From the IMG/VR virus record IMGVR_UViG_3300023284_000570, positions 1-35,853 of that record: a stretch of DNA of 35,853 nt. One strand, 5' to 3'. The DNA is from a virus. The position numbers were made by a program, and so were the translations under genes. Position 1 is the stretch's first letter, and every line of letters begins with the position of its first letter. Below the pieces are notes generated by a model that ran no database searches, was not told the origin of the DNA, and saw only the letters and a list, made by a program, of their open reading frames with translations. Shown piece after piece: positions 1-35,853 of this stretch.

Positions 1-1444
1 CAGCTATCGGGACTAGCGCAATCCGACCGCTTGCCGCCAACTCTCTTTCCTTGGCTAATGATTTCTCGGCCTCTTCTAGTTGCTTGGTCAGCCCTACCAG
101 CAGCCTCTGTTTATCAGCCTGGAATTCGAGTTGCTTTTCCCTAGCCGCCCCGGTTGACGCAAATGTCACATTGAGGTTCCGTTCTACTGCATTGATGGAG
201 CCAGTAGTAAGGGCAATCTCTTTCTGAATATCGAGCACTCGTTGCTGTGCCTTAGTGTTTTTATTGGCCGCTGATTCCTGTTCGTCGGCATTGCCGCTTG
301 TGGCCTTGCCAAGCAATAAAAGCGCTTCAGTCCACCCTTCTATTATGGCTTTGAATTGCTCGCCGAAGAACGTCCCTTCCTGGAAGAAGGAATTGAATGT
401 CTCACTAAGCACATTGATCTTGAAATCCAAAGTATCCATCGCCTTGGCAGCCGCTCGTGCGGTGCCGCCAATGGCATCTTCGGATGCGATGAACTGTGCT
501 TTGGCGCGAAAGCTGTCAAGGTTTTTCAAAAGGACATCAAACCCGCGAATTGCCTCCTGTTCTGGAATCAAAGTACGCAGGGCCTCGGGCGTCAGCTTTT
601 TCATCTGTTCAAGAATATCGACGAGAGGAAGCATAGCGCCAGTCTCAAGGTCTTTGATATTTATTTTGGCATCTGTGATATTTTTTTGTGTCGCCGGAGT
701 GACCAGGACGCGCATTGCCGCGCCAACAGCCGTCGCTGATTCGTCTGCGCTGATGCCCGCCAAAGTCAATACATCAAGAGCCGCCCCGACAGTGGCTAAT
801 GATTGACCAGCGCTAACAGCCGTCGGGGCGGCTTTTGCGAGTGCGCCAGATAATCCCTGTAGGTTAGTTTTTGAGTTCTGAGCGATGGCCGTCAATTGGT
901 CCATCGTTTGGTTCGTCTCATCGGCTGAGCGGCCAAACGCAGACATGATTGAAGTGAGGGTGCCAGTCGCCGTCATCATATCTGTCGCATTTGCAGCGCC
1001 TAATGTGAAAGCGCCAGCTAGTAAACTTTGTTGTTCTTGAACGGTCTGAAATCCAGATGAGACCACATCAAACCGAGCCTCACTAATTTGCCCAAAGCTG
1101 ATTCCGAATTGACGCTGAAGTTCCACGGTCCCTTGTCGCATTCCGTCCAGCTCTTCAGTTGTGAAGTTTGCGAGGGTGGCGACCTTCGTCAGGGCCTTTT
1201 CGGCTTCACGCTGAAGCTCCACGAAGCTCCTACCGAGAGAGACAATGGCAGCCACGCCAATGCCGACGCCAATGCCTTTGAGAGCGGAGGACGCACCGGC
1301 TCCGAATTTCTTGAATCGAGACTCGGCCTCGGTTGCCTTCTTGCCTGAATCGCCAAGCTCTTTTTGGACTTTCTTGAGCGCAGTAATCGCGGCCTTGTTA
1401 TTGGTCGTGATTACCAGCTCTATGCGTTCGACTTCGGTTGCCAT
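1..1444 (-). CDS. Tail tape measure protein, N-terminal part (runs off the left edge)
   Basis: Reading leftward from the ATG at 1444, the frame stays open to base 1 (481 codons plus one base). The product begins MATEVERIELVITTNNKAAI and then resembles the TP901-type tape measure core: a Gly/Ala-rich stretch near residues 55-70, an Ala/Thr/Ser-rich helical region around 130-270 with repeated phrases such as DMMTATGTLTSIMSAFGRS, and a coiled-coil end rich in Lys/Glu/Gln. Tape measure proteins set tail length and sit inside the tail tube. The gene follows the tail chaperone frameshift gene directly, the usual siphovirus order. Its C-terminal half is at 34630-35853 on the same strand, so the window edge cuts this gene. 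Joining the two ends directly would put a stop at the seam, so a base or two seem to be missing or extra there. Confidence 0.9.
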   Translation of the reverse strand, partial: MATEVERIELVITTNNKAAITALKKVQKELGDSGKKATEAESRFKKFGAGASSALKGIGVGIGVAAIVSLGRSFVELQREAEKALTKVATLANFTTEELDGMRQGTVELQRQFGISFGQISEARFDVVSSGFQTVQEQQSLLAGAFTLGAANATDMMTATGTLTSIMSAFGRSADETNQTMDQLTAIAQNSKTNLQGLSGALAKAAPTAVSAGQSLATVGAALDVLTLAGISADESATAVGAAMRVLVTPATQKNITDAKINIKDLETGAMLPLVDILEQMKKLTPEALRTLIPEQEAIRGFDVLLKNLDSFRAKAQFIASEDAIGGTARAAAKAMDTLDFKINVLSETFNSFFQEGTFFGEQFKAIIEGWTEALLLLGKATSGNADEQESAANKNTKAQQRVLDIQKEIALTTGSINAVERNLNVTFASTGAAREKQLEFQADKQRLLVGLTKQLEEAEKSLAKERELAASGRIALVPIA

Positions 1445-1446
1445 GC

Positions 1447-2297
1447 CTACCTTTTCGCTGAGCCTGTGATAGAGGCTTCAGCTCTCTTTCTCGTATAACT
1501 ATCAGCCGCCACGGCCTCCCTTGCCCGGCGGTTTATGGTTAGGCCAATGATATCCTTAGCGTCCAGACAATCTGGCGCGCGGCCCGTGGTCTCTATCATT
1601 TCCTGTAGTAGCATAATGTAGTCAGCCTCATCCGAAGGGATGAAGGTGAACTCCGTGGGGATAGCTATTTGTGGCCGTGGGCATGGAGTGCCCTTGCCAT
1701 CCAGATTGTCGCAGGCGTTGGGATTGTTGGCTTTCCATGCACATACTGGGGTTTCACCATCAGGATGATATCTATTTTTACCTGGGCACGGAAGCAAATC
1801 CTGGCCCTCATCGCCGTGCACGCGCTGGTAGCGCTCGATGAGAACCTCTAGAAGTTTTTTTGTCGCTCCCCGGCGATGACTCCGACATCGGCCAGGATAC
1901 GAGAGCACACCTTATCGACATGCCAATATGGGATTATGGCCCGGTGCTCGTCAGTCAACGGCTCACCATCTGGGATGTCTTCGTAGCCCTCGACTTTTTC
2001 GAGGAGAGTAAAGAAAAATCTTTTATGGAGAGCGATCGATTCGACAATGATACGATCCGGATCCTTCATCATTGCGAGTAACGCCTGGTCACGCTGGTAT
2101 GTAATCAATGATACTTCATCCATGGGTTTCAAATAATGAATTACCCGTGACCAGTTGGGGGCAATGCCTGTGACCATCTCGATCTTATAACCATTCGTGT
2201 TGGCCTTATATTTGCCGGGCTCTGGCACTGTGGCCTCGGCCTTTTTCTTGTGGGTTGTCTTTTTACTCGGAGTTTTGATTTTCGCCTTGGACGCCAT
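1447..2297 (-). CDS. Tail assembly chaperone, frameshifted fusion (G-T type)
   Basis: This is the long product of a -1 programmed ribosomal frameshift. The first 148 codons (2297 to 1854) are shared with the short chaperone. At the slippery run A AAA AAC (1860-1854) the ribosome slips back one base and continues with LLEVLIERYQR to the stop at 1447, giving a protein of about 283 residues. The -1 frame has no convincing start of its own, so it is reached only by slippage. This matches the lambda G/GT design found between tail tube and tape measure genes in many siphoviruses, where the GT form recruits tape measure and tube subunits. The T part is unusual in holding four cysteines within about 35 residues (LLPCPGK, PVCAW, NACDN, TPCPRPQ), which might bind a metal. 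The stop lies only 2 bases before the tape measure start. Confidence 0.85.
1803..1860 (-). promoter_or_regulatory. -1 ribosomal frameshift element: slippery heptamer plus hairpin
   Basis: On the leftward strand the canonical heptamer A AAA AAC (1860-1854) sits in the zero frame of the short chaperone. After a 7-base spacer comes a stem whose arms are GGTTCTCATCG (1846-1836) and CGATGAGGGCC (1813-1803): 11 pairs including two G-U wobbles. The 22-base loop contains a smaller GCGC/GCGC stem. Heptamer, spacer length and stem all fit known -1 stimulators. The zero-frame TAG (1850-1848) lies inside the spacer. Confidence 0.88.
1848..2297 (-). CDS. Tail assembly chaperone, short form (G type)
   Basis: 149 residues, ending GERQKNF and TAG at 1850-1848 just after the slippery site. 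The first 25 residues are a Lys/Thr/Ser-rich basic tail (MASKAKIKTPSKKTTHKKK). The rest is a mixed alpha/beta domain without a motif I recognise. A clear Shine-Dalgarno sequence (AAAGGAG) lies 8 bases before the ATG. The assignment rests on position between tail tube and tape measure and on the frameshift signal rather than on sequence similarity. In lambda the G and GT proteins are made at a fixed ratio and are absent from the finished virion. Confidence 0.8.
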   Translation of the reverse strand: MASKAKIKTPSKKTTHKKKAEATVPEPGKYKANTNGYKIEMVTGIAPNWSRVIHYLKPMDEVSLITYQRDQALLAMMKDPDRIIVESIALHKRFFFTLLEKVEGYEDIPDGEPLTDEHRAIIPYWHVDKVCSRILADVGVIAGERQKNF

Positions 2298-2325
2298 TTG
2301 ATGGCTCCTTTCTATGTTGGGGGTT

Positions 2326-2365
2326 TAGTGGCCTCGACCGAGTGCGTTTACTCACCCGGCCACTA
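2326..2365 (-). other. Strong RNA stem-loop between tail tube and chaperone genes
   Basis: The 113-base gap 2298-2410 holds a stem with perfect 8-bp arms (TAGTGGCC at 2326-2333 and GGCCACTA at 2358-2365), an inner 4-bp stem (2340-2343 with 2350-2353) and a 6-base loop. No T-run follows on the leftward strand, so it is not a standard terminator. It lies just after the abundant tail tube gene and before the low-abundance chaperone, so it may protect or process the mRNA. Confidence 0.55.
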
Positions 2366-2410
2366 CCACCATTGAAACGCATGGCATGAAGCCAGCGCGC
2401 CGATCAACTA

Positions 2411-3418
2411 TTACAGAACTGTTGCGACGCCGTTCTGGATAATGACTTCGGCAAATGGATCGACTCCATTGTCCAGTCCAGCCAGCGTGATTTCTTCTTG
2501 AGCAATTCCGCCATCAACACTCGCAGACCATCCAACGATTCGACACGCTGGCAATCTGTACTGAGCTTGGCGATTCGGAGAGCCGCCAGTATTCCAGTTC
2601 ATGATGCCCTCGAGGACATCCTTGTCGCGCATCCGGTTACGATTCACATCGGGGTCGGCTGGATCGCGCTCGAGAACCAATATCATTTGAGCTGTACGCT
2701 CAAAGCCAATCACTGCTCGAGATTTGAACAGGCCATCACCTGATACCCGTGAACGGTCAGGCAGGTGGTTAGTATCATATTCAAACCGCGCCGAGAGACA
2801 CCTGTCGCTGACATCCACTGGCGCACCAGTTGGCCCCAGAGAGGTGATAAGGTGATCCCTGATAAGAAATGCGTCCTCGACCTCAGTCGCAGCAGGGGTG
2901 AAGCTAGAGCTCGCTACGGAGCCGTCTGTCATCAGGCTAAAGCCGAACTTGGCAGCCACATCACCTGCAGCCTGTTCGACATTGAAGTCCGGGATGACAA
3001 CGCCCTGATATTTTTGCTTGAGTGTAGCGCCCAGAAGATTATACAGGATGGTCGTGGAGCTCATGTCGATGCTCACGGCTCTGTCCTGTGGCTCTACCGT
3101 GTGAGTGAATGGATCGCCCGCACCCACAGTTGCGACTTTGCCCATGCAGAACGCGGCGGCGAATAGAGCGATTTTGAATCCGCCAGTGGTCTCGTAAGCC
3201 AAGGGCATCGTTGTATTGATTGCATCTGGCTCTTCAAAGGTGGGGAAGTCTAATCCAGCGGCCCCTTCATTGGAGCGACCGATAACTTCATCCTCCGGCA
3301 TTGGGGGTTCAGCGGTTTGGATTCGATTAAGAATTAGTCCATCAGCGAGGGGCGTGCCATACGCACTCTCCGCGTCGAATGAAAATTGTATCGCAGCCTG
3401 ATTTCCAGCAATAGGCAT
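2411..3418 (-). CDS. Major tail tube protein (probable)
   Basis: 335 residues, starting MPIAGNQAAIQFSFDAESAYG. It is predicted to be mostly beta strands with many Thr/Ser/Gly residues and no hydrophobic segments, as expected for a siphovirus tube protein. The opening resembles other tube proteins that start with a short strand containing a Ser-Ala-Tyr-Gly-Thr phrase. The start ATG overlaps the stop of the upstream 75-residue gene (TAATG), so translation is probably coupled. It sits between the head-tail joining genes and the tail chaperones, the normal slot for the tube. It is longer than small tube proteins (about 150-250), leaving room for an extra surface domain. I assign the role by position and composition. 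Confidence 0.7.
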   Translation of the reverse strand: MPIAGNQAAIQFSFDAESAYGTPLADGLILNRIQTAEPPMPEDEVIGRSNEGAAGLDFPTFEEPDAINTTMPLAYETTGGFKIALFAAAFCMGKVATVGAGDPFTHTVEPQDRAVSIDMSSTTILYNLLGATLKQKYQGVVIPDFNVEQAAGDVAAKFGFSLMTDGSVASSSFTPAATEVEDAFLIRDHLITSLGPTGAPVDVSDRCLSARFEYDTNHLPDRSRVSGDGLFKSRAVIGFERTAQMILVLERDPADPDVNRNRMRDKDVLEGIMNWNTGGSPNRQAQYRLPACRIVGWSASVDGGIAQEEITLAGLDNGVDPFAEVIIQNGVATVL

Positions 3419-3645
3419 TATTCTGTACCTCCGGTGGGTTTATCTTTCGCCGCCTTTGTTGTTTTCTTGATCTTGAAGTCGCCCGTGGATTCGAGGAACT
3501 TCGCATCAGCCACAGAGCATTCGTATGCCTTTCCATCCGTTGATGGCGTGAGCTTGATGCGAGAGCGGGCACCGTTCTTATATTGCAGAACGCCGTCCAC
3601 CTCACCTTTTGTTGGAATTATCAGGGCTGATTTACTGTCGGACAT
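3418..3645 (-). CDS. Small basic protein of the head-tail joining block, function unknown
   Basis: 75 residues. The N-terminal 55 form a compact beta-type segment (ALIIPTKGEVDGVLQYKN), followed by a Lys-rich tail (KIKKTTKAAKDKPTGGTE). The ATG has AGAGGTG before it and the stop overlaps the tail tube start. Mu-like phages often carry a small gene here between the gp37-like and tail genes. I do not recognise the family, and it could be a minor structural protein or an assembly factor. Confidence 0.65.
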   Translation of the reverse strand: MSDSKSALIIPTKGEVDGVLQYKNGARSRIKLTPSTDGKAYECSVADAKFLESTGDFKIKKTTKAAKDKPTGGTE

Positions 3646-3654
3646 ATTGCACCT

Positions 3655-4152
3655 CTAGGCGTTATCGAGAAATCCATCTTCCGAATATGTCGCCTTGAGG
3701 AATATGTCCTCAAATATCCATTCGTCAAGAGTATCATAATCTGAGTTTCCTTGCCATTCCAACACAGTCAGCAAGCTGGGCGAGCCGCCGAGAGCAGGGT
3801 CAAAGCCCACGAATGAGCTTACCACCTTACTCTGAACCGCCTCGACCTGCGCATGAAGTCCGCCAGCAGCCTGCAGGGTTTTGTCCATATTGATCTTGCG
3901 ATCCACTACCACCCGCACGGTTGCCTCGAAAACTCCCAGATAGGTTGCATGAGGTCGGCCTGTTTCTTCTGCTGACTTGGTAACGAATACCAGAGCGAAC
4001 GGCGCACGGGGCAAATCACCGCGCTCCTTGATGAACTCCAAGTCCAGCTCAGGAACCACGACGGTCTTCTTGCCAGCGAAATCACCCAAGGTCTGGATTG
4101 CTGTCTGGATGCCATCCTCAAGGTCTGATGTCGGGAATGATGTGGAGCCCAT
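3655..4152 (-). CDS. Probable tail terminator / head-tail joining protein (Mu gp37-like position)
   Basis: 165 residues. The opening (SDLEDGIQTAIQTLGDF) is a helix followed by alternating strands, with a repeated VRVVVDRKI-type strand and a segment SLLTVLEWQGNSDYDTLDEW. This pattern and length fit the tail terminator / DUF1834 group (Mu gp37), which follows the gpG-like gene in this order. Such proteins cap the tube and join it to the head. The start lies directly after the stop of the upstream gene (TAGATG). The family assignment is from position and secondary-structure pattern. Confidence 0.5.
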   Translation of the reverse strand: MGSTSFPTSDLEDGIQTAIQTLGDFAGKKTVVVPELDLEFIKERGDLPRAPFALVFVTKSAEETGRPHATYLGVFEATVRVVVDRKINMDKTLQAAGGLHAQVEAVQSKVVSSFVGFDPALGGSPSLLTVLEWQGNSDYDTLDEWIFEDIFLKATYSEDGFLDNA

Positions 4153-4758
4153 CTATGCCTTCGCCTCTGCGCGTATTGCATAATCCAACACCGCCCTCAC
4201 CACTCTTTTTCTGGTCTTGCTCGAAGCGCCAAGGAACTTCCTGGCCGGTTGATTGACCGGGAAGCTATGGCCCTTCACCCTGAATGTAACTGGCTTCTTG
4301 AGCTTCTTGCCGAACGCCCTGGTGATGGTTCGGCTGTGAGCCGCCACCTTCTGAGTGCCCTTGAATCCGCCATGGAATCGACCTGCGTAGTTTTTATTAT
4401 TGAACACGACCAGCGTCTTGGCACGCGCCACGAATGATGTCGTGCGGGACAGCTGTGCCGTTAGGCCGACGCCTGTCTTTCTCTTCGGGCGGAACTTCCC
4501 ACGCTTCCAATAACCACGATCAAAAGCTGTTGGCTCGCCATTCGCAAATTTCACCGGCACTGGTTTCTTGGGCTTCCATTTCTTTCCATCAGGATCAACG
4601 GTATCACTGAATCCCTTTTTGACTGCGCGCACGACAACCGGGCCGGCAGCTCGATACGCTGGCTGGAGGTTACCAAAGCGCTTCTGAATGCCACGCTGCT
4701 TCTGAATAACTTTATCGAGCCCATTGAGCTTGACGCCTGCTGTAGTTTTGCGAGCCAT
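4153..4758 (-). CDS. Mu gpG-like virion morphogenesis / tail completion protein
   Basis: 201 residues, very basic. It contains the phrase DPDGKKWKPKKP around residues 55-66, typical of phage virion-morphogenesis (gpG/gpS, HK97 gp10-like) proteins, where a Pro-Asp-Gly-x-x-Trp motif is common. The middle has many Lys/Arg-Thr stretches and a possible surface region (NYAGRFHGGFKGTQKVAAHS). Members act at the head-tail joint. The start overlaps the stop of the DUF1320-like gene (TAATG), showing coupling. The C-terminus ends in a helix (RKRVVRAVLDYAIRAEAKA). Confidence in the family is fair, and in the exact structural role modest. Confidence 0.7.
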   Translation of the reverse strand: MARKTTAGVKLNGLDKVIQKQRGIQKRFGNLQPAYRAAGPVVVRAVKKGFSDTVDPDGKKWKPKKPVPVKFANGEPTAFDRGYWKRGKFRPKRKTGVGLTAQLSRTTSFVARAKTLVVFNNKNYAGRFHGGFKGTQKVAAHSRTITRAFGKKLKKPVTFRVKGHSFPVNQPARKFLGASSKTRKRVVRAVLDYAIRAEAKA

Positions 4759-5261
4759 TATGATGTCCTGGTAGTTCCCACTCCCGTGAAACTCGGGTTG
4801 ATGCCGATGCGATCCCTGGTTGAATCCTCGCCATCCTCTTCCCGGTTGTCCGTGAATACCCTGTCTTCGAAGGTCATCAGCGTTTCGCCGTTGCCATCGT
4901 TCGTGAGCAACACCTGATCCTCTTCATTCTCAAGGGCCAGCTCACCCTCTGACACTGCGCGCAACCATTCCCGGCAATCATCAGCAGCCAGTCGGGTGTC
5001 GTCATTGATGCGCCTTGTTACCAGTTCTACATTCTCGTGGAACAGGGCGAGCGCGCATTTACGAATCGCGGGGGTGAGCTCAGGGTCAACTATCGGCAGG
5101 TTGAATCGTTTGCGCAGATATGAGTTTACCGTGGACTCAGCATTGTCCATGTGGAGCTGCTCGAACCCGTTGTCGTTTTCAGTCAGGCTGTCGCGCAATT
5201 GGGCGGTCAGATAGTTGGTAATATCCACAGTCACGACATATGCATTTCCAGTGATGGCCAT
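4758..5261 (-). CDS. DUF1320 (Mu gp36-like) head completion protein
   Basis: 167 residues from the ATG at 5261, which has AGGAG 8 bases upstream. A longer TTG start two codons earlier is possible but falls in the spacer. Residues 35-105 match the helical connector pattern of Mu gp36/DUF1320: an N-terminal helix, then AESTVNSYLRKRFNLPI, then TPAIRKCALALFHENVELVTRR and a terminal DCREWLRAVSEGELAL helix. These proteins form a ring on the portal side of the head. The acidic tail (about residues 110-167) looks disordered. Confidence 0.78.
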   Translation of the reverse strand: MAITGNAYVVTVDITNYLTAQLRDSLTENDNGFEQLHMDNAESTVNSYLRKRFNLPIVDPELTPAIRKCALALFHENVELVTRRINDDTRLAADDCREWLRAVSEGELALENEEDQVLLTNDGNGETLMTFEDRVFTDNREEDGEDSTRDRIGINPSFTGVGTTRTS

Positions 5262-5276
5262 TGTCAACTCCTATTT

Positions 5277-5762
5277 CTAATTATTCGCCCACGCGTACCC
5301 AAGGACAAAGGTAGATAGGTCAAGCGCTTGTGCCGGGGCTTCCGCCTGTAGGATTACCCCCCAGCCTGCGTATTTGGTTTCAACGCGAATCAGCTCCTCA
5401 GCACCCGCATCCAAAGTCGAGCTAAAGACTCCATCTGTCGCCTGGTTTACAAGAGCGCTTCCGTGGCCATAGGCAGGGACAATCTTCTGTTTATTGCCAT
5501 CAACGTGTTCATTAGTTCCCTTGATATGGGGAATCGTTGTCCAGAGAATATCGCTCTCGCTGTTATTTTTCAGGCTGATTAGCAGCCACCTGTGATTGGA
5601 TCCATTCACCACCCCGGCATTCGTAGGAGTCACACCCTTGGCAACCTCTTCCGCGGTAAGCACAATCTCGCCGCCGGTTGCCGTATCATCCACGTATCCA
5701 TGGCGCACGAGCGGATGTCGCTTCCCGCCATTCTGAGGAATATACGCACGAGTGACCGCCAT
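5277..5762 (-). CDS. Virion protein candidate, tandem paralogue B
   Basis: 161 residues. The central block reads RWLLISLKNNSESDILWTTIP followed by HIKGTNEHVDGNKQK. The upstream gene (5772-6239) has RIVCSLKNNDRAITWAVPP and TWKGTNDPAITMP at the matching place, so the two are diverged copies sharing S-L-K-N-N, I-x-W, P and K-G-T-N. Both are beta-rich without membrane segments. Position after the capsid and before the connector suggests a capsid surface or fibre-like protein. I know no named family. The Shine-Dalgarno AGGAGG is strong. Confidence 0.7.
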   Translation of the reverse strand: MAVTRAYIPQNGGKRHPLVRHGYVDDTATGGEIVLTAEEVAKGVTPTNAGVVNGSNHRWLLISLKNNSESDILWTTIPHIKGTNEHVDGNKQKIVPAYGHGSALVNQATDGVFSSTLDAGAEELIRVETKYAGWGVILQAEAPAQALDLSTFVLGYAWANN

Positions 5763-5771
5763 GGCCGCCTC

Positions 5772-6239
5772 CTATGATTTGGTATGTGCCCGGATCAGCA
5801 GGCTCACATTGAATTTTTCTAGGGTCGGGCTAACGACCAGGAATATCCCGCGAGGGATTTTAGAGCAATCGATTACGCATCCCTGCTCTTCGCCAACCTC
5901 CATTGAATCGCCGTAGGCTTGGTCAACCGTACAGCCGTTCCCAATGAGCAATGGATAGCCATCTGTGGGCTCTGGCATTGTGATGGCCGGATCATTGGTG
6001 CCCTTCCATGTGGGAGGAACTGCCCACGTGATGGCGCGATCATTATTCTTGAGTGAGCAAACGATGCGGCCTGTGCTTTGTGTGGGAATATAAATCCCTA
6101 GCTTTGGCCGTCCAGTTGCAGGGAGCAGCACATTAACCACGCCCAGTCCATCGTCGTCGAGGTATGTCCATCCCGGTATATCTGGGCCTCCGAGGCGGTC
6201 GGTTTTATCCATCGCCGCGCGTGTTATTTTATCAGCCAT
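5772..6239 (-). CDS. Virion protein candidate, tandem paralogue A
   Basis: 155 residues. Shares the SLKNN...W...P...KGTN core with the next gene downstream (5277-5762). The N-terminal 20 residues (MADKITRAAMDKTDRLGGPD) are helical, the rest beta-rich. It starts immediately after the stop of the gene at 6240-6755, with no gap. The likely role is structural, by neighbourhood only. Confidence 0.68.
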   Translation of the reverse strand: MADKITRAAMDKTDRLGGPDIPGWTYLDDDGLGVVNVLLPATGRPKLGIYIPTQSTGRIVCSLKNNDRAITWAVPPTWKGTNDPAITMPEPTDGYPLLIGNGCTVDQAYGDSMEVGEEQGCVIDCSKIPRGIFLVVSPTLEKFNVSLLIRAHTKS

Positions 6240-6755
6240 CTATGCCGACTCCTTCACTCTCAAAATGATTCTCCAGGTTGCTGCGAGGCCGTCCTGTGAG
6301 CTGAAAAGAAGCCACAAGGTTCTAGCACCGGCAGCCTGAGTTCCTGCGGCATAGCACCGTACCTGCTCCAAATCGACAGGGAATGATACTGGCCATGTTT
6401 GCGCTTCACCGGGTAGTGCGTCGACCACCTCGCCATCAGTAAGGCCCCCCACGAGATCCACTGGCCCCTTGCTGAGGCTCATCAGCAAGAGTGGGTCTGC
6501 TGCTGGGTCATTGCCTGCGGCCCCCTCATTGGTCATTGACACGCTGACGATGCCCCCCCATGGTGCTTCGATATATCCCTTGTCCTGGTTTACGGCATCG
6601 AGGGTAGGGTCTGAGAGTTGCCCAGCGGTTGGCGTGACAACGATTGCTTCATCGTCGCCTATGGCTCGGACATACAGCATCTCGACCTGAATGAGATTCA
6701 CACCACTCTTCGTGGTGGTATCTGTCTCGCTAACAAGTGTAACTACTCCAGCCAT
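6240..6755 (-). CDS. Hypothetical virion protein
   Basis: 171 residues, beta-rich and acidic (VVTLVSETDTTTKSGVNLIQ at the start, ending TWRIILRVKESA). It is the first of three similarly sized genes after the capsid module. It shares no clear motif with the next two, but a jelly-roll-like composition and the same size make a common origin possible. No membrane segment or signal peptide. Function unknown, with capsid-associated or head fibre roles the reasonable guesses. Confidence 0.65.
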   Translation of the reverse strand: MAGVVTLVSETDTTTKSGVNLIQVEMLYVRAIGDDEAIVVTPTAGQLSDPTLDAVNQDKGYIEAPWGGIVSVSMTNEGAAGNDPAADPLLLMSLSKGPVDLVGGLTDGEVVDALPGEAQTWPVSFPVDLEQVRCYAAGTQAAGARTLWLLFSSQDGLAATWRIILRVKESA

Positions 6756-6764
6756 GAATCAATC

Positions 6765-7064
6765 CTAATTCTTGGAGCTTTTCTCTCCAGCGCTAATTGA
6801 GTTTTTATCGTTGCCGCCCTTGAGTCGGTCGCCAACCTTTGAGCCTCGCGGCGCTCTCTTGATTAGGTTCCGGCCCTCGAACTCCTGCATCTTGTCCGTG
6901 ACCGGCGTCCCGTCGCGCATGACATGATCCTTGGGGTCGAATACCGTTAGCGCCTTGATTGGCGGCACGGTGCCTGTGATGGTGTGGGTTGAGTACCGGA
7001 GCTTGGTTGAGAGAACCGAGGTTTTCTTTTTCGCTGGGGCTTTGTCTGTATCTTTTGTTGGCAT
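6765..7064 (-). CDS. Small basic protein after the major capsid gene, function unknown
   Basis: 99 residues, Lys-rich at both ends (DKAPAKKKTSVLSTKLRY and GGNDKNSISAGEKSSKN). The middle has a short beta segment (THTITGTVPPIKALTVFDPK). The ATG is directly preceded by AGGAGGCGACA. A terminator-like hairpin (7076-7134) separates it from the capsid gene, so it should be made at lower level. Possibly a minor virion protein. Confidence 0.62.
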   Translation of the reverse strand: MPTKDTDKAPAKKKTSVLSTKLRYSTHTITGTVPPIKALTVFDPKDHVMRDGTPVTDKMQEFEGRNLIKRAPRGSKVGDRLKGGNDKNSISAGEKSSKN

Positions 7065-7075
7065 TGTCGCCTCCT

Positions 7076-7134
7076 AAAAAATACCCCCGGTTCCCGTGTC
7101 AGCTCGTATTTAGAATAGAGTGGGAGCCCGGGGG
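7076..7134 (-). terminator. Terminator-like hairpin after the major capsid gene
   Basis: On the leftward strand the arms CCCCCGG (7134-7128) and CCGGGGG (7090-7084) pair perfectly and are followed by TATTTTTT. The loop is long (37 bases) with an inner GCTC/GAGC pair. It probably stops part of the transcripts so that capsid mRNA exceeds downstream mRNA. Confidence 0.65.
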
Positions 7135-7167
7135 CTTATTGAGTTGAGTAGCGTTAGAGTTCAGTGG

Positions 7168-8094
7168 TTAGCTGATGACTCCGTCGAAAAATACTCCGGT
7201 CGCAAAGTCGGTGATGAGATGATCGTAGTGCCATCTGCCGGTTACCCGATCAAACAGGCTGTCAGTCTTCGGCTCATTGAATCCGCGCATGGGCTCGAAC
7301 TCACGAGTCACACCGAAAAAGGTCAGTGCCCCCCTTGGGTTCGGGGTATTGTACAGCAAGAAGGCATCCTTCTCCCATATGAAGTCGATGTCATCTGTCT
7401 GGCCTTCATTGGCTGAATTCTTGGTCGCAGACATTACAAAAACATTCTCGACCCCGATGAGGGCGGCGAATGAATCTGTGGTCACACTCGTTGCGGATGT
7501 ATGCTTGACCTGCTCGATGATATTGGCATTCCGCTGGACTTCTCGCCATGCATCGTCGGCGATAAAGAAAAAGTTAGCATTCCGGTGAGCGCCCTTACGA
7601 ACCAGGGACATCTGAGCGACTATATCATCGGCTGGATTCCCCGTGGCGGTATCCCAGAGATCGCCGGGGGTTGTCACGTTCGCGGCAGGCCAGCTCGTGG
7701 GGTCGGTCAGGATGGCCGCTAAGTCCTGTTCCTTATCGGTCATAAGCCCTTGAGTAATCAGATTCATATGGAATTGATCTGGCCCCATTGACCCCGGTGC
7801 CCAATTCTCACGCTCCGCAATATCAATGAATGAACGAATCGTCCGCTCTTCTGATAGCGAGGTAACCTGGCTGATTTGTCCGTCGACCGTGGTCGGCTCA
7901 TTGCCTTGGGCGCGCTTAATGCCTTGAGGTCTGCGGAGCTTTCCTTTGTCTACAGTATAGAAGATTTCAGAGACGGCGTTGCCTGTCATTGGCGGCAGAA
8001 TCACGCTGGACGCAAAGGCAGCGTCCTCCTCCATATAATCAATCATGAATTGAGTTAGGGCTACGCTAATTTGTAGATCTTGGGCGACTGGCAT
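7168..8094 (-). CDS. Major capsid protein
   Basis: 308 residues starting MPVAQDLQISVALTQFMIDY. Length and layout fit a HK97-fold capsid of the Mu/N4-related type: an N-terminal arm, a long spine-like region (SLSEERTIRSFIDIAERENW), a P-domain helix phrase (DDIVAQMSLVRKGAHRNANFFFIADDAWREVQRNANIIEQV) and a C-terminal region ending DHLITDFATGVFFDGVIS. It follows the protease/scaffold and decoration genes, as in Mu-like head modules, and is followed by a terminator. The Shine-Dalgarno AGAGGAG lies about 7 bases before the ATG. The strong ribosome site and terminator fit an abundant protein. Confidence 0.85.
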   Translation of the reverse strand: MPVAQDLQISVALTQFMIDYMEEDAAFASSVILPPMTGNAVSEIFYTVDKGKLRRPQGIKRAQGNEPTTVDGQISQVTSLSEERTIRSFIDIAERENWAPGSMGPDQFHMNLITQGLMTDKEQDLAAILTDPTSWPAANVTTPGDLWDTATGNPADDIVAQMSLVRKGAHRNANFFFIADDAWREVQRNANIIEQVKHTSATSVTTDSFAALIGVENVFVMSATKNSANEGQTDDIDFIWEKDAFLLYNTPNPRGALTFFGVTREFEPMRGFNEPKTDSLFDRVTGRWHYDHLITDFATGVFFDGVIS

Positions 8095-8197
8095 AATATG
8101 CTCCTCTAGTTGGCGCTAAGTGCGCTTGAGTTGTCGCCTGAGACCCCTTGCGGGAAAAATCGAATGGCGGGTTACCTACCCACTGGAGGGTTATAGT

Positions 8198-8572
8198 TTA
8201 TGCGAAAGAACGACTGACTTGCGTTGCGCTGACTACCTCGACATTGATCAGATCATCAACCACTCCAGATTGAAGGGCCATGGCACCGTACCATTCTTGA
8301 TCTGCAGTAACGGTAATTCCGCGTGCGTTTGCATCGGAACCTAAAAGATCACCAGCGGCCACCGTGCCACCAATTTTCAATTTGGCTTGTCCGCCGACCT
8401 TTGCGACTCCAACGGTTTCGCCGCTGGCGGGTTTATCAGTCTGAATAGCGATGGGCTGAGCGGCAAGAGTGCTTGCAACAGCATCGCCGCTGCCGTCGAA
8501 TTTCACATATCGGTCCTTATTAGCAGAGAGGTCTTCTCCTGCTGTAAGATTTTTATGGGGCGTTGTGGCCAT
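8198..8572 (-). CDS. Capsid decoration / cement protein (DUF2190-like)
   Basis: 124 residues. The sequence pattern NLTAGEDLSANKDRYVKFDG, then AQPIAIQTDKPASGETVGVA and AGDLLGSDANARGITV is typical of small beta-barrel decoration proteins of the DUF2190 kind, which sit on HK97-type shells. The gene lies between protease and major capsid, the usual place. Strong Shine-Dalgarno (TAGGAGAACACC before ATG). The 103-base gap before the capsid start is without a gene and holds small hairpins only (GCGC-ACTTA-GCGC). Confidence 0.78.
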   Translation of the reverse strand: MATTPHKNLTAGEDLSANKDRYVKFDGSGDAVASTLAAQPIAIQTDKPASGETVGVAKVGGQAKLKIGGTVAAGDLLGSDANARGITVTADQEWYGAMALQSGVVDDLINVEVVSATQVSRSFA

Positions 8573-8597
8573 GGTGTTCTCCTACCTGATAATTTAT

Positions 8598-9749
8598 TTA
8601 GGTTATTGCGTTTGTTGCGTTTGCGGCTTTATGGAACCATGCGGAATGATCCTCATGCTCCGAGAAGTAAATGACGGCATCACTTTTTTTCTTGCCTTCA
8701 TTCTCTTTGCACCACAAAGCTATGGCCTTGTCGGCGTTGTCCTTGGTCGCTTCATGCTCTGCGAAGTTCTCGATGGTCATTTCGCCAGCTTTTGAACCAC
8801 CGGCTTCTGCTCCGGCTTTCGCGCCACGGAGAGTGTCCTGGATGGATTTGCCAGCAGGTTTGGTCAGCCCGATAATCAGCTCACGCGGGGAGAACTTCAC
8901 GCTAGTCCCATCCTCTGCGAATACTTCTAGTTCGTGATCCTTGCCATCGGCAGGTTCAAGCTCGTCGAGTAATGCAACAGCGCAGGTCTTCTGGATAGGG
9001 GTGGCGTGTGCCATCTTATCTGACTCAGCGAACGCCTCATGGTCGGCTGTGCGATCCTTGGCGCGCTGGGCATCCAGATCCTTCTGGAGCTTGTCATGGT
9101 CTTTCTTGAGCTGGGCGTGGGCTTTTTCAGCCTCGGCAAATTCCTCGGACTTCTCGTTGGCCTCGAGCGCTGCCTTTACGGCTGCATCCTCACGGGCCTT
9201 GATCTGCTCTTCTGTAAAAAGTGTTCCGGCAGCGGGTGGTGCTGCTATCGGTGCGGGTGCGGGCGTTGGTTCTGCAGGCATTGGTATTTCTCCTGGTTCC
9301 TGGTTATCTGAGAATACGATAATATCGTAGTCGCCCTTCTCATCTGTTTCAGAGAATAACGAAGGAAGTTTCTTTTGTCTAGGGGGGGTGGCACCGAGCA
9401 ATCCCAGCCCTCTCAAGGTAGGGCCTCGGCCATCAAGGTTGCGATAGAGCTCGGAGCTGTGGGCGAGCAGCTTGCCATCGTCAAACATTTCCTTCACCGA
9501 ATCATCTAATTTCATTGTGGCCATTAGCTTTTCGCCGTCGAGACGAACTGAGGATATGTACCCCAATGACATGTCCGTGGCATCACCTTTAGGGTGCCCA
9601 TGATGGACTGGTGGCTTCAAATATTCGAGGTCAAAATTATCGACAATTTTTTCCATGTCGGCCATCGTGAATGGCGGGTTCAATAAATTTGGGAACATTC
9701 CGGGGGTCTGTTGGCCCAGATCGTAAATGGCTTTTTCTACTGTATGCAT
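8598..9749 (-). CDS. Mu gpI-like prohead protease with scaffold domain
   Basis: 383 residues. The N-terminal ~130 carry the protease-type pattern: HHGHPKGDATDMSLGYISSV (residues about 49-68), a LDDSVKEMFDDGKLLAHSSELY block, then GPTLRGLGLLGATPP. This corresponds to the herpes/Mu-type head maturation protease (H, S and the final GATPP turn). From about residue 155 a Pro/Ala-rich linker leads into a long coiled coil (about 180-250: KAREDAAVKAALEANEKSEE and onward), the scaffold part, then a C-terminal domain. Such proteins template the prohead and cut capsid and scaffold. It begins 10 bases after the portal stop, with AGGAGAGC before the ATG. Confidence 0.82.
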   Translation of the reverse strand: MHTVEKAIYDLGQQTPGMFPNLLNPPFTMADMEKIVDNFDLEYLKPPVHHGHPKGDATDMSLGYISSVRLDGEKLMATMKLDDSVKEMFDDGKLLAHSSELYRNLDGRGPTLRGLGLLGATPPRQKKLPSLFSETDEKGDYDIIVFSDNQEPGEIPMPAEPTPAPAPIAAPPAAGTLFTEEQIKAREDAAVKAALEANEKSEEFAEAEKAHAQLKKDHDKLQKDLDAQRAKDRTADHEAFAESDKMAHATPIQKTCAVALLDELEPADGKDHELEVFAEDGTSVKFSPRELIIGLTKPAGKSIQDTLRGAKAGAEAGGSKAGEMTIENFAEHEATKDNADKAIALWCKENEGKKKSDAVIYFSEHEDHSAWFHKAANATNAIT

Positions 9750-9758
9750 GATGCTCTC

Positions 9759-12071
9759 CTAAGTAAATGCCGGATTGGCCGGGGCTATTCGTTGCAGTCT
9801 CGCCTGTGTTCTTTTGTTGGTGGGCGTGAGGCCTTCCTCTACCGCTTCGGTCACATGGATAAGAACCTTCTGGCAGCGGCAATTGAAATCATTGAGCGGG
9901 GCCATGGTATCCCATACGGGGTCATCCGGGGCAGCCATGAATCCATCCCACACCGCATGAGTCTCTCGGACATCTGCATCGCGCTGAGTCACTAGCTCGG
10001 CCAGTGGATATTCCTCTGGGCCAAATTCCTCAAACTGGGCATCGACTCCAGCGGTATACGCCTGCTGGGCGTTGGTCTGCCATACGGTTTCGAGGTGTGC
10101 CGATGAGCTGCTCCATTGATCGCCAACTCTCGCTGCAAAGTCTGTCACATCTTCTCCGGCATTCAGGCTCGCGGTAAATGCTTCCTGCACCTTTCGCACG
10201 GTAGAGGCATCGGCACCGCCCGCAAACGAGAAGGCCTCGCGCCTGGCGGCTGACTCCATCTGGTTGAATGTCGCGTCGGTTACAGCAGAGCGGTCTTTGA
10301 ATATCTCGATCAGCTTGCCGTATGGGGAAGTCAGAATCTCCTCACGACTCAAGCGGGCCAGCTCCTGAAATTCCTCGACCTCGCCAAGCCGGTCCTGAGT
10401 TTCAACAGTGTGGGCACGAGCCATCAGGTCGAACAGGAGTTTGGTTTCTGTGACTAGGTCTTCAATCTTTTTTACACGCTGCCCCTTGTCGTCTCCGGGT
10501 ATTCTGGCTGATAGCTGCTCGCGCGTCTGGACATTGCCTAGCCTTGCCTCTGCGGCTTTTACCTGCTCATCCTTGAGCTTAGTCCCCTCGATATTGGCCT
10601 TATCTATCAGGTCAAAATACTCATCGAGTTGGCGCTCGCCACGCTTACGGCTTGGTCTTTCTGGATTTGGTTCGGCAAATGTTTCCTTCTTGTCGTCATC
10701 CTCGTGGCTGGAGTTGTGGCTACTCTCTAGTTGATCCAGAGGAATGGCTATCTCATCAGGGTCGACCCCATCCGGTAACGGCTTGTCGTATTTGCCTAGC
10801 AGGTAACCCTTGGTCATCGGTACGCCCATAGCCTGCAGCGTTTCGTCTTCCTTGATCTCGGCCTCGGAGGTCTTGATCATCTCGGTATTGCCGACCAGCT
10901 TTGGGTATCTTTCCTGCTCTCCGAAGTTGATTATAATCGCCCACTTGACTATCTGGTCACTCCAGGTTTCGTCCAGGTTCTCGGATATCTTGACGATTAT
11001 CATATCCTCGCCGCTCATGTGGACATTGCCCAGGGCCAGAGAGCCAGTCCTGTCACCTTCGCCGCTAGTGAGCGTGGAGCCAAGGCCAGAGGTAGTCATT
11101 TGCCTGTCAGCATATTTGCGGCGGCGCTCCCAGTGAGTCTCACCGCCGCGAGTAACAGCGCCTTCAATGATTTCAATTTCCCAGGTATCTGGCGTGGCAA
11201 TCAGATTGGAGCCCTGTATCCCCTTGAGGGTTTCGATTATATTCTTGAGTTTGCTTCTAGTCTCAACATCGGTCGCGCCCGGTTTCGTCTTGCCCCAGAT
11301 AGTTCCAAAGCCGAGCTTGTCGAGGGCCACCATTTCGCCCGGTGCCATCTTGAGCTTCACCCATGCCTGTGAATGGAAGAGTCGTGCGAGAGCTTCCCCC
11401 CATGGATTATTGGTCGGGCCGAATGACATGCGCATGAATTTGCCGGGGAACAGATCGTCCATGTTGTTGAACTGGTTGGCCACGAAATTCTGATTGGGGC
11501 TATAGAGTAAGTCGTGCGTGGTGATGTCGAATGAGAAATAGTTCTGGTCACGCTTCATCAGGAAGATTGGAACGAATACCTGCATGCCCTCCCAAGTAGC
11601 TGGCCCCCACATAATCTCCTCGACTGAATAGCCCAGGAAGTCGGCCTCAAGCATGTCCTCCCACACCTGTTTCAGCTTGGGGATATTGGCCATCCATGCG
11701 CTGGTAAATCGTGCTAGGCGTTCGTCGTTCTCGTCTGGGCCATCCTTGCCAACGGTCGAGGGAACTATTTTTCTATCAAGGGCTAGCGGCCTGTCCTTAC
11801 GCCTGCGGACTATAGTCTGCTGGGTTTGATCCTTCTCCAGAATGTCGCGATAGTAATCAAGGCCGAGCGCACCCGCCTCACGAATGAGCACGCGGTCGGG
11901 GTTCTGGCCTGTCTGGGCTGTCACCCATGGGCGTAGACTGCGGTCAACCTTCGGGCCTGATACTGCCGACATGTAGACACCACGGTCAATCTTGCCAGCG
12001 TCAAAGCCCTCGCCAAATGCCTCGTCGTATTCAGTCTGGGTGCGAAGTCCTAATTTATTCAGTATGCCCAT
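9759..12071 (-). CDS. Portal protein (DUF935, Mu gp29-like) fused to a MuF/SPP1 gp7-like domain
   Basis: 770 residues, longer than either family alone. Residues 1-460 resemble DUF935 portals (KDRPLALDRKIVPST, DFLGYSVEEIMWGPATWEG, NPWGEALARLFHSQAWVKLK, SGEDMIIVKISENLDETWSD, QAMGVPMTKGYLLGKYDKPLP). Residues ~640-740 form a MuF domain: HLETVWQTNAQQAYTAGVDA, RDADVRETHAVWDGFMAAPDD and the typical ending PLNDFNCRCQKVLIH (residues ~727-740). In Mu these are separate genes 29 and 30. Here one frame covers both, joined by a charged linker. The portal ring admits DNA, and MuF proteins help in head assembly and may enter the cell with DNA. There is no strong ribosome site before the ATG; AGGCGAT lies further upstream. 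Confidence 0.85.
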   Translation of the reverse strand: MGILNKLGLRTQTEYDEAFGEGFDAGKIDRGVYMSAVSGPKVDRSLRPWVTAQTGQNPDRVLIREAGALGLDYYRDILEKDQTQQTIVRRRKDRPLALDRKIVPSTVGKDGPDENDERLARFTSAWMANIPKLKQVWEDMLEADFLGYSVEEIMWGPATWEGMQVFVPIFLMKRDQNYFSFDITTHDLLYSPNQNFVANQFNNMDDLFPGKFMRMSFGPTNNPWGEALARLFHSQAWVKLKMAPGEMVALDKLGFGTIWGKTKPGATDVETRSKLKNIIETLKGIQGSNLIATPDTWEIEIIEGAVTRGGETHWERRRKYADRQMTTSGLGSTLTSGEGDRTGSLALGNVHMSGEDMIIVKISENLDETWSDQIVKWAIIINFGEQERYPKLVGNTEMIKTSEAEIKEDETLQAMGVPMTKGYLLGKYDKPLPDGVDPDEIAIPLDQLESSHNSSHEDDDKKETFAEPNPERPSRKRGERQLDEYFDLIDKANIEGTKLKDEQVKAAEARLGNVQTREQLSARIPGDDKGQRVKKIEDLVTETKLLFDLMARAHTVETQDRLGEVEEFQELARLSREEILTSPYGKLIEIFKDRSAVTDATFNQMESAARREAFSFAGGADASTVRKVQEAFTASLNAGEDVTDFAARVGDQWSSSSAHLETVWQTNAQQAYTAGVDAQFEEFGPEEYPLAELVTQRDADVRETHAVWDGFMAAPDDPVWDTMAPLNDFNCRCQKVLIHVTEAVEEGLTPTNKRTQARLQRIAPANPAFT

Positions 12072-12080
12072 GTTAGATAC

Positions 12081-12395
12081 TTATCGCCTGCGTGCCAGCC
12101 TCAGCATTTCCTGCAGGTCTTTTATTTCCTTGGTTCGCCTCGCGTCCTTGAGTTTTGATTTTCTATCTTGATCAGCGAGTAGCCCTGCTATAGTCATCAA
12201 GGCGTCGCTCTGTTCAGCTACTCTGTTATTCAGGAGATTCACTTCAAGCTCAAGTAGGGCGATTTGCTCCGTATCCCCAAATCCACACTCGCCCTCCTGA
12301 ATATTTGGGCCGATAAGGGCGCACCATTGGCTTCCATCGAGGGACAGTGTTGCCCCCAGCCTATCTGCTTTGGCTTGATCTAAATTATCACCCAT
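12081..12395 (-). CDS. Small protein with a WCA-IGPNIQEG motif, function unknown
   Basis: 104 residues between the terminase and the portal. It carries SQWCALIGPNIQEGECGFGD near residues 22-41, followed by a coiled coil (LLELEVNLLNNRVAEQ and a Lys/Arg-rich end). The first early gene (18080-18541) has MWCAMIGPNIQEGYAGF in a similar setting, so this phage keeps two copies of the same short domain. Strong Shine-Dalgarno (AAGGAG). I do not know its role. Confidence 0.7.
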   Translation of the reverse strand: MGDNLDQAKADRLGATLSLDGSQWCALIGPNIQEGECGFGDTEQIALLELEVNLLNNRVAEQSDALMTIAGLLADQDRKSKLKDARRTKEIKDLQEMLRLARRR

Positions 12396-12407
12396 TTCAT
12401 TCTCCTT

Positions 12408-13838
12408 CTAGATACTTATATTATCCCAGCCGTCGCGCTTACTCCATGCTTCCATTCCGGCCGGGTCTCCGATTTCGAGTATGCCCTCGCCTGCTGAACC
12501 CTCGGCTGCAATGCGAATGAATATCTCCATGGCGTCAAACATGTCATCGTACTTACCCTCGGGGAACATCAAGAGCTCCTGTTCCAGCGCGTCGTGCGCC
12601 CCATTCGGGCCGAACCATACCATGCCCTGCTCGAACACCGGCTCGAGTCTCTCTGCCCTGATTTCTTTGGAATACTGTTGATCGATTGGTTTGCATTTGG
12701 GTATCTCTGCCTGCATGTCCTCGACGAAATCTGCGGCGAACGCAACGGCCTCAATCCCTATCCTGATGGTTTGGGGATACTTTTCATTCAGTCGCCGTAT
12801 CAATGCGCGGCGACCTTCGAGGTTCAATCGTTCGTGACCTGCCTCAAGAATATAATAGTTTAGGTCGCGTGAGTCAATTATTCCTACGCACCATGCAGTG
12901 AAATCGCTCGTGATTGTCTTACCCATAGAGGTATCGACGCCGATGTAATATATCTGACATTCGTCGGGTGGCAGCTCTTTCCAGTACTTGAAATAGTCGG
13001 GCTTGAACTTTGAACCCTGCATGGCAGCCGTATCATTCTGGTATTGGCAGTTGAACTTTGTGGTGCCCATTCGGCGCTTCCGCTTGTGGAGTTCGTCGAG
13101 ATCGAAGCGCTCAGGGAATAGGGCGACCTCTTTCCCGTCCTCGTCGTAATTGATTGCCGAGTGAACGACATGTTGGTCTGCCAATGTGCCTTCGAGCAAC
13201 TTCCCATATTGATCCTGCCAATGATAACGGGTGCCTATCCATGTCATGGTTCCGCCAGGTTCAAGCGTACCCTCGACCGTCTGGGCTATCCATTCCTCCA
13301 ATTTGTCACGCTGGTATTCAGTCCGGGAATTCTCGAAGTCAACACAATCATCGAACAGGTGGTGCTCGTAATGCTGGCCGGTGATGGCCCCATATAGGCC
13401 GACCGCGATAATGCTGGACTCGCCGGCAGCCAGTCGTCCGCTGATTGTGATTTGATCATCGCGCCACATCTTGCCCGTCCGCCGTTGCTCCCGCATGCTC
13501 ACCGTATGGCCGGGTGCGAGATGAGGGAATAGCTTGACCAGCTCCCGGTTGTTCTCCATCTGCCCCTTGATATATCGGAGATTCTTTTTCGCCTCCTGTG
13601 ATGAGTTGGAAATCAGGCAGATGCGTGCATTGGGATTACAGGCCAATCGCCACAGGGCTTGATACTGACACATGACCGTGGACTTCCAGTGGCCTCGAGG
13701 GCCAAGGCCAAGGAATTCATCATGTATCGCCACGCCATTCGCCCACTCATAATGGAACTGCTGCAGCTCCGGGTTCATGAAGTTACAGAATCGAGCGAAC
13801 GAACCTGGGGCCGTGAGCTGTTGGGCGAGGGTGGTCAC
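12408..13838 (-). CDS. terL: Terminase large subunit (packaging ATPase and nuclease)
   Basis: 476 residues. It shows the classical ATPase features: Walker A GLGPRGHWKST (44-54), Walker B HHLFDDC (159-165) and a later coupling-type phrase TWIGTRYHW (199-207). The C-terminal RNase H-like nuclease has acidic residues in IGVDTSMG (D302), RIGIEAV (E363) and KYDDMFDAMEIF (D431-D435). It powers DNA packaging through the portal and cuts the concatemer. The start is GTG, overlapping the upstream stop (TAGTG), so it is coupled to the 77-residue gene before it. No alternative ATG fits better. Confidence 0.93.
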   Translation of the reverse strand: MTTLAQQLTAPGSFARFCNFMNPELQQFHYEWANGVAIHDEFLGLGPRGHWKSTVMCQYQALWRLACNPNARICLISNSSQEAKKNLRYIKGQMENNRELVKLFPHLAPGHTVSMREQRRTGKMWRDDQITISGRLAAGESSIIAVGLYGAITGQHYEHHLFDDCVDFENSRTEYQRDKLEEWIAQTVEGTLEPGGTMTWIGTRYHWQDQYGKLLEGTLADQHVVHSAINYDEDGKEVALFPERFDLDELHKRKRRMGTTKFNCQYQNDTAAMQGSKFKPDYFKYWKELPPDECQIYYIGVDTSMGKTITSDFTAWCVGIIDSRDLNYYILEAGHERLNLEGRRALIRRLNEKYPQTIRIGIEAVAFAADFVEDMQAEIPKCKPIDQQYSKEIRAERLEPVFEQGMVWFGPNGAHDALEQELLMFPEGKYDDMFDAMEIFIRIAAEGSAGEGILEIGDPAGMEAWSKRDGWDNISI

Positions 13839-14071
13839 TAGCTGACCAATTCTAGGTCTTCATGCCATGCAGCCTTGCCGCCATCAATGCTGAATAGGTG
13901 CCGACGGTTGGCCTTCGAGAATACAATGTGCTCGATCACTCCGGTCTCGCCAACCCATGACCGATCTTTATCCAGCAGGACAGACAGCCATCGCACAGTA
14001 TCGCCCACCTTGAATCCGTGGGCCTCCTTGATTCCCATAATCATACAGCCGTCTTCGTATGTTTCACTCAT
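13838..14071 (-). CDS. Small protein upstream of terL, function unknown (SH3-like?)
   Basis: 77 residues from the ATG at 14071 (a TTG just before it is less likely, since GGAGGTGATTG precedes the ATG). The body reads HGFKVGDTVRWLSVLLDKDRSWVGETGVIEHIVF and ends RHLFSIDGGKAAWHEDLELVS, a small beta-barrel (KOW/SH3-like) pattern often seen in proteins that touch nucleic acid or ribosomes. Overlaps its neighbours on both sides. Unknown function. Confidence 0.62.
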   Translation of the reverse strand: MSETYEDGCMIMGIKEAHGFKVGDTVRWLSVLLDKDRSWVGETGVIEHIVFSKANRRHLFSIDGGKAAWHEDLELVS

Positions 14072-14289
14072 CAATCACCTCCGCCTTCTTGGCCGTGTAC
14101 GAGGCTTAGCCCGTAATTCATTTCCCTCTTGCTCAACGGCCTATTCAATATAAATACCACATGCATTGGGACATCCTGTCTAGGAAACGTGGCCTTCCAT
14201 CGCAGGTAGTTCATAAACATTGGCATTAAGTTGCGAGGCGTGGCTGTCTCCCAAATTTCTTGACCCTCTTGTCTTCTTTTCTCGTCCAT
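14071..14289 (-). CDS. Small hypothetical protein
   Basis: 72 residues from ATG 14289, which has GGAGG at a good distance. An upstream ATG at 14301 lacks such a site. The sequence contains ATPRNLMPMFMNYLRWKATF and RPLSKREMNYGLSLVHGQ. No recognised motif. The stop overlaps the next start (TGATG). Confidence 0.55.
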   Translation of the reverse strand: MDEKRRQEGQEIWETATPRNLMPMFMNYLRWKATFPRQDVPMHVVFILNRPLSKREMNYGLSLVHGQEGGGD

Positions 14290-14358
14290 CACGGCCTCCA
14301 TTTGTGCCTACATTTTGGGCACTGTGTTTCTGTGGTGTGGGTGATGCCGTCAGGGTGG

Positions 14359-14730
14359 TTAGCCATCGGCGAGAACCTCCGTTATGGCGTGGCAGTGAGC
14401 TCGGTGCTCTACCTCTTTATCGGGCAGGCAGAAAGTTTCGCAATATACTATCTGGGTGTCCTGTAGGACATTACGTATCCTTGTCAGTTTCATGCGGGCC
14501 TTCATCTCCCAGAACTGGGCGGCGGCCACTGAACGAATATCGTTGTATCGCGGTGTGCCAATATCAATGCAATCCTTCGCCGCGTATGCCACCTGCGGGT
14601 ACCGCGCCCTGTCTATAATCTGCCTCGACCTGCATGGCCAGCACTTGTTTTCGTAAAATGTATCATCGCAGCGGTTGCTCCTGATGCATGATTTCTGCTG
14701 CATCCACTCCAGCGGATCTTTACTCGCCAT
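14359..14730 (-). CDS. Cys-rich small protein, function unknown
   Basis: 123 residues from the ATG at 14730 (strong AAGGAG before it). It overlaps the upstream gene by 11 bases. Cysteines occur in two clusters: KSCIRSNRCDDTFYENKCWPC (residues ~13-33) and YCETFCLPDKEVEHRAHCH near the end, a layout that could bind zinc. Between lies a helical segment (SVAAAQFWEMKARMKLTRIR). No family recognised. Confidence 0.6.
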   Translation of the reverse strand: MASKDPLEWMQQKSCIRSNRCDDTFYENKCWPCRSRQIIDRARYPQVAYAAKDCIDIGTPRYNDIRSVAAAQFWEMKARMKLTRIRNVLQDTQIVYCETFCLPDKEVEHRAHCHAITEVLADG

Positions 14731-14989
14731 CTTCAACTCCTTCCGCTGGTTCAACTACCAGCCTGTAGATAAATATTGGGCACGCCATGTTCCAGCTAAT
14801 GTATAGCCTCCAAGTGATCAAGGGCTGCATTTTCTTGGGGCGATGCTTGCGCTTGTTGGCGCTTCTCTCAAACTCAAATCGCCACATCATGTCCGGCAGT
14901 CGATGCCTGAGCCACGCCTTCCTGAATCCAGCCTTGGGCCACTGCCAGCCCTTCACTTCCATGGTGAGGTTGCCGGGGTCTTTAGCCAT
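14720..14989 (-). CDS. Small basic protein, function unknown
   Basis: 89 residues from ATG 14989, overlapping the stop of the preceding gene (TAATG). It is rich in Arg, Lys and Trp (GWQWPKAGFRKAWLRHRLPD, MMWRFEFERSANKRKHRPKK) with a short hydrophobic stretch (YISWNMACPIFIYRLVV, about residues 63-79), which may be buried or a weak membrane segment. A longer ORF version starting at 15019 is possible but has no good ribosome site. Confidence 0.55.
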   Translation of the reverse strand: MAKDPGNLTMEVKGWQWPKAGFRKAWLRHRLPDMMWRFEFERSANKRKHRPKKMQPLITWRLYISWNMACPIFIYRLVVEPAEGVEDGE

Positions 14990-15528
14990 TAGGTGCCGGC
15001 CCTCCGCAATACCCAGCACTTATAGTTTACCGTCTCTCCGGGGGCCAAGGCAGGGTCAATCATAGTCCCCTCGTTATCAATAAAGGTCTCACCAGGTTTG
15101 GGGACCCTCCATTCGAGTGACTCACACCTCTCCCTTGCCTGAGGATAGCCATACGCCGCCTTTGCAATTCTACTGAGTGCCGCTGTATCCTTCTCCCCCT
15201 CATCCACAAACGCTTCGGGGAAGGCGGACTTTATGGCAGCCGCCCGTAATATATACTTTGTTTTATTCAGGGCATGGAAGGCTTCTTGTAATGCTATTTG
15301 TTCTGACTCTCCCAGCTTCCCTTCTGGTTCTGGCTCGGCAAAGGTGGCGGGGAAGTGAACGCGCCTCAGCGGCCACGCCCCCTCTTCTGTAGACTGTAAA
15401 TGTTGATGTACTTGAGAAAGCTCCTCGACCTGCTCCTCCGTCAGCCCGTCAGCGTTGCGGGGTGTGCCGTCTAGGCCAGGTCTATTGTTTTCATCAACGC
15501 TCCATAGGTTATATTTATATTCACTCAT
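14989..15528 (-). CDS. Hypothetical protein of the pre-terminase block
   Basis: 179 residues with a good ribosome site (AAGGAGACAGGCG before ATG). The N-terminal third is acidic, with TEEQVEELSQVHQHLQSTEE as a helix. A helical central part follows (EQIALQEAFHALNKTKYILR). The C-terminus is a small beta region (LEWRVPKPGETFIDNEGTMI and VNYKCWVLRR). No signal peptide or membrane segment. Function unknown. Confidence 0.62.
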   Translation of the reverse strand: MSEYKYNLWSVDENNRPGLDGTPRNADGLTEEQVEELSQVHQHLQSTEEGAWPLRRVHFPATFAEPEPEGKLGESEQIALQEAFHALNKTKYILRAAAIKSAFPEAFVDEGEKDTAALSRIAKAAYGYPQARERCESLEWRVPKPGETFIDNEGTMIDPALAPGETVNYKCWVLRRAGT

Positions 15529-15958
15529 CGCCTGTCTCCTTTTCTTTATCGATCATCGCCCTTAGTTTCTTGACATACCAGATGTTTTCGATGTCGTCAT
15601 CTGTGATTCTCTCCAGCTCATCAGGAGACTTGATCTCGCCCCACCATGATTCACAGCCGAATATAATCTTTCCTAGGTCGGGAACAAATATCGCCGGGTT
15701 GTGGTCGCCAAATCCCAGTGTCATAATTTCCGTTTTGATGTCGACCGCGCAGTCAACCGACCGCGCGATTACGCCCATATAAATCCCCAGGTAGGTCTTC
15801 TCCTCGTATTCTTCTGCACAGGGGCGAATCGAAACAAGCGCCCCCACCTTATGCTGCGCTAGTAGTCCTTCGGGGTGATATGCTAACGCCCCCAATCCCT
15901 TGTCGGCCCATTTGATATCCTCTATTTTTAATGGGAATCCTGAATCTTTAGTCGCCAT
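15521..15958 (-). CDS. Conserved-looking phage hypothetical protein
   Basis: 145 residues from the ATG at 15958, which has AGAGGA upstream; the longer reading (from 15982) extends into the terminase small subunit gene without a good start. It overlaps the upstream gene by 11 bases. The block AIFVPDLGKIIFGCESWWGEIKSPDELERITDDDIENIWYVKKL is a pattern I have the impression of seeing in other phages near small terminase genes, but I know no function for it. The middle has a beta-rich segment (TYLGIYMGVIARSV). Confidence 0.65.
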   Translation of the reverse strand: MATKDSGFPLKIEDIKWADKGLGALAYHPEGLLAQHKVGALVSIRPCAEEYEEKTYLGIYMGVIARSVDCAVDIKTEIMTLGFGDHNPAIFVPDLGKIIFGCESWWGEIKSPDELERITDDDIENIWYVKKLRAMIDKEKETGDE

Positions 15959-16553
15959 TTTCGTCCTCTTCTTTCTCCGCATCTTCCAGCGGGTTTGGTA
16001 TTGCTAGTATCTGTTTCTCGCGCTCGGGTGTCAACACCTGCTCGGGAGCCTGTGTGCCAGCGCCAACTCCAACGCTCTCAAAATGCTCAATGAGTTCGCG
16101 CCCCTGATTCATAAGCACTGTGCTGGCCGTGCCATACTGCATTGGTTCGCCGCCTAACATTCTGGCCTGCACCGATATAGCTGCAACATCCACTAGGTGC
16201 AGCCTCGCCTTCAATATCTTCTCGAGCGTCTTGGCCACCTCCGGCACTGACTTGAGGCGGGTGAGCTCGGATATTGTTTCCTGATACTTCTCCCGCTGTT
16301 TAGGCCAGCCTTCCTTGATCGACCAGTCCTTGAGGTTGTCGTATGAAGTTCCCTTGCCCTTCATGCGTTTGGATAGCGCCCTCAATGACAGCCCCGCCGG
16401 GTCTGTGATGTACAACTCCCGTGCGATTCTGACTGACTGATTCCTTGGGCCTCCATGTCCTGGCATAATCGGGTACCGCTGGGCTAGCGAGGGGGCTTCT
16501 GTTTTGGACTTTCGCGTACAGATTCCTGCCACTCGTGCTTGGGCTGTAGCCAT
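15948..16553 (-). CDS. terS: Terminase small subunit (probable)
   Basis: 201 residues. It has the DNA-binding layout of small terminases: an N-terminal helix-turn-helix (IARELYITDPAGLSLRALSK followed by YDNLKDWSIKEGWPKQREKY, about residues 43-90), then a long coiled coil (TISELTRLKSVPEVAKTLEK and onward), then an acidic disordered tail (EDAEKEEDENGD). Small terminases recognise the packaging site and hand DNA to the large subunit. The gene is seven genes upstream of terL, somewhat far but in the same operon. The start is uncertain: the ATG at 16553 overlaps the upstream gene by 70 bases, and ATG 16466 would avoid this; neither has a strong ribosome site. Confidence 0.6.
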   Translation of the reverse strand: MATAQARVAGICTRKSKTEAPSLAQRYPIMPGHGGPRNQSVRIARELYITDPAGLSLRALSKRMKGKGTSYDNLKDWSIKEGWPKQREKYQETISELTRLKSVPEVAKTLEKILKARLHLVDVAAISVQARMLGGEPMQYGTASTVLMNQGRELIEHFESVGVGAGTQAPEQVLTPEREKQILAIPNPLEDAEKEEDENGD

Positions 16554-16726
16554 CCCAGCAATCGCTCCATGTCCAGTCTTGGTTCGCGAACCCAGTAGGT
16601 TAGAGAGCGTTGGGTGTTTCTGTCTACCATTGTGATGGTTAGCCCACCAGTCCCCATTTGGTTTAGGATTAGGGATGTGCCGTTGCTGGAAATAGTAACG
16701 GACTCTTCTGTGTTTCTATGTGTCAT
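16484..16726 (-). CDS. First gene of the late operon, small hypothetical protein
   Basis: 80 residues. The ATG has AAAGGCGACA two bases before it. The sequence is MTHRNTEESVTISSNGTSLI and continues with a beta-rich stretch (TGGLTITMVDRNTQRSLTYW). No motif recognised. It lies at the end of a ~300-base structured leader that begins at the putative late promoter. Confidence 0.5.
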   Translation of the reverse strand: MTHRNTEESVTISSNGTSLILNQMGTGGLTITMVDRNTQRSLTYWVREPRLDMERLLGWLQPKHEWQESVRESPKQKPPR

Positions 16727-17035
16727 ATTGTCGCCTTTCAGTAGGCCTACGCGGGTCTGTACTGCCCCAGATACCCAGCCGGAGGAAGGAGTCTTCGGGG
16801 GAGGCGACGCCCCCGGACAGTACTCCGGGCCATGCGGGTATAGTAATGCTTTGGAATGGTGAGGTCAAATTGGAGCGGTAGAAACACTATCGCCCCAACC
16901 AACTTAATGGTCAGGGCGTATGTTTGAGTGTATTGGCCTAATTGCCGAGACCATTATTCGGATACAAGGAACATTAGAAACGCCGCGAAAAGCGTCACCG
17001 TGTTTCCCACCGTGGGAGCAATCGTTCGCTGCCAA
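16727..17035 (-). other. Non-coding, structured late leader (about 300 bases)
   Basis: No convincing gene on either strand. On the leftward transcript three hairpins can be drawn: a 28-base element at 16891-16918 with arms CGCCC/GGGCG and inner ACCA/TGGT; a 6-bp GC stem at 16796-16815 (CGGGGG/CCCCCG, 8-base loop); and a competing stem at 16809-16830 (GCCCGGA/TCCGGGC arms). A perfect 10-bp palindrome GTAGGCCTAC lies at 16741-16750 just before the first late gene's ribosome site. None is followed by a T-run, so this could be a regulatory or antitermination leader. Confidence 0.5.
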
Positions 17036-17042
17036 CAATCCC

Positions 17043-17070
17043 ATTATACACGAATGCCCCAGGTAATCAA
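17043..17070 (-). promoter_or_regulatory. Putative leftward late promoter
   Basis: On the leftward strand TTGATT (17070-17065), a 16-base spacer and a perfect TATAAT (17048-17043). Transcription would start near 17035 and run into the terminase and structural genes. It lies just downstream of the rusA terminator, which fits a start of a new transcript. Confidence 0.6.
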
Positions 17071-17093
17071 CCCAGGGCACCGTGATGCAAGGA

Positions 17094-17121
17094 GGAAGAA
17101 AAGGGGGGAGTGAAAGCTCCC
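17094..17121 (-). terminator. Terminator after rusA
   Basis: Leftward hairpin with arms GGGAG (17121-17117) and CTCCC (17110-17106), 6-base loop, followed by CCCTTTTCTTCC. It begins 10 bases after the rusA stop and isolates rusA from the late operon. Confidence 0.55.
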
Positions 17122-17130
17122 GATGAGATT

Positions 17131-17559
17131 CTATCGTACCTTGAACAGCTTGGCAACTGCTTTAGGGTCGGGGGCTGTAATCTTCTCACGAAACTCAAGC
17201 ACGGAAAGCTCGGTTTTATATTCTGTTGCCCCATCACTTTTCTTTTTCAGAAACACCCAGAACGATGCGAATCTACCGTCATCAATCTGGAGGGCTTCGG
17301 CAACACCATCCTGTAAATACTTGATGTAGTTATCAGCATCCGCCCTGTTATTGTGGGGCATGTGAATCGTGGCAATTCCCAGTAGCCATTCCGATGTGCA
17401 TGGCTGACATCCCTGGGCCTTCATCTGAATGATTATTGATTCCTTCCACGGATTGATCGTTACCCGCTGGGACGCCTGCCTGTATCCTCTGGCATGAGCC
17501 ACACTATTTACCGAGACCGCCTTTCCGAGTATCTCGTATTGATTTATGATTGTCTTCAT
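17131..17559 (-). CDS. rusA: RusA-family Holliday junction resolvase
   Basis: 142 residues from ATG 17559, which has AGGAGGCGACACC immediately before it; the longer ORF start lies upstream of this ribosome site. The catalytic part matches RusA: HMPHNNRADADNYIKYLQDG (67-86) with conserved Asp at 74 and 76, Asn 77 and Lys 80, then EALQIDDGRF (88-97) with Asp 93/94. RusA is a metal-dependent nuclease that cuts four-way DNA junctions, here probably clearing branched DNA before packaging. Length is close to E. coli RusA (about 120) plus a C-terminal extension. It is a single-gene leftward unit with its own promoter and terminator, not part of the late operon. Confidence 0.9.
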   Translation of the reverse strand: MKTIINQYEILGKAVSVNSVAHARGYRQASQRVTINPWKESIIIQMKAQGCQPCTSEWLLGIATIHMPHNNRADADNYIKYLQDGVAEALQIDDGRFASFWVFLKKKSDGATEYKTELSVLEFREKITAPDPKAVAKLFKVR

Positions 17560-17663
17560 GGTGTCGCCTCCTAGATAATAGACCAATGCTTAGAAAGAGG
17601 AAAAATATTATTCAGTGCTGCTATGGCGCAAGCCTTTTAAGTGGCTTGGCCGCAGCGGAGTAA

Positions 17664-17693
17664 CGTATAGGACCTGTGCATAACTTTTGTCAA
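17664..17693 (-). promoter_or_regulatory. Leftward promoter for rusA
   Basis: On the leftward strand a perfect -35 TTGACA (17693-17688) and TATACG (17669-17664) with an 18-base spacer. Operator-like site 1 (17695-17711) abuts the -35 box. The transcript would begin near 17657, about 100 bases before rusA, and its 5' end could form a hairpin (CAAGCC/GGCTTG, 17629-17648). Confidence 0.6.
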
Positions 17694-17694
17694 G

Positions 17695-17711
17695 TGTCGC
17701 AAAACGCCACA
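17695..17711 (+). promoter_or_regulatory. Operator-like site 1
   Basis: TGTCGCAAAACGCCACA, a 17-bp imperfect palindrome with half-site TGTSGCA. It lies one base upstream of the rusA promoter -35 box. Member of a family of four in this intergenic region. Confidence 0.6.
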
Positions 17712-17775
17712 CCCCACATGCAGCAGGAATATTGCACACGCTAATACGATTCCACTAGGTCTTGTGGGGTGTGGC
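17706..17775. repeat. 13-bp perfect inverted repeat in the control region
   Basis: GCCACACCCCACA (17706-17718) and its exact reverse complement TGTGGGGTGTGGC (17763-17775), 44 bases apart. It overlaps operator sites 1 and 2 and could form a cruciform or hairpin. A replication origin is another possible role. Confidence 0.7.
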
Positions 17776-17786
17776 AAATTGTCGCA
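17770..17786 (+). promoter_or_regulatory. Operator-like site 2
   Basis: TGTGGCAAATTGTCGCA, 17 bp, same family as site 1; start-to-start distance 75 bases from site 1. Confidence 0.6.
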
Positions 17787-17839
17787 CCTGTGATTCGGGT
17801 GCTTATTCCTTGTGCATAGTGGCGAGAATTTCAGGGTGG

Positions 17840-17856
17840 TGTGGCGTATTGTCGCA
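17840..17856 (+). promoter_or_regulatory. Operator-like site 3
   Basis: TGTGGCGTATTGTCGCA, 17 bp, differing from site 2 at only two positions; 70 bases from site 2. Confidence 0.6.
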
Positions 17857-17937
17857 CACTGGTAGTCTCTCTGGTCTATGCCTGCCTGTAGATAGCCGCT
17901 CAGTCGTCCGCAATCATCGGACAATTGGATTTATAAC

Positions 17938-17954
17938 TGTCGCATATATCGACA
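17938..17954 (+). promoter_or_regulatory. Operator-like site 4
   Basis: TGTCGCATATATCGACA, 17 bp, with perfect TGTCG/CGACA arms; 98 bases from site 3 and about 50 bases upstream of the rightward promoter. Confidence 0.6.
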
Positions 17955-18005
17955 CATTCTCGCATGCCTAGCAACGACGGGCAAATAAATATTCCAATAT
18001 TGCCC

Positions 18006-18034
18006 TTGACAATAATCTCAGGATAGGGTACCTT
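18006..18034 (+). promoter_or_regulatory. Putative rightward early promoter
   Basis: Perfect -35 TTGACA (18006-18011), 17-base spacer and TACCTT (18029-18034) as a weak -10. It lies about 45 bases before the first early gene and would drive the whole rightward operon. The rest of the 17560-18079 gap holds the operators and the rusA promoter; I see no gene in it. Confidence 0.5.
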
Positions 18035-18079
18035 AGAAATCAGGCGACGCCCCTCGGGGTAAACAAGAAGGAGTCAATT

Positions 18080-18541
18080 ATGGAAAATAACCAACATCTC
18101 GAGCACTTCGATTTGGTAATGAATAACGAGCGACTGCTACATCAGGAGCGCATAATCGCAATACAAGAGGAGTCTATCGAAAGGCGCCTCCTAGTCGCTC
18201 AGGAGGGATTGCGCATGAGGGGCTGGACTGATACCTCCCTCAAGGTCTACACGGACGGTACAGACGAAAAGGGCACCCCTATGTGGTGCGCCATGATAGG
18301 GCCAAACATACAGGAGGGGTACGCAGGTTTCCATGTAGATAAACTTCAAGCTAAGGAAAGGCTACTGGCCGATATTCAAAACCCCGAGATCACTCTCGAT
18401 CACACCCCCGATGCCAACGCGCAGTTGTTGGAGGTGGTTGAGGCAATATTGGAACGCTTCGAGCAGCTAGCCTTTCTTACGGCCACCGACAAAGCTATTC
18501 AAGCCCACTTGCGCGCGGCCATTGAAGAGGCAAAGAAATGA
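18080..18541 (+). CDS. First early gene, protein with a WCA-IGPNIQEG motif
   Basis: 153 residues with a strong ribosome site (AAGGAGTCAATT before ATG). A long N-terminal helix (residues ~8-45), then SLKVYTDGTDEKG, MWCAMIGPNIQEGYAGF (about 68-84) and helices to the end (QLLEVVEAILERFEQL). The same motif occurs in the late protein at 12081-12395. As the first gene after the early promoter it is a candidate host take-over or regulatory protein, but nothing in the sequence shows which. No membrane segment. Confidence 0.75.
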   Translation: MENNQHLEHFDLVMNNERLLHQERIIAIQEESIERRLLVAQEGLRMRGWTDTSLKVYTDGTDEKGTPMWCAMIGPNIQEGYAGFHVDKLQAKERLLADIQNPEITLDHTPDANAQLLEVVEAILERFEQLAFLTATDKAIQAHLRAAIEEAKK

Positions 18542-18556
18542 GCGGGGCTTGCCCCT

Positions 18557-18628
18557 GCAGGGATGTCTGGGCGCTGGCCCCTTTCCCAGCGCCTGTGCCG
18601 TCAAGGCTGGTAGTACGGGCATCCCTGC
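18557..18628 (+). ncRNA. Structured RNA element, possible three-way junction
   Basis: Outer stem GCAGGGATG (18557-18565) with CATCCCTGC (18620-18628), 9 perfect pairs. Inside, hairpin A pairs GGCGCTGG (18570-18577) with CCAGCGCC (18586-18593), 8 pairs; hairpin B pairs CCGT (18598-18601) with ACGG (18615-18618). It lies in the only non-coding gap of the early operon (18542-18766). It could be a cis-acting leader, an RNase processing site or a small RNA. The fold was drawn by eye. Confidence 0.45.
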
Positions 18629-18651
18629 GGCGGCAATCGTCGAATAAAACA

Positions 18652-18693
18652 AAGGAGGTGATTCGCCAATGACATAAGGGACGCAAATCGTCC
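18652..18693 (+). other. Two-codon mini-ORF with perfect Shine-Dalgarno and following hairpin
   Basis: AAAGGAGGTGATTCGCCA leads to ATG ACA TAA (18669-18677). The ribosome site is an exact match to the 3' end of 16S rRNA. One base after the stop a hairpin GGACG/CGTCC (18679-18693) follows. Two-codon minigenes in lambda bar RNA trap peptidyl-tRNA; this may be similar, or simply a ribosome-loading signal. Confidence 0.4.
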
Positions 18694-18766
18694 ACGCAAA
18701 ATCACGGAGAAGGGGTCAGTCTTGGTCGATTCGGCCCCTACCTCCACAACCAACAAAGGAGAAGAA

Positions 18767-19612
18767 ATGGATTACAAAACAGGGCTATTGCCCACGACTA
18801 TAAGCCCACCATCAATAATCAATGTCGATGGCGACGACTGGATTGAGCTGGCCACTTCGGTTATCGAGGAGGGTGTCAACAACGATGAGGAGCACGAATC
18901 GGCCGTGCTGGTAATACGCGGATTGAAGGGTGCCTCGAAGTCTATCACTGACCAAATGGAAGCGTCGAATACTGTGGCCAACGCTGCGCACAGGGCGATT
19001 ACTACCAAGCGAGCCGAACTGAAAGCACCGTTCGATAATGCGGAGGGTTCCCTTCGCAAGCTAGCTGAGGGCTACATGACTGAAAAGCATCGCCTTGAGG
19101 CTGCTGAGATAGCCCGCATCAAAAAGGAAGCCGAGGATGCAGCCATCGCAGCAGCAGCAGAGGAGCAGGCCAAGGCTGACATCATTGCCCGCAAAGCACG
19201 GGAAGATGCCGGTGCGAAAGCCCAAGCGCTTCTAGAAGCAGGCAAGGATGAAGCTGCCAAACGGGTGGTCGAGGATGCTGCCCAAGCAGCGGACAAGATT
19301 GTCGAGGATGCTGCCGAAGTAGCCGAGCAGATTGTCGATGCGACGACCCAAACACTCGATGCTACCCCACCACCACCGAAGGCCGCTATGCCTGCAGGCT
19401 CCAGCTCCAATACGAAATGGACAGCTGAGGTCACAGACATGGCCGCGTTTTTGAAGGGCGCTGCTGATGGGCCACATGGCACACAGTTTGTCGAAATCAA
19501 ACAGGGCGAGCTCAATCGCTTTGCCCAGAAATGTAAGGGCAATCCATCGAGCTTGGGGCTACAGCCTATAGCCGGGGTGACATTCAAATCGGGTCAGAAG
19601 TTGAGGGTGTGA
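18767..19612 (+). CDS. Coiled-coil protein of the recombination block, function unknown
   Basis: 281 residues from ATG 18767 (AAAGGAGAAGAA before it); an in-frame TTG at 18722 would add 15 residues but lies in the leader. Residues ~50-190 are a long Ala/Glu/Lys coiled coil. A Pro-rich linker (TPPPPKAAMPAG) leads to a small C-terminal domain (KWTAEVTDMAAFLKGAADGP and onward to GVTFKSGQKLRV). This layout is common in phage proteins next to recombination nucleases and annealing proteins; members have no settled function. Confidence 0.7.
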   Translation: MDYKTGLLPTTISPPSIINVDGDDWIELATSVIEEGVNNDEEHESAVLVIRGLKGASKSITDQMEASNTVANAAHRAITTKRAELKAPFDNAEGSLRKLAEGYMTEKHRLEAAEIARIKKEAEDAAIAAAAEEQAKADIIARKAREDAGAKAQALLEAGKDEAAKRVVEDAAQAADKIVEDAAEVAEQIVDATTQTLDATPPPPKAAMPAGSSSNTKWTAEVTDMAAFLKGAADGPHGTQFVEIKQGELNRFAQKCKGNPSSLGLQPIAGVTFKSGQKLRV

Positions 19613-19797
19613 TGAATACTAAAAGGTTAAGGTTATGGGTTTATACCCCCGTATTGCTTGTCACGGCGATTGTATTCGTAGTGGCACTGGACGCAGTTGT
19701 GGGCGCTGAAAGTCCTTTCTTCTATCCACTCGCTTTTCTGGGTGGCGTTCTATCTCGTCCAATACTTATCGGGCTTACCGGATTGTTTAGGAGGTGA
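19612..19797 (+). CDS. Small membrane protein
   Basis: 61 residues from ATG 19612, overlapping the stop of the gene before it (a GTG one codon earlier is possible). Two hydrophobic segments: WVYTPVLLVTAIVFVVALDA (about 8-27) and FFYPLAFLGGVLSRPILIGL (about 35-54). The basic N-terminus suggests the inner membrane. Early small membrane proteins may modify the host, but no function is shown. Confidence 0.6.
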   Translation: MNTKRLRLWVYTPVLLVTAIVFVVALDAVVGAESPFFYPLAFLGGVLSRPILIGLTGLFRR

Positions 19798-19800
19798 ATC

Positions 19801-20100
19801 ATGAAAACCTGGAATCGATTCTTTCTATTCAATCATGCTGAGCGTAATGCTCGCTATCGTGCCAGCCTTCCATTTGTCGAGGTCGATAGGCGAAAGGAGT
19901 GGGTATCTAAAATGATTGACCGCCTGTATGAACAGGCCTCTCGTTCTGTTGATGTGGGATACAACTTATATGTGAATAACAAATTACAGCCCAAGCCTGA
20001 CTCAAGGAAGGCGCAAATTGAACAACTAATGATTCAGATGATTGGTGTAGAGTTGCCACAATCTGGAACTGGCTGGCTTCTATGGGTAGCATGTAAATGA
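19801..20100 (+). CDS. Hypothetical protein upstream of the nuclease
   Basis: 99 residues with an excellent ribosome site (TAGGAGGTGAATC before ATG). Basic N-terminus (FNHAERNARYRASL) and a helix (KMIDRLYEQASRSVDVGYNL). The stop overlaps the nuclease start (ATGA). No motif recognised. Confidence 0.6.
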   Translation: MKTWNRFFLFNHAERNARYRASLPFVEVDRRKEWVSKMIDRLYEQASRSVDVGYNLYVNNKLQPKPDSRKAQIEQLMIQMIGVELPQSGTGWLLWVACK

Positions 20101-20942
20101 TCAATCTCTCCGCCTCCCGCATGAAGACGATCCAGAGCTGTGGCCTGCGATATGAGTATTCCTATATCCAGGGGATCAAATCCCGCCCATCGACGGCCCT
20201 GGTACTCGGCACCTCCACGCACATTCCCGTCGAACAGGACTTGAGGCGCAAGATTGACACGGGCGAATTGATGAGCGAGGAGGAGCTGGGGGATGTAACT
20301 GCGGAGGCATTTGAGAATACATGGGAGGGTGAGGAGCCCAAACTAATTGACGACGAGATTGAGCTGGGCAGGAATACCGTGAGGAGCAGGACGAAGGATG
20401 CGGCGATCAAGCTGTCCCTTCTATACCATCGCACGGTTGCCCCCCGGCTTTATCCTGTGCGGTTGGAGCGACAATTCAAAGTCAAACTATCCGACCGGGT
20501 GAGACTCCGGGGTTCAATTGATGTGGTGGAGGAGCGGGTCTGTGTATCCCCCGAAGCCTTATCATCAGGCGACATTGAGCCCCGGAAAGCCACTGTTGTG
20601 CGCGACCTCAAGACCTCAAAAAAAGATTTCCTGCAGGCCGATGTGGATGGAGACTTCCAGCTCACTGCTTACGGACTGGCCATCAAAGGATTGGACGGGG
20701 AATTCCCTGCCGAGCTATGGATGGATGTCATGGTCAAGGGCGACCTACCACGCGCCCAGCAGGTGAGAACTGAAAGGACTGCGACCGATTATGTGGCGTT
20801 CATGCGCTTTGCTGAGGCGGCTGCAACTACAATTGAAACCGGAGCATTTATGCCAGCGAATCCTCAATGGTGGGGATGCTCTAAAAACTACTGCGGGTAT
20901 TGGAATCAGTGCCCGTATGGAGAGAAACAAAGGAGTAGGTGA
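20097..20942 (+). CDS. RecB/Cas4-like PD-(D/E)XK nuclease with Fe-S cluster
   Basis: 281 residues. Visible nuclease features: LSASRMKTIQSC at the start (Cys 15), GTSTH (38-42), GSIDVVEE (139-146, Asp 142), VVRDLKTSKK (167-176, Asp 170 and Lys 172) and the QLTAYGLA helix (188-195). Three more cysteines close the protein (WGCSKNYCGYWNQC, 261, 266, 272), so a 4Fe-4S cluster is held by Cys 15 and the C-terminal three, as in Cas4, AddB and related nucleases. These enzymes resect DNA ends to make 3' single strands. The candidate annealing protein lies four genes downstream. Together they look like a phage double-strand break repair pair. Confidence 0.88.
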   Translation: MINLSASRMKTIQSCGLRYEYSYIQGIKSRPSTALVLGTSTHIPVEQDLRRKIDTGELMSEEELGDVTAEAFENTWEGEEPKLIDDEIELGRNTVRSRTKDAAIKLSLLYHRTVAPRLYPVRLERQFKVKLSDRVRLRGSIDVVEERVCVSPEALSSGDIEPRKATVVRDLKTSKKDFLQADVDGDFQLTAYGLAIKGLDGEFPAELWMDVMVKGDLPRAQQVRTERTATDYVAFMRFAEAAATTIETGAFMPANPQWWGCSKNYCGYWNQCPYGEKQRSR

Positions 20943-21319
20943 TGGTGAAAATAAGAGGGCAAAGGCAAGCCGAGCTTGAGGATGAGCTGACAGAAGCCAA
21001 CAATAAAATAGAAAGGCTAAAAGAGGAGCTAGGGCATGAAAAAAATGCCAGTGATTTTTACTCGCGCCGCCTACAGGTGCGCCGCGATGAAGCAGACGAG
21101 TTGAGATCAATTGCCGCTCGCGCCGCTGGCCTATCAGATTGGTCTGGCAAGGGCGCAGTTTGCGATAATTGTGGGACTGCCATCACGCGAGGGAGCGCAA
21201 GCTGTTCGAATATTGGAGAGTGTTGGCGCGCCGATTTCCGCAGATATGACAAAACTACACAGCATGCATTTGACCAAGCGGACAAATTGCCAACGTCAGG
21301 AGCCGACAATGGCCAATGA
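20942..21319 (+). CDS. Coiled-coil protein with a Cys cluster
   Basis: 125 residues from ATG 20942, coupled to the nuclease stop. The first 60 residues form a charged coiled coil (AELEDELTEANNKIERLKEE). A zinc-ribbon-like part follows: AVCDNCGTAITRGSASCSNI then ECW (about 73-95). No family recognised. It could be a DNA or RNA binding helper of the nuclease. Confidence 0.62.
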   Translation: MVKIRGQRQAELEDELTEANNKIERLKEELGHEKNASDFYSRRLQVRRDEADELRSIAARAAGLSDWSGKGAVCDNCGTAITRGSASCSNIGECWRADFRRYDKTTQHAFDQADKLPTSGADNGQ

Positions 21320-21500
21320 AGAGTTATTCTGGTATATTTTCATTCTTCTGCAGATACCAGTATTAGCGAAAGCCACGATCGCCATTGCCTCGCATTATGA
21401 TGAAAAAAGGCGTAGGCGAAATAGAATCAGTGGGCGCATGTCTTCAAGGGATTTTGGCAAGGAAATGAAAGATGCCCGGAAAAGGCTGGGCTTGAAATGA
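21309..21500 (+). CDS. Small single-span membrane protein
   Basis: 63 residues from ATG 21309, with AGGAG before it and an 11-base overlap with the previous gene. An N-terminal hydrophobic segment (LFWYIFILLQIPVLAKATIA) is followed by a strongly basic cytoplasmic tail (DEKRRRRNRISGRMSSRDFG). Type and role unknown. The next gene overlaps its stop (ATGA). Confidence 0.58.
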   Translation: MANEELFWYIFILLQIPVLAKATIAIASHYDEKRRRRNRISGRMSSRDFGKEMKDARKRLGLK

Positions 21501-21850
21501 CCGACGAACGAGACCTATCAACGAAGGCCGCGACCAAGGCGATGCGGAAAATCCTACAGGGGTCAATCGCGCATAGCTTTATGATGTTGCACCTGCCAAA
21601 CAAGATGGGCGAACTCAGGCATAAAGAGGCCGCGTCATTCGGCAATGCATGGTGGCAGGATGTCATGGGCAACCAGGCCAAGAAATTCCCGCCCATGTTC
21701 GAGAGGGAAGCAAGGGTAGCAGCCAAGCTCGCCAATGAGGTGGGCGGCGCAATGAAACAAACTAAGGACGGGATCTGGTATGTAGACCCCGCCAATAATC
21801 CGGCGATAGAGTTCGCCCCAAAGGAGAAAAGAATTGTCCAACTCAAATGA
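21497..21850 (+). CDS. Hypothetical early protein
   Basis: 117 residues. Mostly helical (TKAATKAMRKILQGSIAHSF, FEREARVAAKLANEVGGAMK) with a short C-terminal beta segment (DGIWYVDPANNPAIEF). No motif recognised. Its 3' end supplies the ribosome site (AAGGAG) for the next gene, which starts inside it. Confidence 0.58.
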   Translation: MTDERDLSTKAATKAMRKILQGSIAHSFMMLHLPNKMGELRHKEAASFGNAWWQDVMGNQAKKFPPMFEREARVAAKLANEVGGAMKQTKDGIWYVDPANNPAIEFAPKEKRIVQLK

Positions 21851-22766
21851 AAATCAAAAACAGCATGCCGATATGGCAACCTTTTCACAACATCACGCCA
21901 GCGCTATGGAAGGAATCCAGGCTGGCGCAATGGCCAAAATGAGCGAGGGGGCGGAGCAGTTCAAGGCTCGGCTGATAGTTGCCAACGCAATGCCCCGCGA
22001 CCTTCAAGTCTGCATGATTAGATTGAACCAATCCCTGATGCGACCAGGCTTCGCAAAGGATGTCACCTACAGATTCCCACGGGGAGGCAGTGAGATTTCA
22101 GGCCCGAGCGTTTACCTGGCCAGGGAGTTCGCCCGATGCTTTGGCAACTTTGATGCGGGGGTCAATATCATATCAGTCGACAGCGAGCAGGTACATATCG
22201 AGGGATTCTGTATAGACCTCGAAACCAATTACAAGATCGTCTCGCAGGCGAAATTCAAATCCCTCATACAGCGCAAGCGGAACGGCACCACCCAATGGGT
22301 CAAGCCAGACGAAAGGGACTTGCGGGAACTCATCAATAAGCATGGGGCGGTCGCAATGCGAAACGCCATCCTCCAATGCATCCCCCCAGACTTGGTCGAG
22401 GAGGCTATTGCAACAGCCACTGACACGCTTGAGAAGGGCGTCAAGCCCGAGGATTACGACAAGGCAGTCCAATGGTATGAGGAGAAGTCGCTTGTGCCCC
22501 TGGAAGAGCTGGAGAAGTTTCTCGGGGTCAAGAGGGGCGAGTGGGCACCACAGCATTTGATTCGGCTTCGGCAGGTACGGAAAACTATCGACGATGGATA
22601 CGCCCAAGTCGGCGAGTTCTTTTTCAAGGGCGACTCTGCCAAGGCTGAGGAGGGCGAAGTATCGGTTGGGGATGTTGAAGCCGAGGCCGACCAGGACAAA
22701 AACGATGGCGACATATTGGGGCACGGTGAGCAATCCAGTAGTCGCGAACCCGGAGAGGAAGGGTAA
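21834..22766 (+). CDS. Possible single-strand annealing recombinase
   Basis: 310 residues from TTG 21834, chosen because AAGGAG lies 7 bases upstream; the next in-frame ATG (21873) has no good site. The core (about 40-200) reads FKARLIVANAMPRDLQVCMI, then PRGGSEISGPSVYLAREFAR, then WVKPDERDLRELINKHGAVA and AMRNAILQCIPPDLVEEAI. I think this core occurs in other phages beside recombination nucleases, where a RecT/Red-beta-like role has been suspected. I see no helicase or nuclease motif. The C-terminal ~50 residues are acidic and disordered. Role inferred mainly from the neighbouring Cas4-like nuclease. Confidence 0.5.
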   Translation: MSNSNENQKQHADMATFSQHHASAMEGIQAGAMAKMSEGAEQFKARLIVANAMPRDLQVCMIRLNQSLMRPGFAKDVTYRFPRGGSEISGPSVYLAREFARCFGNFDAGVNIISVDSEQVHIEGFCIDLETNYKIVSQAKFKSLIQRKRNGTTQWVKPDERDLRELINKHGAVAMRNAILQCIPPDLVEEAIATATDTLEKGVKPEDYDKAVQWYEEKSLVPLEELEKFLGVKRGEWAPQHLIRLRQVRKTIDDGYAQVGEFFFKGDSAKAEEGEVSVGDVEAEADQDKNDGDILGHGEQSSSREPGEEG

Positions 22767-22768
22767 TT

Positions 22769-23038
22769 ATGCCAAGTAAAAAAGCGATGGAGGTAGCGGC
22801 AGAATGGGCGAACAGGTATCAATACCCTTGGCCTAACGATGCCGACAGGCAAAAAGAAATACGCATGCTCGCCACCCTCATAGACGAGGGCGCAAAGGAA
22901 TTGGTATTCCTGGTTGAGCTCTTTCGTAAGCAAAGTATCGAGTCGTTGACTGTGCCCGGCTCCATGACCCATGATGGGAAGGCGTTAGTACCAACCGTGG
23001 GAATCGAAGCTCTCGATGATTGGAAGGTGCCAGCATGA
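22769..23038 (+). CDS. Small hypothetical protein
   Basis: 89 residues, mostly helical (KAMEVAAEWANRYQYPWPND, RMLATLIDEGAKELVFLVEL). No motif. It lies between the candidate recombinase and the HTH gene, overlapping the latter's start (ATGA). Confidence 0.57.
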   Translation: MPSKKAMEVAAEWANRYQYPWPNDADRQKEIRMLATLIDEGAKELVFLVELFRKQSIESLTVPGSMTHDGKALVPTVGIEALDDWKVPA

Positions 23039-23286
23039 ACCGCACACGAGCAATACCAAGCGTGGCCAGTGAGCGAATGAGGGCTGTGCGCGAAGGTCGA
23101 GGAATGACTCAGAAAGACCTGGGCGAACTCATCGGCCTGACTCAAGCGCAGGTGTCGAATATCGAGGGCGGTATCACGAAGGTCATTGGGCTCGACACCC
23201 TGCGCAAATGGCTGAAAGCAATCGGTGCTGATGCCAATCACATATTCGGGATTCGTGCAGAGAGGGGGAATGGTGATGGCAACTAA
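23035..23286 (+). CDS. XRE-type helix-turn-helix regulator
   Basis: 83 residues from ATG 23035, overlapping the previous stop, with GGAAGG before it. The HTH domain is clear: ERMRAVREGRGMTQKDLGEL, then IGLTQAQVSNIEGG (about 33-46) and LDTLRKWLKAIGADAN. It is a Cro/CI-like DNA-binding domain without any oligomerisation or cleavage domain. Possible binder of the 17-bp palindromes at 17695-17954, by inference only. Confidence 0.82.
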   Translation: MNRTRAIPSVASERMRAVREGRGMTQKDLGELIGLTQAQVSNIEGGITKVIGLDTLRKWLKAIGADANHIFGIRAERGNGDGN

Positions 23287-23590
23287 AGAAGTCAAGGAAT
23301 TAGCGGAGATGGGGCATGCCGCGCTGGATGAAGTGGAGCGACTGCTAACCAGGGAAGCAGAACTCGAAGCCCAGCTCGCCGACCTCAAGGAACGCTCCGA
23401 CATCATGGACGCTGTCCACAAGGAGGCGATGGAGAAGCTGGGGCGGTACAGGAAGGCGCTGGAGGAGATCCTAGGCAATGATAGCACCGAAGGCCCAGAA
23501 CTTATAGATGCGGCGTATGAATGTATCCACATAGCTCGTGAAGCGTTGGCCGTTGAAACAGAAACCCCAACCAAAGGAGTCGAAAAATGA
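23276..23590 (+). CDS. Coiled-coil small protein
   Basis: 104 residues from ATG 23276, chosen for spacing from the GAGGGGG ribosome site; an ATG at 23270 is almost on top of it. Residues 5-70 are a continuous coiled coil (ALDEVERLLTREAELEAQLA). The end forms a second helix (LIDAAYECIHIAREALAVE). Function unknown. Confidence 0.57.
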   Translation: MATKEVKELAEMGHAALDEVERLLTREAELEAQLADLKERSDIMDAVHKEAMEKLGRYRKALEEILGNDSTEGPELIDAAYECIHIAREALAVETETPTKGVEK

Positions 23591-23778
23591 GGGTGACGGA
23601 CGAACAATTTGACCGGATGACACTTGAACCTGAGAGTGATTTGGACAGGCACTTTCTACAAATGGTGAATAAGTCCAAGGTCACTCAAATTACAGAGTTT
23701 CAATTCAATGCATATCAGGGAACTTTCAGTGCCAGGTTCTGTTTTGAATATCCAACCAATGAAAAGGAGTCAAAATGA
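23587..23778 (+). CDS. Small hypothetical protein
   Basis: 63 residues (TDEQFDRMTLEPESDLDRHF and onward, ending FCFEYPTNEKESK). Both ends overlap their neighbours (ATGA), so it is clearly in the operon. No motif recognised. Confidence 0.52.
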   Translation: MRVTDEQFDRMTLEPESDLDRHFLQMVNKSKVTQITEFQFNAYQGTFSARFCFEYPTNEKESK

Positions 23779-24131
23779 GCGAATTATTATTGAGCATACC
23801 GGAGGCGGCAAAGGTGCTGGACAAATCAGCAACCTATATTCGCAATCGAATTGATGACGGGACATTCACGGGATTGCCCGTTGGCAAGGGAGGGAAACGC
23901 CGGAAGGTCAAGCTGGCCGAGTCTGCAGTGAAGGATCACAAGAGGTTCCTGGCAGAGAAGGAAAAGGAATATGCATCTCGTCGGCGCAAGCCGAAGACCG
24001 AGACTGTGCTAGAACCCTGTCTGCCAGCCGCCCAGGTCGAGATGTTCTCTGGCCCTGGAATTGGTGATCTGCTTGCGGAGCTCAAGAAGACGAACGAGAT
24101 GCTGGCCGAGATCACGAAGGCGCATTTATGA
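23775..24131 (+). CDS. Excisionase/MerR-like HTH protein
   Basis: 118 residues. The N-terminal 60 form a winged HTH of the excisionase/helix-turn-helix 17 group: LLSIPEAAKVLDKSATYIRN, RIDDGTFTGLPVGKGGKRRK, then VKLAESAVKDHKRFL. Such domains occur in excisionases and in phage regulators. With no integrase in the window, a regulatory role is more likely. The C-terminal half is charged and helical. Confidence 0.7.
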   Translation: MSELLLSIPEAAKVLDKSATYIRNRIDDGTFTGLPVGKGGKRRKVKLAESAVKDHKRFLAEKEKEYASRRRKPKTETVLEPCLPAAQVEMFSGPGIGDLLAELKKTNEMLAEITKAHL

Positions 24132-24670
24132 GCGTAACCAATAGCGAAATCAGCCCACCCGAAACCGACGACTATGTCAACTGCGCGGACTGTAAGGAGC
24201 TCACCTTTGTCGATGAGCTGACCGATGGTGTTTGCGGGAAGTGCCTACCGTGCGGTGAGTGTGGCGGCGAAGGCTGCGACGAATGCATTGAAGAGGTGCC
24301 GATAACTCCACGGCTAAATACTGATGTGGCGATGGACAATGCGGCCCTATCCATATCCGAATTATGTCATCCAAGCACCAAGCACCTGATACGGGAGCAG
24401 ATCGCTAGGCACATGGAACCTGAATTGAAAAAGGTACATGATGCAATGGTGATGTTGTGTGTGAAAATCACTGAGGCCCTCGGTTACTATGCGGCTACCA
24501 CGGGATTCCTGAATCAGAGGGATGCGCTGCTTCGAGAGTTGATAGATACAACGGATTGCGAGAACCGCGAATTCGGGCACGCTGGAGGCTGTCGAGAAGC
24601 GATACCTAAAAATCAACCAAACTGGTGCCTTGCCTGTAGATGTGAAGCTGAATTAGAGGCGCGACCCTGA
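24128..24670 (+). CDS. Cys-rich zinc-finger-like protein
   Basis: 180 residues. The N-terminal third has a DnaJ-like run of CxxC pairs: NCADCKEL, GVCGKCLPCGECGGEGCDEC (about residues 18-53). A helical middle (KVHDAMVMLCVKITEALGYY) and a second Cys/His cluster near the end (GCREAI, WCLACRCEAEL) follow. Probably two zinc sites. Function unknown. It starts in an ATGA overlap with the HTH gene and is coupled to the next gene by TGATG. Confidence 0.68.
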   Translation: MSVTNSEISPPETDDYVNCADCKELTFVDELTDGVCGKCLPCGECGGEGCDECIEEVPITPRLNTDVAMDNAALSISELCHPSTKHLIREQIARHMEPELKKVHDAMVMLCVKITEALGYYAATTGFLNQRDALLRELIDTTDCENREFGHAGGCREAIPKNQPNWCLACRCEAELEARP

Positions 24671-24906
24671 TGTATAGCTATCAGGATTATCTGAATATAG
24701 GGCTGAGAATAATCGACCTTCGTGGCTTCACTTGGAATCACAGATGTGGCACATCTGAAATGATGTATTGGGATGGCAAGTCAATTATCTGGGCATGGAG
24801 GACGAAGCGCCAAGCCATGATTGCAGGTGCTCTCAAGGCGATGCAATGGGAGTACCAGCCGCCCATGCCAAATTGCAGATGCAGCAAGGTGATGATCAAT
24901 GGCTGA
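24670..24906 (+). CDS. Small hypothetical protein before the helicase
   Basis: 78 residues, rich in aromatic residues (YQDYLNIGLRIIDLRGFTWN, MYWDGKSIIWAWRTKRQAMI), with three cysteines, two as a CRC pair near the end. Its stop overlaps the helicase start by 8 bases. Family unknown; could be a helicase partner by position. Confidence 0.55.
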   Translation: MYSYQDYLNIGLRIIDLRGFTWNHRCGTSEMMYWDGKSIIWAWRTKRQAMIAGALKAMQWEYQPPMPNCRCSKVMING

Positions 24907-26293
24907 GCCAATCCAAATGCGCTCCATGCCGACCAACACCGAAGCTGAGCGGGCGGTCATCGGAAGCGTGCTGCTGGACAATCTAATGCTGGCGGAAGTG
25001 AGCGAGCAGATAACTGCCAAGGACTTCCACTCAGAGGCCAATCGATTCCTATTCGAATCCATGGAGTCGCTGTCAGGTACGAATACCCCGATGGACTTGC
25101 TGACCATCGCGGAAGACCTCAAGCGCCGCTCGTTACTTGATAGAGTCGGCGGCCCGGCATACCTCCAGCTATGCGCCGATACAGTTCCCACGGCTGCCAA
25201 TGCTGCCCACTATGCGAAAATTGTCAGGGACAAATCAATGCTACGGCGGACTATCATGGCTGCCACCGAAATCGCTCACAGGGCATACGACCAGAATCCT
25301 GATGAGGATGGTGGTGATGGTGTGGATGACCTTCTCGACTGGGCTGAGAATGAAATATTTACAATCGCAGAAACCCGGACAAAGGGTGGCGTTCACAGGA
25401 TCGACGAGGTTGTGAAAAAGACATTGGCCCACATCGATGCGCTGGCCAAACGCAAGGGCGATATAACTGGAGTGGCCACAGGGTTCACTGAGCTAGACAA
25501 CATGACAGCGGGCCTGCAGGATTCGGAGCTCGTCATATTGGCAGCCCGCCCAAGCGTTGGTAAAACTGCGCTGGCGCTAAACATCGCTCGCAATGCCGCT
25601 GTGTATTGCCCGGCGCTGGTACTCTCTCTGGAGATGAGCAGGCAGGCGCTGGGCATGCGTTTGTTTTCGACTGAGGCTGAGATAGATAGCTCCAAACTGC
25701 GACGGGGTTACGTTGCGAAAAGTGACTGGCCAAAGCTCACGGGCGCTGCGCAGTTACTGGAGAAGCTGCCGCTGTATATCGACGACTCATCCAATCCCAC
25801 GACGCTGGAAATCAAGGCGAAGGCTCGCAGGGTAAAGGCTGAGCATGGACTCGGGATAATTATCATCGACTATCTGCAGCTCATAAAACCACGGGCGAAA
25901 AAGGGTGCGAACCGTGAGCAGGAAATATCACAAATATCTCGCGACCTGAAAGCGATGGCCAAGGAATTGGAGGTGCCAGTGCTGGCATTAGCGCAGCTCA
26001 ATCGTGCGACTGAGAATCGGCCGGACTCAAAGCCACGGCTTTCAGACCTTCGTGAATCAGGGGCTATCGAGCAGGACTCTGATGTTATAATGTTTCTGTG
26101 GCGGGACATGACGAGCAAGAAAAAGGATGAGACCGTGGATGACTCGCTGACTGAATTGATTATCGGCAAGCAGCGCAATGGGCCAACTGGGACTATCAAG
26201 TTGACCTGGCGCAAGCAGATAACGAAGTTTGAGAACTTTAGTTTTCATTCGGAGCCACCTCCATCGGAGGAGAGCAGAAAGGATATTGACTGA
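24899..26293 (+). CDS. dnaB: DnaB-type replicative helicase
   Basis: 464 residues, a normal length. N-terminal DnaB domain (TEAERAVIGSVLLDNLMLAE, about 14-33), linker to about 170, then the RecA-like motor: ILAARPSVGKTALALNIARN (213-232, Walker A), VLSLEMSRQALGMRL (241-255), Walker B IIIIDYLQLI (320-329), and LALAQLNRATENR followed by DLRESGAIEQDSDVIMFLWR (motif 4). It unwinds DNA at the fork as a hexamer. No loader or primase gene is seen, so it may use host DnaG or replace host DnaB. Confidence 0.95.
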   Translation: MAEPIQMRSMPTNTEAERAVIGSVLLDNLMLAEVSEQITAKDFHSEANRFLFESMESLSGTNTPMDLLTIAEDLKRRSLLDRVGGPAYLQLCADTVPTAANAAHYAKIVRDKSMLRRTIMAATEIAHRAYDQNPDEDGGDGVDDLLDWAENEIFTIAETRTKGGVHRIDEVVKKTLAHIDALAKRKGDITGVATGFTELDNMTAGLQDSELVILAARPSVGKTALALNIARNAAVYCPALVLSLEMSRQALGMRLFSTEAEIDSSKLRRGYVAKSDWPKLTGAAQLLEKLPLYIDDSSNPTTLEIKAKARRVKAEHGLGIIIIDYLQLIKPRAKKGANREQEISQISRDLKAMAKELEVPVLALAQLNRATENRPDSKPRLSDLRESGAIEQDSDVIMFLWRDMTSKKKDETVDDSLTELIIGKQRNGPTGTIKLTWRKQITKFENFSFHSEPPPSEESRKDID

Positions 26294-26637
26294 TGACCAA
26301 GAAAGAATTAGACGCCATACGGAAGAGGTGTGAGGCGGTAAACGCAAGTACTCCCCCGACCGAACTAGCCATGTTGGCAATTCGCTGGATGGCAGAGATC
26401 CCCGCGCTACTTGATGAGGTGGCGAGGTTGAGGGTAGACAAGGAAGAGGTGGAGAGAATTTGCCATTCCTTCGCGGGCAGGGGGGTCTTGCCGGGACATG
26501 ATACGAATGATCGTGTTGACATGGTGAAATGTGTCAGCTGTCGTGGCGTAACTAAACTCACAATGGGAGATCAGAAATACTGCACCTCCGCTGATTGCCC
26601 ACGTGGATTGTGGCGGAAATATCAGGGTGACATCTAA
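26293..26637 (+). CDS. Small zinc-ribbon-like protein
   Basis: 114 residues, start overlapping the helicase stop (TGATG). A helical N-terminus with a short coiled coil (LLDEVARLRVDKEEVERICH) is followed by a ribbon: VKCVSCRGVTKLTMGDQKYC and then SADCPRG (about residues 79-104). Function unknown. Confidence 0.6.
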   Translation: MTKKELDAIRKRCEAVNASTPPTELAMLAIRWMAEIPALLDEVARLRVDKEEVERICHSFAGRGVLPGHDTNDRVDMVKCVSCRGVTKLTMGDQKYCTSADCPRGLWRKYQGDI

Positions 26638-27065
26638 TGACTGACGCCTGCAAAACTGACATCGACAAAGCTATTGATGCGGCAGCAAAGGAAATGGCTG
26701 AATATACGGCGGCCAACCTTCCTGAATGGGAAATGAATCTCGCCCAAGATTATAAAGGAACAGAAACGATGACCCATGAATTGTATCGCGAAACCTTGGC
26801 TGGCCACATCATGCCGGTGGTGGATGAGATGGATATGAACTGGCAGGGGAATGCGGATGTTCTAGCGCGGCTATTTGATATGGCAGAAGCCCAACTCGCC
26901 ACACTCAAGCGCATGGTGAGGGGCATATTGAGTGATGACGATAATATTGGCCCTAGGCTCTATCGCTGTTTCAAGTGTGATGAGCCGCTAAGACTTGCTA
27001 CAAATTGGTACTGCCAAAACCATGGCTGCATAGCATGGCAGCTCAGAGATGCGGTCAAGGAATAA
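26637..27065 (+). CDS. Small protein with a C-terminal zinc ribbon
   Basis: 142 residues. Helical for most of its length. The end reads YRCFKCDEPLRLATNWYCQN followed by HGC (about 109-131), four cysteines in a ribbon layout similar to the previous gene. Stop and next start overlap as TAATG. Function unknown. Confidence 0.6.
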   Translation: MTDACKTDIDKAIDAAAKEMAEYTAANLPEWEMNLAQDYKGTETMTHELYRETLAGHIMPVVDEMDMNWQGNADVLARLFDMAEAQLATLKRMVRGILSDDDNIGPRLYRCFKCDEPLRLATNWYCQNHGCIAWQLRDAVKE

Positions 27066-27628
27066 TGCCCAAGATAATCACACGTAGCGCCCTGCCATTC
27101 GACCCGTGGAATCCTGATATAGATTTGATCAGGATCGAGGATGCGGCGGAATCCTTATCCAAGACCTGCAGGTTCAATGGCCACTGCATCGGCATGTATA
27201 CCGTATCCGAGCACAGCCGATTGGTCGCTCGTAATGTCCCATCCGAGCATAAGCTGACAGCCCTGTTGCATGACCTACCGGAAGGCCTCGGGCTTGGCGA
27301 TATGGTGTCGCCGGTCAAGCGTGGGATGCATGCATACAAGCAACTAGAAGCTACTGTGTGGGCCGCTGTGGCCCTGAAGTTTGAACTGCCGATGGTTCTA
27401 CCCGATGTAGTTCAGGAGGCTGATATGAGGGCACTGGCTACTGAGAGGCGCGACCTGGTGCCTGAGCATGCGTGGGATGAATTCGACTGGGAATGCCTAC
27501 ACAACACCCCGGCATACGACGAGGTGCTTGTGCCGAACGAGGGGGCATATCATTTCGCCGAGGAGCGGGATTTATTCCTGGAGTTTTTCGAGAGGTGCTG
27601 GCGAGCGCGGGAAGCGCTGAGAGCGTAA
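27065..27628 (+). CDS. HD-domain phosphohydrolase (YfbR-like)
   Basis: 187 residues from ATG 27065, overlapping the previous stop (TAATG). The HD motif is visible: YTVSEHSRLVAR (45-56, His 50), ALLHDLPEGLGLGDMVSPVK (66-85, His 69, Asp 70, Glu 73, Asp 79) and QEADMRALATERRDLVP (117-133, Asp 120). This is the layout of phage HD phosphohydrolases related to YfbR nucleotidases, which act on dNMPs or other nucleotides. The natural substrate here is unknown: nucleotide salvage or removal of signalling nucleotides are both possible. Confidence 0.83.
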   Translation: MPKIITRSALPFDPWNPDIDLIRIEDAAESLSKTCRFNGHCIGMYTVSEHSRLVARNVPSEHKLTALLHDLPEGLGLGDMVSPVKRGMHAYKQLEATVWAAVALKFELPMVLPDVVQEADMRALATERRDLVPEHAWDEFDWECLHNTPAYDEVLVPNEGAYHFAEERDLFLEFFERCWRAREALRA

Positions 27629-27630
27629 CA

Positions 27631-28407
27631 ATGGCCAAGAAAAAAGACTGGACGACTGCCGAGCTGGAGGGCCTGGTTCAAAAATCCTTCGCGAAAAACG
27701 AGGGCTGGGTGACTCTCTTCGAGGTATCAGATCGCACCCCCAATCCATTACGGAGATGTGATGTGATTGCTTTCAATATCTGGACTAGCAGTGGAGGCTG
27801 CGAAATGTGGGGGATGGAAATCAAATCGAGTCGTGCTGATTGGCTGAAGGAACTGGAAGATCCCTGCAAGGCCGAGGCATTCAAAAAATATTGTCATCGC
27901 TGGTGGCTTGTTTCTCCTGAGCATATTGTGAAAGATGGGGAGCTGCCCGAGGGCTGGGGGCACTATATCCCAAGTGTCAGGGGCGTAAAACTTCGAGAGC
28001 GAATCGCGGCCCCACATCTCGAACCACAAGATATCCCCCGTGAATTCCTGACAGTGCTGATTCGCAATTCATTTGATCTGAATAATAGGGAGCGCCAGGC
28101 AATTGCGCACAATGAGGAGAAGCGCTGGCAGGCCTATTGGGAATCAAACTTTGAGATGCAACTACAACGTAAGCAGGATCAAGTCGACAGGCTGGAAGAA
28201 CGGATAAAAATCTTCGAGGCCTATTCCGGCATTACCCTGGCGGCTCATCGCAACCATGAGCAATTGAAACTAGTGGGGCAATTTTTCCATACCGCCAGGA
28301 CGGAACCTCAATATATCCAGGATATGATTCAGCGGTTTGAAGCTACTGCGGAAGAGCTCGAAGGGCGAGTCAAACATCTAAGAGGCATTATTTCAGATTA
28401 TAAGTAA
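27631..28407 (+). CDS. MmcB-like PD-(D/E)XK nuclease
   Basis: 258 residues from ATG 27631. The N-terminal 110 residues resemble MmcB/restriction-fold nucleases: PLRRCDVIAFNIWTSSGG (39-56, Asp 44), EMWGMEIKSSRADWLKELED (58-77, Glu 63 and Lys 65), KKYCHRWWLVSPEHIV (85-100) and ELPEGWGHYIP. MmcB-like proteins are linked with DNA repair. The C-terminal 140 residues are a charged coiled coil (LQRKQDQVDRLEERIKIFEA), not usual for the family and maybe for oligomerisation. Last gene of the early operon, ending at a terminator hairpin. Confidence 0.78.
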   Translation: MAKKKDWTTAELEGLVQKSFAKNEGWVTLFEVSDRTPNPLRRCDVIAFNIWTSSGGCEMWGMEIKSSRADWLKELEDPCKAEAFKKYCHRWWLVSPEHIVKDGELPEGWGHYIPSVRGVKLRERIAAPHLEPQDIPREFLTVLIRNSFDLNNRERQAIAHNEEKRWQAYWESNFEMQLQRKQDQVDRLEERIKIFEAYSGITLAAHRNHEQLKLVGQFFHTARTEPQYIQDMIQRFEATAEELEGRVKHLRGIISDYK

Positions 28408-28444
28408 AGCCCCTCAGATCGCTCGTAAGGGGCTCGTTTTGTTT
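28408..28444 (+). terminator. Terminator between the converging operons
   Basis: Arms AGCCCCT (28408-28414) and AGGGGCT (28428-28434), 13-base loop, followed on the + strand by CGTTTTGTTTT. It begins right after the last early stop codon. On the other strand the T-run is short (TTTAC), so it ends mainly rightward transcripts but may also slow leftward ones. Confidence 0.75.
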
Positions 28445-28448
28445 TCGG

Positions 28449-28814
28449 CTACGGTTGGACTCGAACAGGGATTGCTGGCCAGCGCGGCGCTATAGGTGTG
28501 GAACTGGCAGGGGTTTTAGGGTTATCCGCCTCGCATTTCGAGACATCCTCCCCGCGCAACATGCAAAGGCACTGGCCGAGTTCTGCCGCTGAATTGCTGA
28601 GGTCGCCCTGCAGCTCATTCCAGTGACCTGGGGATACTACATACCAGCCATCCAGCCGTTCGGTATCAGTCTTCTTATCGAGGACATGAACGACCCTGCT
28701 ATCAGGTACGATTACGACGCTTGGCTTTTTCGAACGCGAGCTGTGCAGACAGCCTTGTGCGGTAGCTATTACCAACGTGAGCAAGAGCAGATAACTGAGG
28801 GCCATCCTCGTCAC
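28449..28814 (-). CDS. Outer-membrane spanin (lipoprotein) candidate
   Basis: 121 residues from GTG 28814, which has GAGG 6 bases upstream; ATG 28805 is the alternative but its GAGG is adjacent. The N-terminus VTRMALSYLLLLTLVIATAQGC is a lipoprotein signal peptide ending in a cysteine (lipobox A-Q-G-C). The mature part (HSSRSKKPSVVIVPDSRVVH, then GWYVVSPGHWNELQGDLSNS and a Pro-rich end) fits an o-spanin. The gene overlaps the end of the inner-membrane spanin candidate in another frame by 113 bases, as lambda Rz1 does with Rz. It would fuse the inner and outer membranes in the last step of lysis. Confidence 0.68.
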   Translation of the reverse strand: MTRMALSYLLLLTLVIATAQGCLHSSRSKKPSVVIVPDSRVVHVLDKKTDTERLDGWYVVSPGHWNELQGDLSNSAAELGQCLCMLRGEDVSKCEADNPKTPASSTPIAPRWPAIPVRVQP

Positions 28815-28980
28815 GGATAGCCTCGGCCAAGTCAGCCTTTTCCTCCCACCTTTTACCGTGGGGAGTGAGGCGCTCCTCTTCAAGTTGGTCACGCCGAGTC
28901 TGCTTATCCTTGAGCCAGCCGAATAGAATTGGCAGAGCTTTGAGCGCTGCCACCAGTATCGCGAAAATAGATGCCGCCAC
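28702..28980 (-). CDS. Inner-membrane spanin candidate
   Basis: 92 residues from GTG 28980 (GAGGA about 10 bases upstream, overlapping the holin stop). An N-terminal membrane segment (ASIFAILVAALKALPILFGW) is followed by a charged helical region (KDKQTRRDQLEEERLTPHGK and KADLAEAIRDED). This fits an i-spanin (Rz-like), although it is shorter than Rz. The lipoprotein gene starts inside it. Confidence 0.6.
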   Translation of the reverse strand: MAASIFAILVAALKALPILFGWLKDKQTRRDQLEEERLTPHGKRWEEKADLAEAIRDEDGPQLSALAHVGNSYRTRLSAQLAFEKAKRRNRT

Positions 28981-28986
28981 AATGGA

Positions 28987-29211
28987 CTATTCCTCGTCGT
29001 CAGCTATAGCGCGAGGGCCAGCGCCAGACGATGGCTTCAAAAAGGACACGCTTTCAAGAAAGCCCCTGACCTTATTCACGATCTCGTCATCGCGTGGTTC
29101 TGGTGTGGCTGCTACCCATAGAGTAGCGAAGCCCACAAGTACTGTCACAATGGTGGTCAATCCAGCCCATAACAATTCTGAGTTTGCCAATAAAAACTGT
29201 ATAATTTCCAT
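28987..29211 (-). CDS. Holin candidate
   Basis: 74 residues with one membrane segment (LLWAGLTTIVTVLVGFATLW, about 13-32), then a polar tail (TPEPRDDEIVNKVRGFLESV). Size and position between the endolysin and the spanins fit a single-span holin that lets endolysin or the proton gradient through the membrane. The ribosome site is AAGAAGGTGACGAG before the ATG. The membrane gene at 29713-30003 is a rival holin. Confidence 0.6.
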   Translation of the reverse strand: MEIIQFLLANSELLWAGLTTIVTVLVGFATLWVAATPEPRDDEIVNKVRGFLESVSFLKPSSGAGPRAIADDEE

Positions 29212-29226
29212 CTCGTCACCTTCTTT

Positions 29227-29676
29227 CTATTTGCCCCAAGGGGCTGTTGGTAAAAATGGGTCTACGTATCCGGCTATATTAGCGCGGCTTTTGATTGGCC
29301 GCACCTTCACGAAAGCATTGGCATCTGCGGCCGCTTCCTTGGTTGTTGTTTTACTGCCACCACCACTGGCTCCGATGCACAATTCCTCGTTCAAACAGAA
29401 TTCAATGTGGATGATTTTTCCTGTATTACCGTTTTGATAAAACACAAGGCAGCCATCGTAAGGCTCCTGCACCAGACAGTCCTGGTAGTGGTTCCACAAT
29501 CCCGAGGCTGCCCTGTCCCCCCTGCGAGCCAATGCCCCGACTGACTTCAAAACTTCCTGCACCATGCCAGAGCAATCGAAACCGTCGATAGTATCATCAC
29601 CACCCCACTTGTAGGGCTGGCCATACATTTGCCAAGCGATATGCCTGGCTATTTTCATTAGTCGCTGTCTGTTCAT
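29227..29676 (-). CDS. NlpC/P60 peptidase, probable endolysin
   Basis: 149 residues. The catalytic core is clear: YKWGGDDTIDGFDCSGMVQE (22-41) with Cys 35, and GKIIHIEFCLNE (86-97) with His 90. NlpC/P60 enzymes cut peptide bonds in the cell wall. It has no signal peptide or wall-binding domain. Lying before holin and spanin candidates, it is probably the endolysin, although a tail-associated wall-opening role is possible because siphoviruses often keep such an enzyme after the tail tip genes. The ribosome site is AAAGGCGACAT before the ATG. Confidence 0.85.
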   Translation of the reverse strand: MNRQRLMKIARHIAWQMYGQPYKWGGDDTIDGFDCSGMVQEVLKSVGALARRGDRAASGLWNHYQDCLVQEPYDGCLVFYQNGNTGKIIHIEFCLNEELCIGASGGGSKTTTKEAAADANAFVKVRPIKSRANIAGYVDPFLPTAPWGK

Positions 29677-29694
29677 AATGTCGCCTTTCTGTGA

Positions 29695-29710
29695 TGTTCC
29701 ACGTGAAACT
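29695..29710 (-). promoter_or_regulatory. parS-like site (bacterial chromosome partition centromere)
   Basis: The + strand reads TGTTCCACGTGAAACT. This equals the well-known Bacillus subtilis parS sequence at 15 of 16 positions (only the last base differs) and contains the CACGTG core shared by bacterial parS sites. It fits inside the 36-base gap between the membrane protein and the endolysin genes. No parA or parB gene is visible. Confidence 0.6.
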
Positions 29711-29712
29711 AT

Positions 29713-30003
29713 TTATCGCTGTCGCATTTCGCGACGGATGTTGCCGAGCTCCCTGAGTATCGCCTCGTTGGTTGCCTTGATGCCCGCCACATCCTCGCTC
29801 ATATTGTGTACCTTCTCCATGTCCTTACCGTGAGCAATGACTATCGCGTCCATTCGCTCGCTCTGTGAATGTTCAAGTCTTTCATGGTCGCTCTTGTAGG
29901 CCTCCAGTGTTTGGGGGCTGACGAAAACTCCTGAAAACATGCCATACACAATCATGGTGATTAGTATTCCTGCGATGGCGATTCCTATTTTCAGGTTTTT
30001 CAT
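29713..30003 (-). CDS. Membrane protein with cytoplasmic or periplasmic coiled coil
   Basis: 96 residues from ATG 30003, which has GAGGAG just upstream; an ATG at 30045 has only a weak site. One membrane segment (IGIAIAGILITMIVYGMFSG, about 5-24) and a long helical region (EAYKSDHERLEHSQSERMDA and AILRELGNIRREMRQ). It could be a holin, an antiholin or a lysis accessory protein. Its position between the tail tip and endolysin genes supports a lysis role. Confidence 0.6.
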   Translation of the reverse strand: MKNLKIGIAIAGILITMIVYGMFSGVFVSPQTLEAYKSDHERLEHSQSERMDAIVIAHGKDMEKVHNMSEDVAGIKATNEAILRELGNIRREMRQR

Positions 30004-30061
30004 TTGCTCCTCGCCGTAGACTTTAGTGGTCTCCGGGTTTGTCATTTCTCTATACTAACAG

Positions 30062-33000
30062 CTATCCATCCGGATGGTCAACTTGTATCTGTGAAATAGT
30101 TGGCCCATTCCCTGCGCCCGCACTACCTTCGTCAAGGTCAAGGCGGAAGGCGTAGAACCTGCGCTTCTCGTCGCCATCAAGCAAAGTTGTTGATGACAGT
30201 GGGGCTCCCACGATTGGCGTGGCTCGCTCAAACCTCGGGTCGAACCTCCCATCATGGCTCTGCTCAATTCTCAAAGTAAGTATTGCGCCCGAGGGAATTG
30301 TTGCGGTCACCACATAATCGCCAACCAAATCCGGGCATTGATCCATGTCAATCAGCACAGTAAAGAAGCCAGTGGTTTCTCCTGCTACCAGGGCTATTTT
30401 ATCTGAGCCATTGATTTCGACATTTTCCGAGGCGGTGAACTGGGTCTCAATTTCAATCCCGCCATCAAGGTCAACGGATAGCGGCACGCGGGCGCGGGCC
30501 AATTCGAACTGTATCCTGCCCTTCACGAAATCAACTTTACGCTGAACGATCACCCACTTGTTATCTCGGACGAAGCTCTGACCCTCGACTGAATACGGCC
30601 AGAAATGTGAGTCCTCGTATCCGGAAAATGGCCGCTCAAAAAAGGTCTCCGATATCAGTCGAACAATATCGCCCTCCTCCAGGAACGAAAACTTGAGGCC
30701 ATTGATATTACCCCTGAGTCGCTGGACGCCAATCTTTTTTCTGGCCAAGCGGCGGACTGCTATCTCGCGAGCCCAAACAAGCCCCTCAAAGGTTGCATTG
30801 TCTGGCCCTATCCAGGGGCCGAGGAGTATTTCCTCTCGCACCTTCTGGTCGGCTATTACCAGGTCGCCATCCTGCTCCCGCGCACCGAAATCATAATCTA
30901 AAACCTCACTACCAGATTCGGTTGCGCTATCCCCATAGACCGTGGCGGTATTGATTTTATCTGCAAATTCCTGGGACATTTCCCAGCGGCCGTCCTGCTC
31001 ATTGGGTCGAAGTGTGGCAATCGGCGGGTCTGTCGGGTCGTAGATTTTATACTTGAGCCGCCCGTTGGCGTCGGCGATCAACACCCCGTCGATGGATTGA
31101 TTGATCTCCTCAAAATATTTTCTGATTTCACGAGGCTCCTCAATGGTTCTCAGCACGTCGTGCGCGGCATTATCGTGTGAGCTGGCCGTGGTGAATGAGC
31201 CGTCGTCTATCTCTCTGTCAGGCACTCCCGCCTGCTCAAGTATATCGCGCAGCACAAGCACGGGATTGGATATCCCGCCAACATCGTAATCGATTGGAAT
31301 CGGCTGGCTGCCGTCATCCCCTATCGGTAACTTGATGCGCATGTTGTCTCTCGTGTCTTTCAGGGACAGAACAACAATGCCGAGCGATACATCCATTGCG
31401 GCAATAGTGCCGGAATAAATTGGGAGCATATCGCTGAATCGAAAACTGGGGATATTGAACCCCATGAAAAACTTAGCCTCAAGATCCAGGAGCCGCCCAG
31501 ATTCTTGCAGGTCTCTGGCGCTGCCAATATTATCATCGAGCTCGACATTGACGCCAGACTTAGAGCCTCGCCCCTTTTCCACATCTATTTTCCCGGATGC
31601 TACGGGCAGCTCGAATATCAGGCCGTCAATTTCACTCGCAACACCCGGCGGAACTACCTGCGGATTGGTCGCAAATATAGCAATAGTTTGATATGCAACT
31701 TCAATTTTTGAAATCGTGGGTGCAACGTCCCCGTTGGTTGTGAGCGTCGCAGTGATACGCCAGAACTGTTTTTGTATATCCTCCTGCTGGCCGTCCACCA
31801 CATTCCCGATAGAAGTCCAGGGGCCAGTATCGGAATCAGCGTGCTCCGCCTCGTAGGTCACAGTGGCAAATGCGGGGACAATATCATCGAGCAGAAATGT
31901 GACATTGCCATCTACGGAAGCGGATGGGTCTGTCGTCAGAACATCCATTACTCTTGTTCGATAAACAGTTGTCTGGAAAAACGGTCGCCACAATCCGGGG
32001 CCAACCAGATCGTCATAGTCTCCATGTGAGTCGACAGCACCTATAAATTCCCCGCCGAAATAAACTGCGCTCCTTGACTCTTCATCATATCCAACCATGG
32101 GGGCAACGCGTGCTTGCATCATATCTGTTTCACGGAACCAGTCTGATGTGCCACTGCCAACGCGATGGGAAAATGTTTTACGGGTGTTCGATACTGGCGG
32201 GCTAAAGCCTCGCACCCAGGCAAACAGCATATTGATATCCCTGAATATTGTTAGCCTGTACCCATCTCCATCTCCGATGGGAGGGCTGCCAATCTCTACC
32301 CATACATCAGATCCTAGATCATAAGTCCTGTGTTTTCTCGGGCCACCTCCTGCAGTAGTCTGCCCGATGAAATGAATCAAATCGTCGTTCGGATTGTATA
32401 CGGCATCTGCCAGATTAGTATTCCCCGTCACTTTGCGAATGTCATAAGGGGTTGCGCTGTCAAAGGCTTTAGCTGTATGTGAATCTCCACCAATATCATA
32501 TTCAAAGGCACGACCTAGGCTCCCGCCTCCCGGTACTATTGAATAATATACAACTCGGTCAAGCGTCTCGTGGTAATCGCCAATAATCGGGCCGGACTCC
32601 AATGCCACAGCTCCCGTTGAAAACACTAGTGTGCCGATATCTAATATTTGCAGGGTATCAATTTGACCGACACCTGGATTCACGCCCCCTACAATAATTA
32701 TCTTATTTCGTGAGCGGTCGAAAGCGCAGACGGCGCTAGTGACCGGCGTGTAGGTTCCGGTAGTCGCAGGATTCGTCCATGTGCCGACAGAGATATCATA
32801 CTTCCACAGCGGTGAGGACGCCGAGGTCGGATGAAATGCCCACACATTCCCGTCGTCATCTACACAGCCAACAATGGCGGAGGCATCAAATGCAGTTGGA
32901 GGCTCGGTACCACCATCAGCCTTATGCTGCCAGTTGTGAGGTTGCACGGACAGCGCAGTATTCGCCAGCCCCCCGTCACTCTTCCAGTGGAGCTGTTCAA

Positions 33001-33394
33001 TGTCTGCGTTGTTGGAATGAGTCTGCTGGGTACTTCCATAGGAACCACGGATACAGCCCTCAAATTCATGCTGGCCCGTGACATCAACGTCTGGATATTC
33101 CATAATCTCCCTGTCGTCGATATCCAGAGGATCGCTAATAATGAAAAACCCCGCTTGTTTCGAGAATGGCAATATCTCTGCGACATCGATAGTGGTTTGC
33201 GATATGTTTACTGGCTCATCTGCTGTGCTCGCAAACGCTCCGGCGGCCGCAAGTTGGAAGCCCAGGTTCCAGCTATTGGTTCCATTGATGAAATCCGAGA
33301 GTTTGCTCTTGGTTACCAGGAGCAGGCCGAATGGTTCGGGTGGTGTGGCTACCCTCGCACATTTCTGATAGAGAGGTGATACTTCAATAGGCAT
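30062..33394 (-). CDS. Tail tip / baseplate hub protein with inserted Kelch-like propeller
   Basis: 1110 residues, the longest gene. Residues 1-140 are a beta-rich start (AGFFIISDPLDIDDREIMEY, FEGCIRGSYGSTQQTHSNN). Residues ~165-460 look like a Kelch propeller: five or six similar blades with phrases such as PLWKYDISVGTWTNP, LQILDIGTLVFSTG, AFEYDIGGDSHTAK, RTYDLGSDVWVEIG. After a beta-sandwich linker (470-570) comes a tail hub-like part (about 580-1000: SGTIAAMDVSLGIVVLSLKD, VLVLRDILEQAGVPDREIDD, ARKKIGVQRLRGNINGLKFS) and a C-terminal sandwich. The position after the distal tail protein fits the tip hub. The propeller is probably a receptor-binding addition. Confidence 0.72.
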   Translation of the reverse strand: MPIEVSPLYQKCARVATPPEPFGLLLVTKSKLSDFINGTNSWNLGFQLAAAGAFASTADEPVNISQTTIDVAEILPFSKQAGFFIISDPLDIDDREIMEYPDVDVTGQHEFEGCIRGSYGSTQQTHSNNADIEQLHWKSDGGLANTALSVQPHNWQHKADGGTEPPTAFDASAIVGCVDDDGNVWAFHPTSASSPLWKYDISVGTWTNPATTGTYTPVTSAVCAFDRSRNKIIIVGGVNPGVGQIDTLQILDIGTLVFSTGAVALESGPIIGDYHETLDRVVYYSIVPGGGSLGRAFEYDIGGDSHTAKAFDSATPYDIRKVTGNTNLADAVYNPNDDLIHFIGQTTAGGGPRKHRTYDLGSDVWVEIGSPPIGDGDGYRLTIFRDINMLFAWVRGFSPPVSNTRKTFSHRVGSGTSDWFRETDMMQARVAPMVGYDEESRSAVYFGGEFIGAVDSHGDYDDLVGPGLWRPFFQTTVYRTRVMDVLTTDPSASVDGNVTFLLDDIVPAFATVTYEAEHADSDTGPWTSIGNVVDGQQEDIQKQFWRITATLTTNGDVAPTISKIEVAYQTIAIFATNPQVVPPGVASEIDGLIFELPVASGKIDVEKGRGSKSGVNVELDDNIGSARDLQESGRLLDLEAKFFMGFNIPSFRFSDMLPIYSGTIAAMDVSLGIVVLSLKDTRDNMRIKLPIGDDGSQPIPIDYDVGGISNPVLVLRDILEQAGVPDREIDDGSFTTASSHDNAAHDVLRTIEEPREIRKYFEEINQSIDGVLIADANGRLKYKIYDPTDPPIATLRPNEQDGRWEMSQEFADKINTATVYGDSATESGSEVLDYDFGAREQDGDLVIADQKVREEILLGPWIGPDNATFEGLVWAREIAVRRLARKKIGVQRLRGNINGLKFSFLEEGDIVRLISETFFERPFSGYEDSHFWPYSVEGQSFVRDNKWVIVQRKVDFVKGRIQFELARARVPLSVDLDGGIEIETQFTASENVEINGSDKIALVAGETTGFFTVLIDMDQCPDLVGDYVVTATIPSGAILTLRIEQSHDGRFDPRFERATPIVGAPLSSTTLLDGDEKRRFYAFRLDLDEGSAGAGNGPTISQIQVDHPDG

Positions 33395-33397
33395 CGA

Positions 33398-34627
33398 TTA
33401 GGATTCTCTTTCACGACCGATTTCAATCACAGGCTGAGTCCACCTTATCCCAGCGCCACCAGCCTCAAACGGAACCTCCCATCGCTTTGAATCGATGAGG
33501 TACAACTTCCAGCGACGAGGGAATAAATCAGTATTCCAATTGAACCAGAATGGGAAGCGTCCTCGCTGGATGTCATCACGGAACTGCTCGAAGATCACGC
33601 GATCATCACCGGGTAATTCAAGCCGGATGGTGAATCGGTTTTGATGGCCACGGAAAGTCCTCGACATATCGCCGTGCAATCCATCCTGGTCGTTGTAGAT
33701 AAGCCGGTCGCCAAATGGGTCGATTGAACCCAGGGGAGGCGTGGAGAAGATAAAGCTCTGGCCGAGGTATAAACCAACCACCTCCGGCAATACATCCAGC
33801 GAGGAGAATCTGACGCGATAGAACTTAGCCTCCTGTGTATCGAAGGTGATGTATTGAACATTATCATTCAGGATGGAGCCGCCAGCCGCGCCGTTGACCG
33901 CGATGTTAGAAACACTTGTCCATGCCTCGATCAGATCATCCCTGAACTGGACATCGACCGTGGCCCCTGAAAGCCGAGAGCCTGCATCGATCATCAGCGT
34001 ATTAGCCTTACGATCTACCGTGGCGCTGATGTCGTCGATGAATAGGTCGGTCACAGCATCGACCCTGATTCCAAATCGGACGCCCTCAAGATCTGCAGAT
34101 GGCACATGCTTTAGAGATCCCGCCGTGAGACTTGTGCCAACATTCACCGTGTCGAATTCCTCTTCGGTTGACCCATCCTCATTCAGAATAAAGGCCGTCA
34201 CATTCACGGTGCCGCTCGCGGTCTTCGCCTGCCACGACATGCTGACTGGGATATCTGCTTTCAAGTCATATCGTTTCTCGCTGAGGATCTGAACCTTGGC
34301 GACGAACACAGTCACATCTAATTCGGCATCGGCTGAACCAGAGATTGGAGCCGTGAGATTCCGAGTGAATGTAGCAGTGCCACCACCTTGATCGAGTTCC
34401 CAGCCTTCGGTATTCAAGCCTGTCTCGAAATCTGGATTGATTAGCAACTCTTGAAAGCCAGCAGCCGGGCGTATCTCGATATCCTGGTCTGCTATAGTTG
34501 TCGGCCTCCAGAATTCCCAGCGCTTATCGGAATACACATCCTCGATGGGATGATCGGCTTCCTGTGAGGTGACTATCAAGTCTGCCAAGCGGATTCTATT
34601 ATTCGTTAGTAGTGTTGGGTTCGCCAT
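33398..34627 (-). CDS. Distal tail-like protein with carbohydrate-binding-module-like insertion
   Basis: 409 residues, starting 2 bases after the tape measure stop. Residues ~58-205 resemble a CBM4/9-type jelly roll: NPDFETGLNTEGWELDQGGG, SGSADAELDVTVF, a YDLKADIPVSMSWQAKT strand, and the usual end FGIRVDAVTDLFIDDISATV. Residues 1-55 and 210-409 (ending PFEAGGAGIRWTQPVIEIG) resemble phage distal tail scaffolds, with strands such as FTIRLELPGDDRVIFEQFRD. Distal tail proteins with such insertions bind host surface sugars. No separate fibre gene follows, which supports an adsorption role here. Confidence 0.68.
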   Translation of the reverse strand: MANPTLLTNNRIRLADLIVTSQEADHPIEDVYSDKRWEFWRPTTIADQDIEIRPAAGFQELLINPDFETGLNTEGWELDQGGGTATFTRNLTAPISGSADAELDVTVFVAKVQILSEKRYDLKADIPVSMSWQAKTASGTVNVTAFILNEDGSTEEEFDTVNVGTSLTAGSLKHVPSADLEGVRFGIRVDAVTDLFIDDISATVDRKANTLMIDAGSRLSGATVDVQFRDDLIEAWTSVSNIAVNGAAGGSILNDNVQYITFDTQEAKFYRVRFSSLDVLPEVVGLYLGQSFIFSTPPLGSIDPFGDRLIYNDQDGLHGDMSRTFRGHQNRFTIRLELPGDDRVIFEQFRDDIQRGRFPFWFNWNTDLFPRRWKLYLIDSKRWEVPFEAGGAGIRWTQPVIEIGRERES

Positions 34628-34629
34628 AG

Positions 34630-35853
34630 TTATTGCCCCGATACAGTTCCGAGATTCTGTGTGATCTCTTGATTATCAAATTGCACTCGGGCGGCAATAG
34701 CGTTCTGGTCGGCTATCGTTTCCATCTGCGCCCTGCTCGCCACGCCCGTGATGTTGTTTATTATAGTTACGCCTCCTGCACTCACGCCCGTCTGCTCATC
34801 GAGGTCTGCATCCCTTCGCCTGCGTTGTGCCCTTTCGGTATCGCCTTGTGTGCCGCCACCAGCTCCGCCGCCACCACCACCGAGCCCGGCTGCGAGACCA
34901 CCGGTCACTCCGGCTACTGCCGCAAATGAAGCGGCTGCGGCAAAGTGGCCCTGTGCTGCTGCCAGTGCTGGTGGGAAAAATACTCCGAGAGCAAGAGCAG
35001 CAAGTCCACTGGCCGTCTCAAATATTGCCAATCCTGCGGCTTCTGCGGCCTTCGCTTTCAGTACTTGAACGGCTGCCTGCTTGGCGGCCTCCCCTAGCGC
35101 TTTTCCAGAAAATTTACCGGCAAGAGCCTGGTCGACCAGCGCTGCCCCCATGGCCTGGCTCGCGGCAGTCGCCGCTTCGGTAATCGGGATTTGGCCTTCT
35201 ATCATTTCCCCAATAATGGGGATTTTTTCAGCTAGCAGATCAAAGCCCAATGCAAGCGGCTCGACATCCAGGCCAGCCTGCAATGCTGCCACCCGTTCGG
35301 CCGTGGCCGCTTCCTCTTCGGCCTCAAGAATTACCCTGCTTAGAATACTCTCCTTGAGACGGTCCTCCGACGCTTTTCTTATATCGGCAAGCTGGGTCGC
35401 AGTGATCGCGCCCTGCCTGGCAGCCGCTTCTGCATTCCCAATAATTGCCCGTTCCTTTTCGGTCTCCTCTGCGAGTATCCTTTCTCTCTTGGTGGCAGTG
35501 CGAGCGGTAATGCTGGCTTCTCGTTTGGCAATGGATTCAAATAATTTTTCGCTTTCCTTCGCCCGTTTCTCGGCAGCCTTCGTCTCTTTTTCGGCTGTCT
35601 TCTCTCTCTCCTCCTCGGCCTTTCGAGCAATCGCGGCTTCCTGTAATGCATTCAGTTTCAGTAGCTGCTCGCGAGTAGCCAGGCCAATTTCTGCTTCCCG
35701 GATGATCTGTTCCCATTTGGCCTTTTCAACTTCGACCACGCCATCGGCACGCTCTATCGCGCCCTGTGCAGTCAAGTTGGCGATGAGCTTATTGACCGTG
35801 CTGAACTGCTCCTCTGTCTGAATTGGATCTGGTGGGATAATCTTGGTTTCAAT
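34630..35853 (-). CDS. Tail tape measure protein, C-terminal part (runs off the right edge)
   Basis: The frame is open from the right edge to the stop at 34630 (407 residues). The visible protein starts IETKIIPPDPIQTEEQFSTV, then a long Glu/Lys/Ala coiled coil (about residues 60-180 of this part), then an Ala-rich hydrophobic region (LAIFETASGLAALALGVFF and AAAASFAAVAGVTGGLAAG), a glycine linker and the tail GVTIINNITGVASRAQMETI. This is a typical tape measure C-terminus. It precedes the distal tail gene, and its N-terminal half is at 1-1444. Confidence 0.85.
   Translation of the reverse strand: METKIIPPDPIQTEEQFSTVNKLIANLTAQGAIERADGVVEVEKAKWEQIIREAEIGLATREQLLKLNALQEAAIARKAEEEREKTAEKETKAAEKRAKESEKLFESIAKREASITARTATKRERILAEETEKERAIIGNAEAAARQGAITATQLADIRKASEDRLKESILSRVILEAEEEAATAERVAALQAGLDVEPLALGFDLLAEKIPIIGEMIEGQIPITEAATAASQAMGAALVDQALAGKFSGKALGEAAKQAAVQVLKAKAAEAAGLAIFETASGLAALALGVFFPPALAAAQGHFAAAASFAAVAGVTGGLAAGLGGGGGGAGGGTQGDTERAQRRRRDADLDEQTGVSAGGVTIINNITGVASRAQMETIADQNAIAARVQFDNQEITQNLGTVSGQ

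Follow-up and report, generated by a model that had tools for sequence, protein, structure and literature searches.

What is a sequence that closely resembles a bacterial parS site doing between two genes of a phage in which no partition genes were found? The question is raised by IMG/VR record IMGVR_UViG_3300023284_000570, a tailed phage analysed over its full 35,853 nt (35.9 kb, hereafter the window), with the following features:

29695..29710, + strand: parS-like site TGTTCCACGTGAAACT, identical to the consensus TGTTNCACGTGAAACA at 15 of 16 positions
29677..29712: intergenic gap of 36 bp, holding the site and, ahead of the ATG at 29676, the Shine-Dalgarno GAAAGG
29227..29676, - strand: NlpC/P60 hydrolase of 149 aa, downstream of the site (PF00877, 7.5e-11; phrog_329, minor tail protein, 2e-11)
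29713..30045, - strand: protein of 110 aa, upstream of the site, with one hydrophobic segment and then a polar C-terminal part
28987..29211, - strand: protein of 74 aa with one hydrophobic segment (phrog_9685, unknown function)
28449..28982, - strand: overlapping ORFs, one with a lipoprotein-like signal, no family match
28702-28980, - strand: ORF within this overlap, with an N-terminal hydrophobic segment, no family match
12408-13838, - strand: terminase large subunit (phrog_38)
9759-12071, - strand: portal (phrog_113)

The site matches the parS consensus with its palindromic core intact: the single mismatch falls on the outermost base, and the 14-bp core GTTCCACGTGAAAC is perfect, with two complete half-sites, GTTCCAC and GTTTCAC, facing each other (on the coding strand, the site reads AGTTTCACGTGGAACA). 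A preliminary description of this DNA had reported a 15/16 match with a CACGTG core, and the sequence is exactly as stated there; the gene coordinates also bear out its placement in a 36-bp gap between stop and start signals, namely the stop codon of 30045..29713 (- strand) and the Shine-Dalgarno of 29676..29227 (- strand). Other gaps of the late operon mostly measure 16 bp or less, the exceptions being one gap of 25 bp and a pair of 103-bp gaps around the capsid genes, and about 95% of the phage genome is coding. The 36-bp gap holds no terminator and no convincing promoter, and no second parS-like copy occurs within three mismatches anywhere in the window. An RNA hairpin or terminator was considered for the palindrome and rejected, the fold being no stronger than that of shuffled sequences (z = 0.64) and no terminator being present.

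Family searches also detected capsid protease, scaffold and major capsid genes, together with a DnaB helicase and exonucleases encoded on the + strand. Another block of leftward genes, the second (35775-28449), encodes a protein of 1110 aa (a probable tail protein), the 110-aa protein, the NlpC/P60 hydrolase and small membrane-type proteins, and, provided that the genome closes into a circle, the gene order suggests one late operon with a lysis module at its end; a search for terminal repeats in the window found none. The earlier label of "lysis region" is made plausible by the PF00877 match of the NlpC/P60 protein and left unproven by its match to phrog_329, a minor tail protein: judged from its sequence, the product may be an endolysin or a tail-associated peptidase. 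Around it, the 74-aa protein may be holin-like, the overlapping ORFs of 28449..28982 may form a spanin-like pair, and the 110-aa protein, for which neither family match nor relatives were found, is probably coiled in its C-terminal part. Neither integrase nor ParA nor ParB was seen among the ORFs scanned in the window, and a PF02195 search of the whole record returned no ParB domain, in agreement with the earlier statement that parA and parB are lacking; a phage-encoded ParB as reader of the site was rejected on this result. No DNA-level relatives of the window were found among cultured phages. Two other repeated motifs were observed. An imperfect palindrome of the GTGTGGCAAATTGTCGCAC type recurs three to four times at 17693-17955, where the leftward and rightward gene blocks diverge, and its copies are probably operators of a phage regulator. 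GGCGACA, present in 11 copies in the window (about 5 expected), stands just before the start codons of several leftward genes (29685, 17568, 16735 and 7071, - strand), where it accompanies the Shine-Dalgarno AGGAGGCGACA or AAAGGCGACA.

Could a host ParB read such a site? The recognition of parS-type sites by ParB, and its loading there, are established in other systems. In Pseudomonas aeruginosa, the heptamers most bound by ParB are GTTCCAC and GTTTCAC (PMC10419367), and the window site consists of one of each; moreover, all 17 ParBs tested in another study prefer the parS consensus over the Noc site (PMC7383237). From these two preferences, binding by almost any chromosomal ParB would be expected. 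The 14-bp core and consensus of chromosomal parS (ParABS) are identical to those of the window, the difference being that the window's copy is single and lies on a phage genome in which no parA or parB was found.

The closest precedent is phi29 (NC_011048), a lytic phage without ParB that carries host-type parS sites: four perfect copies of TGTTTCACGTGGAACA, at 10445, 15903, 17243 and 18760, spread over several places, one of them inside the endolysin gene. Entrapment of phi29 DNA in spores was reportedly attributed to these parS sites by Meijer and colleagues in 2005. The phi29 sequence is one base off the window's coding strand (15/16). According to a later paper (PMC9437464, with reference to Meijer et al. 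2005), phi29 DNA is drawn into spores by Spo0J, the ParB of its Bacillus host. The window shares with phi29-type parS the lack of a parB of its own, whereas several copies, a feature that is not strictly defining, are not found: the window has one copy, against four perfect ones in phi29, a phage whose host sporulates. The window phage is also a tailed phage of another kind, with a phrog_38 terminase and a phrog_113 portal. A second precedent comes from the mobile element SGI1, whose parS-like sites hijack the ParABS of IncC plasmids and, when multiplied by replication, disturb partition of the helper plasmid (PMC10954446). It resembles the window in using the ParB of another replicon through its own centromere copies, and differs in that this ParB is plasmid-encoded, the parS is of another type and there are two copies. 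The ParABS systems of phages and plasmid-prophages likewise partition phage DNA, but with their own ParA and ParB, neither of which was found in the window.

Is the resemblance a matter of chance? Under Markov models, matches as good as the window site (at most one mismatch, either strand) are expected 0.0008-0.0016 times per window, and the 14-bp core GTTYCACGTGRAAC 1.1e-4 to 2.9e-4 times. The figure of 7e-5 given in the preliminary description holds for one fixed 15-mer, and rises to about 0.001 per window once equally good sequences are counted. A single match therefore proves little, as this expectation is not small over a large scan, and several chance sites would be expected over thousands of windows. 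A functionless random 15/16 match, found because many windows were inspected, is thus an explanation with some claim to attention, all the more as the site is single and the two closest NlpC relatives lack it. Its intergenic position, in a genome that is about 95% coding, speaks against this, as do counts across the viral collection.

IMG/VR was scanned for the exact 16-mer TGTTCCACGTGAAACT, with an arm-shuffled (TTGTCCACGTGAACAT) and a core-swapped (TGTTCCAGCTGAAACT) version as controls. The 16-mer occurs in at least 119 contigs, and the controls in 8 and 53 contigs, respectively, although under Markov models the site should be rarer than the core-swapped control (predicted ratio 0.23-0.63). 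With a following A, the full count is 43 contigs for the 16-mer, versus 11 of 53 for the core-swapped control, and distinct contexts number 27 versus 4; as 19 of the 119 contigs among the matches listed have this A, the total can be extrapolated to about 270 contigs. Under one gene-calling rule for site and control, 26 of 89 distinct contexts are intergenic for the site (among the matches listed), versus 1 of 35 for the control (Fisher one-sided p = 5e-4). The exact 16-mer is thus several-fold over-represented in viral contigs, and its share of intergenic copies is about 10 times that of the control 16-mer, so that most intergenic exact copies are not due to chance; this result holds across viral contigs and is not specific to the locus. 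It weighs against coincidence, which we consider unlikely for the window site. Some contamination of this excess by host DNA is likely, and part of it could come from misassigned or prophage contigs. A tRNA fragment was rejected as the source of the intergenic copies, those loci containing no tRNA genes.

Which genomes carry the site? A ParB match is absent from 47 of the 50 site-bearing records checked. Among 20 intergenic carriers, the largest ORFs encode a terminase, portal, tape measure, capsid protease or phage RNA polymerase in at least 12, hence many carriers are true phages and not host fragments. Most other carriers hold one copy only; extra parS-like sites, above chance, are present in 5 of 45 carrier records, and the reversed pattern gave none. 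One carrier recovered by the scan without prior selection, L015 (IMGVR_UViG_3300031760_000746, 18.9 kb), has eight parS-like sites, of which six are the perfect palindrome TGTTTCACGTGAAACA. One of its ORFs presumably encodes a phi29-type protein-primed DNA polymerase, and we take L015 to be a phi29-type phage genome. Taken together, the intergenic over-representation in phage sequences suggests that phages like that of the window borrow a host segregation protein, as phi29 does.

Further observations concern the arrangement of the site in these carriers. Clusters of two to three parS-like sites occur in L091 (a 65-kb record) and L042, records in which no ParB was found. Nine related phage contigs (L018, L032, L035, L043, L049, L090, L102, L103 and L105) keep both site and flanks, mostly between genes, the flanks shared in the L018-type family being GTGCAG-A-TGTTCCACGTGAAACT-GTTGTA; in L018, the site is upstream of terminase and portal. 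No cultured relatives were found for three of four parS-bearing contigs; the remaining one, L022, proved to be related to Pelagibacter phages. Where a terminase could be found, the site lies 0.4-3 kb upstream of its large subunit in 11 of 12 intergenic carriers (L018, L025, L042, L048, L051, L074, L077, L111, L120, L246 and L263) and in 6 of 13 others (L014, L021, L056, L079, L102 and L116), a count that is biased because the query terminases came from the same loci and the window; of six controls, one has a terminase within 3 kb, and another at 3.05 kb. The window site departs from this pattern.

As to relatives of the locus itself, the NlpC/P60 gene is common to 16 viral records (35-54% identity), none of which has the upstream 110-aa gene or the adjacent 1110-aa tail protein, and searches with the tail protein, the 110-aa protein or the terminase found no relative sharing both flanks. 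The two closest NlpC relatives, L121 and L122, are without such a site. Two other NlpC-sharing phage records carry a site within one mismatch elsewhere in the genome (CGTTACACGTGAAACA and TGTTACACATGAAACA), while simple arithmetic predicts about 0.05 over the roughly 575 kb of NlpC-sharing records; this comparison, made after the fact, is suggestive, and the contribution of L123 (CGTTACACGTGAAACA) is weakened because its site sits inside a gene. On the bacterial side, TGTTTCACGTGAAACA is present in the genomes or chromosomes of Zixiibacteriota, Calditrichaeota and Chitinivibrionales in which NlpC relatives lie.

Over-representation in the collection, the intergenic bias, the ParB-less carriers and the phi29 precedent make a genuine parS the most likely explanation: judged from sequence, the window site probably loads clamps of host ParB-CTP on the phage DNA, despite its single copy (four in phi29) and the lack of a site in L121 and L122. 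After infection, the host chromosomal ParB would bind the palindrome, load as a CTP-dependent clamp and slide onto the phage DNA beside it. Labelled in this way as if it were an origin region, the phage genome could then be handled by the host ParA (and possibly SMC), and thereby be kept near host origins, or be passed to a daughter or dormant cell when lysis is delayed; phi29 makes use of Spo0J in this manner in sporulating Bacillus. We infer that the host of this phage binds the site and that the phage benefits from it, phi29 being the one analogy for such a benefit. The preliminary description had proposed that the phage attracts host ParB, and the same four lines of evidence uphold the part of that proposal which makes the site a real parS; copy-number sensing, coupling to lysis and a decoy, also put forward there, found no support, and positioning of phage DNA as in phi29 is a more probable role than either the timing of lysis or a decoy.

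Would ParB bound in the gap instead act as a roadblock, tying expression of the upstream gene and of the NlpC/P60 gene to ParB? The site does follow a stop codon and precede the Shine-Dalgarno of what may be a lysis gene, and a study in P. aeruginosa reports repression by excess ParB of the promoters adjoining parS3 and parS4 (PMC5521831). Such control of lysis or late genes is nevertheless improbable, as the gap has no convincing promoter or terminator and many other carriers have the site near the terminase instead. In any case, phi29 shows that such sites need not lie near lysis genes, its own being spread over several places, the endolysin gene included. A decoy that titrates ParB and disturbs host segregation is more improbable still: copies would multiply as the phage DNA replicates, as with the SGI1 sites that upset helper plasmid partition (PMC10954446), but there is one site per genome, where many would be expected in a dedicated decoy. 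Finally, the likeness to parS could be superficial, the site being an RNA hairpin or the operator of a phage repressor. Its palindromic form and its position beside a ribosome-binding site would fit this reading, which can be given hardly any credence, as the phage has different operator-like repeats of its own at 17693-17955, the parS-like site has no second copy within three mismatches, and its fold does not exceed that of shuffles.

Host-type parS was already known in phi29, and what would be new is its occurrence in this phage. If the site is a genuine parS, phages without partition genes would position or retain their DNA by means of the clamp with which the host segregates its chromosome, and the carrier states of phages would be linked to the position of host origins and to ParB-CTP biology. 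The borrowing of host ParABS through a single intergenic parS may even be widespread in tailed phages of many bacteria, beyond phi29 and spore-formers, often with the site 0.4-3 kb upstream of the terminase large subunit, the window being an instance located elsewhere; this generalization is tentative, with the odds somewhat against it. If it holds, it is the more interesting result, as phi29 would then be joined by many tailed phages, for which the collection counts provide a ready list of candidates.
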